From: Gammaproteobacteria bacterium
Lineage (GTDB): Bacteria > Pseudomonadota > Gammaproteobacteria > Enterobacterales > Kangiellaceae
Direction: 5' to 3'
DNA length: 64,000 nucleotides
NCBI GenBank assembly: GCA_013373545.1
Contig: JABXHQ010000103.1
Span: 1 to 64,000, forward strand
Of the stretch, positions 1 through 64,000 are shown piece by piece. How positions within the stretch are numbered: the first letter of the stretch is position 1; each line of letters begins with the position of its first letter. The translations under genes and the position numbers were made by a program. The notes beneath the pieces were generated by a model, which was not told the DNA's origin, did not search any database, and saw only the letters and a list, made by a program, of their open reading frames with translations.

Positions 1-1
1 T

Positions 2-187
2 AGCAATAAGCAGCACGCAAAATCATTCTCGATTAAGGTAAATTTTACCATCGATCAAGAGCGCAAAAATGCGCTGCTTAACGGACTCGATGAAATCGGA
101 GTGACGCTAAGTAACCAAGCTACTATCGCTAAATTTGAACAACGTCATCAACAGCAATTTCCATGGCTGTTCCAAGGATTAAACTAA
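2..187 (+). CDS. leuD: 3-isopropylmalate dehydratase small subunit, C-terminal end (partial)
   Basis: Reading frame open from the left edge to a TAA at 185-187, giving 61 residues. The tail resembles the C-terminus of LeuD (DEIGVTLSNQATIAKFEQ, then a short FPWLFQGLN end). LeuD with LeuC isomerises 2- to 3-isopropylmalate in leucine synthesis. It lies 9 bases before leuB and probably shares its transcript. The N-terminal two thirds are outside the window, so the call rests on the tail and the context. Confidence 0.85.
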   Translation, partial: SNKQHAKSFSIKVNFTIDQERKNALLNGLDEIGVTLSNQATIAKFEQRHQQQFPWLFQGLN

Positions 188-196
188 GGAGTTGAA

Positions 197-1300
197 ATGG
201 CAAAAGTTAACTCGTCGAGTCCGCGCAATATATTGCTATTACCAGGCGACGGTATTGGCCACGAAATTATGGCGGAAGCAGAAAAACTATTGAACTTTCT
301 AATGCAAAAAACGGCGTTGGATCTCACTATTAGTACAGGCGCTGTGGGGGGCGCTGCTATTGATCAATTTGGTGAACCCTTGCCATCTTCAGTGCTAATG
401 CAAGCCAAACATGCTGATGCCATTTTGCTTGGAGCTGTGGGGGGACCAAAGTGGGAAGCTTTGGACATTGCCAAGCGACCAGAGAAAGCCTTACTTGGGC
501 TACGCTCTTCGTTGGAGCTTTTTGCCAACTTGCGACCGGCTATTTTAGCAGAGCCATTAATGGCAGCCTCTAGTTTGAAGCCAGACTTGGTTTCAAATTT
601 AGATATTTTGATTATACGTGAGCTGACCGGAGGCATATATTTTGGACAACCTCGAGGCGTCAGTATCGAAAACGGTGAACGCGTAGGATTAAACACCTAT
701 CGATACAATGAAACTGAAATTAAACGCATTGCCCATGTGGCATTTAAAGCGGCTCAAAAACGCAACAAACGTCTTTGCTCGGTCGACAAAGCCAATGTTC
801 TTGAGGTTACTGAATTATGGCGTGAAGTGTTGAATGAAGTTGCCGAGGAGTATCCGGATGTCGAGCTGACCCATATGTATGTTGACAATGCGGCAATGCA
901 ACTAGTGCGACAGCCGAAGCAGTTTGATGTAGTCGTTACCGGCAATATGTTTGGGGATATCTTATCGGACATTGCAGCGATGTTGACCGGATCGATTGGG
1001 ATGTTACCGTCGGCTAGTCTTGATGTTAATGGCAAAGGCATGTTTGAACCGGTTCATGGTTCTGCTCCGGACATTGCCGGGCAGGGGAAAGCCAACCCAT
1101 TAGCCATGTTGTTATCGGTTGCAATGATGTTTCGTTATAGCTTTAACGATCATAATACGGCAAACTTAATTGAACAAGCGGTCACCAATACGCTTGCACA
1201 AGGCTTGCGCACGGCTGATTTGAGTGAAAACGATACTTACGCAACTACCAGTGAGATGGGGGATTCCGTGATTGCTTCATTGGAAAAACTGCTTGGGTGA
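197..1300 (+). CDS. leuB: 3-isopropylmalate dehydrogenase
   Basis: This 367-residue enzyme oxidatively decarboxylates 3-isopropylmalate to 2-oxoisocaproate with NAD in the cytoplasm, the third step of leucine synthesis. The family landmarks are present: [10 protein letters not shown] at the N-terminus, [17 protein letters not shown] around residue 140, VDKANVLEV around 195, the metal-binding stretch [18 protein letters not shown] around 250, and the NAD-binding [18 protein letters not shown] around 290. Length is normal for the family. A strong ribosome site (AAGGAG) precedes the ATG. It follows leuD closely and ends directly against the convergent acyltransferase gene, with no bases between the two stop codons. 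Confidence 0.97.
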
Positions 1301-2035
1301 TTATTTATCTTGTTGAGTTTTTCTAAACGGTTGTTCGGAGCAAATCGGCAGTTTATTTTCCAGGCGCCACTGCATATCACGAACGACTTTATTACGAAAA
1401 TCATCACCCGGTTGTGATTGTAAATATTGTTTATAGTCTGCAACAGGTACTATCTCTAAGTTGGCCTTTATGGTTTTAAATAGCCTGGGCAATTTTTGCC
1501 CAGGAATTTGTACATGATGCAACCCACCACTGTATACAAACAAAATATCACCATCTTCAATTTTTTCTAAAACATCTGCAACCCCGCCGCGCACTGACAT
1601 TTCTTTACCGAATTTATCGCGCCCATCTTCGCGACGCATTCGGCCCTCGGGCAAAATTGCAACAAATGAGCGAGCGGTTATTTGTGATAGAAAGTAATTC
1701 CAAGACTCATCGCGCTTGCGAGAAATCGGAATAATACCGGGTAGCAGACTGCGAAACAGCTTACCAACTATTGGCCGTCTTGTGGTGATGTCTGCTCCGG
1801 GAACGATTAAGTTTCGACTGATATTTTTGATTAATTGGTGTGGTGCTAAACGCACAAAAAGAGGCTCAAACAAACTGGTATGATTCAGTAAGATCATTAA
1901 ACGCACATCGGGTTTATCAACCACTGTTCGGCGGCTTAACCAATGCACTTCGAAGCGGTAAAAAATCACTGCTAGCGCTTTAATCGCGTAGAGTAAACTA
2001 TAACTGAAAAAATAAGCCACACAAAACTCCGGCAT
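1301..2035 (-). CDS. PlsC-like lysophospholipid acyltransferase family protein
   Basis: A 244-residue protein with a hydrophobic N-terminus (residues about 5-25), likely membrane-anchored. It has acyltransferase block I as NHTSLFE (residues about 51-57) and block III as PEGRMRR (around 130). The usual NHX4D is here NHX4E, a conservative change at the catalytic acidic position. Such enzymes move acyl chains onto lysophospholipids or related acceptors; the acceptor cannot be told. It is convergent with leuB, the stop codons abutting at 1300/1301. It reads from near the ilvC terminator and probably has its own promoter in 2036-2110. Confidence 0.7.
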   Translation of the reverse strand: MPEFCVAYFFSYSLLYAIKALAVIFYRFEVHWLSRRTVVDKPDVRLMILLNHTSLFEPLFVRLAPHQLIKNISRNLIVPGADITTRRPIVGKLFRSLLPGIIPISRKRDESWNYFLSQITARSFVAILPEGRMRREDGRDKFGKEMSVRGGVADVLEKIEDGDILFVYSGGLHHVQIPGQKLPRLFKTIKANLEIVPVADYKQYLQSQPGDDFRNKVVRDMQWRLENKLPICSEQPFRKTQQDK

Positions 2036-2117
2036 TAAGACAGCGTTAAGTTTACAAATTAATCGATAAAAATCAAATGGTGCAACTGCATGTGTTTAAT
2101 TAGCGTTAACGTGAGGT

Positions 2118-2143
2118 AAAAAAAAGCCCTTCTAGGGAAGGGC
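2118..2143 (-). terminator. Intrinsic terminator downstream of ilvC
   Basis: On the minus strand a perfect 7-bp stem (GCCCTTC/GAAGGGC, loop of 4) is followed by eight T. It lies about 45 bases past the ilvC stop, so it should end the ilvC transcript. Confidence 0.9.
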
Positions 2144-2188
2144 GAGTTGCGCACTTCAAGCGAACAACACAAGGGCAACTGGATTGCG

Positions 2189-3673
2189 TTAGCTTACAGC
2201 GATGGTTGCTTTCATTGCCGTCATATAGTTACGAAGTTTTGCGCCTACTACTTCAACTGGATGATTTTGAATTTGTTGATTAACTTCGATTAACTCTAAA
2301 TTATCCACGGCGTAGCTAGCTAAATCGAGACCATTGCCAATTAGCTGGGTGTCAACGCTATTCATAAAATCATTTTGCAGTAGCTCAATGGCGCGATGAG
2401 CAAATAAATAGTTGCCATATTCGGCAGTATCGGAAATGACAACATTCATTTCATAAAGTCGTTTTCTCGCTATGGTGTTTGCAATCAATGGCACTTCATG
2501 GAGCGATTCATAATAGGCCGACTCTGGTAGTATCCCTGACTCAACCATAACGTCAAAAGCTAGTTCCACCCCAGCTTTAATAAAAGCCACTAATAGCAAA
2601 CCTTGATCAAAGAATGTTTGTTCGCTTATCACGCCAGAGTATTCTGGTGCTTGTTCAAAAGCATACTGTGCCGTTTGCTCACGCCATGCCAATAGGTCGC
2701 GATCATGGTTGTGCCAGTCATCCATCATTACCTTGGAGAAGTGACCGGATAAAATATCGTCCATATGTTGATAGAACAAGGGAGAGAGAATCGATTTTAA
2801 TTGCTCGGCCACTTTGAATACGACAAGTTTGGCCGGATTATTGAGTCGATTCATCATATGAGTAATGCCCCCGAGCTTTAACGCTTCGGTAATGGTTTCA
2901 AGGCCTTGTTGAATCAGCTTCGCGGCATAATCTCCTGCGATCCCTTGCTGCGTCATTTTGTTGTAACAAAGTACCGAAGCTGTTTGTAGCATGCCACATA
3001 AAATGGTTTGTTCGCCCATTAAATCGGACTTAACTTCCGCAACAAAAGAAGATTCAAGCACTCCGGCGCGGTCGCCTCCAGTCGCACAAGCAAGTGCTTT
3101 GGCAAAACTTAATCCTTCGCCGTTTGGATCATTATCAGGATGAACTGCAATCAGAGTAGGAACGCCAAATCCACGTTGAAACTCGCTACGAACTTCAGTA
3201 CCGGGGCATTTTGGCGCGCACATTATAACGGTAATATCGGAACGGATTTGTTCGTCTTGTTCGACAATATTAAAGCCATGCGAGTAGGCTAATATACTGT
3301 TGCTTGGCATCAACTCCATGGCCGCAGCAATGACTTTGGCATGTTGCTTATCGGGCGTTAAGTTGTAAACGAGATCCGCCTCTGGAATCAACGTTGCAAA
3401 ATCACCCACCGTAAAGCCATGATGAGTGGCTCTTTGATACGACTCATTCTTGCTGGCAATCGCTTGGGCCCTTAATGCATAGGATACATCTAAGCCTGAA
3501 TCACGCATATTCAATCCCTGATTGAGGCCTTGCGCTCCGCAACCAATAATAACTATCTTTTTGTTCGCGAGTGGTGAGCAACCCGCGGCAAACTCTTCTT
3601 TTGCCATAAAACGACATTGGGCTAATTGGCAACGTTGTTGGCGAAAGGGTAAACGGTTGAAATAGTTACTCAT
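2189..3673 (-). CDS. ilvC: Ketol-acid reductoisomerase, class II (long form)
   Basis: This 494-residue enzyme converts 2-acetolactate or 2-aceto-2-hydroxybutyrate to the dihydroxy acids of valine and isoleucine synthesis, using NADPH and Mg. Length matches the long, E. coli-like class II enzyme (about 491 residues) with a duplicated knotted C-terminal domain. Visible landmarks are the Rossmann motif [17 protein letters not shown] near residue 45, [30 protein letters not shown] and [10 protein letters not shown]. Single-gene unit, divergent from its regulator ilvY and ended by a clear terminator. Confidence 0.98.
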
Positions 3674-3767
3674 AATGAAAACTCTCGTTAATTTAAGGCT
3701 TGGGTTAATCGTTTCAATTGCTGGCTTTCGATACAGATTAATGAAAAATGCGTATTGCGTGAAGTGA

Positions 3768-3796
3768 ATTATATGGTATACAGTATTGCAAAATAT
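3768..3796 (-). promoter_or_regulatory. ilvC promoter and probable IlvY operator
   Basis: On the minus strand a perfect TATAAT (3768-3773) has no good -35 at the right distance, as expected for an activator-dependent promoter. Overlapping the -35 position is the inverted repeat TATTGCAAAATA (3784-3795), whose TTGCAA core resembles IlvY-type LysR sites. In E. coli IlvY with its acetohydroxy acid inducer activates ilvC from the shared intergenic region; the same is inferred here. Confidence 0.45.
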
Positions 3797-3812
3797 GGGA
3801 TAAACAATCGTG

Positions 3813-4703
3813 ATGATTCGAGATTTAAAGGCTTTTCTGGTTTTAGCTGAGCAACTTAACTTTAGTGCGACTGCTGATGCGTTACACTTGAGTCCTTCAA
3901 CTTTAAGTCGGGTTATTCAGCGTTTGGAGGAAAACCTTGGGTGTCCACTATTCGTTCGTGATAACCGCAATGTGGCCTTAACGGATTCTGGACAACTTTT
4001 TGTTAATTACGCACAAGAAGCGGTTGCTCGTTGGGAGGCTCTGCGGCTGCAATTGGGTCAGCATAATAGTGTGAGCGGCCAGCTATCCATTTATTGCACG
4101 CTTACTGCCGCGCACTTATTTCTAAACCCTATCATTGAAAAGTTTCGCCGCGCCTATCCTAAAGTAGCCCTGCATTTAGAAACCGGTGATGTCGCGTTGG
4201 CACTGAACAAAATAGCGCAACGCGAGAGCGATGTTGCTTTTGCGGTACACAGCGAACAAATGAGCAATAAGTTTCAGTTTCACGCCGTGGGCAAAATTCC
4301 GTTAGCGGTTATCGCTCCACGGATCCACTGTCCATTTTCTGAGCGCTTGCAGCAGTCAACTATTCCTTGGCGAACAATACCCTTTATCATGCCGGAGTCG
4401 GGACCAGCTAAACGCCTGACCCAAAAGTGGTGTCAGTCGATGGGGTTTTCGCCCAATGTATATGCAACGGTTGCCGGTCACGAGGCGATCGTCAGCATGG
4501 TTGCGCTCGGATGTGGTATCGCGTTAGCACCGATTCCGGTTATTGAGCACTCGCCGGTTGCGGAAAAAATTACCGTTTTAGACACCGGAATTACGCCACC
4601 TGCATTTAACTTAGGCGTGGTGCATTTACGTCAGCGGGTTGATGAGCCGCCCATTGCTGCATTTCTCAAAGCCATTGCAGCCTCTTTTAGCCCACGGTAT
4701 TAA
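3813..4703 (+). CDS. ilvY: LysR-family activator of ilvC
   Basis: A 296-residue LysR regulator. The N-terminal winged helix is typical (residues 1-60, [20 protein letters not shown] then [18 protein letters not shown]), followed by a substrate-binding-like effector domain to residue about 290. Divergent placement with ilvC and the start MIRDLKAF match IlvY of enteric bacteria. I chose the ATG at 3813, which aligns with IlvY; an in-frame GTG lies one codon earlier at 3810. It probably represses itself and activates ilvC when bound by acetolactate or acetohydroxybutyrate. Confidence 0.92.
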
Positions 4704-5026
4704 AGGTTAATTCAATATTCCAAATCAGCGCCATACCCTTAAACCTCTCCGAAAGTGACTTTTGGCACCTGTGTACCAAGGCCAACTCGAGTAGTCTGTT
4801 GCAAAGTGAATAAAAGGAGGCTGGTCATTTTGGCTCGTACGCTAATAAAGAATTCGTCAATTTGACCAAACCTTTCACGATTAATCATCGTCTAAGCGAG
4901 TTATTGCTGAATGAAACGTCAGTAACTGCTTGAATATTATTGAATTTAGAGATTGGAACAGAGATTGCTTACGCAACCACGACACCATGAAAGCGCATTA
5001 ATTAATATCTATGAGGGAGAGATCGA
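4704..5026. other. Non-coding gap between ilvY and the solenoid gene
   Basis: No credible gene, RNA or strong hairpin is seen in these 323 bases. The last 15 bases hold the ribosome site (GGGAGAG) of the next gene, whose promoter must lie within. Confidence 0.5.
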
Positions 5027-5824
5027 ATGACTAAAACAGCCATAAGCGTATTAGGTTTATCTTTATTCGCTGCCAGCACTAGCTTTGCTTTTGATATTGA
5101 AGAGCAGCGAGAGCTAACCTTGGATGCTAAAGCAGTGCAACGCTTGACCGTTACCGCCGGTGCTGGGTTTTTAAAGGTAGTGGCGGATGAGCAAGCAACG
5201 AAAATTGAAGTAGTGGGAGCGTTAAACGTTGATGAAGGGAACTTCACTTTTTCCCTAGAGCAATCAGGTGATGTCGCAAAGCTAGTTGCGGATGCAAATA
5301 CTGGCAATACTAGCAGTTGGTGGGGTGACGGACCAAAAATTGACTTGACCGTAAAAGTGCCCAGTCATGTTTTCTTAGACATTGAAGATGGGTCCGGCAT
5401 GATCGAAATCGATGGGGCTGGCAAAGGTCTTAAATTAAATGACGGTTCGGGGTCTATTTCGCTTCGGAATATTCGCGGAAATGTTGATGTTAAAGATGGT
5501 AGTGGAAGCTTTTCAGCGGAAAATATTAGCGGAGACTTAGTGCTTGATGATGGTTCCGGAAGTATTCGTATTGAGCAAGTCACAGGAAACGTAGTTGTTG
5601 ATGATGGTTCTGGCAGTACGTTAATTGAACGTGTTTCTGGGACTGTTATGGTGGATGATGGTTCTGGTAGTTTAACCATTGCCAATATTGGTGGACATGT
5701 CACTATTGACGATGGATCAGGTGGTATTACTTTAGATCAGTTGGAAGCAGGGGTGACTATTTTAAATGAAGGCAGTGGTGGTTTATCAATGTCGAATGTA
5801 AAAGGACAAGTTGAGAAACGCTAA
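5027..5824 (+). CDS. Exported DUF4097-like beta-solenoid protein with 18-residue DGSGS repeats
   Basis: A 265-residue protein with a signal peptide (cleavage probably after STSFA, residue about 21) and a short beta-rich region (25-115). From about residue 120 to the end come eight consecutive 18-residue units carrying (D/E/N)DGSGS and a following hydrophobic strand. The regular period and alternating hydrophobic pattern fit a beta-helix or solenoid, as in the DUF4097 putative adhesin family. It should be periplasmic or surface-exposed, and no anchor is seen. It stands alone, with its own ribosome site, converging on the porin gene. Function is unknown; adhesion or envelope-stress roles are only suggestions from the family name. 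Confidence 0.75.
   Translation: MTKTAISVLGLSLFAASTSFAFDIEEQRELTLDAKAVQRLTVTAGAGFLKVVADEQATKIEVVGALNVDEGNFTFSLEQSGDVAKLVADANTGNTSSWWGDGPKIDLTVKVPSHVFLDIEDGSGMIEIDGAGKGLKLNDGSGSISLRNIRGNVDVKDGSGSFSAENISGDLVLDDGSGSIRIEQVTGNVVVDDGSGSTLIERVSGTVMVDDGSGSLTIANIGGHVTIDDGSGGITLDQLEAGVTILNEGSGGLSMSNVKGQVEKR
5384..5821 (+). repeat. 54-bp coding tandem repeats (eight units)
   Basis: The coding sequence repeats every 54 bases, each unit beginning with a GATGGTTCTGG-like segment that encodes DGSG. Units have diverged at the DNA level while keeping the protein pattern, so this is an old, selected repeat and not a recent expansion. Confidence 0.75.
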
Positions 5825-5854
5825 GGTAAAAATAGGCCACCCAAGCGGGTGGCC
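5824..5854. terminator. Hairpin between convergent genes
   Basis: Perfect 8-bp stem GGCCACCC/GGGTGGCC with loop AAGC. On the minus strand it is followed by TATTTTTA, so it best serves the porin gene; on the plus strand the tail is poor (TTAAG). Confidence 0.7.
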
Positions 5855-5894
5855 TTAAGCGGTTGGTTGTTATTAGAGGCAACCAGGATAGTCA

Positions 5895-7049
5895 TTAAAA
5901 TGCGTACTTCGCAGAAAATTGCAAGCGATCCATATCACCTTCCAAACCACTTTCTGTTTCACGTTCAGCATGAGCATACTCAACACCAAAGGTTAAATTT
6001 TTGCTTGGTGAGTGTAGGAGGTTAACGCGCAAACTATTGGTGCTTTTAGTGGCACCCGTTCCGGTGAGGGTTACGTCATTGTCGGCGCTAAAGCCGGCAT
6101 AAATAAAATTAGCTCGCCACTGGTCATTAAAATGATGACGATACGCGAATGAGTAGGCGGTAATGTCGATAGCATTAATATCGCCGGCTGCATCGAAAAC
6201 CCCATCATTAACAATATTTAATCCAATGTAACGGCCAATACCGCTGCCACTATTTAGTACAAATCGAATGTCATTGCGATCGCCAATGTTAACCTTGCCG
6301 CCTAAACTAACACCGTAGGCACTTTCCGTGGTGTCGCACCCGATGCTGGCATCATTACATTCGAGTTGACGGGTAATTAATGCACCCGAAAGACCACCCC
6401 AATCGGCTTTCCAATTGTAACGCAACACCAAATCGGGCATTGCATTATCATCGGTAACAACCCGGCCTCCGGTTTGAAAATTGGAAATGGTCGACTCAGG
6501 ATTTTCAACTGCAAATTGAAAACCGCCTCGGGTATATCGAACTTGTGTTTGGCGGGCAAACACAGTTCCATCGGTATTACCAATGAAATCAAGTGATTCA
6601 GGCAGAGCGCTAAGGTTCATAAACGTCGTCCAAGCTTGACCAAACAAAAAGTCTTCGTAAGTAAAAAAAGCTTGTCTGATCCGCGGCGAGTAAGAGTTAC
6701 TAATTCGTTCATCGCCGCCTGACGTGACTTGGAAGTCCATCTCGATGTGACTACCAATTGTGGAGCCATTTTCCAGTTTGGTGCTGGTTTTAAAAATTAT
6801 TCGCGACTGCCGTGCATGCATGTCCCACTCTTTTCCGGATGACTCGGTGGTACCATCACTCACCGGGATTAACGAGGGAACATAAAAGTCCCTAATCAAG
6901 GGATTAGCCTCTCCGGCGCTATAGTCAGAGATCATAGTATCCATCTTGATGTAGCCAGAGTAACTAAATGTTGTTTCAGCAATAACCGGAGCACAGCAAC
7001 CAGCGCCGACAATCGCAGCCGTCATTATTTTTTTATTAATTTTTTTCAT
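5895..7049 (-). CDS. DcaP-like trimeric outer-membrane porin
   Basis: A 384-residue protein from the chosen start (MKKINKKIMTAA at 7049, preceded by GGTGG). A 20-residue upstream extension has no ribosome site. Signal peptide is residues 1-24 (cut after PVIA). The mature part starts TTFSYSGYIKMDTM, has many amphipathic strands and a terminal AKYAF, the usual outer-membrane C-terminal aromatic. This fits the DcaP-like porins first seen in Acinetobacter dicarboxylate uptake. It is divergent from acs and shares the intergenic region with two palindromes, so it probably admits acetate or other small acids under CrbR control. The substrate is inference. Confidence 0.8.
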   Translation of the reverse strand: MKKINKKIMTAAIVGAGCCAPVIAETTFSYSGYIKMDTMISDYSAGEANPLIRDFYVPSLIPVSDGTTESSGKEWDMHARQSRIIFKTSTKLENGSTIGSHIEMDFQVTSGGDERISNSYSPRIRQAFFTYEDFLFGQAWTTFMNLSALPESLDFIGNTDGTVFARQTQVRYTRGGFQFAVENPESTISNFQTGGRVVTDDNAMPDLVLRYNWKADWGGLSGALITRQLECNDASIGCDTTESAYGVSLGGKVNIGDRNDIRFVLNSGSGIGRYIGLNIVNDGVFDAAGDINAIDITAYSFAYRHHFNDQWRANFIYAGFSADNDVTLTGTGATKSTNSLRVNLLHSPSKNLTFGVEYAHAERETESGLEGDMDRLQFSAKYAF

Positions 7050-7128
7050 AACAATTCCACCTTCTGTGTCGATGAAGCAAATAGTTAACTTTTGTTCGAC
7101 GATTAACAATTAGCCAAAGGTCTAACAT

Positions 7129-7180
7129 CGACTAAAGTCGTAGGTGAGTTATTTAAACAGGTACCGTTCGACTAATGTCG
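7129..7180. promoter_or_regulatory. Two palindromic sites between porin and acs (probable CrbR operators)
   Basis: CGACTAAAGTCG at 7129-7140 and CGACTAATGTCG at 7169-7180 are CGAC/GTCG palindromes with 4-base AT centres. They start exactly 40 bp apart, about four helical turns, on the same helix face. The same sequence recurs at 13489-13500 before the symporter genes. Association with acs, the symporter and crbRS makes CrbR the likely binder. Confidence 0.65.
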
Positions 7181-7247
7181 AATAGCCATCTTGCGGCGAT
7201 TGTTGCAATACTTGAGGAAATTTTTCGATCAATAATGAGTGGTTGCA

Positions 7248-9194
7248 ATGTCTTTAAAAGAATTATATCCGGTGCCAGAAAATGTAAAGCAAACGGCCCT
7301 TATCGATAACGATGAGTATCAGGCGAAGTATTTAGCATCGATTAACGACCCGGATCGGTTTTGGCGTGAACAAGCTGCTAAGGTTGATTGGATAACGCCA
7401 TTTACCCAAGTTAAATCAGTGAGCTTTGCTCCCGGTAACATTGATATTCGCTGGTTCTATGACGGCGAACTTAATGTTTCGGTAAACTGTATTGATCGTC
7501 ATTTAGCCGATAACGGTGCTAAGACCGCTTTTATTTGGGAGGGTGATGATCCTGCGATCAGTGAGCGGATTAGCTATCAACAATTATCGGTTCGTGTTAA
7601 CCAGCTTGCCAATGGCTTACGCAAGTTAGGGGTTCAGAAAGGTGATCGGGTCACTTTATACATGCCGATGATCCCCGAAGCGACTTTTGCCATGTTGGCT
7701 TGCGCGCGCATTGGCGCCGTTCACTCCGTGGTGTTTGGTGGATTTTCGCCGGACGCTCTTGCCGGAAGAATTAATGATTGCGGATCTAAAGTGATCATTA
7801 CGGCCGATGAAGGTTTACGAGGAGGAAAAAAGGTTCCGCTCAAAGTCAATGTCGATGCCGCACTCGAGCAACCGGGAACGGAGTGCGTCGAGAAGGTTTT
7901 AGTGGTCAAGCGCACCGGTTCCCAGTTGGACTGGCACGAGCAACGTGACGTTGATTACCATACGTTAGTGAAAGACCAAAGCGAGCAATGTCCTGCAGAA
8001 ACTATGTCCGCCGAAGATCCTTTATTTATACTTTACACTTCAGGCTCAACCGGTAAACCAAAAGGCGTTTTGCATACAACGGGAGGCTACTTAGTTTATG
8101 TTCATGCGACCACGCGTTATGTATTTGACTTAAAGGCGGATGATGTTTATTGGTGTACCGCCGACGTTGGTTGGATCACTGGCCACTCTTACATCGTTTA
8201 TGGACCGTTATCCAATGGCGCGACCAGTGTTATTTTTGAAGGCGTACCGAGTTACCCCACAGCAGGACGGCTTGGTGAGGTCATTGATAAACACGGAGTG
8301 ACGATTTTATACACGGCGCCAACGGCTATTCGAGCATTAATGGGTAGCGGCACGACTGCAACCGCTAGTAGTTCACGCAAATCCCTACGTTTATTAGGCA
8401 GCGTGGGAGAGCCGATTAATCCAGAAGCATGGGGCTGGTATTATGAGACATTCGGCGACAGCCGCTGTCCAATTGTCGATACGTGGTGGCAAACAGAGAC
8501 AGGTGGAATATTATTAACGCCGTTGATTGGAGCGACCGACTTAAAACCCGGATCGGCCACTCGACCATTTTTTGGTATTCAACCAGCACTGGTCGACAAT
8601 GAGGGTTTGCTACTCGAAGGTGCGGCTAGCGGTAATCTTGTCATTATGGATTCATGGCCATCACAAATGCGCACTATCTTTGGTGATCATGAGCGCTTTG
8701 AGCAAACTTATTTCTCTACTTATCCTAATCGTTATTTCACCGGAGACGGAGCGCGTCGCGATGAAGATGGTTACTATTGGATAACCGGTCGCGTTGACGA
8801 TGTTCTAAATGTTTCAGGCCATCGTCTAGGAACCGCAGAGATTGAAAGTGCCTTAGTCGCTCATCCTGCAATCGCTGAAGCGGCAGTAGTTGGTTACCCT
8901 CACGACATCAAAGGACAGGGGATATATGTGTATGTGAATGCCATGCAAGGCGTGGAAGTTAGTGATGATCTAACTAAAGAAGTGGTGGCATGGGTGCGCA
9001 AAGAAATTGGGCCAATCGCTTCGCCTGATTTGATTCAGTGGTGTAGCGGGTTGCCGAAAACTCGATCGGGAAAAATAATGCGGCGCATACTGCGCAAGAT
9101 TGCCAGTAACGAATACGAGTCGTTGGGCGATACTTCGACCTTAGCCGATCCTTCGATAGTGGATGAACTGATTAATCGTCGTATGAATCGTTAA
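7248..9194 (+). CDS. acs: Acetyl-CoA synthetase (AMP-forming)
   Basis: A 648-residue cytoplasmic enzyme that activates acetate to acetyl-CoA through acetyl-AMP. The adenylate-forming core is seen: [14 protein letters not shown] near residue 264, WWQTETGG near 412, and [18 protein letters not shown] followed by the hinge [12 protein letters not shown] near 500-525. The C-terminal [14 protein letters not shown] contains the lysine normally silenced by acetylation. Length matches E. coli Acs (652). The start ATG at 7248 is preferred; an in-frame GTG lies at 7239. It is the first gene of the acetate island, followed by crbR after 47 bases without a terminator. Two palindromes about 70-120 bases upstream suggest CrbR activation. 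Confidence 0.97.
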
Positions 9195-9241
9195 CATCGC
9201 TTGCATTGTTGGCACAAATCTACAATGATGATTTTAAATAA

Positions 9242-9925
9242 ATGAATACACTCTTGAATATGAAGATTTTGATTGCTGATGATCATCCGTTATTTCGTGA
9301 CGCGATGCAGGGTGTGGTAAAACGTGCGGTTGCCGACAGCCAAGTGGTAATTTGTAATGATTTTAGCTGCGCCGAACAAGCCATTGCGGAACAACAAGAC
9401 TTTGACCTGGCATTACTCGATTTACATATGCCAGACGGGGATGGTTACTTTGGTTTAATTCGGTTGCGTAATCACTTTCCAACACTACCCGTGGTGATTG
9501 TTTCCGGTACCGACGATATAGCCGTGATTAAACGCTGCATGGGGTTCGGTGCCTCGGGCTTTATTCCCAAAACCTTACCGCCAGACGAAATGATAACCGC
9601 GATTGGACAAATATTGGAAGGAGATATTTTTCTGCCCAAAGCGATTGCTCATGAAATCGATAAAGTTGATGAAAACGATCGCTTGTTTGCGGAAAAAGTC
9701 GCTGCATTAACGCAGCAGCAATATCGTGTGTTATGTGAGCTAACCGAAGGCCGACTTAACAAACAGATTGCCTATGATCTCAATATTTCTGAAGCAACAG
9801 TGAAAGCTCATGTAACCGCTATCTTTAAAAAATTGGGCGTTATTAATCGCACTCAAGCAGTAATCGCCGCACAGCGATTGCAATTTACCAATCATCTCGA
9901 TGACAGCCAATTAAACGAAGCCTAA
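9242..9925 (+). CDS. crbR: LuxR/NarL-type response regulator CrbR of the acetate switch
   Basis: 227 residues. The receiver domain (about 7-125) has the acidic pair IADDHP, the phospho-acceptor Asp in LALLDLHMPDGDG (around residue 60) and the conserved Lys in GFIPKTLP. The C-terminal LuxR helix-turn-helix (about 155-215) includes LTEGRLNKQIAYDLNISEATVKAHVTAIFKKLGV. Its partner kinase is the next, convergent gene, and acs lies just upstream, the arrangement of the CrbS/CrbR system that turns on acs in Vibrio, Pseudomonas and others. No strong ribosome site precedes 9242; a second ATG at 9260 is possible. It overlaps crbS by 4 bases at the 3' ends. Confidence 0.88.
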   Translation: MNTLLNMKILIADDHPLFRDAMQGVVKRAVADSQVVICNDFSCAEQAIAEQQDFDLALLDLHMPDGDGYFGLIRLRNHFPTLPVVIVSGTDDIAVIKRCMGFGASGFIPKTLPPDEMITAIGQILEGDIFLPKAIAHEIDKVDENDRLFAEKVAALTQQQYRVLCELTEGRLNKQIAYDLNISEATVKAHVTAIFKKLGVINRTQAVIAAQRLQFTNHLDDSQLNEA

Positions 9926-12900
9926 CGATTTAGTATTGCGCGTAAAGCGGCTGGCTTTGCCGGCTTTTTAATATACTCCATTCCTGCGCTTTTGGCTTGC
10001 TCGCGGATGCTAGGCTCTTGGTTTGCGGTTAATAAGTACGCTTTCGGTGCGACCGGCCAATGCTGTTTCATTAGCTCATATAACTGCACGCCGTCGACCG
10101 TCGCATTTAAATCAAAGTCCATTATTAAAATATCGGGACGTTGTTGAGCCGATTGCTCAATCGCGGCTTCTATTTGATGCTCACAATGTAACGGTATTCC
10201 CCATTTTTTTAATAAGGTTTTCATCGCGTCCAATTGCCGCAGATCATTGTCAATATACCAAACCGTTTGGTCGCTATGGGGCAGGTCGGTTTGTCGATCA
10301 ATGGTCGGTTCGCGTATTGTTGATGGCTGACTCAGAGGAACATCAACATAAAAAGTTGAGTAACTATTTTCAGCCGAAACAATTCCAATCGGATGTTCCA
10401 ATGATTCGCTCATTCTAGCCACCACACTGAGTCCTAGTCCAGCACCTGATTCAGAAGTTTTATTATTAGGGGATCGATAGAAATCACTAAAAATTGCTTT
10501 TTGTTCGTGGCTTGGGATCCCTGGGCCACAGTCGCTGACTTGAATGCGTAGGTTATTTCCCAGTCGACGACAACCGAATAAAATCTTCGGCCCCGTGGAG
10601 TATTTAATCGCATTCGATAAGAAGTTTTGCAATAGACGTCGCAACCACTGCTTATCACTATAAACCCACCGAGAACATCTTGGCATGCGAATGGAAAAAT
10701 TTTTCTCGGCGGCTAAAACGGAAAACTCATTTACTAGAGAGTCCATGATATCGGCAATTGGAAACGGCTCTTTAGTCGGTGTTAGTGCGCCTTGATCAAA
10801 GCGAGCGATTTCAAGCAAAGTAGCGACTAAGTTTTCGGTTGATTTTAACGATAAATTTATCTTATTAACGACGGTTCGAACTTCATTGTCCATTTCTGTT
10901 TCGTCAAGCGCGCTAGCGTATAAGCGAGCTGCTGTTAGTGGCTGCAAAATGTCATGGCTTGCCAATGCAATAAATTGCGTTTTCGTTTTATTTGCATTTT
11001 CAGCTTCCAATTTGGCTTGATTCATTAACGTCTCTGATGCTTTTCTTAGCTCGATTTCTTGGGTTAACTCCTCATTGATTTGTTGTATTTGTTCGGTGCG
11101 CTGTGCAACGCGCAGTTCGAGTTGATCCCGTGACTCCTTCAGCTGTCTTTCTACATCTTTATATTCGGTAATATCGGTATAACTGGTAACAAACCCTCCA
11201 CCAGGCATTGGATTTCCGCGCATCTCGAGCACTCGCCCATCGGGCCATTCGCGTTGAAAAACATAAGCGGTTCCGCGCCTTAAATGGTCTAGGCGTTTTC
11301 TCACATGTTGCTCTAAGGAACCATCACCCATAACGCCTTGATTAGCATTAAATCGGACAACTTCGGCGATAGCCATTCCTGGTTTAATAAAACCACTAGG
11401 ATAATTAAAAAGTTCAATGTAACGTTGGTTCCATGCCACTAACTTTAAGTGTTTATCCACAACACTAATACCTTGAGAAATATTTTCTAAAGTGGCATGT
11501 AGAAGTTTTTGGTTGAACTTGATTTGTTGTGATGTTTCATCAAAGAGATTAATCAATGACTCAGGGGTTAATGAGCGTCCGCCAATGATGGATGCGATTA
11601 CAGTGCTGGCCGTTGTTGTACCGATGGCGCCGGCTAATCGTTTTTCCGCGAACTCTAAAAGTTCTGCGGAAGGTGGCTTATTCAGTTCTATTAAACCAAA
11701 ATTAGTCTCGAAATCGTGAATTAAACTACCAGTTTCATGCTCGCCGAGAAAGCGCGCAAGGAGTTGAATAATGTCTTTTCCAGTGACATTCGATGAAGCC
11801 TTGTTGGCAGCATTTAATTTTGAAAGTTTCAATGGATGAGTAAATGCCGTGGCTTGCGTTGCTTCGCTGAAGTTGACTTGTCGCTGTTTTGAAACAAAAA
11901 TCATCACAAAGGAGTTTGCCGATAAACTCAGCCAAACCCCAATATTAAAAGCATCGAAATCAAGTCCTAGAAATTGACTCGGCGCTAGCCACGCAATTGC
12001 AAAAGGACCATTGCTAACCAGTGGCTGGCCGAATAAGTCGGCTGCTGCCAGTGACGGTAACATAATAAAGTAAAACCAAATTAACGAACCAATGATAAGC
12101 CCAGCCCGTACGCCGCGATAACTGCAATCTTTCCAATATAGACCCGCGAGAATGGAAGGAATTAATTGCGCGACTAATGAAAAAGCAATTAACCCGGTGG
12201 CAGCCAATGCAAAGTAATCGCCGATAACCACTTTGTATAGATAGGCCATTAATAAGATCACGGCAATTGCTGCGCGGCGCCATTTTATGACCAGTGGCCG
12301 GTAATAGTTTTCACTGGTGTTCTCTAAACGTTTAACGAAGTAGGGCAAAATTATACTGTTGGTAATCATAGTGCTAAGCGCTAGGGTTGAAATTATAATC
12401 ATGCCCGTTGAAGCAGCAAAACCACCAATAAACATAAGGCCGCTGAGTACTTGCTCGTTTTGCGCAAATGGAATGGCCAATACATAGGTGTCTGGCGCAA
12501 CTCGGCTGTCGACGCCAAATAGTTCGGTGCCCATTGCGGTTATTGGAAAGACTACAAGAGTTATCACCAATAAGTAAAGTGGAAATATCCAGCGTGCTTT
12601 TGCTAAATGGTGAGGATCGGTATTTTCGATAAAGGTAATGTGAAATTGCCGTGGCAAACAAATCATAGCGCAAGCGGATAACAACAGTTGAGTAAAAAAG
12701 GAAAAGTTAAGTTGGTCGAAACTAAATTGGCTGCTGAAGAATTCCGTGGTACCCGCTGCAGTTCCGAAGGTATCTTGACTTAACCAATATAAGCAAAAGA
12801 TTGCTAGAGCGACTAACACGAGCAGCTTAATCACCGACTCAAAAGCGATGGTATACATGAGTCCAGAACGAGGTTTGGTAGCTTCAGCTGATTGAGTGCC

Positions 12901-13410
12901 GAAAAAGATCGCGAGCAGCGCCATAGCGATAGCCGTAAATAATGCGGTATCAATATCAGTTGCTTGAACCGATACATTGCGCGTTAAGCCATCAAAACTA
13001 AATGCGATCGCTTTTAGCTGCAATGCGATGTAGGGAATGATGGCAATCATTAACAGTAAGGTAACGGCAACGGAAAGAAATGCACGCTTACCATAACGCA
13101 GTGCAATAAAGTCGGCTATGGACGATAAGTTTTGCTCTTTACATACGATTAATAATTTATACAGTAATTTGTGTCCGAACAAAAATAGCAGGGCGGGTCC
13201 TAAATATATTGGCAAAAACATCCAGCCATTACTGACTGCGCTACCTACAGCACCATAAAAAGTCCACGATGTACAATAGATGGCAATTGAAAAGCTGTAA
13301 ATTAGGAAGGCTGGAATCCGCGCGAAGTGGCCTTTATCACCGAGTCTGGCAATCATAAATAACACAGCAATGTAGCTTAGCACGACAAAAAACAGCGTTA
13401 GGGCATTCAC
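9922..13410 (-). CDS. crbS: Hybrid sensor kinase CrbS (sodium:solute symporter-like N-terminus, PAS, kinase, receiver)
   Basis: About 1162 residues. Residues 1-500 form a sodium:solute-symporter-like domain with about 13 membrane segments. A PAS region follows (about 640-760), then a coiled linker. The HisKA box FIALASHDILQPLTAARLYA has its phosphorylated His near 820. The ATPase domain carries NFLSNAIKYS and GAGLGLSV. A C-terminal receiver has DILIMDFDL with Asp near 1100. It senses acetate or its transport and phosphorylates CrbR. I prefer the GTG at 13410, which has GGAG six bases before it; an ATG at 13422 lacks a ribosome site. Divergent from the symporter genes, sharing a palindrome-bearing promoter region. 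Confidence 0.9.
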   Translation of the reverse strand: MNALTLFFVVLSYIAVLFMIARLGDKGHFARIPAFLIYSFSIAIYCTSWTFYGAVGSAVSNGWMFLPIYLGPALLFLFGHKLLYKLLIVCKEQNLSSIADFIALRYGKRAFLSVAVTLLLMIAIIPYIALQLKAIAFSFDGLTRNVSVQATDIDTALFTAIAMALLAIFFGTQSAEATKPRSGLMYTIAFESVIKLLVLVALAIFCLYWLSQDTFGTAAGTTEFFSSQFSFDQLNFSFFTQLLLSACAMICLPRQFHITFIENTDPHHLAKARWIFPLYLLVITLVVFPITAMGTELFGVDSRVAPDTYVLAIPFAQNEQVLSGLMFIGGFAASTGMIIISTLALSTMITNSIILPYFVKRLENTSENYYRPLVIKWRRAAIAVILLMAYLYKVVIGDYFALAATGLIAFSLVAQLIPSILAGLYWKDCSYRGVRAGLIIGSLIWFYFIMLPSLAAADLFGQPLVSNGPFAIAWLAPSQFLGLDFDAFNIGVWLSLSANSFVMIFVSKQRQVNFSEATQATAFTHPLKLSKLNAANKASSNVTGKDIIQLLARFLGEHETGSLIHDFETNFGLIELNKPPSAELLEFAEKRLAGAIGTTTASTVIASIIGGRSLTPESLINLFDETSQQIKFNQKLLHATLENISQGISVVDKHLKLVAWNQRYIELFNYPSGFIKPGMAIAEVVRFNANQGVMGDGSLEQHVRKRLDHLRRGTAYVFQREWPDGRVLEMRGNPMPGGGFVTSYTDITEYKDVERQLKESRDQLELRVAQRTEQIQQINEELTQEIELRKASETLMNQAKLEAENANKTKTQFIALASHDILQPLTAARLYASALDETEMDNEVRTVVNKINLSLKSTENLVATLLEIARFDQGALTPTKEPFPIADIMDSLVNEFSVLAAEKNFSIRMPRCSRWVYSDKQWLRRLLQNFLSNAIKYSTGPKILFGCRRLGNNLRIQVSDCGPGIPSHEQKAIFSDFYRSPNNKTSESGAGLGLSVVARMSESLEHPIGIVSAENSYSTFYVDVPLSQPSTIREPTIDRQTDLPHSDQTVWYIDNDLRQLDAMKTLLKKWGIPLHCEHQIEAAIEQSAQQRPDILIMDFDLNATVDGVQLYELMKQHWPVAPKAYLLTANQEPSIREQAKSAGMEYIKKPAKPAALRAILNR

Positions 13411-13488
13411 ATCAGGCTCCATTTGAACCGGTAGCTAAAGAATCTGCGCTTATTAGACCAAAGGATAACGCTTTTTGCACCCCACATG

Positions 13489-13500
13489 CGACTAAAGTCG
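13489..13500. promoter_or_regulatory. Palindrome CGACTAAAGTCG between crbS and the symporter operon
   Basis: Identical over 12 bases to the site at 7129-7140. It is 68 bases before the DUF4212 start and 79 bases before the crbS start, so one bound dimer could control both directions. Confidence 0.6.
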
Positions 13501-13567
13501 AATTCGTTGCTGCATTAAAGTTGATTAGAGTGAAGGAGTATCTTGGGGTTAAATAGGAGGGCCAGTA

Positions 13568-13834
13568 ATGGCATTCGAAAATAAAGAACTCGCACAAGCC
13601 TATTGGCGAGAAAATCTAAAGTTAATGGCTATTCTACTGGCAATCTGGTTTGTCGTGTCTTATGGCTGTGGCATTTTGCTGGTTGAGCAATTGAATCAAA
13701 TTAAGTTCTTTGGCTTTAAGCTTGGGTTTTGGTTTGCCCAGCAAGGTTCAATTTATACTTTTGTCGTATTGATTTTTGTTTATGTCGCCAAAATGAACAA
13801 GCTCGATCGTAAATATAATGTACATGAAGAGTAG
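13568..13834 (+). CDS. DUF4212 small subunit of a sodium:solute symporter
   Basis: 88 residues with two hydrophobic segments (about 19-45 and 52-80) and a conserved AYWRENLKLMAILLAIWFVVSYGCGILLVE stretch near the N-terminus, typical of the DUF4212 small subunit (TIGR03647 type). It lies 6 bases before the large symporter gene and starts after a strong AGGAGGG. It is probably needed for assembly or activity of the large subunit, as YjcH-like proteins are thought to be for ActP. Located in the inner membrane. Confidence 0.88.
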   Translation: MAFENKELAQAYWRENLKLMAILLAIWFVVSYGCGILLVEQLNQIKFFGFKLGFWFAQQGSIYTFVVLIFVYVAKMNKLDRKYNVHEE

Positions 13835-13840
13835 GGGGCA

Positions 13841-15559
13841 ATGATGGACTTACAAACATTAACATTCATTGTCGTCGGCGCGACTTTTGCTCTTTATATT
13901 GGTATTGCTGTTTGGTCACGGGCGGGCTCCACCAATGAGTTTTATGTGGCGGGCGGAGGCGTGCACCCAGTCGCCAATGGTATGGCGACCGCCGCGGATT
14001 GGATGTCAGCTGCTTCTTGGATATCAATGGCCGGATTAATTTCTTTTATGGGTTATGATGGCGGTGTCTACTTGATGGGCTGGACCGGCGGCTACGTGCT
14101 ACTGGCGTTGTGCCTTGCTCCCTACTTGCGTAAATTCGGAAAATTTACCGTTCCGGATTTTATTGGCGATCGATACTATTCGCAAACCGCACGAACGGTT
14201 GCCGTTGTGTGTGCGATTTTTGTTTCGTTTACTTATGTAGCGGGACAAATGCGTGGCGTTGGTGTGGTCTTTTCTCGATTTCTTGAGGTCGACCTCACTT
14301 GGGGCGTTATTATCGGTATGGCGATCGTGTTCTTCTACGCAGTTTTAGGCGGCATGAAAGGCATCACTTACACCCAAGTGGCACAGTATTGTGTGCTTAT
14401 TTTTGCCTATTTAGTTCCTGCCATTTTCATTTCCATTTTAATTACGGGAAATCCTATTCCGCAACTCGGTTTTGGTGGCGAGGTCGCTGGCGAACCGGGG
14501 GTTTATTTATTGGATAAATTGGATGGACTATCCCAAGAACTCGGGTTTGCGGCCTACACGGATGGCTCAAAGGGTATGGTGGATGTATTCTTTATTACCG
14601 CTGCGTTGATGGTTGGTACGGCCGGTTTACCGCATGTAATCGTACGATTTTTTACGGTACCTAAAGTACGTGATGCGCGCAAATCCGCTGGCTGGGCATT
14701 GGTCTTTATTGCTCTTTTATACACCACCGCACCGGCCGTCGCGGTGTTCGCTCGGGTCAACATGATTGATACCATTAATGGTCCAGAGCAACAAGGTGTT
14801 GAGTACGAGAAAGCACCATCATGGATAAAAAATTGGGAGCAAACGGGGCTCATAACTTGGACCGACAAGAACAGCGATGGCCGAATGTTTTACTCTGGTG
14901 ATAGTCGCAACGAAATGAAGATCGATCGCGATATCATGGTATTGGCTAATCCGGAAATTGCTAAATTGCCAAACTGGGTGATTGCTTTGGTGGCGGCGGG
15001 CGGACTTGCAGCTGCTTTATCGACGGCTGCCGGGTTGCTATTGGTCATCTCAACGTCCATATCACATGATTTGCTCAAACGGAATTTGATGCCAAACATT
15101 ACCGACAAACAAGAGCTGATGTATGCTCGAATTGCGGCAGCGGTCGCGGTGGTGATCGCTGGACTCGCCGGGATATACCCACCTGGCTTCGTGGCGCAGG
15201 TGGTCGCCTTTGCCTTCGGCCTTGCGGCGTCGTCCTTCTTTCCGGCGATTATCATGGGAATCTTCTATAAGAAGATGAATAAAGAAGGGGCGATTGCTGG
15301 AATGGTTGTCGGGATTACCTTTACCGCTGCGTACATCTTAATTTACAAAGGTGTGTTCTTTGAACCTCTGATCCCCAATAAGCCGGAAAATTGGTTGTTC
15401 GGTATTTCTCCCGAGGGCATTGGTACTTTAGGTATGCTGCTAAACTTTGTAGTGGCTATTACGGTCAGTAAGTTTACTGCGCCGGTTCCCGAAGATGTGC
15501 AACACATTGTTGAAGATATTCGGTTCCCGAAAGGATCAGGTGGCGCGCAAGCTCACTAA
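13841..15559 (+). CDS. Sodium:solute symporter, VC_2705 subfamily (probable acetate/short monocarboxylate uptake)
   Basis: 572 residues with about 13 membrane segments. Family stretches are [29 protein letters not shown] near residue 35, the [14 protein letters not shown] motif near 168, and [24 protein letters not shown] near 390. Between about 295 and 365 lies an extra hydrophilic segment ([20 protein letters not shown] and [16 protein letters not shown]) characteristic of this subfamily. Forms a pair with the DUF4212 protein. Linkage to acs and crbRS indicates acetate or a related monocarboxylate; the substrate is inferred. A terminator follows. Confidence 0.88.
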
Positions 15560-15568
15560 GTCCATCAT

Positions 15569-15606
15569 TAAAACCATGTTTGGCAGTAGCCAAGCATGGT
15601 TTTTTC
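15569..15606 (+). terminator. Intrinsic terminator after the symporter operon
   Basis: AAAACCATG and GGC arms pair across AGTA with GCC and CATGGTTTT, with one bulge, then run into six T. It separates the symporter operon from the CBS-domain gene. Confidence 0.85.
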
Positions 15607-15688
15607 GTTTAGTTTATCTAGCATTGTTCCCGTTAGCGAATGGCTATTGAGTTAGCCAAGTAAATTGTTTCCGTCAACTTGAGGTTGC

Positions 15689-17539
15689 ATGATGAGCGCA
15701 CCAACAAGTATTCCATCTGTGGTTAGCTTTTTGGCTAACATTCTACCGTTTAGTCAGCTTACAAAAGAACAACTGGCCTATTGTGCGAATTCAATCACGG
15801 TACATTTTTGCGATGCAAACGCGGTAGCCGACGTTATTGATTATCAATCGCCATTTTTGTATATCGTTCGTACTGGCGAGTTTGAAATTCGTTCTCCGGA
15901 AGGGCGTTTGTTTGATCGCTTGGCAGAAGGAGATCAGTTTGGCTACCCTGCGTTACTTTCGGGGAAAAAAATTCAAAATAAAGTTGTTGTTCTGCAGGAT
16001 GGGCTAATTTATCGCATTGGGGCCGATGCATTTCGTTGGCTAAAAAATCATAATGAAGATTTCGATATTCATTATACTGAAGCTTATGCTGAACGGATTA
16101 AGAAAACCAGTGAGCCGAGAGCGATACCGTTAACTCAACCAATTGGTAATGTGATTTCACGACGACCGGTATTGATTGCTCAAGAGGCAACCATTCAACA
16201 AGCTGCGCAATTGATGAGTGAACGTCAAGTTAGTTCATTAATGGTTATGCACAACGAATCTTTGGTGGGCATTGTTACCGACCGTGATTTGCGTTCGCGC
16301 GTGGTTGCGACAGGACGCGCGATAACGGATGCCGTTGCTGAGATTATGACGAGCGATCCCGCTATCATTTATGAAGATGAAACCAGTGAGGATGTGCTAG
16401 CGAAAATGTTGCAGATGCAAATTCATCATATGCCGGTTATCAATCAACAACAAACCGTAGTTGGGATGGTAACCACTAGCGATTTAATCCAAATGCAAAT
16501 CTCACATCCATTGTTTTTATTGCGCCGAATTCAGAAATCTAATCGCTTGGAGCAACTCATTAAGCATAGCAATGAGTTGGGCAACTTATTGCATCAAATG
16601 ATTAGCAATAATATGCGAGTCATTGAAATAGGGCGAATTATCTCTCAGATCTCGGACGCGTTAACCGTGCGCTTGATTGAGTTATCACTGGCCGAGTTGG
16701 GAGACCCGCCATGTGAATTTTGTTGGCTCGCTTTTGGCTCTCAAGGACGCAGTGAACAATCAGCGAATTCTGACCAAGATAATGGCATTCTCTTGGCGCG
16801 CGAAGTTAGTCCAAAGGAAGCAATATTTTTTGATGAGTTAGCGCATCGAGTAAATCAAGGGCTGGATCGCTGCGGTTTTGTGCTTTGTCCTGGAGATGTG
16901 ATGGCAAGCAATGAGAAATGGCGTGTATCTTGCAAAAGTTGGCAGCGCTATTTTACTAATTGGATAGAGTCGCCGGAGCCAAAAGCGCTCATGCATGCGA
17001 GTATCTTTTTTGATCTTCGATGTGTTTTTGGAGCTGCTTCACTGGTAACAAATCTGCAACAGAAAATATTGCAATCGGCTGGCGATAATTCTATTTTTCT
17101 AGCACAGCTAACCCAAAACGCCTTAAAAACCCAAGTGCCTTTAGGCTTTTTTAAGATGTTTGTTTTGGAGCAAAATGGCGAGCATGTCCCCAGTCTTGAT
17201 CTAAAACATAAAGGTCTAGCCCCGATTGTTGATATTGCTCGAATTTATGCGTTAGCGGGCAACCTAACCGAGATCAATACGCTCAGTCGATTGCATAATA
17301 TTCCCGCTGATTTATTGAGTAAAAAGGATGCAGAAGCTTTGTCTGATGCTTATCGATTTATTTCTCGGGTTCGTTATAAGCATCAATTACGTTGTTGGCA
17401 AAAGGGCAAGAGAGTAGATAATTACGTTATTCCGAGCGACTTATCCTCGCTGCAAAGAGCGCAGTTGAAAGACGCTTTTCAGGTAATTGATGAGGCTCAA
17501 GCGGGGCTGAAGATGAAGTTTGCGCGAGGCTTATTGTAA
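15689..17539 (+). CDS. cNMP-binding/CBS/DUF294 nucleotidyltransferase-like signalling protein
   Basis: 616 residues in four parts. Residues about 1-130 are a cyclic-nucleotide-binding fold (YIVRTGEFEIRSPEGRLFDRLAEGDQFG). Residues 150-275 are two CBS motifs (SSLMVMHNESLVGIVTDRDL and HHMPVINQQQTVVGMVTTSDL). Residues 310-450 are a DUF294 nucleotidyltransferase with FGSQGRSEQSANSDQDNG. The rest is a helical C-terminal domain. The G-S...D-x-D pattern suggests an active nucleotidyltransferase. The next gene, an exonuclease, starts inside its stop codon (TAATG). The same gene pair often accompanies acs/symporter clusters, so it probably tunes acetate uptake, though the reaction is unknown. Confidence 0.82.
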   Translation: MMSAPTSIPSVVSFLANILPFSQLTKEQLAYCANSITVHFCDANAVADVIDYQSPFLYIVRTGEFEIRSPEGRLFDRLAEGDQFGYPALLSGKKIQNKVVVLQDGLIYRIGADAFRWLKNHNEDFDIHYTEAYAERIKKTSEPRAIPLTQPIGNVISRRPVLIAQEATIQQAAQLMSERQVSSLMVMHNESLVGIVTDRDLRSRVVATGRAITDAVAEIMTSDPAIIYEDETSEDVLAKMLQMQIHHMPVINQQQTVVGMVTTSDLIQMQISHPLFLLRRIQKSNRLEQLIKHSNELGNLLHQMISNNMRVIEIGRIISQISDALTVRLIELSLAELGDPPCEFCWLAFGSQGRSEQSANSDQDNGILLAREVSPKEAIFFDELAHRVNQGLDRCGFVLCPGDVMASNEKWRVSCKSWQRYFTNWIESPEPKALMHASIFFDLRCVFGAASLVTNLQQKILQSAGDNSIFLAQLTQNALKTQVPLGFFKMFVLEQNGEHVPSLDLKHKGLAPIVDIARIYALAGNLTEINTLSRLHNIPADLLSKKDAEALSDAYRFISRVRYKHQLRCWQKGKRVDNYVIPSDLSSLQRAQLKDAFQVIDEAQAGLKMKFARGLL

Positions 17540-18219
17540 TGTTTGAAAAGTGGCGGATTGCGCGTGCTAAAAAACGTGCTGCGACGAGCGTAGAGGAGTA
17601 CCTTAACCAGCTTCCAGTAACATTTTCCGCAACCTTGCAAGACACTAAAGTGTTATCGCTAGACTTAGAAACGAGTGGCTTTAATGCACACCAAGATCGC
17701 ATATTAAGCATCGCGATGGTTGAGATCGGAAATGGTGGAATAGTTTTATCTTCGCTTGAATATGGCTTTTTGAGAGATGAATATGTTGAGTCTATCTCGA
17801 ATATTGAGGTTCATGGTATCCATCGTGACGAGGTCGCCTCAGGACTAACGGTGAGTCAGTTTCTAACGCTTTTGCTCAAGCGTTTGAGCGGAAAAGTTTT
17901 ACTCGCACACAATGCACAAATGGATTGGCGTTTTTTGAATGCGCTGCATAAAGAGCATTTTCAATGCCCATTGTTCTGCCCAATTATCGATACATTATTA
18001 ATCGAACAGCGGCGACTTGAACGTAAGCAAGATATTATCAGCCCTAAGAGTTTAACTTTGTCAGCCTGTCGGGCTCGTTATGGGCTTCCTGAGTTTCCTC
18101 AACATGACGCTCGAAATGATGCTTTAGCAACGGCAGAGTTATTGTTGGCACAAGTGGCCGCAATGGGGGGGAATCGCCAAGTAACGCTACAAGATTTACG
18201 AGCGACAATAAAAGGGTAA
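17539..18219 (+). CDS. DEDDh 3'-5' exonuclease, DNA polymerase III epsilon-like
   Basis: 226 residues. The exonuclease motifs are complete: LDLETSG (motif I, DxE, around residue 35), HNAQMDWRFL (motif II) and HDARNDALATAEL (motif III, H and D, around 190). Likely a cytoplasmic 3'-5' exonuclease on DNA or RNA. It is shorter than DnaQ and has no polymerase-binding tail. Translationally coupled to the preceding CBS gene by a TAATG overlap. Such exonucleases are commonly beside the CBS/DUF294 gene; the reason is not known. Confidence 0.85.
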   Translation: MFEKWRIARAKKRAATSVEEYLNQLPVTFSATLQDTKVLSLDLETSGFNAHQDRILSIAMVEIGNGGIVLSSLEYGFLRDEYVESISNIEVHGIHRDEVASGLTVSQFLTLLLKRLSGKVLLAHNAQMDWRFLNALHKEHFQCPLFCPIIDTLLIEQRRLERKQDIISPKSLTLSACRARYGLPEFPQHDARNDALATAELLLAQVAAMGGNRQVTLQDLRATIKG

Positions 18220-18232
18220 GGGGAATGCCCAG

Positions 18233-18532
18233 TTAAATTATATTGAAAACTTTCTCTAACCGTGCAAGACGAAAAACTTTTAATGCTGGCTCACTAACAT
18301 TTTGCAGTGAAAATTCTAAGTTGTTTTTCCGCGAGGCCTGTAAAGCTTCGACCAAACTTGCGACACCCGATGAATCGATGTACTCAACTTGTTGCATATC
18401 AACAACGATGGTTTGACCATGCGCAACAGCATCTAGCAAGGCTTTACGTGCATCGGGAGAGCGATCTAAATCAACCTCTCCGCTTAGGAATACGGTGGTA
18501 TGATCATCGCTACGGGTAGTGGTGTATTCCAT
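18233..18532 (-). CDS. STAS-domain anti-anti-sigma factor (SpoIIAA/RsbV type)
   Basis: 99 residues forming a single STAS domain. The switch motif is VEYIDSSGVASLVEAL (around residue 50), with the two Ser that the partner kinase phosphorylates. Unphosphorylated protein would bind the RsbW-like kinase encoded just upstream and free its target. It lies 23 bases after that gene on the same strand. No matching PP2C phosphatase is adjacent; one is encoded at 51938-53161. Sequence is close to the family norm. Confidence 0.88.
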   Translation of the reverse strand: MEYTTTRSDDHTTVFLSGEVDLDRSPDARKALLDAVAHGQTIVVDMQQVEYIDSSGVASLVEALQASRKNNLEFSLQNVSEPALKVFRLARLEKVFNII

Positions 18533-18555
18533 TTATCAATCTCGCATTTAGTCGA

Positions 18556-18978
18556 TTATTGGCCAAGGCGTCGGCGCATGATTAACTTATTACCAACGCC
18601 CAGTGGTGGTGGACATTCATAGGCAACCGAGTCCATCACTTGATTCATTATTAAAGTACCTAAACCGCCAGGAGTTAGCGGTCGGCTGCACCCTTTTGGT
18701 TCGCAGCAACGCGGATCCACGGCTTTAGCGTAATCCACAAGTTCGGCCGACAATTCATTATTATTCAGCAACAGAATGAGGTCAATAATTCCTTGTTGAT
18801 CGAAACTATAGGCATGGCGAATGATGTTTTGACACGCCTCATCGACGGCTAATACCGTGTCGTCTAACAGGTTTTGTTCAAAGCCTTGTTGCTTAAGCGT
18901 TTCACTAATTGTGTCACGAATACACTTAAGGTGCTTTGGCTGCGCTTGAAATCGCTTGGCAAGCAACACTTGAGTCAT
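18556..18978 (-). CDS. RsbW/SpoIIAB-like serine kinase (HATPase_c_2 anti-sigma factor type)
   Basis: 140 residues with a GHKL ATPase fold: N box DEACQNIIRHAY (around residue 49) and G box TPGGLGTLIMNQVMD (around 105). It has no phospho-acceptor His domain, as in anti-sigma kinases. A CC pair and a nearby Cys (DPRCCEPKGCS, about 88-98) are a local oddity that might bind metal or sense redox; this is speculation. It leads a two-gene unit with the STAS protein. Its regulated target (sigma factor or otherwise) is not in this locus. Confidence 0.85.
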   Translation of the reverse strand: MTQVLLAKRFQAQPKHLKCIRDTISETLKQQGFEQNLLDDTVLAVDEACQNIIRHAYSFDQQGIIDLILLLNNNELSAELVDYAKAVDPRCCEPKGCSRPLTPGGLGTLIMNQVMDSVAYECPPPLGVGNKLIMRRRLGQ

Positions 18979-19127
18979 TCGAATTAGCCCTAAAAAATTT
19001 AAAGTGAACGAACAGTTAAAGCGAAACGCCGTAAATTTGCAAGTCGAAAAGTGTTACCGTGCGTGGATAAGTAGGGGGGTGGGGCTCGAGGCGGTCAGCG
19101 ATAACCGCCTTGAAATTGAATGCGCAA

Positions 19128-19652
19128 TTAGTCCGCTTGGTAAAGTACGTAAAGCTCGTTTTCTTCCATACTCACGCGGCGGGTAAGCACTTCGCCAACT
19201 TTTACATAGTCGCGTTCAAACTCTTGCTCCATTTCAACTGTAAAAGCTTGATGTGCATACTTTTTGCAAAATTGTATTACTGCATTAGCGATTTCGTTCA
19301 TGTCAGTTCGGAAATCTTTCACCACTTGTAAAGTGTGTAAGTCATCCGCTAATGATTGCTCAAGGTAGACATAAAACTTAACATTCTCTTTTAGCAAGTG
19401 TGATTGAAAACTGGCTTTAAACTCCGCAATAACATTGGATAACTTTTTATAGTCCCGCTTCTCAAAACCTTCTTTCCACATAGCGCCATATAAAGCGACC
19501 AGTTTCGAGTGGTCTTTTTTAAGTGTTTCGATCAAGCTTGGATCATAACTGATAGTGCGCTCGGATTGCCCTTTGCGACTGGCTACCTTAAGCGGTTGCC
19601 GAGTTTCTTCTTTGGGCCGAGCTCGAAAAAAGTCGGTGATAAACGCAAACAT
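19128..19652 (-). CDS. Hemerythrin-like (HHE) domain protein
   Basis: 174 residues from the ATG at 19652, which has GAGG ten bases before it; a 16-residue upstream extension has no ribosome site. The helical domain (about 45-172) shows hemerythrin landmarks: KKDHSKLVALY, QSHLLKENVKFYVYL and MEENELYVLY at the C-terminus. The His that normally precedes the last EE by four residues is Arg here (RVSMEE), so the di-iron site may be incomplete. Proteins of this kind are often signalling partners. It lies in the same direction as, and upstream of, the RsbW/STAS pair, about 150 bases away. Confidence 0.65.
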   Translation of the reverse strand: MFAFITDFFRARPKEETRQPLKVASRKGQSERTISYDPSLIETLKKDHSKLVALYGAMWKEGFEKRDYKKLSNVIAEFKASFQSHLLKENVKFYVYLEQSLADDLHTLQVVKDFRTDMNEIANAVIQFCKKYAHQAFTVEMEQEFERDYVKVGEVLTRRVSMEENELYVLYQAD

Positions 19653-20039
19653 ATCTTTTAACCTCACTAATTGAACAGCAGACGGTACAACTTTCGCCAA
19701 TTACGCAAAACCCAACGAATCGCGCCGGCTCATCTCCTTGATCCTAATCGAAAAAAATTAAATTGATGTAATAAATTGTGATTTAGATTTTAAATTCGTG
19801 ATCACATTCATTATATTGCTTTGCATTATCTGATAGGTGAGATAAAAGGTGGTTCAATCCGCTGATTTTTAACGCATTTCGTGATGATTGCTGCCGAGTT
19901 TGTCGAATCAATCGTGTCGTAACTTGGTAAAATGACGCTGCAGTCTTTACAAACTGTTTGATTTTTAAACAAAAAATATAATCGGCTAAAGGGTTTTCAT
20001 TAGTTAAAAAATTAGCGATAATGCGCGCTCTTTCGCTAT
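19653..20039. other. Gap before the SRP RNA gene
   Basis: No convincing gene in these 387 bases apart from the ffs promoter and 5' leader near the right end. An open frame on the minus strand runs through it and across ffs and is considered spurious. Confidence 0.5.
19994..20022 (+). promoter_or_regulatory. Promoter of ffs
   Basis: TTTTCA (19994-19999) and GATAAT (20017-20022) are separated by 17 bases. A start near 20030 would leave a short leader to be removed before the mature RNA 5' end near 20040. Confidence 0.5.
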
Positions 20040-20150
20040 GGGTACCCACTGGTTCCCTCGCAACGATAAGTCGCAAACCCCGCCAGGCCCGGAAGGGAGC
20101 AACGGTAGTGACCGACTCGTGTGCCGAGGTGTGGCTGGTGGGTCCCACCC
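20040..20150 (+). ncRNA. ffs: Signal recognition particle 4.5S RNA
   Basis: About 110 nucleotides closely matching bacterial 4.5S RNA. The apical domain has CAGGCCCGGAAGGGAGCA with the GGAA tetraloop, and the symmetric and asymmetric loops that bind Ffh. The right half includes CGTGTGCCGAGGTGTGGCTGG. The ends pair: GGG and ACCCAC (20040-20049, one bulge) with GTGGGTCCC (20138-20146). The RNA works with Ffh in targeting membrane proteins. It lies 140 bases before dnaX, the same neighbour as in many gammaproteobacteria. Confidence 0.95.
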
Positions 20151-20291
20151 GAAGCGCTTCCCATCTTTTGTTCAAAACTATCAAGCAACCTATTGAATTG
20201 GCTGAAAATTGCGCAAAAATCATTTTGTTAGAGATTCTCTTATATTCTGATTATAATGGCCCATTAGGTTTATTGATGATGTGTGGAGTTC

Positions 20292-22277
20292 ATGTCTTAT
20301 ACCGTTCTCGCTCGCAAGTGGCGTCCACAAAATTTCCAGCAGTTAGTTGGCCAGGAACATGTCCAGCGGGCAATTGTTAATGCCATCGAGCAAGAGCGTT
20401 TGCATCACGCCTATTTATTTACCGGAACCCGTGGTGTAGGCAAGACCACCATCGCACGAATTTTTTCTAAATGTCTTAACTGCGAGCAAGGAATCACGGC
20501 CACGCCGTGTGGTACCTGTGCCACTTGTGTCGAAATTGATCAGGGGCGCTTTGTTGATTTGCTAGAAATCGATGCGGCTTCGCGAACCAAAGTCGAAGAC
20601 ACTCGCGAGATTCTCGACAATGTGCAATATCGACCATCCCGTGGCCGTTACAAGGTTTACCTAATCGATGAAGTGCATATGCTATCGAATAGCAGTTTCA
20701 ATGCCTTATTAAAGACTTTGGAAGAACCACCTCCGCACGTCATATTTTTGTTAGCAACCACTGATCCGCAAAAGTTGCCGGTGACTGTGTTATCCCGCTG
20801 CTTGCAATTCCATCTTAAACGCATGTCACAAGAGCACATTGAAAGTCATCTTAGCCATATTCTGGAACAAGAGTCGATTGCGGTTGAAGAGGGGTGCTTG
20901 CCGATTATCGCGAAAGCGGCTGACGGCAGTATGCGTGATGCCTTAAGTATTTTGGATCAAGCGATAGCATTTGGCGCTGGCGCACTGAATTGTGGCGACG
21001 TGAGTGCGATGCTGGGGACCATCGATCATCGCTTTGTGCTGGATATCTTGACTGCAATGGCGCAACAAGATGGTGCTGCTGTTCTAGCGGTGGTCGAACG
21101 GATGGCGGAGTATAGCCCCGACTATCAACAAGTTTTGGCGGATATCATTTCAACTCTGCATCAAATGGCGGTACATCAATTGGTCGGCAGTGAAGTGCCG
21201 GAAGCAATTTTACAACTCTGTGAGGTAATGTCGCCGAATGATATCCAACTGTTCTATCAAATAGCGACCCATGCGCGCAAAGACTTACCGCTAGCACCAG
21301 AGCCGCGGGAAGGCTTTGAGATGGCTCTGTTAAGAATGATGGCTTTTCGGCCACAGCACGAAGCGACCGGTCAACCTCCGGCCGCGAAAAAAAAAAGTAA
21401 CGGCTTAATTGGCGCTGGCAACGGGTCAGAAACCTACGCGGCAGACTCGCGCTCATTACCGGCTACTACGGCACAATCGTCCACTCCTACCCACTCTGAA
21501 CTGAATGATGCGCAACATTCCGATCAAATGTTATCGACGCCAGCGGCTGTTGAATCCGAAAAAGTCGAGCAGAGCTCGGTAACGGCGTCCGCTGGGCAAA
21601 GCGCCTCGGCAGTGGAGTCTGCCCAAACGCCAACAGCTGAGCCAGCAGCAGAGTTAGCGCGTGCTGATACTGCTGACCCGACTGAGTCAGTGACTGCACA
21701 GAAAGAGCCGGATTCATCCAGCTCAGAAACGGAGCAAATGCCCAGCGCAAAACCGAGTGACGACTTATCTAGTGCTGCGCACTCGGCTACTGAACACTCA
21801 GCTATAAACGCGAAAGCCGCGACTAATAAGCCGATTGCTGAAAATGCTATTAAACCGGCATCCGTCGAGCGGGACTGGCAGCTGGAAGCGATTGCTGAGC
21901 CAGTGAATTGGCATGCCTTTATTCAGCAGTTACCGTTGACGGGAGCTCTGTTTCAAATTTTAAATAACTCAACCGTTGCCAGTATCGACGGAACCCGTGT
22001 TTGCCTTACAACTCGCGCATCGGTACAACACTTTATGACTGATTCAGCGCGAGATAAAATTACCGCGGATATTTCCACCGCAGTTAGGCAGTCGGTTAGC
22101 ATCGAGTTTGATTATGTGGATGAGCTTGCCAACACGCCAAAGGATATCAGTGAGCAGAATCATCTTGATTATTTAAATCAAGTGAAAGATGAGTTTTTAG
22201 CCAATCAAAATGTGCAATCGATCTTGTCCACATTTGATGCGCAAATTACAACCGATAACATTGAATTAAAGCAGTAA
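20292..22277 (+). CDS. dnaX: DNA polymerase III tau subunit (and gamma by frameshift)
   Basis: 661 residues, the clamp-loader ATPase that joins two polymerase cores. Start [15 protein letters not shown] aligns with E. coli; an in-frame GTG three codons earlier is discarded. Domain I has Walker [14 protein letters not shown], the zinc Cys cluster CLNCEQG, CGTCATC (residues about 63-80), DEVHML and the SRC finger. Domain III ends near residue 360. Residues 365-530 are a low-complexity Ala/Ser/Glu linker, followed by the tau-specific C-terminus. A run of ten A at 21387-21396 is followed by G and TAA in the -1 frame, so a 369-residue gamma form is likely. Confidence 0.97.
21387..21400 (+). promoter_or_regulatory. 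dnaX slippery A-run for gamma subunit production
   Basis: Ten A then G, in frame AAA AAA AAA AGT. A -1 shift, or one extra A from polymerase slippage, gives AAG then TAA at once. It lies exactly at the end of domain III. Confidence 0.75.
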
Positions 22278-22290
22278 AGAAGGTGACGAA

Positions 22291-22611
22291 ATGAAAGGTT
22301 TAGGCGGAATGATGAAACAAGCGCAGCAGTTGCAAGAAAAGATGCAACAAATGCAAGAAGAAGTCGCCAACATGGAGATCGTTGGTGAGTCGGGCGCCGG
22401 AATGGTTAAGGTGACAATGACCGGGCGCCATGATGTAAAACGGGTCGAGATTGATCCAAGCTTACTGCAAGATGATAAGGAAATTTTGGAAGATTTAATT
22501 GCAGCTGCGGTAAACGACGCAAACCGTCGTGTTGAATCTGAAACCCAATCACGTATGTCTTCGGTGACCCAAGGTTTGCCATTGCCTCCTGGGTTTAAGA
22601 TGCCATTTTAA
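22291..22611 (+). CDS. ybaB: YbaB/EbfC nucleoid-associated protein
   Basis: 106 residues, normal length. The N-terminal helix is [24 protein letters not shown], followed by the conserved [28 protein letters not shown] and the C-terminal [12 protein letters not shown]. It is a dimeric DNA-binding protein of broad effect. It lies between dnaX (13 bases before) and recR (2 bases after), the usual order, and AAGGTG precedes its start. Confidence 0.96.
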
Positions 22612-22613
22612 TT

Positions 22614-23213
22614 ATGAGTGCTGGGCTGTTAGAAGATTTAATTGAAAGTTTGCGTTGCTTGCCGGGTGTCGGGCGTAAGAGTGCGCAACGCATGGCTTTT
22701 CAATTATTAGAACGTAATCGCAGTGGCGGCGAAAAATTAGCGCGCGTACTCAGCGATGCAATGACACAGATTGGCCATTGCCGGCAGTGTAAAAACTTTA
22801 CCGAAGCGGATCTATGCGATATTTGCGCAAATCACAAGCGTGACGCGTCAATTATTTGTGTCGTTGAATCGCCGGTGGATGTTTTAGCGATTGAAAACTC
22901 CGGTGCCTATCAAGGCCAATATTTTGTATTGATGGGACAGTTATCTCCGTTGGATGGAATTGGACCGGCCGAACTTGGACTCGACCAGCTTGAGCAACGT
23001 TTGCGTCAAGGGCAAGTTGTGGAAGTCATTTTAGCAACCAGCTCGACGCTCGAAGGTGAGGCTACCGCACATTACATACGTGAGTTGGTCGAAGCTTTTC
23101 AAGTGCCAGTGACACGCATTGCGCAGGGAGTGCCAATGGGCGGCGAGTTGGAATATATTGATGCTGGAACATTAGCGCGCTCAATTCAAGAAAGACGAAA
23201 AGTCGACTGGTAA
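22614..23213 (+). CDS. recR: Recombination mediator RecR
   Basis: 199 residues. Helix-hairpin-helix at the N-terminus ([20 protein letters not shown]), a four-Cys zinc finger ([16 protein letters not shown], about 56-72), a Toprim domain starting [13 protein letters not shown], and the C-terminal Walker-B-like region with [11 protein letters not shown]. RecR with RecO loads RecA at single-strand gaps. Last gene of the dnaX-ybaB-recR unit. Confidence 0.97.
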
Positions 23214-23338
23214 TATTAGCTATAAACCCCTTTCGTTTCATACTCAAATAAACTAAAAAGCATTGGTGCTAAGCCACAAAAATTGCCTTTAACTGCTATT
23301 ATTAGCGGTAGTATTGGGTAATCGTAATTGGAGTATCG

Positions 23339-23674
23339 ATGCTAACATACAAAGGGTTTGTGGCGCAGTTGGACTATCAACCCGAGACTGACCGTTTGAT
23401 CGGCGAGGTGGTAAATGCCCCCGACGTTATATTATTCGACGGAGTTAATCTTGTTGAGCTTAAGTTGCGCTTTAGTGAGGCGATTGACGATTATTTACTC
23501 ATGACCGCGGCCAATCCTCATCCACCCATAGCCCCTTTTATTGGACGGTACACGGTGTGTCTTGACCCTGAAGACCAGCAAAAGATTATGAATGCCGCTG
23601 AACGTGAATCGGTAGGTGTCACCCACTGGCTAAACCGAGAGGTTCAGTCGTTAATTAAAAATATGCCGAATTAG
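23339..23674 (+). CDS. HicB-family protein without a HicA neighbour
   Basis: 111 residues. The N-terminal half has the HicB partial RNase H-like fold (YKGFVAQLDYQPETDRLIGEVVNAPDVILFDG, then a helix ELKLRFSEAIDDYL). The C-terminal third (ADRESVGVTHWLNREV-like, residues about 85-105) looks like a ribbon-helix-helix DNA-binding segment. HicB proteins neutralise the HicA mRNA interferase, but neither flank has room for a HicA of about 60 residues. It is therefore an orphan regulator. It has its own ribosome site (GGAG) and short flanking gaps. Confidence 0.75.
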   Translation: MLTYKGFVAQLDYQPETDRLIGEVVNAPDVILFDGVNLVELKLRFSEAIDDYLLMTAANPHPPIAPFIGRYTVCLDPEDQQKIMNAAERESVGVTHWLNREVQSLIKNMPN

Positions 23675-23767
23675 ACCTCAACGCTTGAAAAATTTCTTAG
23701 CGTCCCCATTTTCCTCCTCTAGAAACCCACGAATTGAATAAACCGTTACTACCGGAGGATTTTGGCA

Positions 23768-25663
23768 ATGAGTGACACGCCAACGATGGAAAAACATAGC
23801 TTTCAAACAGAAGTTAAACAGTTACTGCACTTGATGGTACATTCTTTGTACAGTAATAAAGAAATTTTTCTTCGAGAGCTTATCTCCAATGCGGCGGATG
23901 CTGTTGATAAATTGCGCTTTAAGTCGCTGGATAATGCCGAGTTAATTGCGGATGACCCTGATTTTCGAATTCGAATTACCGCTGACGAAGCGGCCGGTAC
24001 TTTAACCATTAGCGACAATGGCATTGGTATGAGTAAAGCAGATTTAATTGCTAACCTCGGAACCATCGCAAAATCAGGTACTGCAGAGTTTTTAAGTCAG
24101 TTGTCGGGTGATCAGAAGAAAGACGCCAACTTGATCGGGCAGTTTGGGGTTGGTTTTTACTCGGGTTTTATTGTCGCCGATAAAATGGAAGTTGTTTCTC
24201 GTGCTGCCGGTACTAGTGAAGCCTGCCGCTGGATTTCAGCTGGAGAAGGTGAGTTCGAAATAGAGTCAACTGAGCGTGGACAACGCGGTACTGATATTAT
24301 TTTGCACTTAAAAGACTCGGAAAAAGAGTTTCTAAATGACTGGCGTTTACGCAGCATTATTGCCAAGTACTCCGACCATATTTCGGTTCCGGTTGAGATG
24401 CTAAAACCAGCTGAGCCTGCAGCAGAAGGAGAAGAACCGCAGCCTGCCACAGAGTTTGAAGCGGTCAACAAAGCCACTGCATTGTGGACACGCAGTAAAA
24501 CTGATGTGACCGATGAAGAATACAAAGAGTTTTATAAACATATTTCTCATGACTTTGCCGAGCCGTTGACTTGGGCCCACAACAAAGTTGAAGGTACGCA
24601 AGAGTATACGAGCTTGTTATACATCCCTAAAAACGCACCCTTTGACTTGTGGAATCGCGAACGCTCTCGTGGCGTTAAGCTCTATGTCCAACGGGTGTTT
24701 ATTATGGACGATGCCGAGCAATTTTTGCCGGTATATCTGCGTTTCGTTCGCGGTGTACTCGATAGCAATGATTTACCATTAAATGTTTCGCGTGAGATCT
24801 TGCAGGACAGCGGAGTTACCCAAAGTCTGAAAAATGCTTGCGTAAAACGAGTCTTGGGAATGCTTGAAAAGCTGGCTAAGAAAGATGCATCGGCTTATCA
24901 AGGTTTCTGGGATCAATTTGGCAACGTTTTAAAAGAAGGTCTTGGGGAAGACTTTGCCAATCAGCAAGCAATTGCTGGCTTGATGCGTTTTGCTTCTACC
25001 GAGCACGATACGTCACAACAGTCGGTTTCATTGGCTGACTATATTGAGCGGATGAACGATGCTCAAGATAAAATCTATTACATTACGGCGGAAAGTTTTG
25101 ATACCGCTAAGAACAGCCCGCACTTAGAGGTGTTCCGCAAAAAAGGTATCGAAGTTTTATTACTCAGCGATCGAATTGATGAGTGGGCCATGTCACACCT
25201 CAATGAATTTGATGGCAAACCATTGGTTTCGGTGACGCAAGGCGATTTGGATCTTGGCGAGTTAGAAGATGACGCCGAGAAAGAACAACGAGAAAAGGTT
25301 GAGCAAGAAAGCCAACCTCTGATTGAGCGCTTCAAAACTGTCTTGGGTGAACGAGTTAAAGATGTGAAGGTGACTCATCGCCTTACCGATTCTCCCGCTT
25401 GTGTTGTGTCTTCTGAGGGTGAAATGTCAGCGCAGATGGCTCGTTTAATGGCTGCTGCAGGTCAAGCCGCTCCGGATGTAAAACCCGTATTCGAGTTTAA
25501 TCCTGAGCATCCGTTAGTGACGCATGCCGCGCAGCAAGAAGATGGTGCGTTTGAAGACTGGGCTCTACTGCTATTTGATCAAGCGCTCCTTGCGGAATCG
25601 GGCTCGCTAAATGATCCCGGCACCTTTACCAGACGATTAAATAAGCTACTATTAAAGGCGTAA
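23768..25663 (+). CDS. htpG: Chaperone HtpG (Hsp90)
   Basis: 631 residues, close to the E. coli length (624). The N-terminal GHKL ATPase has [20 protein letters not shown] and GQFGVGFYS; the middle domain includes NVSREILQ; and there is a C-terminal dimerisation domain. A charged linker ([17 protein letters not shown], residues about 215-231) joins the first two. The ATG at 23768 has GGAGG nine bases before it; an earlier in-frame TTG at 23762 is rejected. Ends at a strong terminator. Confidence 0.97.
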
Positions 25664-25670
25664 ACAATAT

Positions 25671-25698
25671 AAGCCCGGTTAAATCCGGGCTTTTTTTT
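25671..25698 (+). terminator. Intrinsic terminator after htpG
   Basis: Stem AGCCCGG/CCGGGCT with loop TTAAAT, followed by eight T. Textbook rho-independent form. Confidence 0.93.
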
Positions 25699-25732
25699 AC
25701 TGGTTAGTGGGACTATCGGGATGAATTTAGCG

Positions 25733-25764
25733 CTAGACCTTAGTGGAAAACAGATCGGGTCTAG
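25733..25764. repeat. Inverted repeat in the adk upstream region
   Basis: CTAGACC (25733-25739) and GGTCTAG (25758-25764) pair over 7 bases with an 18-base spacer, midway between the htpG terminator and adk. It might be an operator or hairpin of the adk leader; function unknown. Confidence 0.4.
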
Positions 25765-25869
25765 AGAAATCAATTAAAAGTGTCATAATTCGCTTGAGTT
25801 AGGGCAATGTGATCGGTATCTTACGACTACACGAAGACTATTTAAAAGATTTGGCGTATCCGACGATAG

Positions 25870-26556
<687 letters not shown>

Positions 26557-26581
26557 CCAGAGCGACTGAGCTGGTTAAAAA

Positions 26582-27553
26582 ATGAGTGATCACGAAAAAA
26601 CAGGTGTTCTGCTAGTTAATCTGGGAACGCCTGATGAGCCTACTTCCGCAGCTGTGCGGCGCTATCTTGGTGAATTTTTACATGACTACCGTGTAGTCGA
26701 CCTATCGCGTTGGATTTGGTGCCCGGTGCTTCATGGCATCATTTTGCGCGTACGCCCCCCTAAAGTCGCCAAACTTTACCAGTCGATCTGGACCGAGCAG
26801 GGGTCACCTCTCATGGTCACCACATCGCAGCAAGCGAAGCGCCTGCAACAACAATGTGAACAACTTGGGCTGAATTGTCAGGTTGAATTTGCGATGACGT
26901 ATGGCTCACCGGCGATAAAACCAGTGTTAACTCGATTAGCGAAAGCCTGCAAGCGCGTAATTGTTATTCCGCTGTATCCGCAATTTTCTTCCGCAACCAC
27001 TATGTCAGTGCACGACCGCATTGCAAAGGCATTAGCGGACGAGTGGAATATGCCTGCGATTGATTTTGTCCGCGATTATCATCAACATCCTAGTTATATA
27101 CGAGCTTTGGCTAACTCTGTGCGTGACAGTTGGCAAACACATGGCCAGAGTGACAAACTATTAATTTCTTTTCACGGCATACCCAAGCGTTACGCCGACA
27201 ACGGCGACAACTATCCGCAAGAGTGTCGTAAGACAGCTGAACTATTAGCCGAAGAATTACAACTCTCCGCTGAGCAGTGGATATGTTGCTTTCAATCTCG
27301 CTTTGGACGCGAAGAGTGGTTGCAGCCATATACCGATGAGACCATGGCAAAACTGGGCGAGACCGGTGGATCTTTGGACGTCATTTGCCCTGGTTTTGCC
27401 GCCGACTGTTTGGAAACACTTGAAGAAATTCAAGTTGAAAATCAAGAGATTTTTAAGCAGGCTGGCGGTGGAGAGTATCGATATATACCCTGTCTAAACG
27501 ATCGTGACGATCACATTCAATTGTTGTGCGAATTGGTTCAACAACATTTGTAA
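26582..27553 (+). CDS. hemH: Ferrochelatase
   Basis: 323 residues; inserts ferrous iron into protoporphyrin IX, the last step of haem synthesis, at the inner face of the membrane. Landmarks are LLVNLGTPDEPT at the N-terminus, YPQFSSATT, the catalytic ISFHGIPKRYADNGDNYPQEC (His near residue 200) and CPGFAADCLETLEEI with the conserved Glu near 280. No extra Cys-rich iron-sulfur tail is present. Probably co-transcribed with adk. Confidence 0.96.
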   Translation: MSDHEKTGVLLVNLGTPDEPTSAAVRRYLGEFLHDYRVVDLSRWIWCPVLHGIILRVRPPKVAKLYQSIWTEQGSPLMVTTSQQAKRLQQQCEQLGLNCQVEFAMTYGSPAIKPVLTRLAKACKRVIVIPLYPQFSSATTMSVHDRIAKALADEWNMPAIDFVRDYHQHPSYIRALANSVRDSWQTHGQSDKLLISFHGIPKRYADNGDNYPQECRKTAELLAEELQLSAEQWICCFQSRFGREEWLQPYTDETMAKLGETGGSLDVICPGFAADCLETLEEIQVENQEIFKQAGGGEYRYIPCLNDRDDHIQLLCELVQQHL

Positions 27554-27580
27554 TGATATGGTTAAGCGAGCGGTTGGCCG

Positions 27581-27889
27581 ATGCGTAAGCCTGATGTTTG
27601 CGTGACCTGCGGGCGCTTCACTGATTTGACTTTTCATCATTTGATCCCGCGCAAAATGCATCGGCGCAAGCGTTTCCAAAAGCTCTACAATACTGAGCAG
27701 CTCAATCAAGGTATTGCGATCTGTCGACAGTGCCATCGCGGCATTCATAAACAGTACGATGAAATGACTCTTGCAATGGAAAAAAATTCTTTGCAAAAGC
27801 TGCTCGATGATGCTCCACTCAGGCGTCACTTCGGCTGGGTCGCTAAACAAAAAATAAAACAGCCTAATGGTGGAAAGGAGACGAAATGA
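27581..27889 (+). CDS. HNH-type zinc-binding small protein
   Basis: 102 residues. Two Cys pairs (CVTCG near residue 8 and CRQCHRGIH near 47) bracket an FHHLIPRKMH segment, giving an HNH/zinc-finger arrangement like small HNH nucleases. The C-terminus is charged and helical. The start has weak ribosome pairing. It overlaps the next gene by 4 bases (ATGA), so they are coupled. Nuclease activity is suggested by the fold only; it could also be a structural zinc protein. Confidence 0.65.
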   Translation: MRKPDVCVTCGRFTDLTFHHLIPRKMHRRKRFQKLYNTEQLNQGIAICRQCHRGIHKQYDEMTLAMEKNSLQKLLDDAPLRRHFGWVAKQKIKQPNGGKETK

Positions 27890-28491
27890 AGCTTAATGGG
27901 TGGATTTGGTTTGGAGTTTTTATCAGTGTTCTCATTTGGTCCGGCGTGGCTCCAAAAGATTACTACACATGGGCATTAGAAGTTCTACCCGCGGTGATCG
28001 GAGCGCTGCTGCTTTGGATTACGCGCCAGCGATTTCCTTTGACTAGCTTACTTTACTGCTTGATTTTACTGCACTGTATTGTGCTAATGGTAGGCGGTCA
28101 TTATACCTATGCCGAAGTTCCACTGGGCGATTGGGTGCGCGACTGGTTGTCTGGAACTCGAAATAATTATGACAAGCTTGGCCACTTTATGCAGGGGTTT
28201 GTTCCAGCCATCTTAGCTCGAGAAATCTTAATTCGGCAGCAAGTGGTTAACTCCAGTGCTTGGAGAACGCTATTTATTATTGCGATTTGTTTAGGCTTCT
28301 CTGCATTTTATGAGCTAATTGAATGGTGGGTCGCTTTGCTATCCGATGAAGCGGCGGAATCGTTTTTGGGTACTCAAGGATATGCTTGGGATACTCAGTC
28401 GGATATGTTTTGGGCACTCATTGGTGCGACGACAGCGTTGCTCTCGTTAGCTCGCTGGCATGACTTACAATTGCAGCGATTAAAACCGTAA
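27886..28491 (+). CDS. DUF2238 (YjdF-like) inner-membrane protein
   Basis: 201 residues with about six hydrophobic segments. The family signature is clear: HYTYAEVPLG around residue 77, YDKLGHFMQGFVPAILAREIL around 100, YELIEWWVALLSDEAAESFLGTQGYAWDTQSDMFWALIGA in the last third. The conserved His, Glu and Asp within membrane segments suggest metal binding or proton use, but no function is established. Coupled to the HNH-like gene by a 4-base overlap. Confidence 0.85.
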   Translation: MKLNGWIWFGVFISVLIWSGVAPKDYYTWALEVLPAVIGALLLWITRQRFPLTSLLYCLILLHCIVLMVGGHYTYAEVPLGDWVRDWLSGTRNNYDKLGHFMQGFVPAILAREILIRQQVVNSSAWRTLFIIAICLGFSAFYELIEWWVALLSDEAAESFLGTQGYAWDTQSDMFWALIGATTALLSLARWHDLQLQRLKP

Positions 28492-28590
28492 GTTAAGGGG
28501 GTAAGCAGATTTTTGTATTGCGAACCTTAGGGTAAAAAGTTCGGCTCAGTAACGAGGCAGAATATCCGAGCCAACAATGTCTTTGCTAAA

Positions 28591-28622
28591 ATTGTCCTAA
28601 CTGTGTCAACAACTAGGACAAT
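28591..28622. repeat. Inverted repeat, 9-bp arms
   Basis: ATTGTCCTA (28591-28599) and TAGGACAAT (28614-28622) are perfect arms around a 14-base spacer in the gap between convergent DUF2238 and lon genes. Confidence 0.6.
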
Positions 28623-28649
28623 AATTGTGAAGACATTTCCCGGGTACTT

Positions 28650-28678
28650 AAGAAGTTTGCTATTCGGGCAAACTTCTT
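28650..28678. terminator. 11-bp hairpin downstream of lon
   Basis: AAGAAGTTTGC and GCAAACTTCTT pair perfectly around a 7-base loop, 5 bases past the lon stop. No T-run of useful length follows on either strand, so it may protect the 3' end or terminate only weakly. Confidence 0.5.
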
Positions 28679-28683
28679 GAGCG

Positions 28684-31083
28684 CTAGAACATTATTTTGA
28701 CTACTTCATCAAAACTTGAAACAAAGTGGACTTTAACGCCTTCACAGATATGCTTGGGTAACTCTTTATAATCTCCCGCACAAGCTTCCGGTAAAACGAT
28801 GGTCTTAATTTTTGCGCGGCGAGCTGCAATTATTTTTTCTCGTATGCCACCCACAGCAAGCACTTTGCCGGTCAACGTGAGCTCACCGGTCATGGCGATT
28901 TGTTTTCGGGGGGATTTTTTCAACGCGAGTGATAACAATGCTGTTGCCATAGTAACACCAGCGGAAGGGCCATCTTTCGGCGTTGCGCCTTCGGGAACAT
29001 GCAAGTGAATCATGGCGCTATCAAAAGCGTCTTCTTTAGCGCCATAATGACTTAGCTGTGAAGCTATGTAGGCATAAGCAATTTCAGCACTTTCCTTCAT
29101 CACATCACCGAGCTTTCCGGTAAGGCGAAAGCCCCGAGTTTTACTATGTACGATCGCAGCTTCAATATTAAGTGTTGAACCACCCAGCGATGTCCACGCT
29201 AACCCGGTCACTACGCCTAAACTATTGCCGGGCTTTTCTTGCTGGAACCATGCGGGGCCTAAATAATCCTCAACATTTTTTTGGCTAACGGAAACTTTAT
29301 CAACTTTGCCTGATACGATTTTAACAACACACTTTCTGGCTATTCGGCCCAATTGCTTATCAAGATTACGAACGCCAGCCTCGCGTGCGTAATCCTCAAT
29401 AATCTTACGAAAGGCACTATCAGAAATTTTAACTTGGCTATTCTTTAGGCCGCAGGTTTTTAATTTACGTGGCCACAAGTACTCTTTTGCAATTTGGATT
29501 TTCTCTTGTGTGATGTAGCCTGAAAGTCGAATAGTTTCCATTCGGTCTAATAAAGGTCGTGGAATTGTATCGAGTTGATTAGCGGTACATATGAATAGAG
29601 TCTTAGAGAGATCAAATCGAACGTCTAAATAATGATCGAGAAAATTTTCATTTTGTTCGGGATCGAGTACTTCTAACAGAGCACTTGCAGGGTCGCCTTG
29701 AAATGAGCTGCCAATTTTATCAATTTCATCGAGCATAATAACTGGGTTAGAGCTTTGTGTATCTTTGATGGCTTGAATCAGCTTGCCCGGCATTGCGCCA
29801 ATGTAAGTGCGGCGATGACCTTTGATTTCGGCTTCATCGCGCATACCGCCGAGTGAAAAACGGTAAAATTTGCGTCCCAATGCGTCGGCAATTGAGCGGC
29901 CAATTGACGTTTTACCAACACCCGGAGGGCCAACCAGCAATAATATTGAACCGGCGACTTGTCCAGTTAATGCGCCAACGGCCAAAAATTCAACAATGCG
30001 ATCTTTAACATCATTAAGACCTGCGTGTTCTTTATTAAGCTCGCGACGCGCTCGGCGCAAGTCAATTTTGTCCGTGGTTGTAATTCCCCAAGGTAGGCTG
30101 GTGACAACATCTAAGTAGTTGCGAGTGACTGAGTACTCGGGTGAGCCTTGCTCTAGGATTGATAACTTGTCGATCTCGCCATTGATTTTATCTTTGGCGT
30201 CGCTAGGAATTTCTAACGCGTCCATTCGCTCATTGAAGCGATCGATATCGGCCGTCTTGTCGTCTTTGGCAATACCGAGCTCCTTTTGAATAGCACGTAG
30301 CTGTTCACGTAAAAAGAACTTTCTTTGATGCTCAGTTAGCTTATCTTCGACTTGGCGTTGGATGCTATTTTGCAGTTGAGCAACTTCAAGTTCCTTCTTA
30401 ATCATCACTAACACATTTTCCATGCGTTTGCGTAAATGAACTTGCTCCAAAACTTCTTGTAATTTCTCGCGGGTGGCTGTGGTTAAACTGGCGGCGAAAT
30501 CTGTGAGTGGTGAAGGCTCATTTGGGTTAAATCGATTGAGGAAAAATTTTAACTCTTCACTGTAAAGCGGATTGAGTGGTACCAGTTCTTTTAAAGTATT
30601 AATAATAGCAACGGCATACGCTTTTAGTTCATCAATGTCGCGGTACTCAGGCTCGTTGGGATACTCAACTTCTACGATAAAAGGTGGTTCATCGGTTAAC
30701 CATTTTTTAATTCGAAAGCGCTGAATGCCCTCGGCAATAAATTGTATTTTACCGGAGGACAGTACCGGGTGGTGAATTCGAACTAAGGTACCAATGGCAT
30801 TAAATTCTTCGGGTGATGACTCTTCTGGATGAGGATTTTTTACTAACACCAGCCCAGCGATTTTGCTGTCGGTATCGGCGATATATTCAATCGTTTCACG
30901 CCACACTTCCTCATTCATTAAAATTGGCAGCGTTTGTGGCGGAAAAAACGGGCGTTCGGATAATGGTAGAAGGCAAATCTCGTTAGGCAATACCTCTTCA
31001 CTGGGTGAAAGATCTTTTATGCCACTATCTGACTCAATTGAAAATTCAATATCTGGTTCGCCGAAATCATTGTCCGATGTCAT
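28684..31083 (-). CDS. lon: ATP-dependent protease La (Lon)
   Basis: 799 residues, near E. coli Lon (784). N-terminal LON domain (about 30-235), then a coiled-coil region, an AAA+ module with Walker A GPPGVGKTS near 385 and Walker B VIMLDEIDKIG, and a C-terminal S16 protease with catalytic Ser in PKDGPSAGVTMATA and Lys in GKVLAVGGIREKIIAA. It degrades misfolded and short-lived regulators in the cytoplasm. The start has GGGATAG upstream. It is a single-gene unit; the acidic N-terminal 30 residues are longer than usual. Confidence 0.95.
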   Translation of the reverse strand: MTSDNDFGEPDIEFSIESDSGIKDLSPSEEVLPNEICLLPLSERPFFPPQTLPILMNEEVWRETIEYIADTDSKIAGLVLVKNPHPEESSPEEFNAIGTLVRIHHPVLSSGKIQFIAEGIQRFRIKKWLTDEPPFIVEVEYPNEPEYRDIDELKAYAVAIINTLKELVPLNPLYSEELKFFLNRFNPNEPSPLTDFAASLTTATREKLQEVLEQVHLRKRMENVLVMIKKELEVAQLQNSIQRQVEDKLTEHQRKFFLREQLRAIQKELGIAKDDKTADIDRFNERMDALEIPSDAKDKINGEIDKLSILEQGSPEYSVTRNYLDVVTSLPWGITTTDKIDLRRARRELNKEHAGLNDVKDRIVEFLAVGALTGQVAGSILLLVGPPGVGKTSIGRSIADALGRKFYRFSLGGMRDEAEIKGHRRTYIGAMPGKLIQAIKDTQSSNPVIMLDEIDKIGSSFQGDPASALLEVLDPEQNENFLDHYLDVRFDLSKTLFICTANQLDTIPRPLLDRMETIRLSGYITQEKIQIAKEYLWPRKLKTCGLKNSQVKISDSAFRKIIEDYAREAGVRNLDKQLGRIARKCVVKIVSGKVDKVSVSQKNVEDYLGPAWFQQEKPGNSLGVVTGLAWTSLGGSTLNIEAAIVHSKTRGFRLTGKLGDVMKESAEIAYAYIASQLSHYGAKEDAFDSAMIHLHVPEGATPKDGPSAGVTMATALLSLALKKSPRKQIAMTGELTLTGKVLAVGGIREKIIAARRAKIKTIVLPEACAGDYKELPKHICEGVKVHFVSSFDEVVKIMF

Positions 31084-31133
31084 TTAAAGCTATCCCTTTT
31101 CAGGCCATCAATTATCACGTTAACTGTGATTAT

Positions 31134-31145
31134 AGCAGGCCTGCT
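31134..31145. repeat. Palindrome between lon and the DUF3106 operon
   Basis: AGCAGGCCTGCT is a perfect 12-bp palindrome about 50 bases upstream of the lon start. A neighbouring ATCAC/GTGAT inverted repeat lies at about 31111-31130. Either could be a lon operator. Confidence 0.3.
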
Positions 31146-31178
31146 TAGAAAGCTGGAGCGCTACTTATCACCGTTTTA

Positions 31179-31655
31179 TTATGGTTCTTTTTTCTTAACG
31201 GTAGGTAAGGTAGCAGGCTTGACTATCGGCTGTCTACTGCTGGGCAAGCTACGTTGAAATTGATTTCTTAATTCAATGCGGCGTTCCATCGGTAAGCTGT
31301 GAAACCTTCGATAAGCGCGTTGCAATTGTCGTTGTCGATGCGGTGACATTTGTTGATAGTCTGCAAACATTGATCGCAAAGCTTCACGTTCGCGTGTTGT
31401 TAATCGCCGCCATTGACGAAAGCGTTGCTCTACACGAGCTTGTTCATCAGCACTTAATTGGTTCCATTTGGTCAAACCCGTGAGAATTTGTTGTTGTTGC
31501 TTGGCTGATAAATTTGACCATTCGTCTTGGTACGGCTGCAATTGTTGTTGTTGCTCCTTAGTTAATTCGCTGAAGCCGATGATTTTTTGTTCACTTTCTT
31601 GGGCAAAAGCAACGGTGTTGAAAACGAACATTGCGCAAATAATAAACTTATTCAT
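31179..31655 (-). CDS. Exported DUF3106 protein
   Basis: 158 residues from an ATG with GTGGAGG six bases before it. Signal peptide MNKFIICAMFVFNTVAFA. The mature protein repeats helical units around W/L-x-x-L-(S/T)xxxQ (WSNLSAKQQQQIL, WNQLSADEQARVEQRF, WRRLTTREREALRSMF, and two more), the DUF3106 pattern, rich in Arg and Gln. It resembles periplasmic sensor or chaperone-like helical proteins, but no function is known. Last gene of the sigma-factor operon, overlapping the preceding gene. Confidence 0.8.
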   Translation of the reverse strand: MNKFIICAMFVFNTVAFAQESEQKIIGFSELTKEQQQQLQPYQDEWSNLSAKQQQQILTGLTKWNQLSADEQARVEQRFRQWRRLTTREREALRSMFADYQQMSPHRQRQLQRAYRRFHSLPMERRIELRNQFQRSLPSSRQPIVKPATLPTVKKKEP

Positions 31656-32040
31656 ATTGTCCTCCACCTTGTTGCTGCTTTGGATCCGGTTGTGTCGAGT
31701 CAGAAAGTGTTCGATCTGCTTTTAAGCAACTTGATGAATCAACAGTATTTTTTTTATCGGTTTCTTTTTGGGCTTCTGGAGCTGCTTTAACACCACATTG
31801 CTCACTCAATTTGCTTTTCGGTTTGGCAATGACTCGCAGAGTTCGCGGATCAATCACTGCGCCTTCGTCATTACTAAACTCAGCAAGGTATTGTAGTAGT
31901 TGCAAAGAAGGTACCGGTTTTTTTCCTTTGTTCGTTTGCTTTTCGGCTGCAGCAGGCTTGACTGATTTATCATTCGCCAAACACTGAGTTGCGAGCAAAA
32001 GGAGTCCGCCAAGTAGCGCTTGATTAAGTATTGGCCTCAT
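31648..32040 (-). CDS. Exported hypothetical protein in the sigma-factor operon
   Basis: 130 residues from the ATG at 32040, where GAGG sits six bases upstream; GTG at 32052 and ATG at 32046 are alternatives. Signal peptide ends near QCLA. The mature part is hydrophilic and low in complexity, with a middle segment LQLLQYLAEFSNDEGAVIDPRTLRVI that looks structured. Two Cys (in SEQCGVK and SSSCLKA) could form a disulphide. Overlaps both neighbours, so made together with them. I do not recognise a family. Confidence 0.7.
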   Translation of the reverse strand: MRPILNQALLGGLLLLATQCLANDKSVKPAAAEKQTNKGKKPVPSLQLLQYLAEFSNDEGAVIDPRTLRVIAKPKSKLSEQCGVKAAPEAQKETDKKNTVDSSSCLKADRTLSDSTQPDPKQQQGGGQYE

Positions 32041-32422
32041 TTTCATCCTCACTCAGAAGCTGCTGATTATCGAGCCATTGGTAAAATTCAAGATCTTGCA
32101 ACATTTCAAACTCTTCTTCGCTGGTCAATAGTTCAATATTTTGCAGTAATGCCGAAGCGTCAGGTTGCTGTGGCGCTTCTGGATCTGGAGCCCATGTTAG
32201 CCAACTTAAGGTTAAGACTAACGCGATGCTAGCGGCCATCGCAAGGGTATAGGTTTTAATTGGCTTCGCGTTGAGCCCTTCACTTAATGCCCGTTGCCGA
32301 GCCATCTGTAATTGGGCTTGAGTTGTGGCATCAAGCTTTGAGCTCATGTCATCGAGCGTTGCGCGAAGTGAGGCCAATTCGGACATTTTTGCGCTTTGTT
32401 GATGCTCAGTCGGTTGCATCAT
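32024..32422 (-). CDS. Single-pass membrane protein, probable anti-sigma-like partner (DUF3619-like)
   Basis: 132 residues. The cytoplasmic N-terminus (about 1-55) includes a helix LRATLDDMSSKLDATTQAQLQMARQRAL, then one membrane segment (about 57-76) and an acidic periplasmic tail. The arrangement and position right after an ECF-type sigma gene match small membrane anti-sigma proteins; the N-terminal sequence resembles DUF3619. Binding to the sigma factor is inferred. The start overlaps the sigma gene by 17 bases and has GGAGAG upstream. Confidence 0.65.
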   Translation of the reverse strand: MMQPTEHQQSAKMSELASLRATLDDMSSKLDATTQAQLQMARQRALSEGLNAKPIKTYTLAMAASIALVLTLSWLTWAPDPEAPQQPDASALLQNIELLTSEEEFEMLQDLEFYQWLDNQQLLSEDENEANT

Positions 32423-33053
32423 CTGGGTGCTCTCCTAAAAATTCTCTTAAGGTATGAATGGCGCGCGAGTAATGGGTTTTTACCGATCCCTCGGAACACT
32501 TCATACTCATAGCAGTTTCGGCAACACTGAGACCTTCCCAGGCGCGCAACAAGAAAGCTTGGCGCTGTCGCTCAGAGAGTCTCTGCAGTTGCTCGACCAG
32601 AGCTTTGGTTGCGGTGTCGAGTTGATGTTGAGCTTCGGGAGACCGCAGGTTGAGATCGGCGGCATTATCGATTAAATCGGTATTAGTAGTATCGCCGTCA
32701 GCACTGTTGGCTTTCGACGAAGTTGGCCACCAAGCCAGCCACCGTCGGCGCACGGTTTGTTTGCGATAAAAATCATGGATGCGGCTATTGAGAATACGAT
32801 AAAACAACGGACGCCATTGGGCAGCGTCACGCTGTGCGTATTTCTCCACCAACTTCGTCATCGCTTCTTGAACAATTTCGAGTGCGTCATCAGGGTTTTG
32901 CGTCGCAAACAGCGCCATATGATAGGCCTTGCGCTCTACCGACTGCAGAAACTGATTAAGAAGCGTTTGGTTATCCAGAGCTTTACTCCGCGCCGTTGGG
33001 GTAGCTTTGTTATAAAGCTCGGGTGTTGTTAAAGTCAATGTCGAGTGATTCAT
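32406..33053 (-). CDS. Sigma-70 family (ECF-like) RNA polymerase sigma factor
   Basis: 215 residues. Region 2 (about 30-100) has DALEIVQEAMTKLVEKYAQR and FYRILNSRIHDFYRKQTVRRR. A variable linker with Asp and Asn (about 110-150) precedes region 4, with LSERQRQAFLLRAWEGLSVAETAMSMKCSEGSVKTHYSRAIHTLRE. It lacks regions 1 and 3, as ECF factors do. It leads a four-gene overlapping operon with a membrane protein and two exported proteins, suggesting control of an envelope response. Divergent from the gene at 33213. Confidence 0.88.
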   Translation of the reverse strand: MNHSTLTLTTPELYNKATPTARSKALDNQTLLNQFLQSVERKAYHMALFATQNPDDALEIVQEAMTKLVEKYAQRDAAQWRPLFYRILNSRIHDFYRKQTVRRRWLAWWPTSSKANSADGDTTNTDLIDNAADLNLRSPEAQHQLDTATKALVEQLQRLSERQRQAFLLRAWEGLSVAETAMSMKCSEGSVKTHYSRAIHTLREFLGEHPDDATD

Positions 33054-33212
33054 TTTGCGAAACAGTTTGTTCGATTAGGTTATTCAACGCGGTGGGCCCG
33101 GTTTGGTTGACAGCAAAGTTAATCAAAGTGCACGGCTATGGTATTATTAAGTATAGGGCAGTTTTGATAAAACTTGGCTTAACGCCAAATCAGCTGCAGG
33201 TAGGGAGCCGTG

Positions 33213-33539
33213 ATGGCGCTAAACTTGATTCCATTTGATTTAAATCGCTCAATGACTGAGCGAGTGAAGCCGACGCCAAATAATGCGGTACTTGCGCCGG
33301 ATTATCTCGCTCGGGTTGCAGCATTGAGCCAATCGGATACCCGGCCCATTCGTTCGTCGAAAAATGCTGCGAAACGCCATTCACCTAAATTAAATGACGA
33401 TGATCCGGCGCACGCGGATACGGATATTGAATCCATAGCACCGCAAGGTAAGGTTTATAGTAAGGATTCAGGCGGTGAGCAGCGGCTCCATGAAGAGTCT
33501 TTGGAAGAACCTCAGCATCAAGTGGATATAAAAGTATAA
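33213..33539 (+). CDS. Hypothetical hydrophilic protein
   Basis: 108 residues from the ATG at 33213 with GGGAG before it. It starts with a conserved-looking NLIPFDLNRS and a PDYLARVAAL helix, then becomes charged and disordered. No signal peptide or membrane segment. I do not recognise a family. It is 3 bases before the next gene and probably in its operon, upstream of the helicase yoaA. Confidence 0.6.
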   Translation: MALNLIPFDLNRSMTERVKPTPNNAVLAPDYLARVAALSQSDTRPIRSSKNAAKRHSPKLNDDDPAHADTDIESIAPQGKVYSKDSGGEQRLHEESLEEPQHQVDIKV

Positions 33540-33542
33540 ATC

Positions 33543-34013
33543 ATGACGACTTATAACTTTGAACAAATCATGAGCCAAACGCGCCGTTTGGCGGCGCAGT
33601 ATCGCAATGCGACGGGACAGTCATTGCCGGTTACTGTTGAACTCGCGCGTTTTGATGCCGTGCATTTGTTGGGCTTGAAAGAACTTGCCGACGCCGAGTC
33701 AGAAGCCATTTGGGTCGAGGCCGGGATTGAGAAGCGAGTGCAAATCAAAGGGCGCGTTATTTTTCCCGGCGGCAAATCGCGGCAACGAGTGGGACAAATG
33801 AATTTAAAAGCCCCTTGGGATTACACTTTGTTAGTTATTTACAATGATGAATACCAGCCCGATGCCATCTATCGCGCCTCCCGTGAGACGATAGAACAAG
33901 TGCTTGATACAGGCTCTAATAACAAGCGTGGAGCGATGACCGTGGCGAAGTTTAAAGCCATTGGCGAGCAAGTTTGGCCAGCTAACCTCAATGATGAACA
34001 CATAAGCCACTGA
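33543..34013 (+). CDS. Hypothetical protein, possible PD-(D/E)XK-like fold
   Basis: 156 residues, soluble. A central segment EAIWVEAGIEKRVQIKGRVIFPGG is followed by LLVIYNDEYQPDAIYRASRETIEQVL. The order of an acidic residue, then Q-I-K within a strand, loosely recalls restriction-nuclease-like folds, and similar proteins are grouped as DUF6998, but I am not sure. It sits 6 bases before the iron-sulfur helicase gene yoaA and may be co-translated with it, which would fit a DNA-related role. Function unknown. Confidence 0.6.
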   Translation: MTTYNFEQIMSQTRRLAAQYRNATGQSLPVTVELARFDAVHLLGLKELADAESEAIWVEAGIEKRVQIKGRVIFPGGKSRQRVGQMNLKAPWDYTLLVIYNDEYQPDAIYRASRETIEQVLDTGSNNKRGAMTVAKFKAIGEQVWPANLNDEHISH

Positions 34014-34019
34014 ATCACT

Positions 34020-35939
34020 ATGACCAATCAATCGTCTCGATACTTGCTTTCCGAGCAAGGCCCATTTGCGGATGCTATCACTGGATTTAAAGAACGCGAA
34101 GCGCAAATGGTAATGGCCGACACCGTGGCCAATGCCTTGGAACAGCGGTCTGTTGAGTTAATAGAAGCAGGAACGGGAACTGGCAAAACTTACGCATATT
34201 TAGTGCCGGCGTTAGAATTTGATGGCAAAACTATCATTGCGACAGGTACTCGAAATTTACAAGATCAATTATTTCAAAAAGACTTGCCAACGGTTATTCG
34301 TGCTTTAGGGAAAACTCGAAAAGTTGCTTTATTAAAAGGGCGACAGAATTATTTGTGCAGTTATCGACTCGAAATGAATGTTGAAAGCACTCGTTTTGTT
34401 AATCGAGAAGTGCTCGAAGATATGTTAAAAATTCGCGAGTGGAGCCGCAAAACCAAAGACGGTGACTTAACTCAGTTAAACAGTGTTGCTGAGGACTCAA
34501 TGGCTTTTGCGTTTGTCACCAGTACCGCTGAAAACTGCCTTGGTAGCGAGTGTCCAATGTTCTCGGATTGTTTTGTCGCAAAAGCACGAAAACATGCGAT
34601 GGAAAGTGATATTGTAATCATCAACCAGCATTTGCTAATGGCCGATATTGCATTAAAGCGCGATGGCTTTGGCGAACTTCTTCCGCGTGCCGATGCCTAT
34701 ATTATTGATGAAGCGCATCAACTTCCCGATGTTGCCACTTTATTTTTTGGCCAAGCGCTCTCACTGCGTCAGATCAACGAGTTATGTCGTGACTGCGAGC
34801 AACAATACCGAACTGAGTTGACCGATTGTAGCGAACTCTCTGAGGGTGCTGCGAAACTGGAAAAGGCTGCTGCGGATTTACGCATACTGCTTGGCGAAGA
34901 AGCGCCGCGCCAGTTTTGGCGAGAGTTTCGTGAACAAGAGGCGGTATTTGAAGCTTTTGCGCTGGTGATCGATAACATATCCGAACTAACCGAAGTGCTT
35001 AAAGAGCAAGCGATACGCAGTCGAGAGGCGGAAAATTTATACGAACGAGCTGACGACATTGGTTATCGAGCTAGGTTGTTTCTAGATGAAAATGAACAAG
35101 AGTACGTGCAATGGATCGAAATCTACCGCAATAGCTTTACATTAAATGCAACACCACTATCCATCGCGGATAAATTTAAAGCGGCGATGAAAGGCTATTC
35201 CGAGGCTGCCTGGGTGATGACATCGGCAACTTTAGCGGTGAACCAAGATTTTACTTACTTTGCACGTAAGCTTGGCTTAAAAGATGCGCAAAAAACGGTA
35301 CTCGCATCGCCGTTTAATTATGCCGAACAAGCACTTTTATATGTGCCCCGTTACTTAGCCAATCCGGCGGCTCCGAATTATACTGAAAGCTTCGTTAATG
35401 CCATGCTGCCGCTAATTGCGGCTGCTCGTGGGCGAACCTTTTTATTGTTTACCAGTCATCGAGCAATGGCTGAGGCGGCCGCACTATTAGCGCAGTACGG
35501 TGAGTATCAATTGTTAGTTCAGGGCCAAGCCAGCAAAAGTTATTTGCTGGAACATTTTCGCAACAATACTATGAGTATATTGTTAGGCACTTATAGTTTT
35601 TGGGAAGGGGTTGATGTTGCCGGCGATGCTTTGTCGTTAGTGGCCATCGATAAACTTCCCTTTGCCTCTCCAGGCGATCCAGTTAACCAAGCGCGAATAG
35701 AATCTCTGCGGCGCAATAAGCGGGATGCGTTTGGACAGTTTCAGCTGCCTGATGCGATTATTGCATTAAAACAAGGAGCGGGTCGATTGATCCGTGACAC
35801 TTTGGATCGAGGGGTGCTGGCGATTGGTGATCCACGCATTGTGGCGCGAAACTATGGAAAACAATTCCGCAGTGATTTACCGCCAATGATACCGACTCGA
35901 AATCAGACTTTAGCCGAGGAGTTTTTACAAGCCTTATGA
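34020..35939 (+). CDS. yoaA: DinG/XPD-family iron-sulfur DNA helicase YoaA
   Basis: 639 residues, matching YoaA (636 in E. coli) better than DinG (716). Walker A EAGTGTGKTYAYLVPAL near residue 45, four Cys of the 4Fe-4S cluster (YLCSYRLE, CLGSECPMFSDC, about 118-190), Walker B IIDEAHQL near 230, and helicase motifs V/VI in SFWEGVDVAG and QGAGRLIRD. A superfamily 2 5'-3' helicase that helps repair stalled replication. It overlaps tsaB by 4 bases; yoaA lies near tsaB in E. coli too. Confidence 0.93.
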   Translation: MTNQSSRYLLSEQGPFADAITGFKEREAQMVMADTVANALEQRSVELIEAGTGTGKTYAYLVPALEFDGKTIIATGTRNLQDQLFQKDLPTVIRALGKTRKVALLKGRQNYLCSYRLEMNVESTRFVNREVLEDMLKIREWSRKTKDGDLTQLNSVAEDSMAFAFVTSTAENCLGSECPMFSDCFVAKARKHAMESDIVIINQHLLMADIALKRDGFGELLPRADAYIIDEAHQLPDVATLFFGQALSLRQINELCRDCEQQYRTELTDCSELSEGAAKLEKAAADLRILLGEEAPRQFWREFREQEAVFEAFALVIDNISELTEVLKEQAIRSREAENLYERADDIGYRARLFLDENEQEYVQWIEIYRNSFTLNATPLSIADKFKAAMKGYSEAAWVMTSATLAVNQDFTYFARKLGLKDAQKTVLASPFNYAEQALLYVPRYLANPAAPNYTESFVNAMLPLIAAARGRTFLLFTSHRAMAEAAALLAQYGEYQLLVQGQASKSYLLEHFRNNTMSILLGTYSFWEGVDVAGDALSLVAIDKLPFASPGDPVNQARIESLRRNKRDAFGQFQLPDAIIALKQGAGRLIRDTLDRGVLAIGDPRIVARNYGKQFRSDLPPMIPTRNQTLAEEFLQAL

Positions 35940-36661
35940 ACTATCTTGCTCTTGAAACCTCAACCGAGGCCTTTTCTGTCGCTGTAGCGACTGCCGAAAA
36001 ATGCTATTCGTTTGATACGATTGCGCCAAAGCAGCACGGTGATTTGCTCCTACCTAAAATCAATGAGTTGCTCGAGCAAGCGGGTTTAACTATCAATGAT
36101 ATCGACCGAATTGTTTATGGCAAAGGGCCTGGGGCCTTTACCGGAGTGCGGATCGCAGTTTCGGCGGCGCAAGGGCTCGCTTTTGGCTGTAATCGTCCTT
36201 TGCTTGGAATTTCGAGTTTGCAGAACCTTGCTGCTCAAGCACTTGAGCGCAGTGATGCGGAATACGCTTGGGTGATCAATGATGCTCGAATGGGCGAGGT
36301 TTATTGTGCTTTATACCAACGCAACAGCGCAGAACCTGACTGGCCAAGGTTAGTGGAGAAAGAAGCGGTATTGGCGCCAGAAGTGCTGTGCCAACTAGCG
36401 CTTGAAGGGGAGTCGAGCTGGGTAACCGTTGGCACAGGCATGGCGGCATATGCCAGTGAGTTGCAGCCGTTATCGGCGCGGGCAAGCGCGCATATTAGCG
36501 ATGTGTTCCCGCGGGCTGACGTTGCGATTGCTTTAGCCAAGCAACCACAAGCGGAAGCGTTGTTACACAGTGCAGCCGCGGCGGTTCCGACCTACTTGCG
36601 TAATCAAGTCGCAAAAAAGTCGAATCAAAGTTCAATTATCGGTGTGGATCGGGTTGAGTGA
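35936..36661 (+). CDS. tsaB: tRNA t6A synthesis protein TsaB
   Basis: 241 residues. N-terminal ASKHA-type fold starting MNYLALETSTEAFSVAV, with VYGKGPGAFTGVRIAVSAAQGLAFG near residue 60. TsaB binds TsaD and TsaE to form threonylcarbamoyladenosine at position 37 of ANN-decoding tRNAs. It lacks the metal-binding His of TsaD, as expected. Length is slightly above E. coli (231). ATGA overlap with yoaA. Confidence 0.95.
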   Translation: MNYLALETSTEAFSVAVATAEKCYSFDTIAPKQHGDLLLPKINELLEQAGLTINDIDRIVYGKGPGAFTGVRIAVSAAQGLAFGCNRPLLGISSLQNLAAQALERSDAEYAWVINDARMGEVYCALYQRNSAEPDWPRLVEKEAVLAPEVLCQLALEGESSWVTVGTGMAAYASELQPLSARASAHISDVFPRADVAIALAKQPQAEALLHSAAAAVPTYLRNQVAKKSNQSSIIGVDRVE

Positions 36662-36777
36662 AAAGTAGCCAACTTGGTTAACTTAGACTAAACTAGAATC
36701 GGTTGAGTCTCCCGTATCTGTGGGCTCAACGGTAAATAAGTGTTTCGACCGCAACGATATACGAGGAGTGCATGCAA

Positions 36778-37113
36778 ATGCCTTCTGAAATAGGATTTTC
36801 AAACTACCCAAATCTTGCTCCACTTGGCAACGAGCGATCGACGCAGCGCGCGCCGGTGCCGCCACGAGCCGAAAACCAATCCAATCAAGAGTCTGTCACT
36901 GCCGCTGAGAGTGCCGAGTCAAACGCAACCACTCAACAGCAGCGTGCGGAAGCTATTGAGCGGCTCGAGCAACAAAATTTTCGCGTAAGACGCGACGATG
37001 ATTCAGAGTTGAGCTTTCAGTCGCGCCGAGCAGTGGACCAGTTTAGTGCTATCGAGCAACAAGAACAGCAAAGTCAGCAACAATCGTTATTGGGCATTGA
37101 TCTATTCGCTTAA
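36778..37113 (+). CDS. Hypothetical Gln-rich small protein
   Basis: 111 residues from the ATG at 36778, nine bases after GAGGAG; the ATG at 36772 is only three bases from it. The N-terminal 50 residues are disordered (Pro, Gln, Asn). A helix with AEAIERLEQQNFRVRRDDDSEL and RRAVDQFSAIEQQEQQ follows, and the C-terminus is LLGIDLFA, a pattern I associate with small conserved proteins near tsaB. No signal peptide. Function unknown. Confidence 0.65.
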   Translation: MPSEIGFSNYPNLAPLGNERSTQRAPVPPRAENQSNQESVTAAESAESNATTQQQRAEAIERLEQQNFRVRRDDDSELSFQSRRAVDQFSAIEQQEQQSQQQSLLGIDLFA

Positions 37114-37266
37114 CCTTGTTGTCAACCGGCTACCTTCGCAAACGTTTTATTGAAGTAAAATCAGCCGTCATTGGTTTGCGCCATCCTGGCGATCAATGAT
37201 AGTTTATCCGTTATTGCTAGCGACTGACCGAGGATGCTGGCTTGAATTATGGAGATCACGTTTGTA

Positions 37267-37860
37267 ATGAAGCTTAAACACCCGCGCATCAACTTCACTT
37301 CCATTGGCCGAATGTGTTCGGCATTCATTTTTTTTATCGTCGCAGGCTGTAGCCACATCCCAAGCGCTATTGATGGCGAGTTTCCATCAATCTCCGTGGC
37401 GGCCGCTCGTGCAGGAAGCGAGCCGCAATCAGTACGCTGGGGGGGAGTAATTGCTAAAGTTTCCAATCAAGAACAGCAGTCAATTATTGAAATTGTCGCA
37501 AAACCACTGGGACGATCCGCTCGTCCACAGGAGAGTGATACTTCCGGAGGGCGTTTCCTCGCGGTCATCAATGACTTTATCGACCCTGTGATCTATGAGC
37601 AAGGCCGTGAAATAACGGTGGTTGGACAGCTTAGTGAAGCGGTTAGCGGCAAAGTTGGCGAGATGACTTATTTGTTTCCCGTGGTGCAAGTTTCAGGACA
37701 TCATCTCTGGCAAAAACGGCAAGAGATTCAGGAAGTGCGTTATTGGGGGCCGAGTTATTGGCCAATTGTACCTTATCACTATCATCACCATTGGCACTTT
37801 CGTCCCGGTGTCGGGCAACCCGGAAGTCGACCAAAAAAACTTCCCGTGAAGAAGAAATAA
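37267..37860 (+). CDS. Slp-family outer-membrane lipoprotein (YeaY-like)
   Basis: 197 residues from ATG 37267. Lipobox FIVAGC places the lipidated Cys near residue 29, preceded by a hydrophobic signal segment. The Slp domain includes VRWGGVIAKVSNQEQQSIIEIVAKPL, GRFLAVINDFIDPVIYEQGREITVVG and a conserved YLFPVVQVSGHHLW. The tail is His/Tyr/Trp-rich (PIVPYHYHHHWHF, about 170-182), then basic. The second residue after the Cys is His, not Asp, so sorting to the outer membrane is expected. The tsaB neighbourhood matches E. coli yeaY. Confidence 0.88.
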   Translation: MKLKHPRINFTSIGRMCSAFIFFIVAGCSHIPSAIDGEFPSISVAAARAGSEPQSVRWGGVIAKVSNQEQQSIIEIVAKPLGRSARPQESDTSGGRFLAVINDFIDPVIYEQGREITVVGQLSEAVSGKVGEMTYLFPVVQVSGHHLWQKRQEIQEVRYWGPSYWPIVPYHYHHHWHFRPGVGQPGSRPKKLPVKKK

Positions 37861-37889
37861 AAAAAGCGCCATCAGGCGCTTTTTTTTTG
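37860..37889. terminator. Bidirectional terminator between Slp gene and bacterioferritin
   Basis: AGCGCC/GGCGCT stem with loop ATCA, flanked by A-run and T-run, so it can end both the plus-strand lipoprotein transcript and the minus-strand bfr transcript. Confidence 0.9.
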
Positions 37890-37898
37890 GTGTTGGTT

Positions 37899-38366
37899 TT
37901 ACATTTGAGACTGAAGGTAATTTTCGAGTCCGACTTTGTTTATTAATCCAAGCTGTTTTTCTAACCAATAAGCGTGATCAACTTCGGTATCTTCTAACAG
38001 CTTTTGTAGAATTTCTCGGCTTTGAAAGTCTTTTTCTTGTTCACAAATAACAATGGCTGACTTCAATTTCTCCGCTACTTCATACTCTACTTTCAAATCG
38101 TTCTCGAGCATTTCAGGCACGTTGCTTCCAATTCTAAGTGGCTCCCGCGTTACCATGTCAGGTGTGCTTTCAAGAAATAAAATGCGTTCGATCAATGCTG
38201 CCGCATGGCCTTTTTCATCATCGAACTCGTGATCAATACGCTCAAACAATTTGCTTAATCCCCAATCGTCGTACATCCGGGAGTGAATGAAGTACTGATC
38301 CATGGCAGTCAACTCTAGCGCTAAAATTTCGTTGAGCGCATTTACGACTTTACTATTACCTTTCAT
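37899..38366 (-). CDS. bfr: Bacterioferritin subunit, ferroxidase type (lacks haem-ligand Met)
   Basis: 155 residues of four-helix ferritin fold. Numbered as E. coli Bfr, the di-iron ligands are kept: E18, E51, H54, E94, and E/H equivalent to 127/130 (here 128/131 after a one-residue insertion, TEVDH). Met52, the axial ligand of the inter-subunit haem, is replaced by Lys (DDEKGH). It should therefore oxidise iron but not bind haem alone, complementing the other subunit encoded 8 bases upstream. Together they probably form a mixed 24-subunit iron store. Confidence 0.93.
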
Positions 38367-38374
38367 AAGTTGAT

Positions 38375-38842
38375 TTATCCCATGGTTGATTGTAAATAAT
38401 TTTCAATACCTAAACTGGCGACTAAATGTTGCTGCGTTTCTAGCCAGTCTAAATATTCTTCTTCGTCTTCTAGAATTTCTTCGAGCAATTCTCGACTAAC
38501 AAAGTCTTTGTGCTGCTCACAAACGACGATGGCATCGCGCAATGCAGCCAAGGATTCGTGTTGAACTTTAGTGTCACAAGCGAGCATTTCTTCTGTGTGT
38601 TCGCCAATGTGTAACTTGTTAAGTTTTTGCAGGTTTGGTAAGCCTTCTAGAAACAGAATGCGCTCGATTAAATCATCGGCTTGCTTCATATCTTTTATCG
38701 ACTTTTTGTAAGACTTCTCATTTAACTGGTCGAGCCCCCAATTTTTATACATGCGCGCATGTAAAAAATATTGATTGATAGACGTTAACTCGATGGTCAA
38801 AATCGAATTCAATGTGCTGATGACGGATTTTTCACCTTTCAT
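38375..38842 (-). CDS. bfr: Bacterioferritin subunit, haem-binding type (ferroxidase residues lost)
   Basis: 155 residues, first gene of the pair. It keeps Met52 ([10 protein letters not shown]) for haem binding, plus E18 and E127. Four of the six di-iron ligands are changed: E51 to D, H54 to Q, E94 to Q and H130 to Y (EDEEEYLDW). It is therefore probably a haem carrier and electron-exit subunit, lacking its own ferroxidase site. The division of labour matches the two-gene bacterioferritins of Neisseria and other proteobacteria. Confidence 0.93.
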
Positions 38843-38981
38843 TTATTTAGATTCCTTGTCGCGTGGGCGAGAGACTAAATGTGTGCGCTCATTAAGACTG
38901 AAAAGAGTAGGGGATCCTCGCCGCAATGTCAATTCAAATCCCGTAAAATCAATGGGTTACAAATAGTTTTGATTTTGATTT

Positions 38982-39302
38982 TCATTTCGATTTTGGCTCG
39001 TTTTTAGCCAGGTCTTGCGGTGTTTTTTCTTGTAGCATATAGGCAAAAGCGATGATTTGAGCAACCGCAAGATACAGCTGCTCTGGAATCTCATCGCCAA
39101 GCTCTAATTGTGTTAGAACATCGATCAAAATCGGATCTTCATGAATAAAAACGTCGTGTTCGGCGGCCAACGCAATAATCGCTTCTGCACTTAAGCCGCT
39201 CCCTTTGGCAGTCATTCGTGGAGCATCTTGACCATCATATTTGAGCGCAGCTGCTTTGCGTTGGCTGACTGGCTTGGGGTTGTCTGAGGAAGATTGATTC
39301 AT
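38982..39302 (-). CDS. FlhB C-terminal-domain-like protein (orphan)
   Basis: 106 residues resembling only the cytoplasmic C-terminal fragment of FlhB/YscU. It has AAALKYDGQDAPRMTAKGSG, EAIIALAAEHDVFIHEDPILIDVLTQLELGDEIPEQLYLAVAQIIAFAY. The NPTH autocleavage site and all membrane segments are absent, so it mimics the released fragment. In flagella this part switches export specificity by binding FliK. Its upstream neighbour is a FliK-like gene overlapping by 4 bases. No other flagellar gene is seen nearby. Confidence 0.8.
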   Translation of the reverse strand: MNQSSSDNPKPVSQRKAAALKYDGQDAPRMTAKGSGLSAEAIIALAAEHDVFIHEDPILIDVLTQLELGDEIPEQLYLAVAQIIAFAYMLQEKTPQDLAKNEPKSK

Positions 39303-41041
39303 ATGCGGTAATCGACTAGGGATTGTGGCAGCTGCGCCAAAGTTAAAGGTTCACTGCTACCAGTTTCGCTTTTAATATCATTGATCAATAGGCCACAGTC
39401 GACAAGCTGCTGCTTAAGTTCCGGCATTTTATGCTGCAGTAGCTGAGCGGTACTGACTTCCTCTGCAACAAAGCGCACGTCCAGTTTGTTGCCTTTTAAT
39501 GTCGTGATCGCATGGAATGCCCCGAGGCTTTCGAAATCAAACCGGATGGTTACGCGCCATTGCGTTTGTGACTTTTTGTCCGCCTTGGCGTTCTGTTCGA
39601 ACTTCATTTGAACTTGGCTTAATTGCTTTTGAAACTGTAGGGGTAATTCAAACACCCAAGTATTGGCGTCGAGCAAGTGCAGGTTTTGAAACTGATTAAG
39701 TTTGATACGCGAGAGTGCCGACTCTGTTTCTTGGCTCACAGCTTGTGCGGTCAATCGCTCCGAGTTTAACGTTAGTTGCCGCGTGCGAGCATTTTGATTT
39801 AACCATCCGCGGGCAAAATTAACTAGCTTTTGAACACCAGAGAAGCCGTCGGCTGTCAGGGGACGTGAGGCTGATGTGGCGGAAGGTAATGGCATGGACT
39901 CGGGAGTTAATAAGTGACGGATTAAATAAAATAATTGTTTAGTATCGGTGGGTGTCGCCGTTGTCGTTGCTTTGCCGTCGCTTACCGGCAGCGGCGGTTG
40001 CAGCACTGACCAGCCAGATTGTGAAACTTGGGATAACTTGTTTTCGAAAAATACTCCGCTACGTTGAATGGCTTGTTGCAAAGTTTTTACGTCGAGGTTT
40101 TGTGCGTTAGGTAGTTGCTCGAGCCAATTGGTGAGGTGTTGACGCGCGTTACTGGCGCTGCCTTGACTGGACAACTGGCTCAAGACTTGAATCAACCGCC
40201 GCAGCTGGCCTAAGGTATCTGACACCGGCTGCGCGGTGGAATTAAATTGGCTTAAATAATGTTTGAGTGTTTGCGCTTGGCTTGGCAGTGGCAGTCGCGG
40301 ACTTAAATCGAGCGCAGGGCGCTCGACGGTTTTTAGCGGTGGGCTTGATTCATCAATTACCGCACGCTTAATTTGTTCGCCAAGATTTAGTTGCAATGGC
40401 AGTTTTAATCCTTGGGTGTTTGGAGTGCTGTCTTTGTTCACCGCTGTTGAGGTTTTTTCAACCGCCGTTTGCGAAGGCGGTATTAGTGCTGTGGCTGGCG
40501 CCGTGGTTGCGGCTTTGGGCTGTGCAGTGGTCGGGGCGTTGTTTGCACTTTGCGCAATGACGGTCGCCGGAGTCGGTGCCGCTGCTTTGGTGAGCAGCAC
40601 TTGGCTACCAGTGTTGGTCGCTTGCCGCAGTGCGATTAGCGGCTTAGGCACCTCTAACCATTGAGCTAATTGCTGGAAAAGCGCGGTCAGTGGCTTTTGC
40701 AAAGAAGCGCCTGTGAGATTCGAGTAGTCGACTTGCAGCGGTAGACTGACGCGGTTATTTTGCAACGTAGGCGTTACTTGAAGTTGAATTTCAGCGAGTA
40801 AAGGGGCCAAACGTTTACTCACCGATAAATTGTCAATGATGAGAATTAATGATTGGGTTCCCCCTTGGCGTGGTTGCGGTAGAGGGATTGCCAATTGCAA
40901 TGGCCCGTTGCCGCTGCTAGCTGTTTGCAGTGTGGCGCCCAAAGTCTGGCCCTGAAGGCTACTCAACAAGGTCTTTAACTGTGAGACCGTCATTTCGCTC
41001 GGGGGGTGCTTTGTTAATATTTTGCTTAAGAGGTCTGTCAT
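39299..41041 (-). CDS. FliK-like hook-length-control domain protein (orphan)
   Basis: 580 residues. The N-terminal 450 residues are low-complexity (Gln, Thr, Ser, Ala, Pro) with repeated LxQL helices, as in FliK rulers. The C-terminal Flg_hook domain (about 470-560) has the pattern LPLQFQKQLSQVQMKFEQN, WRVTIRFDFESLGAFHAI and LKQQLVDCGLLINDIK. Paired with the FlhB-like gene, so the two probably interact. It is immediately divergent from ccmA. Confidence 0.75.
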   Translation of the reverse strand: MTDLLSKILTKHPPSEMTVSQLKTLLSSLQGQTLGATLQTASSGNGPLQLAIPLPQPRQGGTQSLILIIDNLSVSKRLAPLLAEIQLQVTPTLQNNRVSLPLQVDYSNLTGASLQKPLTALFQQLAQWLEVPKPLIALRQATNTGSQVLLTKAAAPTPATVIAQSANNAPTTAQPKAATTAPATALIPPSQTAVEKTSTAVNKDSTPNTQGLKLPLQLNLGEQIKRAVIDESSPPLKTVERPALDLSPRLPLPSQAQTLKHYLSQFNSTAQPVSDTLGQLRRLIQVLSQLSSQGSASNARQHLTNWLEQLPNAQNLDVKTLQQAIQRSGVFFENKLSQVSQSGWSVLQPPLPVSDGKATTTATPTDTKQLFYLIRHLLTPESMPLPSATSASRPLTADGFSGVQKLVNFARGWLNQNARTRQLTLNSERLTAQAVSQETESALSRIKLNQFQNLHLLDANTWVFELPLQFQKQLSQVQMKFEQNAKADKKSQTQWRVTIRFDFESLGAFHAITTLKGNKLDVRFVAEEVSTAQLLQHKMPELKQQLVDCGLLINDIKSETGSSEPLTLAQLPQSLVDYRI

Positions 41042-41129
41042 TATATTGAGTCAAATCAATAGATTAATAGCCACCATTATATTAGTATAGCGCGCTCAAC
41101 TGATTGCCGCAGGGTAACCTAAAGATCTG

Positions 41130-41759
41130 ATGTATTCGCGCTTCACCATAACCGCTCAAGACCTAGCGCTGATCCGCGGTGATCGTCTGTTGTTCAAGCA
41201 TTGTAACTTTACCGTGTCTTCCGGGCAGGTCCTCTACATCAAAGGCGCTAACGGTGCCGGCAAGACCAGCTTATTAAATACGTTGACCGGCTTTATCGAG
41301 CCCGACAATGGTGCGTTCAGCGTAAGCCCCGAAAATCACTTTCATACGTGGTTGACCCGCAACACTTTGTACCTGGGCCATCACACGGGAATCAAAAGCG
41401 CGCTAACGGTAACCGAAAACCTTGCCTTTTATGCACACCTGCGCGGAGTCACCAAACCCGACTTTACTTCAGCTATCGCTGCAGTTGGCCTTGCTGGATT
41501 TGATGAGCAACTGGCTGCGCACCTTTCGCAAGGGCAAAAGCGCCGAATAGCTTTGGCGCGCTTGCTGATTGAACCAGTCGCTCTGTGGATCCTGGATGAG
41601 CCGTTGGTAGCGCTCGATGTCGATGGTCAAGCGTGGCTGTGCGGGCTGATTGAGCAGCAAGTCAATAATGGCGGCGCTGTGATTGTAACTTCACATCAGC
41701 CGCTGACTTTGAACTGCACTGTCTCGGAACTGGAATTAGCGGGAGTAGGTAATGTTTAG
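41130..41759 (+). CDS. ccmA: Cytochrome c maturation ABC transporter ATPase CcmA
   Basis: 209 residues. Walker A GANGAGKTSLLNTL near residue 40, signature LSQGQKRRIALARLL near 130, Walker B LWILDEPLVALD, and a switch His in SHQPL. It energises release of haem-loaded CcmE from CcmC. First gene of the nine-gene operon; it overlaps ccmB by 8 bases. Confidence 0.96.
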   Translation: MYSRFTITAQDLALIRGDRLLFKHCNFTVSSGQVLYIKGANGAGKTSLLNTLTGFIEPDNGAFSVSPENHFHTWLTRNTLYLGHHTGIKSALTVTENLAFYAHLRGVTKPDFTSAIAAVGLAGFDEQLAAHLSQGQKRRIALARLLIEPVALWILDEPLVALDVDGQAWLCGLIEQQVNNGGAVIVTSHQPLTLNCTVSELELAGVGNV

Positions 41760-42414
41760 AGTGCTACTACTTCGTGAAATACGGTTAATGGCACGGCGAA
41801 AAAGCGAGTTAGTAAACCCGTTAATGTTTTTCCTGATTGTGGCGATGCTGTTTCCCTTTGGTGTCTCACCGGAGCCGACCATACTAGCGCAACTGGCGCC
41901 TGGTGTTATTTGGGTGTGTGCGTTGTTGGCGCTTATGTTGTCTCTGGACGGTTTTTATCGTGATGACTTTGACGATGGCAGCTTGCGTCAGATGGTGATG
42001 AGTGGTGTCGCGCCTGCGTTAATCGTGTTAACCAAAGCGGTTGCCAATTGGCTGTTTACGGCTTTGCCGCTGATCATCGTTTCACCGTTAATTGGCGTCA
42101 TGCTTAATCTTCATCCAAGTGGCATTGCGGCGGTGGCGCTTACTTTGTTGTTGGGAACTCCCGCGATGTGCTTAATCGCTGCAATTGGGATGAGTTTAAC
42201 AGTTGGTTTACGCCGCGGTGGTATCCTGCTAGCCCTGTTGGTCTTGCCGCTGTACATTCCCATCCTTATTTTTGGTGCTATGGGCGTAAATGCAGCAGCG
42301 ATGGGGCAAAGTTATAGCGGGCAACTACTATTTTTGGCAGCCATGAGCGTATTTACGGTATCATTGGCGCCGTGGGCAGCAGGCGCCGCTCTAAAAGTGT
42401 CTTTAGGTGAGTAG
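41752..42414 (+). CDS. ccmB: Cytochrome c maturation membrane permease CcmB
   Basis: 220 residues with six hydrophobic segments. The family regions MARRKSELVNPLMFFLIVAMLFPFGVSPE and GFYRDDFDDGSLRQMVMSG are present. With CcmA and CcmC it forms the complex that releases haem-CcmE. It ends within the region just before ccmC. Confidence 0.95.
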   Translation: MFRVLLLREIRLMARRKSELVNPLMFFLIVAMLFPFGVSPEPTILAQLAPGVIWVCALLALMLSLDGFYRDDFDDGSLRQMVMSGVAPALIVLTKAVANWLFTALPLIIVSPLIGVMLNLHPSGIAAVALTLLLGTPAMCLIAAIGMSLTVGLRRGGILLALLVLPLYIPILIFGAMGVNAAAMGQSYSGQLLFLAAMSVFTVSLAPWAAGAALKVSLGE

Positions 42415-42418
42415 TAAA

Positions 42419-43159
42419 ATGGCTTGGACTTGGTTTTTTCGACTTGGATCACCCAAATGGTTTTATCAGATGTCGCTCAAATGGCAACCATGGTTATGGT
42501 TTTTCGCCGGTAGTGGTTTGGGCATCGGATTAATTTGGGGATTATGGATTGCACCGCCAGATTATTATCAAGGTGAATTACAGCGCATTATGTATATTCA
42601 TGTACCTGCCGCGTACCTGTCCATGTTTGTTTATGTGGTAATGGCCGTAAGTGGCGCTATTGGTATTATTTGGCGGATGAAAATGGCCTACACGGTGTCT
42701 ATGAGCTGTTCACCGATTGGGGCAGCCTTTACTTTCTTAGCATTAATCACCGGTTCTTTGTGGGGCAAACCCACTTGGGGCACTTATTGGGTTTTTGATG
42801 CGCGATTAACAGCCGAGTTGGTGCTGTTGTTTTTATACTTTGGTCATATGGCATTATTCAATGCGATTAGTGATCTGAAGTCTGCCGATAAAGCTGCCGC
42901 TATTTTAGCCATTGTAGGCGTGGTGAATATTCCGATTATTCATTTTTCAGTCGAATGGTGGAACAGTCTGCATCAGCCCGCTTCTCTGAGTAAATTGGAA
43001 AAGCCATCCATTGATTCATCAATGTTGTGGCCGCTGTTGATTATGATTGTTTCCTTTAAAGTATTTTTTGTCGCTGTGTTGTTGCCTTTTATTCGTAACC
43101 ATATCTTGTGGCGTGATCGCGATGCGCAGTGGGTAAAACAAGAGGTTGAGTCAAAATGA
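42419..43159 (+). CDS. ccmC: Haem-handling protein CcmC
   Basis: 246 residues with six membrane segments. The tryptophan-rich motif WGKPTWGTYWVFDARLT (near residue 115) and two periplasmic His (in IMYIHVPAAY and IHFSVEWWNSLHQ) bind haem for transfer to CcmE. The ATG at 42419 has AGGTGAG seven bases upstream; a GTG four codons earlier (42407) is possible. It overlaps ccmD by 4 bases. Confidence 0.95.
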   Translation: MAWTWFFRLGSPKWFYQMSLKWQPWLWFFAGSGLGIGLIWGLWIAPPDYYQGELQRIMYIHVPAAYLSMFVYVVMAVSGAIGIIWRMKMAYTVSMSCSPIGAAFTFLALITGSLWGKPTWGTYWVFDARLTAELVLLFLYFGHMALFNAISDLKSADKAAAILAIVGVVNIPIIHFSVEWWNSLHQPASLSKLEKPSIDSSMLWPLLIMIVSFKVFFVAVLLPFIRNHILWRDRDAQWVKQEVESK

Positions 43160-43344
43160 GTGATTTTATTCCACCGGATCGCTGGGAGTTTATTTGGGCT
43201 TCCTATGCCTTTTTTGCGCTCACATTTATTTTCTTAGTGGTAGCTCCGGTTATTCGTAAAGTGCGGTTACGCCGAGAGTTAAAGCAGTATTACTTGCGTC
43301 AACGTTTGCTCCAAGATGAGCAGCGGAAATCTATCGGGCAGTAA
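43156..43344 (+). CDS. ccmD: CcmD
   Basis: 62 residues with a single membrane helix (about 15-35) preceded by FIWASYAFFALTF and followed by a basic cytoplasmic helix with RRELKQYYLRQRL. It helps CcmE release from the CcmABC complex. Overlaps ccmC by 4 bases. Confidence 0.92.
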   Translation: MSDFIPPDRWEFIWASYAFFALTFIFLVVAPVIRKVRLRRELKQYYLRQRLLQDEQRKSIGQ

Positions 43345-43362
43345 TTATTTAGAGGTGTTGTA

Positions 43363-43827
43363 ATGGCTATGAAACCGCAGCGTAAAAAACGCGCTATTGG
43401 AATTATTTTATCCGTACTTGGAGTCGCCAGTGCGATCGCTTTAGTGTTCGTTGCTCTCGGTGATAATTTAAATTATTTCTATACGCCCAGCCAAATTCAA
43501 GCGGGAGAAGCGCCGATTGATCGGTCTATCAAGGTTGGCGGCTTAGTGGTACCCGGTACTGTAAAACGTGGCGCCAATCAATTAGATGTTGAATTTACTA
43601 TTCGTGATAAAGAGCATTCGTTACGAGTCGAGTTTAGTGACGTGCTGCCGGATTTATTTAAAGAAGGGCAGGGTATTGTTGCAACCGGAACACTCGCTGA
43701 AGATGGGCGTTTTGTTGCTTCATCCGTTTTGGCTAAGCATGATGAAAACTATATGCCACCAGAGGTAGCCAGAGCTTTATCCGAAGGCGGTCATCCAACT
43801 AAAAGTCCAAAAGAAGAAAACAACTAA
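43363..43827 (+). CDS. ccmE: Haem chaperone CcmE
   Basis: 154 residues. One N-terminal membrane anchor (about 12-31), then a periplasmic beta-barrel with RSIKVGGLVVPGTVKRGA and DLFKEGQGIVATG. The haem-binding His lies in LAKHDENYMPPEVA near residue 128, with the Tyr four residues later. It carries haem from CcmC to CcmF. GAGGTG precedes the start. Confidence 0.96.
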   Translation: MAMKPQRKKRAIGIILSVLGVASAIALVFVALGDNLNYFYTPSQIQAGEAPIDRSIKVGGLVVPGTVKRGANQLDVEFTIRDKEHSLRVEFSDVLPDLFKEGQGIVATGTLAEDGRFVASSVLAKHDENYMPPEVARALSEGGHPTKSPKEENN

Positions 43828-43835
43828 GAGTTTTT

Positions 43836-45794
43836 ATGATTGTTGAAATAGCGCATTTTTGCTTGATTTTGGCATTTGCTATTGCCTGCATTGCCACGGT
43901 AGCACCGATTGTTGGTAGTTTCTATCAGCGCAGCCAGTTGACTTTATTCGCACGACCTGCGGCTTTAATTCAGTTTGCTCTGGTCTTGCTATCATTCATT
44001 GGTTTAGTGTTTGCGTTTGCCACAGATGATTTTTCCGTGGCTTATGTCGCTTCGCATTCATACACAAAGTTACCAATGATTTACAAGTTAACCGCAGTGT
44101 GGGGCGCTCACGAAGGTTCGCTACTATTATGGATCTTAATGTTAACCGGATGGTCCGCAGCGGTCGCTATTTTCAGTCGAACCTTGCCGGATGAGGCGGT
44201 GGCGCGAGTTTTAGCGGTAATGTCGTTTATTGCTGTCGGTTTCATGTCGTTTGCACTGTTTACTTCAAACCCTTTTGAACGTTTGCTGCCAGACTTTCCG
44301 ATTGATGGTCGTGATTTAAATCCGCTGTTACAAGACTTCGGATTTATTATTCATCCACCTTTTCTTTATATGGGTTATGTCGGCTTTGCAGTCGCATTTG
44401 CTTTTGCGGTTTCGGCACTGATTAGCGGTGAGTTAGATTCGACTTGGGCGCGTTGGTCTCGTCCTTGGACGGTTGCTGCATGGTTGTTTTTGACCGTTGG
44501 GATAGCGCTTGGGAGTTGGTGGGCTTATTATGAGCTTGGCTGGGGCGGCTGGTGGTTCTGGGATCCGGTAGAAAATGCGTCGTTTATGCCGTGGCTTACT
44601 GGTACCGCATTGATTCATACATTAGCCGCCAGTGAAAAGCGCGGCGTGTTTAAAACTTGGACTGTTTTTCTTGCGCTGATGACTTTTTGCCTCAGTTTGC
44701 TGGGTACTTTCATTGTTCGTTCAGGGGTCATTACTTCAGTGCATTCATTTGCTCAAGATCCTGTGCGTGGAACCTATATATTAATTTTTCTTGGCATTGT
44801 GGTTTTAAGTTCGTTGTTGCTGTTTTTCTTTCGCGGCGCGGCAGTCAAGTCCACCGGCAGTTTTAAGTTGTTCTCGAAAGAAACCGCATTGTTGGGTAAT
44901 AACTTATTACTGGTTTTTGCTTGTCTAATTGTATTGTTTGGAACTTTGTTTCCAATGCTTAATGAAGCCTTTGGTAAGTCTGTCAGTGTTGGCGCTCCAT
45001 ATTTTAACTCGTTGTTTCCTATTGTTATGCTGCCGTTACTTATTTTACTAGGCTTTGGTCACTGGTTGCATTGGAAAGACAATAAGCGCGAGCACCTAGT
45101 TAAAAATCTCCGAGCAATTATTCTAATCAATATTGTATTAATGCTGATTGTAACCATCGGCTTATTAAATTATTCCGCTGCTCAAATTTGGCTTTGTGTG
45201 CTAATTGCGCTTTGGATGGTTTCATCCATCATTCAAGATGTCATTAATAAAACCCGTAATAGTCAAAACAAATGGCGCGCAATTACAAAGCTTAAGTCAT
45301 CTTATTGGGGCATGCACTGTGCGCATCTAGGCTTGGCCGTCTCGCTTATTGGTATTGTTATGGTTTCTTATGATAGTCGTGAGGACTTAATCAAACTCGA
45401 TATCGGTGAGAAATTCGATGCGGGATCTTTTCAAGTTACTTTTGATCGAATATCTCAGGTGCAAGGTCCAAACTACACGGCAACTCGGGGACACTTTTCG
45501 CTGGTAGAGTCGGGTCGAGAATACCAAGTTACTTCCGATAAAAGACGTTACACGGCTTCCGGAACCGTAATGTCGGAAGCGGGAATTGATCCGGGCCTAT
45601 TTCGTGATGTTTATATTTCGTTGGGTGAACCATTGGATGAGAATAGTTGGTCGGTAAGAGTCTATCGCAAATCATTTGTTCGGTGGATTTGGTTGGGCGC
45701 ATTGATTATGGCGTTTGGTGGGTTGCTGGCGATTATCGATCGACGCTATCGTTTAAAGTTATCCGCAAAAGTTTTGGCAGAAAAATCATCATGA
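43836..45794 (+). CDS. ccmF: Haem lyase subunit CcmF
   Basis: 652 residues with about 14 membrane segments. The WWD domain WGGWWFWDPVENASFMPWL lies near residue 235, and conserved His are in AHEGSLLLW, IHPPFLYMGY and VHSFAQDP. A large periplasmic domain near 530-620 precedes the last helix. With CcmH/I it attaches haem to apocytochromes. Overlaps ccmG by 4 bases. Confidence 0.96.
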   Translation: MIVEIAHFCLILAFAIACIATVAPIVGSFYQRSQLTLFARPAALIQFALVLLSFIGLVFAFATDDFSVAYVASHSYTKLPMIYKLTAVWGAHEGSLLLWILMLTGWSAAVAIFSRTLPDEAVARVLAVMSFIAVGFMSFALFTSNPFERLLPDFPIDGRDLNPLLQDFGFIIHPPFLYMGYVGFAVAFAFAVSALISGELDSTWARWSRPWTVAAWLFLTVGIALGSWWAYYELGWGGWWFWDPVENASFMPWLTGTALIHTLAASEKRGVFKTWTVFLALMTFCLSLLGTFIVRSGVITSVHSFAQDPVRGTYILIFLGIVVLSSLLLFFFRGAAVKSTGSFKLFSKETALLGNNLLLVFACLIVLFGTLFPMLNEAFGKSVSVGAPYFNSLFPIVMLPLLILLGFGHWLHWKDNKREHLVKNLRAIILINIVLMLIVTIGLLNYSAAQIWLCVLIALWMVSSIIQDVINKTRNSQNKWRAITKLKSSYWGMHCAHLGLAVSLIGIVMVSYDSREDLIKLDIGEKFDAGSFQVTFDRISQVQGPNYTATRGHFSLVESGREYQVTSDKRRYTASGTVMSEAGIDPGLFRDVYISLGEPLDENSWSVRVYRKSFVRWIWLGALIMAFGGLLAIIDRRYRLKLSAKVLAEKSS

Positions 45795-46348
45795 CCGACT
45801 TAGAGCCCAACACAAAGCAAGCAAAGCCATTGGTGGGTTTTGCAGTACCGGTAATTATTTTGTTTGTATTACTAGCCGGGTTTTTTATTAATGCATTATT
45901 TGATGATAAACCTGAACTTCCTTCTATGCGACAAAATAAGCCTCTGCCAGATTTTTCTGCGCGTAAACTTTTGTCGCAAGAAGTGATTCACTCGAAAGAT
46001 ATTCGTGGACAGTATTGGTTGCTTAACGTTTGGGGATCGTGGTGTCCTACATGTTACCTTGAGCATCCTTATTTAATGGAGTTGGCTGCTGACGGCGTGA
46101 TGATTGTAGGGGTCAATTATAAAGACAATCAAGAGGATGCAATTAAGTTTTTAAATCAACGAGGTAATCCATATCAGTTCTCATTTTTTGATCCAAAAGG
46201 CCATATTGCGATTGATTTAGGTATCAGTGCTGCTCCCGAAACATTTTTGATTTCGCCTTCTGGAGAAGTCGTTTTTCATCGGATTGGCGCCATGGATAAA
46301 AATATTTATGAGAATATCTTTTTGCCCTTGATGGAGCCAAAGTCATGA
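45791..46348 (+). CDS. ccmG: Periplasmic thiol-disulphide oxidoreductase CcmG/DsbE
   Basis: 185 residues. Start ATG at 45791 in ATGA overlap with ccmF; an upstream in-frame extension would run inside ccmF and is rejected. One N-terminal membrane anchor, then a thioredoxin fold with active site WGSWCPTCYLEHP near residue 85 and a cis-Pro at AAPETFLI. It reduces the Cys pair of apocytochrome or CcmH before haem attachment. Confidence 0.95.
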   Translation: MTDLEPNTKQAKPLVGFAVPVIILFVLLAGFFINALFDDKPELPSMRQNKPLPDFSARKLLSQEVIHSKDIRGQYWLLNVWGSWCPTCYLEHPYLMELAADGVMIVGVNYKDNQEDAIKFLNQRGNPYQFSFFDPKGHIAIDLGISAAPETFLISPSGEVVFHRIGAMDKNIYENIFLPLMEPKS

Positions 46349-46833
46349 GATGGATATTGCTAAATGTTTTACTTTTAGTATCGATTGCCTTAGGCGCGGC
46401 TGAATCTATTCTAAAATTTGATAATGAAAAACAGCAGCAAACTTACCAACAATTGATCACTGAGCTGCGTTGCCCGAAATGTCTCAATCAATCCATTGCT
46501 GATTCTAATGCGGGTATTTCCGAGGATTTGCGCAACCTGGTATACGAAAAAGTTAAGCAAGGTCAATCAGCCGCAGAGATTAAAACATTCCTTCGAGAAC
46601 GCTACGGTGACTTTATTTTATATAAACCTGAAGTCGCAGGTAGTAATTTGATCTTATGGTTTGGCCCGCTTGTTTTATTGTTGATTACAGTTGCTGTGCT
46701 GTGGATTAGGTTTCGTGCGCGGTTGCAACTCGTGGAGTCGACATTGACAGATCAAGAGCAACAAAAGCTTCAGCAGTTGCTCAAAAAAGATGCTGATATT
46801 GAAGTTGAAAAATCAAATAGTAGAAGTGAGTAG
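46345..46833 (+). CDS. ccmH: CcmH (CycL-type) thiol protein
   Basis: 162 residues. A signal or anchor at the N-terminus, the RCPKC redox motif (LRCPKCLNQSIADSNA near residue 40), a three-helix domain through RERYGDFILYKPE, and one C-terminal membrane helix. This is the short form; the TPR part is the separate ccmI. Overlaps ccmG by 4 bases. Confidence 0.95.
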   Translation: MRWILLNVLLLVSIALGAAESILKFDNEKQQQTYQQLITELRCPKCLNQSIADSNAGISEDLRNLVYEKVKQGQSAAEIKTFLRERYGDFILYKPEVAGSNLILWFGPLVLLLITVAVLWIRFRARLQLVESTLTDQEQQKLQQLLKKDADIEVEKSNSRSE

Positions 46834-46838
46834 GCGAG

Positions 46839-48086
46839 ATGCTTTGGTTTGGATTTATTATAGTTTCAATTTTTACCTTACTATTGCTTTTACTCCCGGT
46901 TATTCGTCAGCGATCATCGCGAGCCATTGATCGGGCGTCATTAAACAAGCAGTTATATCAAGAGCAGTCTCAAGAACTTGAACGACAACGCGCTAATCAA
47001 GAGATTGATGATGAAGCCTTTGTTGCTCTCGATTTAGAGCTTAAAAAGCGGCTGTTAGCCGATGCTGAAGCGAAGCAGCACCTTATTCAACAGAAACCGG
47101 CGCATCTGGGCATATACCGTGCGATGCTCGCGGCAATTCCCGTGATTGCTTTAGGCTTGTACTTTACTATTGCTGATTGGCGAGAAGTTTCCGATTGGTA
47201 TCAGTTACGAGAGCAGAATATTAACTTCCAAAACTCCGATCAAACCGATACGGCTTGGTTGGAAGCCTTGACGAACCGAGAGTTATTGCTGCTGCTACGC
47301 ACACGATTGTATGAGAACCCCCAAGATACCCGGGGCTGGATGATTTACGCATCTTCATTACAGCAATTAGGCGCTGAAGAAGCGGCAATCCAAGCCGTGC
47401 AACGAGCCATTGAAAATGAGCCTTCGAGCATTCCTTTGAAACTTAACGCAGCTCAGCTGATCATGCAGGGGAAAAACCCTCGAAACTATGCGGTTGCGGC
47501 AATGCTGGTGCGCAATGTTTTACAAGTGCAGCCGCAGCATGAAGGCGCGTTAACGGCTCTGGGTTTTATTTCTCGGAAGCAGGGCGATTATCAAGCAGCG
47601 ATCGACGCATGGGAATATTTGCTCGCTGAGCGCGCTAAGCGCGGAGAAGAGTTCGGTGCGGGTGCGCAAATGCTGCAGCAGCAAATTGAGCAGACCAAAG
47701 CGCTCCAAGCGCAGCAACAGCATATGGAAGCGATTGCCGGTAAACTTGACTTAACGGTCCAGCTGACACCTGAGCTGGCAGCGTCTTTAAACCCTAATCT
47801 CACGGTTTTCATCGTAGTTCGAGGCAGTGACGGGCAAGCGGCGCCAGTTGCCGTCAAGCGGGTTAAAGTGGCTGATCTGCCATTGCAGCTATCGCTTACG
47901 GATGCCGATGCAATGATCCCGGGACGAACCATTAGCGGGCAAGAGTCTCTCACCGTTTCGGCTCGGGTTTCCTACTCTGGTAGTCCAAAGCCATTGAACG
48001 GCGATTGGGTGTCGCCTGATATCAAGACCCAATACAACACCACGGAAGCGGTTGTTGTTAACATTTCGCAACAAGTTAAGTTGTAG
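46839..48086 (+). CDS. ccmI: CcmI (CycH-type) apocytochrome chaperone
   Basis: 415 residues. Two membrane helices at the N-terminus (about 3-21 and 88-106) around a cytoplasmic loop. Periplasmic TPR repeats (about 150-285) include AAIQAVQRAIENEPSS and EGALTALGFISRKQGDYQAAIDAWEYLL. A beta-rich C-terminal domain follows (from about 295), with LDLTVQLTPELAASLNPNLTVFIVVRGSDG. It presents the apocytochrome C-terminus to CcmFH. Last gene of the ccm operon. Confidence 0.93.
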   Translation: MLWFGFIIVSIFTLLLLLLPVIRQRSSRAIDRASLNKQLYQEQSQELERQRANQEIDDEAFVALDLELKKRLLADAEAKQHLIQQKPAHLGIYRAMLAAIPVIALGLYFTIADWREVSDWYQLREQNINFQNSDQTDTAWLEALTNRELLLLLRTRLYENPQDTRGWMIYASSLQQLGAEEAAIQAVQRAIENEPSSIPLKLNAAQLIMQGKNPRNYAVAAMLVRNVLQVQPQHEGALTALGFISRKQGDYQAAIDAWEYLLAERAKRGEEFGAGAQMLQQQIEQTKALQAQQQHMEAIAGKLDLTVQLTPELAASLNPNLTVFIVVRGSDGQAAPVAVKRVKVADLPLQLSLTDADAMIPGRTISGQESLTVSARVSYSGSPKPLNGDWVSPDIKTQYNTTEAVVVNISQQVKL

Positions 48087-48236
48087 ATCGATCGAGATTT
48101 CGCGCCAAAATGTGATGGCGCGACCATTTTAAACTTGCACCGGTAAGCTGAATACGGCTTAATAAAGTCAACTGCAGTAGGCTTCTAACTCAGAAAGTGC
48201 AGATCATCCCAAGCAAAAAAAAATTTACTTAGGCTG

Positions 48237-48264
48237 TGTAACATTTCGTTTGACCCGCAGTCTT
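48237..48264 (+). promoter_or_regulatory. Possible ECF-sigma promoter before hvfA
   Basis: TGTAAC (48237-48242), a 16-base spacer, then AGTCTT (48259-48264), similar to ECF-type -35 and -10 elements. DUF692 peptide operons in other proteobacteria are often under ECF control. No good sigma-70 promoter with normal spacing is evident. Confidence 0.3.
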
Positions 48265-48323
48265 TGTAATATCCAATAAATTCAATTGGGTAATTGATAC
48301 TAACTATTATGGAGACAGTTGAT

Positions 48324-48701
48324 ATGAATAAAGATATGAAAAAAATCGCAGCATTGGTGAGCACTTCATTAGCCGCTTCATTGTCGGTTGGCGCCGCTAA
48401 CGCAGATGCGAACCCATTTGGAATTCAAGAGTTGGATGGCGGCTATCAAATTGCGCAGTTACTAGGCGAAGGCAAATGCGGTGAAGGCAAGTGCGGCGAA
48501 GGCAAAGACAAGAAAGAAAAGAAAGCCGAAGGCAAATGCGGTGAAGGCAAATGCGGCGAAGGCAAAAAAGGTAAAGCCGAAGGCAAATGCGGTGAAGGCA
48601 AATGTGGCGAAGACAAAAAAGAAAAGAAAGATAAAAAAGATAAAAAAGACAAAAAAGGTAAAGCTGAAGGTAAATGTGGCGAAGGTAAGTGCGGTAAATA
48701 A
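48324..48701 (+). CDS. hvfA: HvfA/bufferin-type precursor peptide with eight EGKCG motifs
   Basis: 125 residues. Start ATG 48324 has GGAG nine bases upstream. Signal peptide about 1-31 (cut after NADA). Then comes a short conserved spacer NPFGIQELDGGYQIAQLLGEGK. The rest is Lys/Glu/Gly-rich with eight Cys, all in EGKCG, arranged as four EGKCGEGKCG pairs separated by basic linkers. In Haemophilus HvfA such Cys are converted by the MNIO enzyme to thio-oxazole/oxazolone-type groups that bind copper. The enzyme gene starts immediately after the stop codon. The linkers grow toward the C-terminus (KKDKKDKKDKK), suggesting repeat expansion. Confidence 0.9.
   Translation: MNKDMKKIAALVSTSLAASLSVGAANADANPFGIQELDGGYQIAQLLGEGKCGEGKCGEGKDKKEKKAEGKCGEGKCGEGKKGKAEGKCGEGKCGEDKKEKKDKKDKKDKKGKAEGKCGEGKCGK
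48466..48698 (+). repeat. Coding repeat array for EGKCG pairs
   Basis: GAAGGCAAATGCGGTGAAGG-like units occur in four pairs at about 48469, 48529, 48577 and 48667. Synonymous differences are few, so the copies are recent or homogenised. Intervening AAAGAAAAG and AAAGATAAA runs encode Lys-rich linkers. Confidence 0.8.
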
Positions 48702-49550
48702 ATGACCCACAGCAAAGCCATTCAAGGTTCTGGGCTAGGATTGCGACGTGATATCATGTCGCAACTGGCCTCGAGCCTTCCTAATACGGTGGACTTTATG
48801 GAAGTTGCACCGGAAAATTGGATTAATATCGGTGGCTCTTTGGGGCGCGATTTTCGCGCCTTGACCGAGCGCTATCCCTTCGTATTTCATGGTTTATCAC
48901 TGTCAATTGGTGGACCGGAACCGATTGATGTGGAGTTAGTGAACAACATCAAATCACTGATGCAGCAGCATAATGTTACGATCTACTCGGAACATTTGAC
49001 CTATTGCAGTGACGGTGGTCATTTATACGACTTAATGCCAATTCCTTTTACTGAAGAAGCGATTAATTATGTAGTTAAGCGCATTCAGCAAGTTCAAGAT
49101 ATTTTAGAGGCGCCTCTAGTACTGGAGAACGCCTCATACTACGCTGCTCCGGCGCAAGAAATGACCGAGATAGAATTTGTCAATCAAGTGGTTGCAAACT
49201 CGGGCTGTGAACTCCTACTCGATGTCAATAACATTTATGTTAATGCTATCAATCATGGTTACGATCCCCTTGAGTTTCTACGCCAGCTCCCGGGAGAGCG
49301 TATTCGTTATTGCCATATTGCCGGGCATTATGATGAGGCAGATGACCTAAAAGTAGACACTCACGGCAGCAATGTTAAAGCAGAAGTTTGGGAGCTGCTG
49401 CACGAAGCCTACCAACTATTTGGCGTGTTTCCGACCTTGCTCGAGCGAGATTTTAACTTTCCTGAGCTTTCAGAATTGTTGCAAGAAGTCGCGATGGTCA
49501 AGTCAATACAGAATAAATTTGCTCAGCGCACACAGCCGGTTGCTTCGTAA
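48702..49550 (+). CDS. hvfB: MNIO (DUF692) peptide-modifying iron enzyme
   Basis: 282 residues, a TIM-barrel multinuclear non-haem iron oxidase. Family features are GLGLRRDIMSQL, DFMEVAPENWINIGG, HGLSLSIGG, SEHLTYC, LENASYY, ELLLDVNNIYVNAINHG, CHIAGHYD and DTHGSNVKAEVWEL. The His, Glu, Asp and Asn in these stretches line the metal site. It would oxidise the Cys of HvfA to a copper-binding heterocycle with a neighbouring thioamide-type group. It starts directly after the hvfA stop, so translation is coupled. Confidence 0.93.
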   Translation: MTHSKAIQGSGLGLRRDIMSQLASSLPNTVDFMEVAPENWINIGGSLGRDFRALTERYPFVFHGLSLSIGGPEPIDVELVNNIKSLMQQHNVTIYSEHLTYCSDGGHLYDLMPIPFTEEAINYVVKRIQQVQDILEAPLVLENASYYAAPAQEMTEIEFVNQVVANSGCELLLDVNNIYVNAINHGYDPLEFLRQLPGERIRYCHIAGHYDEADDLKVDTHGSNVKAEVWELLHEAYQLFGVFPTLLERDFNFPELSELLQEVAMVKSIQNKFAQRTQPVAS

Positions 49551-49552
49551 CT

Positions 49553-50311
49553 ATGAGCACAGCTAAATTTCAACAGGCGCAGATTGAATTTGCTCGTTAT
49601 TTGCGCGACCCCGACAGAGTACAAGCTCCCGCGGGTATAGAACAACGCCGCTTGGATGTTTATCGAGAACTCATCTTCAACAATATCAAAGGGTTCATAG
49701 AGTCGGGTTTTCCTGTGCTCAATACCATTGTTGATGAAACCGAGTGGCATGAGCTCATCTATCAATTTGTCCGTGATCACCGTGCTAAGTCGCCATATTT
49801 CGCCGAAGTCGCCCAAGAATTTTTACTGTTTCTAGAAAGCACTGATTTGTCGTTGAAATCGCGCTATCCGTTTATAGTCGAATTGGCGCATTATGAATGG
49901 GTTGAGTTAGCACTGTTAATTAAACCGCTGGATTGGCGAGAAGTGCGCTCAGGTGATTCTTTAGATTTATTAGCCACGCCTCTTTGTGTGTCTCCGGTAG
50001 CCTGGCCGTTAGCCTACGAGTATCCGGTGCATGCTATTTCCGACCAGTACCAACCGACTGAGCCTCCGGACGCACCGACTTTGCTGGTGGTGTATCGAAA
50101 CCGCGAAGAAGCGGTTAAATTCTTGGAAGTGAATCCATTAACGTTTCAGCTATTAAGCGTGTTGAGTGATGCGCCTGAACCGTTAACTGGGCAACAGGCA
50201 ATCGCTCAGTTGCAAAGCTTAGTGCCGCAGATTGCTGAAGAAGTTTTGCAAACCAATGGTCTTCAATTGTTATTAAACCTATTTAAGCGCAATATTCTAC
50301 TGCCGGCTTGA
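49553..50311 (+). CDS. hvfC: DUF2063 partner protein (HvfC)
   Basis: 252 residues. N-terminal DUF2063 domain (about 5-100) has QIEFARYLRDPDRVQAPAGIEQRRLDVYRELIFNNIKGFIESGFPVL and FVRDHRAKSPYFAEVAQEFL. The C-terminal half is winged-helix-like and resembles peptide-recognition domains. In related systems HvfC binds the precursor leader and delivers it to HvfB. It starts 2 bases after hvfB. The DoxX-type HvfD gene that often follows is missing. Confidence 0.9.
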   Translation: MSTAKFQQAQIEFARYLRDPDRVQAPAGIEQRRLDVYRELIFNNIKGFIESGFPVLNTIVDETEWHELIYQFVRDHRAKSPYFAEVAQEFLLFLESTDLSLKSRYPFIVELAHYEWVELALLIKPLDWREVRSGDSLDLLATPLCVSPVAWPLAYEYPVHAISDQYQPTEPPDAPTLLVVYRNREEAVKFLEVNPLTFQLLSVLSDAPEPLTGQQAIAQLQSLVPQIAEEVLQTNGLQLLLNLFKRNILLPA

Positions 50312-50368
50312 ATAGTCAAATTGAATAATCATCTTTATAATAGCCGCAGATTTAATGAATTAAGTGAT

Positions 50369-51088
50369 ATGAATAAAATGAAATGGACCTTAGCTGTTTC
50401 CAGCATATTTTTGTTAGCTTCTTGTGCGACGGGTAAAAATCCTCAAGATCCGTACGAAGATTTTAATCGTTCTGTTTATGCATTTAACCGCTCGATTGAC
50501 AAAGCTGTTTTACAACCGGTAGCGAAAGGTTACCAAGCGGTAACCCCCGATCCGTTAGAAACCGGGTTTGAGAATTTCTTCAGTAATATCGGTGACGTTG
50601 GCAATTTTATTAATAATTTATTGCAGTTCAAGATCGCTGATGCCAGTAGTGATGCCGGACGTTTTGTAGTGAATACGACTTTAGGGCTGGTTGGATTTTT
50701 TGATCCTGCCAGTGCCATGGGGTTAGAGAAACACGATGAAGATTTCGGCCAAACCTTGGCTGTATGGGGAGTTGAGTCGGGTCCTTATTTAATGCTGCCA
50801 TTTTTAGGCCCTTCAACGGTAAGAGATACCGTAAGCCAACCGGCCGATAACTACTTTGATCCGGTTCGACAAATTAACCCAGAAAGTGCCGAGTATTCGG
50901 CCAAGGCGTTTCGCTTATTAATCCAGCGAGTATTGCTCTTAGATTTAGAAGAACAGCTGGAAAGCGCTATCGATGAATATTCTTTTGTTCGTGATGCTTA
51001 TCTTCAGAATCGTCGTTATAAAGTTTATGACGGAGATCTTCCGTTGGAAGATTCCTTTGATTGTGATCCAGAGTACGAAGACTGCTAA
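50369..51088 (+). CDS. mlaA: MlaA/VacJ outer-membrane lipoprotein
   Basis: 239 residues. Signal with lipobox LLASC (Cys near residue 16). The MlaA domain is DPYEDFNRSVYAFNRSIDKAVLQPVAKGYQ, then FFSNIGDVGNFINNLLQFK and FVVNTTLGLVGFFDPAS, GLEKHDEDFGQTLAVWGV. It extracts misplaced phospholipids from the outer leaflet and passes them to MlaC. No mlaBCDEF is in the window. I chose the ATG at 50369; an upstream in-frame TTG at 50321 would delay the signal. It follows hvfC by 57 bases on the same strand. Confidence 0.93.
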   Translation: MNKMKWTLAVSSIFLLASCATGKNPQDPYEDFNRSVYAFNRSIDKAVLQPVAKGYQAVTPDPLETGFENFFSNIGDVGNFINNLLQFKIADASSDAGRFVVNTTLGLVGFFDPASAMGLEKHDEDFGQTLAVWGVESGPYLMLPFLGPSTVRDTVSQPADNYFDPVRQINPESAEYSAKAFRLLIQRVLLLDLEEQLESAIDEYSFVRDAYLQNRRYKVYDGDLPLEDSFDCDPEYEDC

Positions 51089-51468
51089 GCCATTGGCTCT
51101 ACGCAGTTAATTCGCTGAACGAAGGGAAGCGATGCGATAACCTAGGTGCCATTACTAGGTGCCGATTATAAGCTACTTAATACGACTCCAACCGTAACTA
51201 GTAACGGTAGCATCATCATAGGGTCGAGTTTGAACCAAGGCTTTGAAAGGTTAGATGGTTTATACATCGCTATTTCTCCACAAGTAAAACTAAGCTGCAT
51301 GAGCACTTGCGCGTCCTGCAAAACTTGCTGCACAGAACGTTTATCCTTTCACGTTGAATGTGACCACAGCTGTAGTTAACAGCAAGTGGTCGTACGAGTA
51401 TAGAAAATAGCCTGCAAAAGGTATGAGACTTCCGTCTCAATCTAGTGAAGTGATAACTGGGTCACAGT
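51089..51468. other. Gap after mlaA
   Basis: In these 380 bases I see no recognisable gene, only a possible tiny Cys-rich frame (51299-51379) and a 6-bp hairpin TGAGAC/GTCTCA with loop TTCC at 51424-51439, which could weakly end the PilZ transcript on the minus strand. Confidence 0.5.
51299..51379 (+). CDS. Possible 26-residue Cys-rich peptide (unproven)
   Basis: From ATG 51299 a 26-residue frame has seven Cys spaced as CASCKTCC, then ECDHSC. A GTG 51 codons earlier would extend it. No good ribosome site is present for either. Cys density is far above chance, and the operon next door makes a Cys-repeat metal peptide, but coding capacity is not shown. Confidence 0.2.
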   Translation: MSTCASCKTCCTERLSFHVECDHSCS

Positions 51469-51771
51469 TTAGTTGACGTTAGCGATTGAGCCGGCAATCT
51501 CGAAACTGCCATCATCTCGCTTATCGGAACGAATTACTTTCAGTTCGGCGGTTAAAGGTGGAAGTTGGGATTGCACTGAGCTTACTTTGACACTGAGTGT
51601 GCGGCCGACTTCAAAGGAGTGCTCACAGGTAAAAGCTACGCCGCCTGCACTGAGGTTTTTGCTGTCGCCAGTGAAAGTTTCACCTGAGTCAGGGTCGGTA
51701 ATTTCAACTTTTGCATCTACGAACATGCGGATAAAATCTCTTTTTTCTTCGTATTCTCTATCCACTGACAT
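51469..51771 (-). CDS. PilZ-domain cyclic di-GMP receptor
   Basis: 100 residues, a stand-alone PilZ domain. The cyclic di-GMP pocket is intact: RxxxR as EKRDFIRMFV near residue 10 and NLSAGGV near 38. No other domain, so it should act by binding a partner. Single gene, divergent from the response regulator to its right. Confidence 0.88.
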   Translation of the reverse strand: MSVDREYEEKRDFIRMFVDAKVEITDPDSGETFTGDSKNLSAGGVAFTCEHSFEVGRTLSVKVSSVQSQLPPLTAELKVIRSDKRDDGSFEIAGSIANVN

Positions 51772-51937
51772 CTTCTTAAGCCCCCGAAATGCTTTTACGT
51801 TGTATAGTCAGTCAAGGATAGTAGAAAATAATTACTCTTAGGTCAATCTTCTGGTGATATTGACCGATTGCTTGCTGAATATGGCCGATGTGCTATAAAA
51901 AGGCTTATCGACGACGAAGTTGCTGTGAGAAGTATAT

Positions 51938-53161
51938 TTGGACACTGACCCGCTTTTTTCCACATTCCAAGACCTGGACACTGAGAACATCACAATTCTA
52001 ACCATTGAAGACGATGTGCTGGTGCGCCAAAGCTTTGTAATGTACCTAGAAGATTATGGATTCTCTGTGTTGGAAGCCGATAACGGCTGTTCAGGCTTGG
52101 CTGCGTTCCGCCAGCATCAACCCGACTTAGTGTTGTGTGATATTCGTATGCCAGAGATGAACGGCATGGCGGTACTCGAACAGATCACCAAGGAAAGTCC
52201 TGATACGCCTGTAATAATGATTTCCGGCGCCGGCATGATTAATGACGTGGTTGAGTCCTTAAAGCTTGGCGCTCACGACTATATTGTAAAGCCGGTGACG
52301 GACTTAGATGTGTTGGGCCATGCTGTTAAGCAAGCCTTGAGTAAAAAAGCGCTAGAGAGCGAAAATCAACGCTTTAAGCATGAGTTAGAGCGCGCTAATT
52401 TAGAACTGCAATCCAACTTAGATGTGCTACGCGAGGATCAGGAAGCCGGGCGCCGGGCCCAATTGCAGTTACTGCCTCCGCCCGAACAAAAACTTGGAAA
52501 TTATGAATTTCTTCATACCGTGATCCCGTCGCTTAACGTCAGTGGCGATTTTTTGGATTATTTTGAAATTGATGAGCGTTATCTGGGCTTCTACATTGCA
52601 GACGTTTCTGGGCATGGTTCGGCATCGGCTTTTGTCACCATGATGCTTAAGTCATTATTCAATCAACCCATTCGGCAATATCGAGTGGCCAATGACCCTG
52701 CGATCTTATCGCCGGCAAAAGTGTTAGAGTATTTAAATCAAGAGGTGATGGCCGCTAACGTTGGGAAACATGTCACTTTATTTTACGGGGTTATTGATAC
52801 CCAAGATCATCAATTAACTTATTCGATTGCCGGGCATTACCCGCGACCCATAATGATGAGAGGGGCGGTTAAGGAGCTACTCGAAGTACGCGGTTTTCCA
52901 ATTGGGATGTTTGATTGGGCAACCTTTACCGATCATCAAGTTGACTTTGATGAAGCAATGTCATTGATTATGTTTTCCGATGGTGTGCTTGAGTGCTTGC
53001 AGCAAAATGAAGTGGTTCCCGAGCACTGCTTGCTTGATATTATTATTCGACCAAATTCAACAATACTCGAAATTACGCAGCAGCTAAACTTAGATGCACA
53101 AAATGGACTGCCGGATGATGTCTCGGTCTTTGTTGTGAGGCGCCATGACCATCAAAACTGA
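51938..53161 (+). CDS. Response regulator with PP2C (SpoIIE/RsbU-type) phosphatase output
   Basis: 407 residues. Receiver domain (about 14-130) has ILTIEDDVLVRQSF, phospho-Asp in DLVLCDIRMPEMNG and Lys in DYIVKPV. A coiled-coil linker (about 135-170) joins the PP2C-type phosphatase (about 185-400), with GNYEFLHTVIPSLNVSGDFLDYF, GFYIADVSGHGSASAFV and GLPDDVSVFVVRR holding the metal-binding Asp. It dephosphorylates a STAS partner when phosphorylated. The partner overlaps it by 17 bases. Start is TTG at 51938 after a GTGAGAAG site. Layout resembles Pseudomonas HsbR. Confidence 0.88.
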   Translation: MDTDPLFSTFQDLDTENITILTIEDDVLVRQSFVMYLEDYGFSVLEADNGCSGLAAFRQHQPDLVLCDIRMPEMNGMAVLEQITKESPDTPVIMISGAGMINDVVESLKLGAHDYIVKPVTDLDVLGHAVKQALSKKALESENQRFKHELERANLELQSNLDVLREDQEAGRRAQLQLLPPPEQKLGNYEFLHTVIPSLNVSGDFLDYFEIDERYLGFYIADVSGHGSASAFVTMMLKSLFNQPIRQYRVANDPAILSPAKVLEYLNQEVMAANVGKHVTLFYGVIDTQDHQLTYSIAGHYPRPIMMRGAVKELLEVRGFPIGMFDWATFTDHQVDFDEAMSLIMFSDGVLECLQQNEVVPEHCLLDIIIRPNSTILEITQQLNLDAQNGLPDDVSVFVVRRHDHQN

Positions 53162-53633
53162 TTATGTGCAAACTCAAAACTTTCATATCATCCGCTTCCA
53201 CAACGACGTCCGTTATGGCGATGTGGTGTCATTACAGCAATTCATTCAAAGCCAAGCGCCGCTGTCCAAGCCATACATCATCGACCTTACCAACTGTTCT
53301 CATCTTGACAGTACGGCTCTCGGAACTTTGGCGTTAATTGCCAAGCAAAGCCGCGAAGTCGAGCTCGACAAACCGATCATCTTTGTCACCCAGGGGACAC
53401 TTTATGAAACCATTATGGGAGTGTGTTTCGACTTGGTTTTTCAGCTTGAACTGGTAGCATCATCGCCGCTCGACCAATCTTTTTCGGCGCTGGATGAATC
53501 TGCGACTGAATCGGTTGAGAAGTTAACCGAAGCGGTAACCATGGCTCATCAATTATTGGCGGAGATATCCGAAGAGAATGAATTACAGTTTAAAGATGTG
53601 AACCGGTTATTAACCGGCCTTGCAAAGTCCTAG
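53145..53633 (+). CDS. STAS-domain anti-anti-sigma protein with C-terminal extension
   Basis: 162 residues. STAS domain (about 1-105) with switch region IDLTNCSHLDSTALGTLALIAKQ, the phospho-Ser being in LDSTALG. A 55-residue C-terminal tail is acidic and helical, similar to the tail of HsbA-like proteins. It overlaps the phosphatase gene, which is its likely partner. The kinase that would phosphorylate it is not adjacent; the RsbW-like protein at 18556-18978 is the only candidate in the window. Confidence 0.88.
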   Translation: MTIKTDYVQTQNFHIIRFHNDVRYGDVVSLQQFIQSQAPLSKPYIIDLTNCSHLDSTALGTLALIAKQSREVELDKPIIFVTQGTLYETIMGVCFDLVFQLELVASSPLDQSFSALDESATESVEKLTEAVTMAHQLLAEISEENELQFKDVNRLLTGLAKS

Positions 53634-53634
53634 T

Positions 53635-54402
53635 TCACCATTTCTTTTTCGGTTGAAAAAGCTCATCGCTATCACCTAAATCGAGGGATTCTTCGTCTTC
53701 TCCTTCAATCGCTACTTCAGGGTTTGGCGGAGCATGTTGATGTTTAGCATCTTCAACCAGTTTATCGAGTTCTTGAAGTTGCTGCTGAGTTTCATCGTCT
53801 GCAATGTTTTGCCGTAGCAACAATTTCTTTGCATTTTCAAACGCAATTAATGCTTGTGGGTAAGCTTTTTCTGAGAGCTTCTTCTTTCCGATGGAAACAT
53901 AGGTTTGAGTTTGCAAGGTTAAATAAACGCGTTTAAGGTGGTTAATGCCATTGCTAGCGGCGCCAATATCAATGCCTGGCACGCGTCCAATTTTATGAAT
54001 ATAGCGCATTAAACTTTTTACTCTTCCCATCAGCACCACTGCTTCTTGCGGATCACTCGGAGGACGCAGGCGTTGTTTGTCGGCGGGAAGCTCTGGGCTG
54101 CTAATGCGCTGTAAAATATCGTTGAGTGTATCGCTTAGCTGAGTAGCTCCCGGTTCCACTTGCAGTGCTTTCTTTAAGTTAGCGGCAATGTACTGCAATA
54201 TGACTTTTCGAGACGCTGCACCAATGGGTAGGTCGGCAAAGCGATCGTAAAGATCTTGTCCTTCACGGGCTCGATAATTGAATTTAGAGAAGCGCTGTCT
54301 TCGCTCAGCTTTTTGTTGTTCGCGAAATTGAAAATAACCGCTGGTGCTCACGGCAACAACGAGTAAAACAACAATAATGATAATTAACATTGTTGTATCC
54401 AT
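53635..54402 (-). CDS. Membrane-anchored TPR-like hypothetical protein
   Basis: 255 residues. One N-terminal membrane helix (about 5-22). A mostly helical cytoplasmic domain follows, with a TPR-like pair near 165-215 (VYLTLQTQTYVSIGKKKLSEKAYPQALIAFENAKKLLL). The tail is acidic and ends EDEESLDLGDSDELFQPKKKW. It is last in the REC-TPR/histidine kinase direction, 74 bases after the kinase gene, and convergent with the STAS gene (1-base gap). Not recognised as a named family. Confidence 0.7.
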   Translation of the reverse strand: MDTTMLIIIIVVLLVVAVSTSGYFQFREQQKAERRQRFSKFNYRAREGQDLYDRFADLPIGAASRKVILQYIAANLKKALQVEPGATQLSDTLNDILQRISSPELPADKQRLRPPSDPQEAVVLMGRVKSLMRYIHKIGRVPGIDIGAASNGINHLKRVYLTLQTQTYVSIGKKKLSEKAYPQALIAFENAKKLLLRQNIADDETQQQLQELDKLVEDAKHQHAPPNPEVAIEGEDEESLDLGDSDELFQPKKKW

Positions 54403-54476
54403 AATTTATCGCTCGTTGTTTAGTAAATGAATATTAGCGTGCTTCAAGTGCAACCTCATGAGTTTTCGTCGAAAAG

Positions 54477-55172
54477 TTACTCTGGCAACCAAAGCCGAAA
54501 AATTCCGCCTTGCCCTTGGTCTTTATTAAGCAGTTCGATACTACCATGCTGCTCACCGCTGGTATGCAGTCGAGCTATTTGTCCAGCAAAGTATAAGCCT
54601 AACCCGGTACTACCGGTGCTGTAATTGATGGACTTTATAAAATTTTCCTGTTGCTCAAGCATATTCGCAGGATAACCCATACCATCGTCAATAACTTCAA
54701 TTATAATACCTTCTTGGTAAAAGCTGCTGAGCGTTATCTTATTGGTAGTGTAACGAATAGCATTGCCCAGTATGTTATTGATGACACTTGCAATCAAGTC
54801 AACATCAAAACATCCTTCTAGCTCGTCTTCAACCTCTATTTCAATATCAATACCCTTTGACTTCGCCAATGGTTCATACTGCGCCGCTTGGTCGTAGAGA
54901 AAGTCTTCAACTATGTGATAGTTTAAATTGAGCGGCAACTGTTCACTGCGCAGCTTATATAAGCCGAGTAGTTGGACGAGCGCAGCATTTAGCCGACTGG
55001 CTTCATACTGCAATACACTGTGTTGCTTCCGATCATCATCATCTTTTGCTGGATACTTTTTTTCTAACACGGTAATCGCGTTCATTAAGATCGATAACGA
55101 ATTTTTCATATCGTGCACGGCAGAGGCCAAAATCATCGCAAAGTCGAGGCCGGTATTTTTGTTGTCGCTCAT
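54477..55172 (-). CDS. Soluble histidine kinase
   Basis: 231 residues. Dimerisation helix starts ASAVHDMKNSLSILMNAI with phospho-His near residue 20. The ATPase domain has N box NNILGNAIRYT, G1 DDGMGYP and G2 GSTGLGLYFAGQIARLH. No sensor or membrane segment, so input must come from a partner. It overlaps the REC-TPR gene by 4 bases, which is its likely cognate regulator. Confidence 0.85.
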   Translation of the reverse strand: MSDNKNTGLDFAMILASAVHDMKNSLSILMNAITVLEKKYPAKDDDDRKQHSVLQYEASRLNAALVQLLGLYKLRSEQLPLNLNYHIVEDFLYDQAAQYEPLAKSKGIDIEIEVEDELEGCFDVDLIASVINNILGNAIRYTTNKITLSSFYQEGIIIEVIDDGMGYPANMLEQQENFIKSINYSTGSTGLGLYFAGQIARLHTSGEQHGSIELLNKDQGQGGIFRLWLPE

Positions 55173-56800
55173 AGGCCTTGCTCCTGCTTTATAACTCGGG
55201 TCAGTCGCAATAACTCCGAAAAACGCATAAACCTTGGATCGTCAGGTGCCAAGTTATTAATTGAATTTAAATAATCCTCGCAACGCTCGATGACCGTTTC
55301 ATCAGCATTACCTGATTGATGAACTTTTAATAAAACCTGCACGGTGTTGAGTATTATGGATACATTTTTAGGAGACGCATCAACCGCTTGAATAAAGCAC
55401 TCGATGGCTTTTGGGTACTCTTGTTGCTCAAAGTATTTTATACCTTGGGAATTAAGTCGGTGTGCCTGTTTACCTTTTTCGATTATCGATTTATCGTCGA
55501 GAAAAGGCAGGGCATCTTCTAGAAAACGGGTGTCTTCAAAATTATGTTGCACAGCATCTTGAAGGATCGATTGCGCTAAACTATCTTCGCCAAGTGTTTT
55601 CAAACCCTTAGCCAGTTCGAGTCCCGCGGTGCCGGGTAACATAGTCTCAATCGCTGCGTATAGGGTTTTCGCTGAATCAACACATTTTTGTGCTTCTTTT
55701 TGTTTTCCCTGGTTATTCAGAAACACCCCTTCAGCGACATTTCCACGCAATCGGCTGACTTTGTCGTCTTTATATTCTTTATAGTATTCCTTTAAATAGC
55801 TTTCAGTTTCATTGAGTAGATTTCGCGGCACAGCAGCGGCATCGACTTCAATATAGTGACTAACACTGTTAGTGTATTTAATGTAACTGTCAGGTGATTT
55901 AAATAGTGAGTTGCTGCCCAAGCGGATTGACTGCTTAAAGGCATGAATAGCTGACTCAAAATCACCATTTTTTTCGGCGAGTTCTCCAAGTCGGTTCTGT
56001 CGGTTGATTACCCGTGGCGAGCGCTTTATGGCTTCTTGTAAAGTGGTTTGAGCGTCTTCGACCTCATCTAGACGCATTTGGCATTCGGCCAAGAGATCAT
56101 AGGCTTCGAGCATCATAGGGAACTTTGCAATGGTTTCTTTTAACACGGTTGCTGCGCCTTGGAATTCGCGCTTAGCCATTTGCGCTTGAGCAAGGCCAAC
56201 TAAAGCCCATGGGATTGGACGCTTCTCCAAGACAGCTTCATAAATTGCAGTTGCTTCTGGATACTGACGTTTTTTCATCAGAATGTCGGCTTTGAGCTTA
56301 TCAATGGCGCTTTTGTATTTCGGAAAGGTTTCGCTCATTTCATCGCAAAGCACTAAGGCATCATTAAGTTTTCCTTTATCAAAGGCAGTTAACAGAGGGC
56401 CTAATGCAGTTTTTTTCGCCACAAGGTTGTTTAACCGAGAGCGCAACTGTGCATTATTAAAAGGTTTGGTGAGGTAAGAGTCGGGCTGGTTTTCGAGCGC
56501 GCCCATGACCATTGCTGTGGTATTTTCTGCTGTGGTCATGATGAACACTGCATCCGACTTCAAGTATTTGTGATAATTAAGCTCTTCCAACACCTGCATG
56601 CCATTTTTGCCATGGCCTAAATTGTAGTCTGATAAGATAATGTCATACTGCTTCTCACTGCATGCACGTAGTGCAGATTCACCCGTATTAACGATATCGA
56701 CATCTTCTAGTCCGATTTCATTGAGCATTGCCCTAAGAGACCGGGCAAATTCGGCAAAGTCTTCAATAATGAGGGCGCTTTTCTTCTCGTAATTGATCAT
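55169..56800 (-). CDS. Response regulator with TPR output domain
   Basis: 543 residues. Receiver domain (about 1-125) with ALIIEDFAEFARSL, phospho-Asp in DIILSDYNLGHGKNG and Lys in SYLTKPFNNAQL. From about 150 to 510 come TPR repeats (such as YPEATAIYEAVLEKRPIPWALVGLAQAQM and EYPKAIECFIQAVDASPKNVSI). It should act by protein-protein binding. Leads the REC-TPR/kinase/membrane-protein unit. Confidence 0.88.
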   Translation of the reverse strand: MINYEKKSALIIEDFAEFARSLRAMLNEIGLEDVDIVNTGESALRACSEKQYDIILSDYNLGHGKNGMQVLEELNYHKYLKSDAVFIMTTAENTTAMVMGALENQPDSYLTKPFNNAQLRSRLNNLVAKKTALGPLLTAFDKGKLNDALVLCDEMSETFPKYKSAIDKLKADILMKKRQYPEATAIYEAVLEKRPIPWALVGLAQAQMAKREFQGAATVLKETIAKFPMMLEAYDLLAECQMRLDEVEDAQTTLQEAIKRSPRVINRQNRLGELAEKNGDFESAIHAFKQSIRLGSNSLFKSPDSYIKYTNSVSHYIEVDAAAVPRNLLNETESYLKEYYKEYKDDKVSRLRGNVAEGVFLNNQGKQKEAQKCVDSAKTLYAAIETMLPGTAGLELAKGLKTLGEDSLAQSILQDAVQHNFEDTRFLEDALPFLDDKSIIEKGKQAHRLNSQGIKYFEQQEYPKAIECFIQAVDASPKNVSIILNTVQVLLKVHQSGNADETVIERCEDYLNSINNLAPDDPRFMRFSELLRLTRVIKQEQGL

Positions 56801-56925
56801 TTAAGTTGGCAAAATCCGATATTGGTTGATTTCATTTTAATTCTAAGTTTCAATGACAAAAGTATAGATGCTTATTTGAAAATTGTAATAAATTTCAATA
56901 AATTAAGAGAAAAAAGGAAGACCGG

Positions 56926-57843
56926 ATGGCAAGCTCACTGGGTGACAAGTTAGTGGTCGCAATATCATCGACTGCTTTGTTCGATTTGCAGGAGAGTCAC
57001 CAGATATTTGTAGAGCAAGGCGTTCAAGCCTATTCCTCTTATCAAATCGAAAATGAAGACAAGCCATTGTCACCGGGAGCCGCTTTTTCTCTAGTTAAAA
57101 AACTACTTGCGTTAAATGAGCAGGGGAGTGCTGCGAAGCCGCGGGTCGAGGTGGTCCTTATCTCCCGAAACAGTGCCGATACCGGACTGCGCATTTTTAA
57201 TTCTATTGAAGCTCACAATTTAACGATTACCCGCGCTGCCTTTACTGGTGGGCGTAATCCCTATCAGTATGTTTCTGCATTTCATGCGCACCTGTTTTTG
57301 TCTACCAATCCAGAGGATGTGCGTAAAGCTTTAACCAGTGGTTACGCTGCGGCGACCATCATGCCGAAACCTAAGTCGAGCACAACTCAAGGCCCTGATC
57401 ATCAGCAAGAACTCAAATTTGCATTCGATGGTGATGCGGTTATTTTTTCCGATGAGGCGGAAAAAATATATAAAAAACAAGGGCTTGATGCATTTGCTAA
57501 GAGTGAGCGAGCATCTGCAAAGTCGCCATTGAAAGGCGGACCATTCAAAAACTTCCTTGCTGCACTGCATCAGATTCAGCGTGATTTTAGTCAAGAGGAA
57601 TGCCCAATTCGAACCGCTTTAGTGACCGCTCGAAGTGCTCCTGCGCACGAGCGAGTGGTGCGGACATTGCGTAGTTGGGACATCCGAATTGATGAAGCTT
57701 TATTTTTAGGTGGTCTTACGAAAGCCGATTTTCTTGCGGCTTATGGAGCCGATGTCTTTTTCGATGATCAGCAAGATCATTGTAACTCTGCGCAAGATTT
57801 GGTCGCAACTGGCCATGTGCCACACGGTGTCGCTAACGAGTAA
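56926..57843 (+). CDS. 5'-nucleotidase (PF06189-type)
   Basis: 305 residues, cytoplasmic. The family pattern is VVAISSTALFDLQESHQIF at the N-terminus, then PRVEVVLISRNSADTGLRIFNSIE, ITRAAFTGGRNPYQYVSAFHAHLFLSTNPEDV, AVIFSDEAEKIYKKQGL and, near the C-terminus, EALFLGGLTKADFLAAYGADVFFDDQ. It likely removes phosphate from nucleoside 5'-monophosphates (AMP or IMP). AAAGGAAG precedes the start. Single gene. Confidence 0.87.
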   Translation: MASSLGDKLVVAISSTALFDLQESHQIFVEQGVQAYSSYQIENEDKPLSPGAAFSLVKKLLALNEQGSAAKPRVEVVLISRNSADTGLRIFNSIEAHNLTITRAAFTGGRNPYQYVSAFHAHLFLSTNPEDVRKALTSGYAAATIMPKPKSSTTQGPDHQQELKFAFDGDAVIFSDEAEKIYKKQGLDAFAKSERASAKSPLKGGPFKNFLAALHQIQRDFSQEECPIRTALVTARSAPAHERVVRTLRSWDIRIDEALFLGGLTKADFLAAYGADVFFDDQQDHCNSAQDLVATGHVPHGVANE

Positions 57844-57853
57844 CTTTATTAAG

Positions 57854-58056
57854 ATATCCACAGGTTTATCCAATGCTTGGCGGAGGAAAGTATCTGCACC
57901 GCTATTTTTAATCACTAATTAATTGTTCCCCGTGAAACTTATTCTATTTATCTATTAAAATAACTTGATTTGAATAAAATATAATCAAAAGTACATATTT
58001 TGTGCTGCAGCATTCATTCACATACTAAACACAAGATTTCCACACGCTTATCCACA
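57854..58056. promoter_or_regulatory. DnaA-box-like cluster flanking an AT-rich stretch
   Basis: A perfect TTATCCACA is at 58048-58056. ATATCCACA (57854-57862, one mismatch) and weaker TTATCCAAT (57866-57874) and ATTTCCACA (58036-58044) are nearby, around a very AT-rich segment (about 57940-58005). It lies upstream of cysB. A DnaA-sensitive promoter is possible; origin function is unlikely without dnaA nearby. Confidence 0.3.
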
Positions 58057-58137
58057 TTGGTGAAATTTCTGATTACGACTATTCTTAAGAAGTTACCGGA
58101 ATAAGAATGGCTCAAGAACATTCATCGGGAGTAAAGT

Positions 58138-59112
58138 ATGAAGCTACAACAGCTTAAATATATCTATGAAGTGGCACGGCATGATTTAAATGTTTCGGCA
58201 ACAGCCGAAAGTCTCTATACCTCACAACCCGGCATTAGCAAACAGATCCGTTTGTTGGAAGACGAGCTTGGTGTTCAAGTATTTACCCGCAGCGGTAAGC
58301 ACTTGACCAATGTTACGCCGGCAGGTGTCCGTATATTAGAAGTAACAACTGAAATTTTGCAGCTGACCAAGAAAATTCAGGATATAGCTGCGGATTTTGT
58401 TTGTGAGGATAAAGGCATTTTTCGCATCGCGACGACACACACTTTCTCCCGGTACCTATTGCCTAGCCTGATTGAAACCTTCACAAAAAAGTATCCTGAT
58501 GTTCGACTGCATCTACACCAGGGGATTAATGCACATGTCGACCACATGTTGGATCATGGTGATATTGATATCGTTATTTTTGGTGAGCGTGACGAGTGGT
58601 TTGCCGATAAAGTTCAGTTGCCGTGTTTTCTCTGGCATCAGTGCATTGTGGTTCCACGTGATCATCCGCTAGCGATGGATACTTCGATCACCCTAGAAAA
58701 ATTAGCGTCTTTTCCGTTAATGGCCAAGTTAACGCCCGACGGTAAAATGGGGGATGTTGAGCGGGTATTTAAAACCAGTGGACTTGAACCTGACTTTGTT
58801 ATTACCGCGACTGACTCTGAAATATTGAAGTCTTATGTGCGTATGGGAATGGGTGTTGGCTTGATTGCGCGCATGGCATATAACCCTGATAAAGATCAGG
58901 ACTTAAAGTTGATTAATGCGGATCATTTATTCTCGCCGTCGAAAGCGAAAATTGTTTTTCACAAGAACTTTTTTTTCCGCAAGTATGTAACTGACTTCAT
59001 CAATATGTTAGCGCCGCACATGAATGAAGAGCTGTTAAAGAAGGTTTCACGTTGTCGTTCTGCCAACGAGTTGAACAATTTAATTTCAGACGATGTTTTA
59101 CCGGAGCGGTAA
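58138..59112 (+). CDS. cysB: LysR-type regulator CysB
   Basis: 324 residues, identical in length to E. coli CysB. The N-terminal helix-turn-helix begins MKLQQLKYIYEVARHDLNVSATAESLYTSQPGISKQIRLLEDELG. The effector domain has FRIATTHTFSRYLLPSLIETF and IDIVIFGERDE for sulphate, thiosulphate or N-acetylserine sensing, then a GLIARMAYNPDKD loop. It activates cysteine and sulphur uptake genes. GGGAG precedes the start. Confidence 0.95.
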   Translation: MKLQQLKYIYEVARHDLNVSATAESLYTSQPGISKQIRLLEDELGVQVFTRSGKHLTNVTPAGVRILEVTTEILQLTKKIQDIAADFVCEDKGIFRIATTHTFSRYLLPSLIETFTKKYPDVRLHLHQGINAHVDHMLDHGDIDIVIFGERDEWFADKVQLPCFLWHQCIVVPRDHPLAMDTSITLEKLASFPLMAKLTPDGKMGDVERVFKTSGLEPDFVITATDSEILKSYVRMGMGVGLIARMAYNPDKDQDLKLINADHLFSPSKAKIVFHKNFFFRKYVTDFINMLAPHMNEELLKKVSRCRSANELNNLISDDVLPER

Positions 59113-59228
59113 AGCAAAATTTTAGACGCAAAGGCTCACTGGCTAATACTTTGACCAGCTTTCTGTTCGTTTCGTCGTTGTTGTGTTGAGATAGTTGCCT
59201 CGTTAATCAATAGTGGCAAAGTTTTCAC

Positions 59229-59984
59229 GTGAAATTAAAGTACTGTTTAATTGTCATCGGGTTACTGGCGAGCGTTTCAGCGCAGGCAAACCCCAAGTTA
59301 CCGACGTCAGACACCTATATCAACCAATGTGTTGTTCTGCTACATGGCATGGGACGAACTCATCGTTCAATGAACTTCTTACAGAAACGCTTGCAGCAAG
59401 TTGGGTTTGTTACGGTCAATAAAAGCTATGCGTCGTTAAATCATCCCATTTCAGAGTTGGCAGAGCAGGCCATACCATCCATTGTTGCAGAGTGCCCAGC
59501 GAAAATGCCGGTGAGTTTTGTCACGCACTCTCTTGGTGGGTTAATTGTTCGGGATTACTTAGCGCAGCATCCAAACATTTCCGTAGCGAAGATTGTAATG
59601 TTAGGTCCGCCTAACCAAGGCAGTGAAGTGGCACAGAAAATTGGTCGCTGGCTGCCCCAAAAACTGCCGCTTTTTCAACGCTTTTTACAGATATCAAAAT
59701 CAAGCTCGGCCTATGTTCGGCAACTGGCTCCGATTCAACATCGAGTGGGGGTTATTGCAGGAACACGAAGTTTAAATCCAATTTTTTCCAGCTGGCTGCC
59801 AGGGCTGGACGATGGCAAGGTGGCGGTAAGTGATACCTGCTTAACCGATATGAGCGACCGCATTTTAGTGGAAGCTAATCACACGTCTTTATTGTTTAAC
59901 GCTGAGGTGATAGCGGAGACTCTCTATTTTTTACAATATGATGAGTTTTCGGCCGCAGCTTATCATTTCAAGGGGCAATGTTAA
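59229..59984 (+). CDS. Exported alpha/beta-hydrolase (lipase-like)
   Basis: 251 residues with a GTG start and a signal peptide (cut near SAQA). The oxyanion stretch is VLLHGMGRTHRSM, the nucleophile elbow is THSLGGLIV (Ser near residue 102), and DDGKVAV and NHTSLLFN supply the Asp and His. This triacylglycerol-lipase-like set fits a periplasmic or secreted esterase. The substrate is unknown. Its start codon lies inside a TTTCACGTGAAA palindrome. Confidence 0.83.
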   Translation: MKLKYCLIVIGLLASVSAQANPKLPTSDTYINQCVVLLHGMGRTHRSMNFLQKRLQQVGFVTVNKSYASLNHPISELAEQAIPSIVAECPAKMPVSFVTHSLGGLIVRDYLAQHPNISVAKIVMLGPPNQGSEVAQKIGRWLPQKLPLFQRFLQISKSSSAYVRQLAPIQHRVGVIAGTRSLNPIFSSWLPGLDDGKVAVSDTCLTDMSDRILVEANHTSLLFNAEVIAETLYFLQYDEFSAAAYHFKGQC

Positions 59985-60038
59985 GTGGTTGAGCCAAGCA
60001 GTGGCGCTCGTTACTTCGGCGCCACTCACCGATGGCTC

Positions 60039-61418
60039 TTAGCACTCGATTATGTTCACAGCAAGCCCGCCGCGGGCTGTTTCTTTATATTTTGTCTTCA
60101 TATCAGCACCGGTTTCGCGCATGGTTTTAATGACTTTATCAAGGGAAACCTTGTGACTGCCATCGCCGCGCAAAGCTAATCGTGCGGCATTAATGGCCTT
60201 AATTGCGCCCATTGCATTGCGCTCAATGCAAGGCACTTGAACCAAGCCTCCGACAGGATCGCAAGTGAGGCCCAAGTTGTGTTCCATACCAATTTCAGCT
60301 GCGTTTTCTACTTGTGCCGGTGTACCACCCATGACTTCGGTTAATGCGGCGGCGGCCATTGAGCAAGCAACGCCCACTTCACCTTGGCAGCCAACTTCGG
60401 CGCCTGAAATAGAGGCGTTTTCTTTGTATAAAATACCGACCGCGGCGGCGGTTAATAGAAAGCGCACGATAGCATCATCGTCTGGCGTGCCTTTACAGTG
60501 GTGTTGAGTAAAATAAAACAGTACTGCGGGAATAATACCTGCCGCTCCATTAGTGGGTGCGGTGACGACGCGGCCGCCGGCGGCATTTTCTTCATTAACG
60601 GCTAAGGCATATAAATTCACCCAATCCATAACCGACAATTCATCGGTTTGATTTTGTGAAGCTTTGAGTTTGCGAAATAATGATGGTGCTCGGCGTTTTA
60701 CTTTTAGTCCACCCGGTAGGATACCTTCCCGCTCGCATCCGCGCTTGACACAACTACGCATGGCTTCCCAAATAGTGAGCAATCGTGCTCGCACGTCGCT
60801 TTCACTGCGCCAAGACAACTCATTTTTTAACATCAAACTGGAAATATCCAAACCGTGTTCGGCTGATAGTTCCAGTAACTCAGCAGCTGAGCTAAATGGG
60901 TAAGCCACTTTGGTCGAGTCTTCGACAATGGGATCATCAGCAGAGACATCGTCATTCACCACAAAGCCGCCGCCCACCGAATAATAGGTGGCCGTTTTGA
61001 TGAGTTCATCGTTTTGGTTAAATGCGTGAAACTTCATGCCATTGGCATGTTTCGGTAACACATCGCGGCGATGAAAAATTAAGTCTTTCTTTTCGTTATA
61101 GCTAATCGAATGTTCGCCCGCCAGAAGCAAGCTTTTTTGTTCTCGGATAGCCTCCATTCGGTCCGGAACCATGTCCGGATCGAGTGCTGCAGGACGATTA
61201 CCTTCGAGTCCCATTAACACTGCGACATCGCTGCCGTGTCCTTTTCCGGTTTGGCCCAAGGAGCCGTAGAGTTCAGACTTGATTCGTGTGATCTGATTAA
61301 GTTGTCCTTTCTTTTTAAGTTCTTCAACAAATCGCCGAGCGGCGCGCATTGGACCTACGGTATGCGAGCTTGATGGACCAATACCGATGGTAAATATTTC
61401 AAAAGTACTTATGGACAC
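60039..61418 (-). CDS. sdaA: L-serine ammonia-lyase, iron-sulfur type
   Basis: 459 residues (E. coli SdaA 454). It makes pyruvate and ammonia from serine using a 4Fe-4S cluster. The N-terminal beta domain has [19 protein letters not shown]. Cluster Cys are in [21 protein letters not shown] and [21 protein letters not shown]. The C-terminal end is normal. It is next to nudL and pabB, as in E. coli. No clear terminator follows. Confidence 0.96.
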
Positions 61419-61510
61419 TTAATTTCACCTGATAAACGTTTGCGGTTGTGTTCGAATTGAGAGCGCATTGTAATATCGCTGCGACGATGAAACCACTGTC
61501 TCTTATGCCG

Positions 61511-62140
61511 CTAAGCAGTGGTCGAATGTGTATAAGGTGCCAAACACTTAGATAGCTCGACTAAAATACGTGCGGTAGCGCCCCAGATATTGTAGTCGTG
61601 ATAGCGAATCGAGTAGTAGTAACGTTTTTCGCCTTGGAACATAGCGCTTTGCAAAGAGTGGTTGGCTGGATTAACGATAAAACTTAACGGCACTTCAAAA
61701 GCCTCCGCAACCTCGCCTTGGTCCAAGGTTAAACTGTAGTCGTGGTCAACCAAGCCGACGAACGGCGTCATTAAATAATTAGTGATGGTAGTGTGCTCGG
61801 GTAACTGACCGAGGATTTGAATTTTGGATGGTTTGATCCCGACTTCTTCGTAGGTTTCTCGTAATGCGGTAAAGGCCAAGTCTCGGTCGTACTCTTCATG
61901 ACGACCTCCAGGGAAACTAATTTGTCCTGGATGGTGTTTCAGGTGATGTGCACGTCGGGTCAACAATAAATGGTAACCATAATGTTGTCCGACTTGGCGC
62001 TGAATAAGTGGTACCAAAACGCCTGCTGGAGTCAATCCCTCAATGGAAGTCTCGTTGGCAACATCGGCCGTAGGAGGCTTAGGGCTTTGTAACGCCTGCT
62101 GTAATTTTTCAGGAGTTAGTTGCATTCGCTTGCTCATCAA
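61511..62140 (-). CDS. nudL: Nudix CoA pyrophosphatase
   Basis: 209 residues. The NudL signature LLLTRRAHHLKHHPGQISFPGG (near residue 60) precedes the Nudix box GGRHEEYDRDLAFTALRETYEEVGI. The box has the spacing of this subfamily. It splits CoA and its derivatives to 3',5'-ADP and 4'-phosphopantetheine. The start region overlaps pabB by 32 bases, with no clear ribosome site; alternative starts exist at 62137 and 62125. Confidence 0.93.
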   Translation of the reverse strand: MMSKRMQLTPEKLQQALQSPKPPTADVANETSIEGLTPAGVLVPLIQRQVGQHYGYHLLLTRRAHHLKHHPGQISFPGGRHEEYDRDLAFTALRETYEEVGIKPSKIQILGQLPEHTTITNYLMTPFVGLVDHDYSLTLDQGEVAEAFEVPLSFIVNPANHSLQSAMFQGEKRYYYSIRYHDYNIWGATARILVELSKCLAPYTHSTTA

Positions 62141-63551
62141 ACGTGGAGTTAAGTTTACTCAGAGGATCCAGTATTTTGCTGAGTTTAGCAAAGGTTTCTT
62201 GATATTCTAACTCGCACTGCGAATCGGCCACCAGACCACCACCGGCCCAAGTATAGATAGTATTTTGATCGGTGATTAATGTTCGAATCATAATGTTGCT
62301 GTCCATTGATCCATCAAAGCCAAGATAAACCATTGAGCCGCAATAAAAATGTCGCCGATGAGGCTCTAGTTCTTCAATGATTTCCATTGCTCTAACTTTC
62401 GGTGCCCCGGTAATTGAGCCTCCTGGAAACGATTGGTACAGAACATCAAATGCACTGAAGCCGTCTGCGATGGTTGCTTCGACGGTCGAGATAAGGTGGT
62501 GCACCGAGGGGAAACTATAGAGCCCAAATAACTCGGTAACTTTAACGCTGCCTGGTGCCGCGGTTTTACTTAAATCGTTGCGCAATAGATCCACTATCAT
62601 TAAGTTTTCCGCTTGGTCTTTTTCACTATTAATCAACAGCTGCTTGTTAAGTTCGTCTTGTTGCGGATCGTCGCTACGCGGTTGCGTCCCTTTAATGGGT
62701 TGAGTGATGGCGTGATTGTCGGCAACTGCTATAAATCTTTCTGGGGATAGTGACAGAATTTGTGTGTCACCGAGATTGAAATAGGCTGAGAATGGACCTT
62801 GATTCTGCTGTGCGAGGTACTGAAATGCTTGCCATGGATGACCGGCGTAATGGGCTTTAAAGCGTTGAGCTAAATTTATTTGATAACAGTCACCGGAGTG
62901 GATGTAGGCTTGCACTTGAGAAAATTTTTCACGGTAACTGTCTTGGTCCATATTGCTCATCCAAGATGAGGTTAAATGAAAAGGTGCCCACTGAGAAACT
63001 CTGTTGGCTGCGGTGTATTCATTAATCCGCTGCAAAATAGCTGCTGCCGTATTTGCGCGTTGATAGTTGTCATATAAAGTGACTTGCTGCTGCTGGTGGT
63101 CAATTTTAATCGGGCAAAAATACAGCCCAAGACAGAGATCATTGAGTTCTAGTTCGGTCGCTGCCTGCTCGGGCAAGCGCTCTATTTGTCGGCCGAAGTC
63201 GTAAGCCATGGCGCCCGCAATGCCACCTGTAAATCCACTAGCCTTTGGCGTCATCGACTGGTAGTTAACTAACCATTGGTTAATTAGTGATGCCACGTTG
63301 GGTACGGTTTCCTCACGCATTAATCGGGCCACGCTCAACGAAGCGGGATCGAAATGGAGCACGCGGTGATCGGGGCCATCACTGTGTAGCTTTGAGGTGA
63401 CCACCTGTTCCGGGGCAATTAATATCCAGTCAACATAGTGTCCCGAAGCTTGGCTACTATGCAGAAGAAGCGAGTAGGGCTGATCGACAAACGCGTTAAA
63501 ATAGTAATCCGCAGTTTTCTGATCAATGTAGGGCAGTTGGTGTGTTGGCAT
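62109..63551 (-). CDS. pabB: Aminodeoxychorismate synthase component I
   Basis: 480 residues. The chorismate-binding domain has YQINLAQRF, QPIKGTQPRSDD, DQAENLMIVDLLRNDL, FPSVHHLISTVEA, FPGGSITGAPKVRAMEII and GSMDSNIMIRTL. The PIKGT Lys (not the PIAGT of anthranilate synthase) marks PabB. With PabA-type glutaminase it makes aminodeoxychorismate for folate. Its partner pabA is not in the window. It leads the pabB-nudL unit. Confidence 0.95.
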   Translation of the reverse strand: MPTHQLPYIDQKTADYYFNAFVDQPYSLLLHSSQASGHYVDWILIAPEQVVTSKLHSDGPDHRVLHFDPASLSVARLMREETVPNVASLINQWLVNYQSMTPKASGFTGGIAGAMAYDFGRQIERLPEQAATELELNDLCLGLYFCPIKIDHQQQQVTLYDNYQRANTAAAILQRINEYTAANRVSQWAPFHLTSSWMSNMDQDSYREKFSQVQAYIHSGDCYQINLAQRFKAHYAGHPWQAFQYLAQQNQGPFSAYFNLGDTQILSLSPERFIAVADNHAITQPIKGTQPRSDDPQQDELNKQLLINSEKDQAENLMIVDLLRNDLSKTAAPGSVKVTELFGLYSFPSVHHLISTVEATIADGFSAFDVLYQSFPGGSITGAPKVRAMEIIEELEPHRRHFYCGSMVYLGFDGSMDSNIMIRTLITDQNTIYTWAGGGLVADSQCELEYQETFAKLSKILDPLSKLNSTFDEQANATNS

Positions 63552-63642
63552 GTTTTATTAATTTTGGTTAGTGAATAACCAGTTCAGCTGTGAATTTATC
63601 GAGTTTTCACTAACTGAGCTGCGTGTTCGCTTGTGGTTCGGG

Positions 63643-63648
63643 TATAAT
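63643..63648 (+). promoter_or_regulatory. -10 element before the fumarase gene
   Basis: Perfect TATAAT about 100 bases before the start codon. The -35 is weak at any normal spacing, so activation may be needed. Confidence 0.4.
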
Positions 63649-63746
63649 ACCAAAGTTTGATTTCAAATCATTGAATAGCCAATATAAATATTGTAAGGTT
63701 GTGCAGCGCAATATCTGTCGCAACTTCCCAATTGCCGGAGGACCAC

Positions 63747-64000
63747 ATGGCGGTGATCAAAAAAGCCGACTTTATTGAGAGCGTTGAGAACGCACTTCAG
63801 TTTATTTCTTATTATCATCCCAAAGACTTTGTCGATGCGATGCACGAAGCCTATGAGAAAGAGCAAAATCCGGGCGCAAAAGATGCTATCGCACAAATCT
63901 TAATCAACTCGCGAATGTCGGCACAAGGTCATCGACCGGTTTGTCAAGACACTGGCATTGTCACTGTGTTTGTAAAGATTGGTATGCAAGTACAGTGGGA
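63747..64000 (+). CDS. Class I fumarate hydratase, N-terminal part (partial)
   Basis: The first 84 residues are in the window; the gene runs off the right edge. The start MAVIKKADFIESVENALQFISYYHPKDF and the stretch RPVCQDTGIVTVFVK, where the Cys is an iron-sulfur ligand, mark iron-sulfur (FumA/FumB-type) fumarases, which hydrate fumarate to malate. GGAGG precedes the ATG. Confidence 0.92.
   Translation, partial: MAVIKKADFIESVENALQFISYYHPKDFVDAMHEAYEKEQNPGAKDAIAQILINSRMSAQGHRPVCQDTGIVTVFVKIGMQVQW

Follow-up and report, generated by a model that had tools for sequence, protein, structure and literature searches.

What does a peptide with eight EGKCG motifs do, and how far does it depend on the enzymes encoded beside it? 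The question is raised by a locus in the window, the 64 kb stretch of DNA analysed here, which comes from a draft genome of 195 contigs. The original prediction had read this locus as an HvfABC-type copper peptide operon with recently expanded linkers.

An intact hvfABC operon

An MNIO enzyme and a DUF2063 partner had been predicted to follow the precursor gene without a gap, and the three frames are indeed intact and nearly abutting (Table 1). The hvfA stop codon (48699-48701) directly meets the hvfB ATG at 48702, and 2 bp lie between the end of hvfB (49550) and the start of hvfC (49553). The HvfABC assignment itself also holds, as the HvfA repeat domain, HvfB and HvfC all exceed the NCBIfam curated cut-offs. 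The repeat domain scored 60.1 bits against NF050137 (Buf_EGKCG/captophorin precursor family, cut-off 19.5), while the score against the H. influenzae-type equivalog NF050188 (68.3 bits) was below its cut-off of 95, so HvfA is filed in the wider family only. HvfB fell below the cut-offs of the BufB (271 bits, cut-off 310), ApyH, ChrH and MbnB models, the last indicating a distant homologue (45 bits). A Pfam search of the hvfA precursor gave no match, which, with the BufB score, leaves the system outside the bufferins (DUF2282 or 6/12-Cys). In the strict sense this is not an hvfABCX operon: mlaA comes next and the DoxX-like HvfX-family gene is on another contig. Overall, the operon is a new member of the experimentally studied oxazolin/captophorin/Buf_EGKCG class.

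Table 1 Features of the hvfABC locus and its flanks, with positions in the window.
Feature	Position	Strand	Description
ccmI	46839..48086	+	Last gene of the ccm cluster upstream of hvfA; context, outside the pathway
Predicted ECF-sigma-type promoter TGTAAC-N17-GTC	48237..48262	+	-35 TGTAAC 48237-48242; -10 core GTC 48260-48262
hvfA	48324..48701	+	125-aa precursor, eight EGKCG as four pairs; NF050137 60.1 bits, NF050188 68.3 bits
Probable Sec signal peptide, residues 1-27	48324..48404	+	Typical-looking by eye, sequence reading
Exported leader DANPFGIQELDGGYQIAQLLG with NPF..GY motif	48405..48467	+	Leader comparison among precursors
EGKCG pair 1	48468..48497	+	Motif positions
EGKCG pair 2	48528..48557	+	Motif positions
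EGKCG pair 3	48579..48608	+	Motif positions
Lys/Asp linker, locally expanded, period-9 array inside	48610..48662	+	Repeat search
EGKCG pair 4	48666..48695	+	Motif positions
hvfB	48702..49550	+	MNIO (PF05114) peptide maturase, 282 aa; NF003818 433.8 bits (cut-off 360); PF05114 351.5 bits
hvfC	49553..50311	+	RRE/DUF2063 partner, 252 aa; NF050145 291.4 bits (cut-off 142); PF09836, PF22106
mlaA	50369..51088	+	Next gene after hvfC; neighbour conserved, given as context; start codon deduced from sequence

HvfB matched PDB 3bww (E 5e-79) and HvfC matched 3dee (E 8.6e-15), and an hvfB orthologue was found in all five genomes of the genus, counting the one from which the window comes (70-100% identity). 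The DVNN and VDTHG motifs of HvfB are intact, and were invariant in the nine sequences aligned. Loss of N175, D242 or H244 is reported to inactivate the H. influenzae enzyme; with the numbering matched via 3bww, the two motifs appear to hold the equivalents of these residues.

The eight EGKCG motifs were read from the ORF at residues 49, 54 / 69, 74 / 86, 91 / 115, 120, that is, in the four pairs that had been predicted, with pair-to-pair spacings (start to start) of 20, 17 and 29 residues and no Cys besides those of the motifs. Six-frame translation of the window yielded EGKCG eight times, every one within hvfA, so the cluster is not due to chance. The eight copies are encoded by six synonymous DNA variants, arguing against a fresh duplication of the whole set. 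Linker expansion fits locally, in the third linker, which contains a period-9 array (48610-48657, 5.3 copies, 87% match). The proposed comparison of motif counts among relatives gave 8, 12, 9 and 14 in four congeneric genomes, a difference between species since each is represented by one genome. In the fifth (G004) the gene is broken at contig ends that stop inside the repeat, a warning that draft assemblies may give wrong repeat numbers. Paired EGKCG repeats in variable number, with up to 58 Cys, have been described (PMC12452194), and Microbulbifer precursors are reported with five to eight EGKCG Cys (PMC12538549), so eight motifs are ordinary. The pairing gains meaning from the account of the fontiphorin study, in which a two-EGKCG peptide was modified and a single-EGKCG peptide was not (PMC13097082).

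The flanking genes identified were ccmF, ccmH, ccmI, mlaA, a SpoIIE/response-regulator gene and a STAS gene, with ccmG recognized by eye. Among 80 named loci, genes near hvfABC included DoxX-like (28), mlaA (26), hrpA-like (24), response regulator (20), dus-like (19), STAS (17) and transaldolase-like (15) genes, counts that come from many loci shortened by contig ends and with hrpA, dus and transaldolase named by eye. Because mlaA and other neighbours are similarly frequent, the neighbourhood, DoxX excepted, is best read as inherited gene order, and a functional tie of mlaA to hvfABC was rejected. A tie to the ccm cluster was rejected as well, as the 80 named loci outside Kangiella records showed at most a CcmG-like match. 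Searches of the locus gave no Rfam match and no tRNA, and the sigma-70 promoter and terminator scans returned 4 and 2 candidates, against 4.9 and 2.5 expected.

A conserved predicted promoter and its candidate sigma factor

The pattern TGTAAC-N17-GTC was found upstream of hvfA in 26 of 141 regions, with 0 to 2 regions for each of the other spacings from 10 to 25, although the sequences bearing it are related and hence not independent. Within the family it was exact in 19 of 23 ABC loci and present in relaxed form (TGTAAC-N18-TC) in 22. Linked loci outside the family had it far less often (exact 4/101, relaxed 8/101). In these counts L153 is scored as promoter-less, since an upstream Met was chosen as its start. 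Genome-wide, the pattern was not enriched in five genomes (29 matches against 30 for a reversed control). It recurred at MsrP (two of the five genomes) and at a periplasmic-looking thioredoxin-like gene (three of the five); with the total equal to the control, these non-hvf targets are no more than suggestive. Matches inside the sigma gene (three of the five genomes) were rejected, as they lie within coding sequence and are explained by the protein.

The HvfX-family gene (181.9 bits, cut-off 80) adjoins genes for an ECF sigma factor and a zf-HC2 anti-sigma factor. Such an arrangement, hvfX beside an ECF sigma/zinc anti-sigma pair, is also that of redox-stress regulons. HvfX was found in all 40 genomes of the family (39 above the cut-off), including some without HvfA or HvfBC, and is thus no specific marker of the pathway in this family. 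No TGTAAC-N17-GTC was present between hvfX and the sigma gene in the three genomes examined, so autoregulation was not seen.

A DoxX-containing four-gene operon of H. influenzae is described as RpoE2-dependent under hypochlorite, and a Neisseria DoxX operon as controlled by sigma-E with a ZAS anti-sigma factor (PMC7907618, PMC2893595). The H. influenzae operon is taken to be hvfABCX. As given in these sources, the Neisseria sigma-E promoter resembles that of the window in its spacing and in its -10 element (CGTCTAAH), whereas the -35 element (GTMAGBWTT) is unlike the TGTAACA of the window. The regulatory evidence for hvfABC points to a redox-type ECF sigma factor. From its position and family resemblance, the sigma factor encoded next to hvfX probably drives the hvfA promoter.

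Orphan hvfA genes in two sister genera

Seven of 13 genomes from two sister genera have a solitary hvfA next to mlaA, with hvfB and hvfC not found at the locus; the other six (completeness 75-100%) had no HvfA match. HvfC was above its cut-off in none of the 13. The seven orphan peptides have 8-12 intact KCG motifs and no other Cys. An MNIO gene was absent genome-wide from four orphan genomes (G006, G007, G010, G017), and the remaining three (G005, G014, G015) have other MNIOs, which lie beside other Cys-rich precursors in the stretches read. Upstream of the mlaA-linked orphans the promoter was exact in three of seven and relaxed in all seven. The pN/pS ratio was 0.14-0.35 in 21 orphan pairs. 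Linked precursors from five genomes, four belonging to the genus and one to a sister genus, gave 0.12-0.29 over 10 pairs. In this analysis dS was near saturation and the repeats align ambiguously. In a tree of MlaA and the response regulator, the seven orphans grouped into a single clade with support 1.00, which is nested within the hvfABC carriers.

The leader differs between the two groups. A GY/GF motif was found in 117 of 125 MNIO-linked precursors and in one of 15 unlinked ones. L134 is counted as linked here, since an HvfB gene lies downstream of it in the same orientation, at a distance of 3.8 kb. With L134 placed in the unlinked set (linked 117/124), Fisher's test gave P 4.7e-14, a value that ignores relatedness. 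The comparison covered frames with at least four KCG and left out eight of 148 precursors, which are cut by a contig end; because unlinked loci were deliberately searched for, their share cannot be read as a population frequency. The GY is missing from the orphan HvfA of the two sister genera, and also from a second set at other loci in another family (Alteromonadaceae by inference).

We tentatively propose, at a confidence a little short of even, that HvfA has outlived its enzymes: hvfB and hvfC were lost in one clade, most simply in a single event, and several species kept hvfA beside mlaA under a still recognizable version of the stress promoter, its KCG pairs retained and decay limited to the exported leader segment with the GY. 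If so, the unmodified repeat peptide would be a periplasmic metallothionein-like protein in its own right, one that databases at present list among the modified RiPP metallophores; the three orphans run against NCBIfam all passed the 'oxazolone/thioamide-modified RiPP metallophore' model. Species with the peptide but without the enzymes would then be a natural experiment on what the modification adds and what the bare peptide does, and the leader motif would be a cheap, genome-readable way to distinguish enzyme-modified from unmodified peptides in databases. The window operon itself is one more member of a chemically well-characterized class.

Proposed function and alternatives

With the gene content and order, family membership, leader motif and conserved promoter described above, hvfABC is, in our judgement, quite likely a complete and working-looking operon whose peptide is modified, exported, binds a soft metal and is induced by stress. 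By analogy with its homologues, the HvfA precursor would carry a Sec signal followed by a short exported leader and be presented by HvfC, the RRE protein, to HvfB. This multinuclear iron oxidase would then carry out a four-electron oxidation at each of the eight Lys-Cys sites, yielding 5-thiooxazoles. In relatives the modification has now been assigned as 5-thiooxazole (PMC13097082; PMC13419390), and the chemistry, together with Cu(I) binding, is carried over to the window peptide. Once exported to the periplasm, the peptide may act as a sequestering buffer whose paired thiooxazoles take up soft metal ions, most likely Cu(I). Transcription would probably be turned on, under envelope oxidative or metal stress, by the ECF sigma factor encoded together with its zinc anti-sigma factor beside hvfX. 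The copper role that had been predicted is thus likely by homology.

The orphans bring in a further possibility, which we regard as unlikely although worth weighing: that the thiol peptide is the core function, HvfA being a metallothionein-like periplasmic thiol buffer whose optional MNIO modification alters metal preference or redox stability. Orphans that keep KCG motifs and the promoter without enzymes or GY suggest that the bare peptide may have a function of its own, and the genomes lacking any MNIO, the absence of HvfC, the low pN/pS and the nested clade favour it too. On the other hand, the six sister-genera genomes without HvfA imply that those species can do without the bare peptide or are losing it; the promoter is exact in fewer than half of the orphans, other MNIOs occur in three of the genomes, some unknown enzyme could modify the orphans, and the pN/pS estimates suffer from saturation and ambiguous alignment. 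The enzymes are present and conserved in the window organism, where modification would therefore matter. Rather doubtful is the idea that HvfA is mainly a sacrificial sink for envelope oxidants such as hypochlorous acid, with copper binding incidental. The sigma/anti-sigma context of hvfX, the pattern at MsrP and the thioredoxin-like gene and the reported RpoE2 dependence of the H. influenzae operon under hypochlorite would fit it, but the pattern is overall no commoner than the control, modified homologues bind Cu(I), with up to four Cu ions reported in vitro for the seven-site relative fontiphorin by native MS (PMC13097082), and the neighbouring class of bufferins is reported to improve growth under copper stress (PMC12452194).

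A Microbulbifer homologue is described as undetected in the proteome of laboratory cultures with or without added copper (PMC12538549), which speaks against the preferred reading and is compatible with an oxidant sink or with an operon that is decaying or silent. The latter we consider extremely improbable for the window, given three intact frames, orthologues throughout the genus, low pN/pS both there and in a sister genus, and a conserved promoter. It is also very unlikely that HvfA is a chalkophore scavenging nutritional copper in the manner of methanobactin. The enzyme chemistry is related and MbnB is a distant homologue, but MbnB is a much poorer fit than the HvfB and HvfC models, and no transporter, MbnC-type partner or peptidase was among the flanking genes identified. 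The preferred reading for the window thus remains a modified, exported and probably copper-binding peptide.

Comparison with known systems

Bufferins (BufABC) resemble the window system in that an MNIO and its DUF2063 partner have an exported Cys peptide as their substrate, and the sigma-factor genes in some Buf1 clusters can be likened to it; their precursors belong to the other families named above, and HvfB is under the BufB cut-off. The Microbulbifer MmrABC/bulbicupramide clusters are reported to have three genes, five to eight EGKCG Cys and a conserved leader (PMC12538549). As in the window, mlaA was downstream in all six fetched Microbulbifer loci; the window differs in its linkers and in having the ccm cluster upstream. 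The captophorins fontiphorin (FonABC) and gonophorin share the EGKCG repeats and the MNIO with its DUF2063/RRE partner, as well as the 5-thiooxazoles and Cu(I) binding predicted for the window peptide, which is known here from its genes; fontiphorin has seven sites against eight. H. influenzae HvfABC(X) (oxazolin) has the same A-B-C order, EGKCG pairs and HvfB and HvfC families, and probably shares the Sec signal and the ECF/ZAS-type control. Its HvfA has six sites, its hvfX is not placed elsewhere in the genome as in the window organism, and the NPF..GY leader of the window peptide is absent from seven loci (L034-L040, Pasteurellaceae by inference).

The hvfABC operon belongs to a known class

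The operon lies exactly where the original prediction placed it, and translation of hvfA bore out the eight EGKCG motifs in four pairs claimed for the precursor. The MNIO gene does follow directly, hvfB starting at the next base past the hvfA stop, and hvfC, for the RRE/DUF2063 partner, begins 2 bp past hvfB. HvfA comprises a putative signal peptide (by eye), the exported leader DANPFGIQELDGGYQIAQLLG, and the eight motifs with Lys-rich linkers; no other EGKCG occurs in the window translated in all six frames. The three products exceeded the cut-offs of their family models (HvfA repeat domain, 60.1 bits against 19.5; HvfB, 433.8 against 360; HvfC, 291.4 against 142), and HvfB and HvfC matched PDB 3bww (E 5e-79) and 3dee (E 8.6e-15), respectively. 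HvfA was under the cut-off of the H. influenzae HvfA equivalog model (68.3 bits, cut-off 95), as was HvfB for the BufB model (271 bits, cut-off 310). The genome has a single MNIO gene, this hvfB. Downstream are mlaA, a PilZ-like gene on the opposite strand, a response regulator/SpoIIE gene and a STAS gene, in an order that is in part common to Microbulbifer and other gammaproteobacteria and is probably inherited.

Coordinates and loci of the features discussed
Feature	Locus or genome	Position	Detail
hvfABC operon	window	48324-50311	
hvfA	window	48324-48701	125 residues
Predicted promoter	window	48237-48262	
Genes downstream of hvfABC	window	50369-53633	
Orphan hvfA	L158, G007		mlaA-linked
Orphan hvfA	L189, G006		mlaA-linked
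Orphan hvfA	L191, G010		mlaA-linked
Orphan hvfA	L192, G017		mlaA-linked
Orphan hvfA	L193, G005		mlaA-linked
Orphan hvfA	L194, G014		mlaA-linked
Orphan hvfA	L195, G015		mlaA-linked
Second orphan hvfA copy	L190, G006		separate locus
Second orphan set	L196, L197, L198, L204, L219, L234		GY-less leader
GY-less precursor with HvfB and HvfC	L134	4737-9849	
HvfX-family gene	L157, contig C156 of window genome, together with the sigma and anti-sigma genes	3283-4826	

The operon is thus a further member of a well-studied class, for which about 2,000 Buf_EGKCG/oxazolin precursors are described in PMC12452194. The Microbulbifer precursors reported in PMC12538549 have five to eight EGKCG-type Cys across the genus. 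The product is assigned as 5-thiooxazole in PMC13097082 and PMC13419390, replacing the earlier oxazolone/thioamide; fontiphorin is reported to bind up to four Cu, and a short substrate to be modified only with two EGKCG repeats (both PMC13097082).

Motif number varies and pairing is the rule

An hvfB orthologue was present in all five genomes sampled from the genus, the window's included (70-100% identity). Motif number, for which the original prediction raised possible variation between strains, is 8 (window), 12, 9 and 14 in four of these genomes. The fifth hvfA (G004) is divided between two contigs (L149, L150) by a break within its EGKCG repeat; draft assemblies may therefore give wrong motif counts. 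Across MNIO-linked precursors the number ranged from 4 to 16 (the sample required at least four KCG). Runs at exactly five-residue spacing were double in 434 cases, single in 132, triple in 26 and quadruple in 1, so pairing is the rule but not a strict one; triples occur in several precursors of genus g6. Named Kangiella records are among the best relatives and resemble g6, which points to Kangiellaceae as the family.

Precursors persist without their enzymes in sister genera

HvfA-like repeats were found in 7 of the 13 genomes of sister genera g2 and g3 and in none of the other six (completeness 75-100%). In all seven, hvfA lies ~133-422 bp upstream of mlaA, followed as in the window by a PilZ-like gene (by eye), a response regulator and a STAS gene. 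The ccm genes, upstream of hvfABC in the window, are upstream of four orphans (G006, G014, G015, G017) and were not found in the stretches taken in G005, G007 and G010. Neither hvfB nor hvfC was found by tblastn in the stretches around the seven orphans, and HvfC exceeded its cut-off in none of the 13 genomes. Four orphan genomes lack any MNIO gene (G006, G007, G010 and G017; completeness 100, 100, 92 and 94%). G005, G014 and G015 have MNIOs, and those with surroundings read adjoin other Cys-rich precursors, judged by eye as of the 6/12-Cys type (G005) or DUF2282 type (G014, G015). G006 has a second orphan copy in its MNIO-free genome, without the conserved promoter.

In an MlaA plus response-regulator tree (g6 by MlaA only; genus g5 and the six hvfA-less genomes omitted), the seven orphans form one clade (support 1.00) nested among hvfABC carriers, with the window genus and g4 together as its sister group (0.99). 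A single loss of hvfB and hvfC is the simplest history. These loci show that the peptide can persist without its enzymes in several species, though it is absent from other species of the same genera.

In an order-wide sample, 80 genomes had the HvfA repeat, and five of these lacked MNIO (G007, G108, G178, G190, G221); PMC12452194 counts 67 such among 2583 Buf_EGKCG genomes. A second orphan set of six loci, which we infer to be from Alteromonadaceae, adjoins a dus-like gene in five and has apt near in four (names by eye); MNIO was absent from three of the six genomes. PMC12452194 comments that a precursor with no linked MNIO may be acted on by one encoded elsewhere or may stay unmodified. The seven mlaA-linked orphan peptides contain 8-12 KCG and no Cys outside them, and both Cys codons are used. 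Their pN/pS was 0.14-0.35 (21 pairs), that of linked precursors 0.12-0.29 (10 pairs) and that of the six other-family orphans 0.17-0.41 (15 pairs), with dS often near saturation in these pairs. A function for unmodified thiols is plausible, its chances falling a little short of even.

Linked and unlinked precursors differ in a leader motif

Among the 140 of 148 distinct precursors that were scored, GY or GF occurred in the exported leader of 117/125 linked and 1/15 unlinked ones, a contrast that amounts to about two independent events since the orphans come from two families. GY in an unlinked precursor occurs once (L224), and the genome concerned carries a linked copy as well (L225). The linked exceptions are seven precursors of family f8 (L034-L040), presumably Pasteurellaceae, and one at locus L134. 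There, three intervening genes separate the precursor from co-directional HvfB and HvfC genes 3.8 kb downstream. In the Ala scan of the fontiphorin substrate reported in PMC13097082, no single pre-core residue was essential, so that GY may serve as one of several contacts or as a marker only. No description of the orphan clade, the leader contrast or the mlaA neighborhood was found in the open-access literature searched.

A shared predicted promoter and a possible redox regulon

Aligned hvfA upstream regions commonly contained TGTAACA with GTC 16 bases further. TGTAAC was present in 48 of 141 regions (11.9 on average in shuffles, 20 at most), and TGTAAC-N17-GTC in 26, with 0 to 2 at every other spacing from 10 to 25. 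This predicted ECF-sigma-type promoter was found, in exact and relaxed (TGTAAC-N18-TC) form, at 19/23 and 22/23 of the family's ABC loci, 3/7 and 7/7 mlaA-linked orphans, and 4/101 and 8/101 remaining linked loci; it was absent from the second orphan copy (0/1) and the other-family orphans (0/6). Promoter-bearing loci are often close relatives, so these counts are not independent.

A genome-wide search of the five genomes of the genus gave 29 matches against 30 in a reversed control, and thus recurrence alone was informative. The recurrent targets were hvfA (5/5), a thioredoxin-like gene (3/5; L246, L250, L257) and MsrP (2/5; L242, L261), which suggests a small envelope redox regulon. A third recurrent site (3/5 genomes) was discarded as it falls within the sigma gene. 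The product of the window operon is most likely a periplasmic peptide with thiooxazoles that serves as a buffer for copper, the inferred metal, or for other soft metals when the envelope is under stress.

Comparison with known systems

HvfX is absent from the window hvf locus. An HvfX-family gene on another contig of the genome (181.9 bits, cut-off 80) is divergent from an ECF sigma gene, with a zf-HC2 anti-sigma gene next after it. The same arrangement is seen in G001 and G003 (L247, L249), and HvfX was also found where HvfA or HvfBC is missing from the genome. A four-gene doxX operon of H. influenzae, taken here to be hvfABCX, is reported as RpoE2-dependent under hypochlorite (PMC7907618). 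The Caulobacter sigma-F motif is given as GTAACC-N16-CGAA (PMC3511200). The Neisseria sigma-E promoter (-10 CGTCTAAH, -35 GTMAGBWTT; PMC2893595) has the same spacing as the hvfA promoter and a similar -10, but a different -35.
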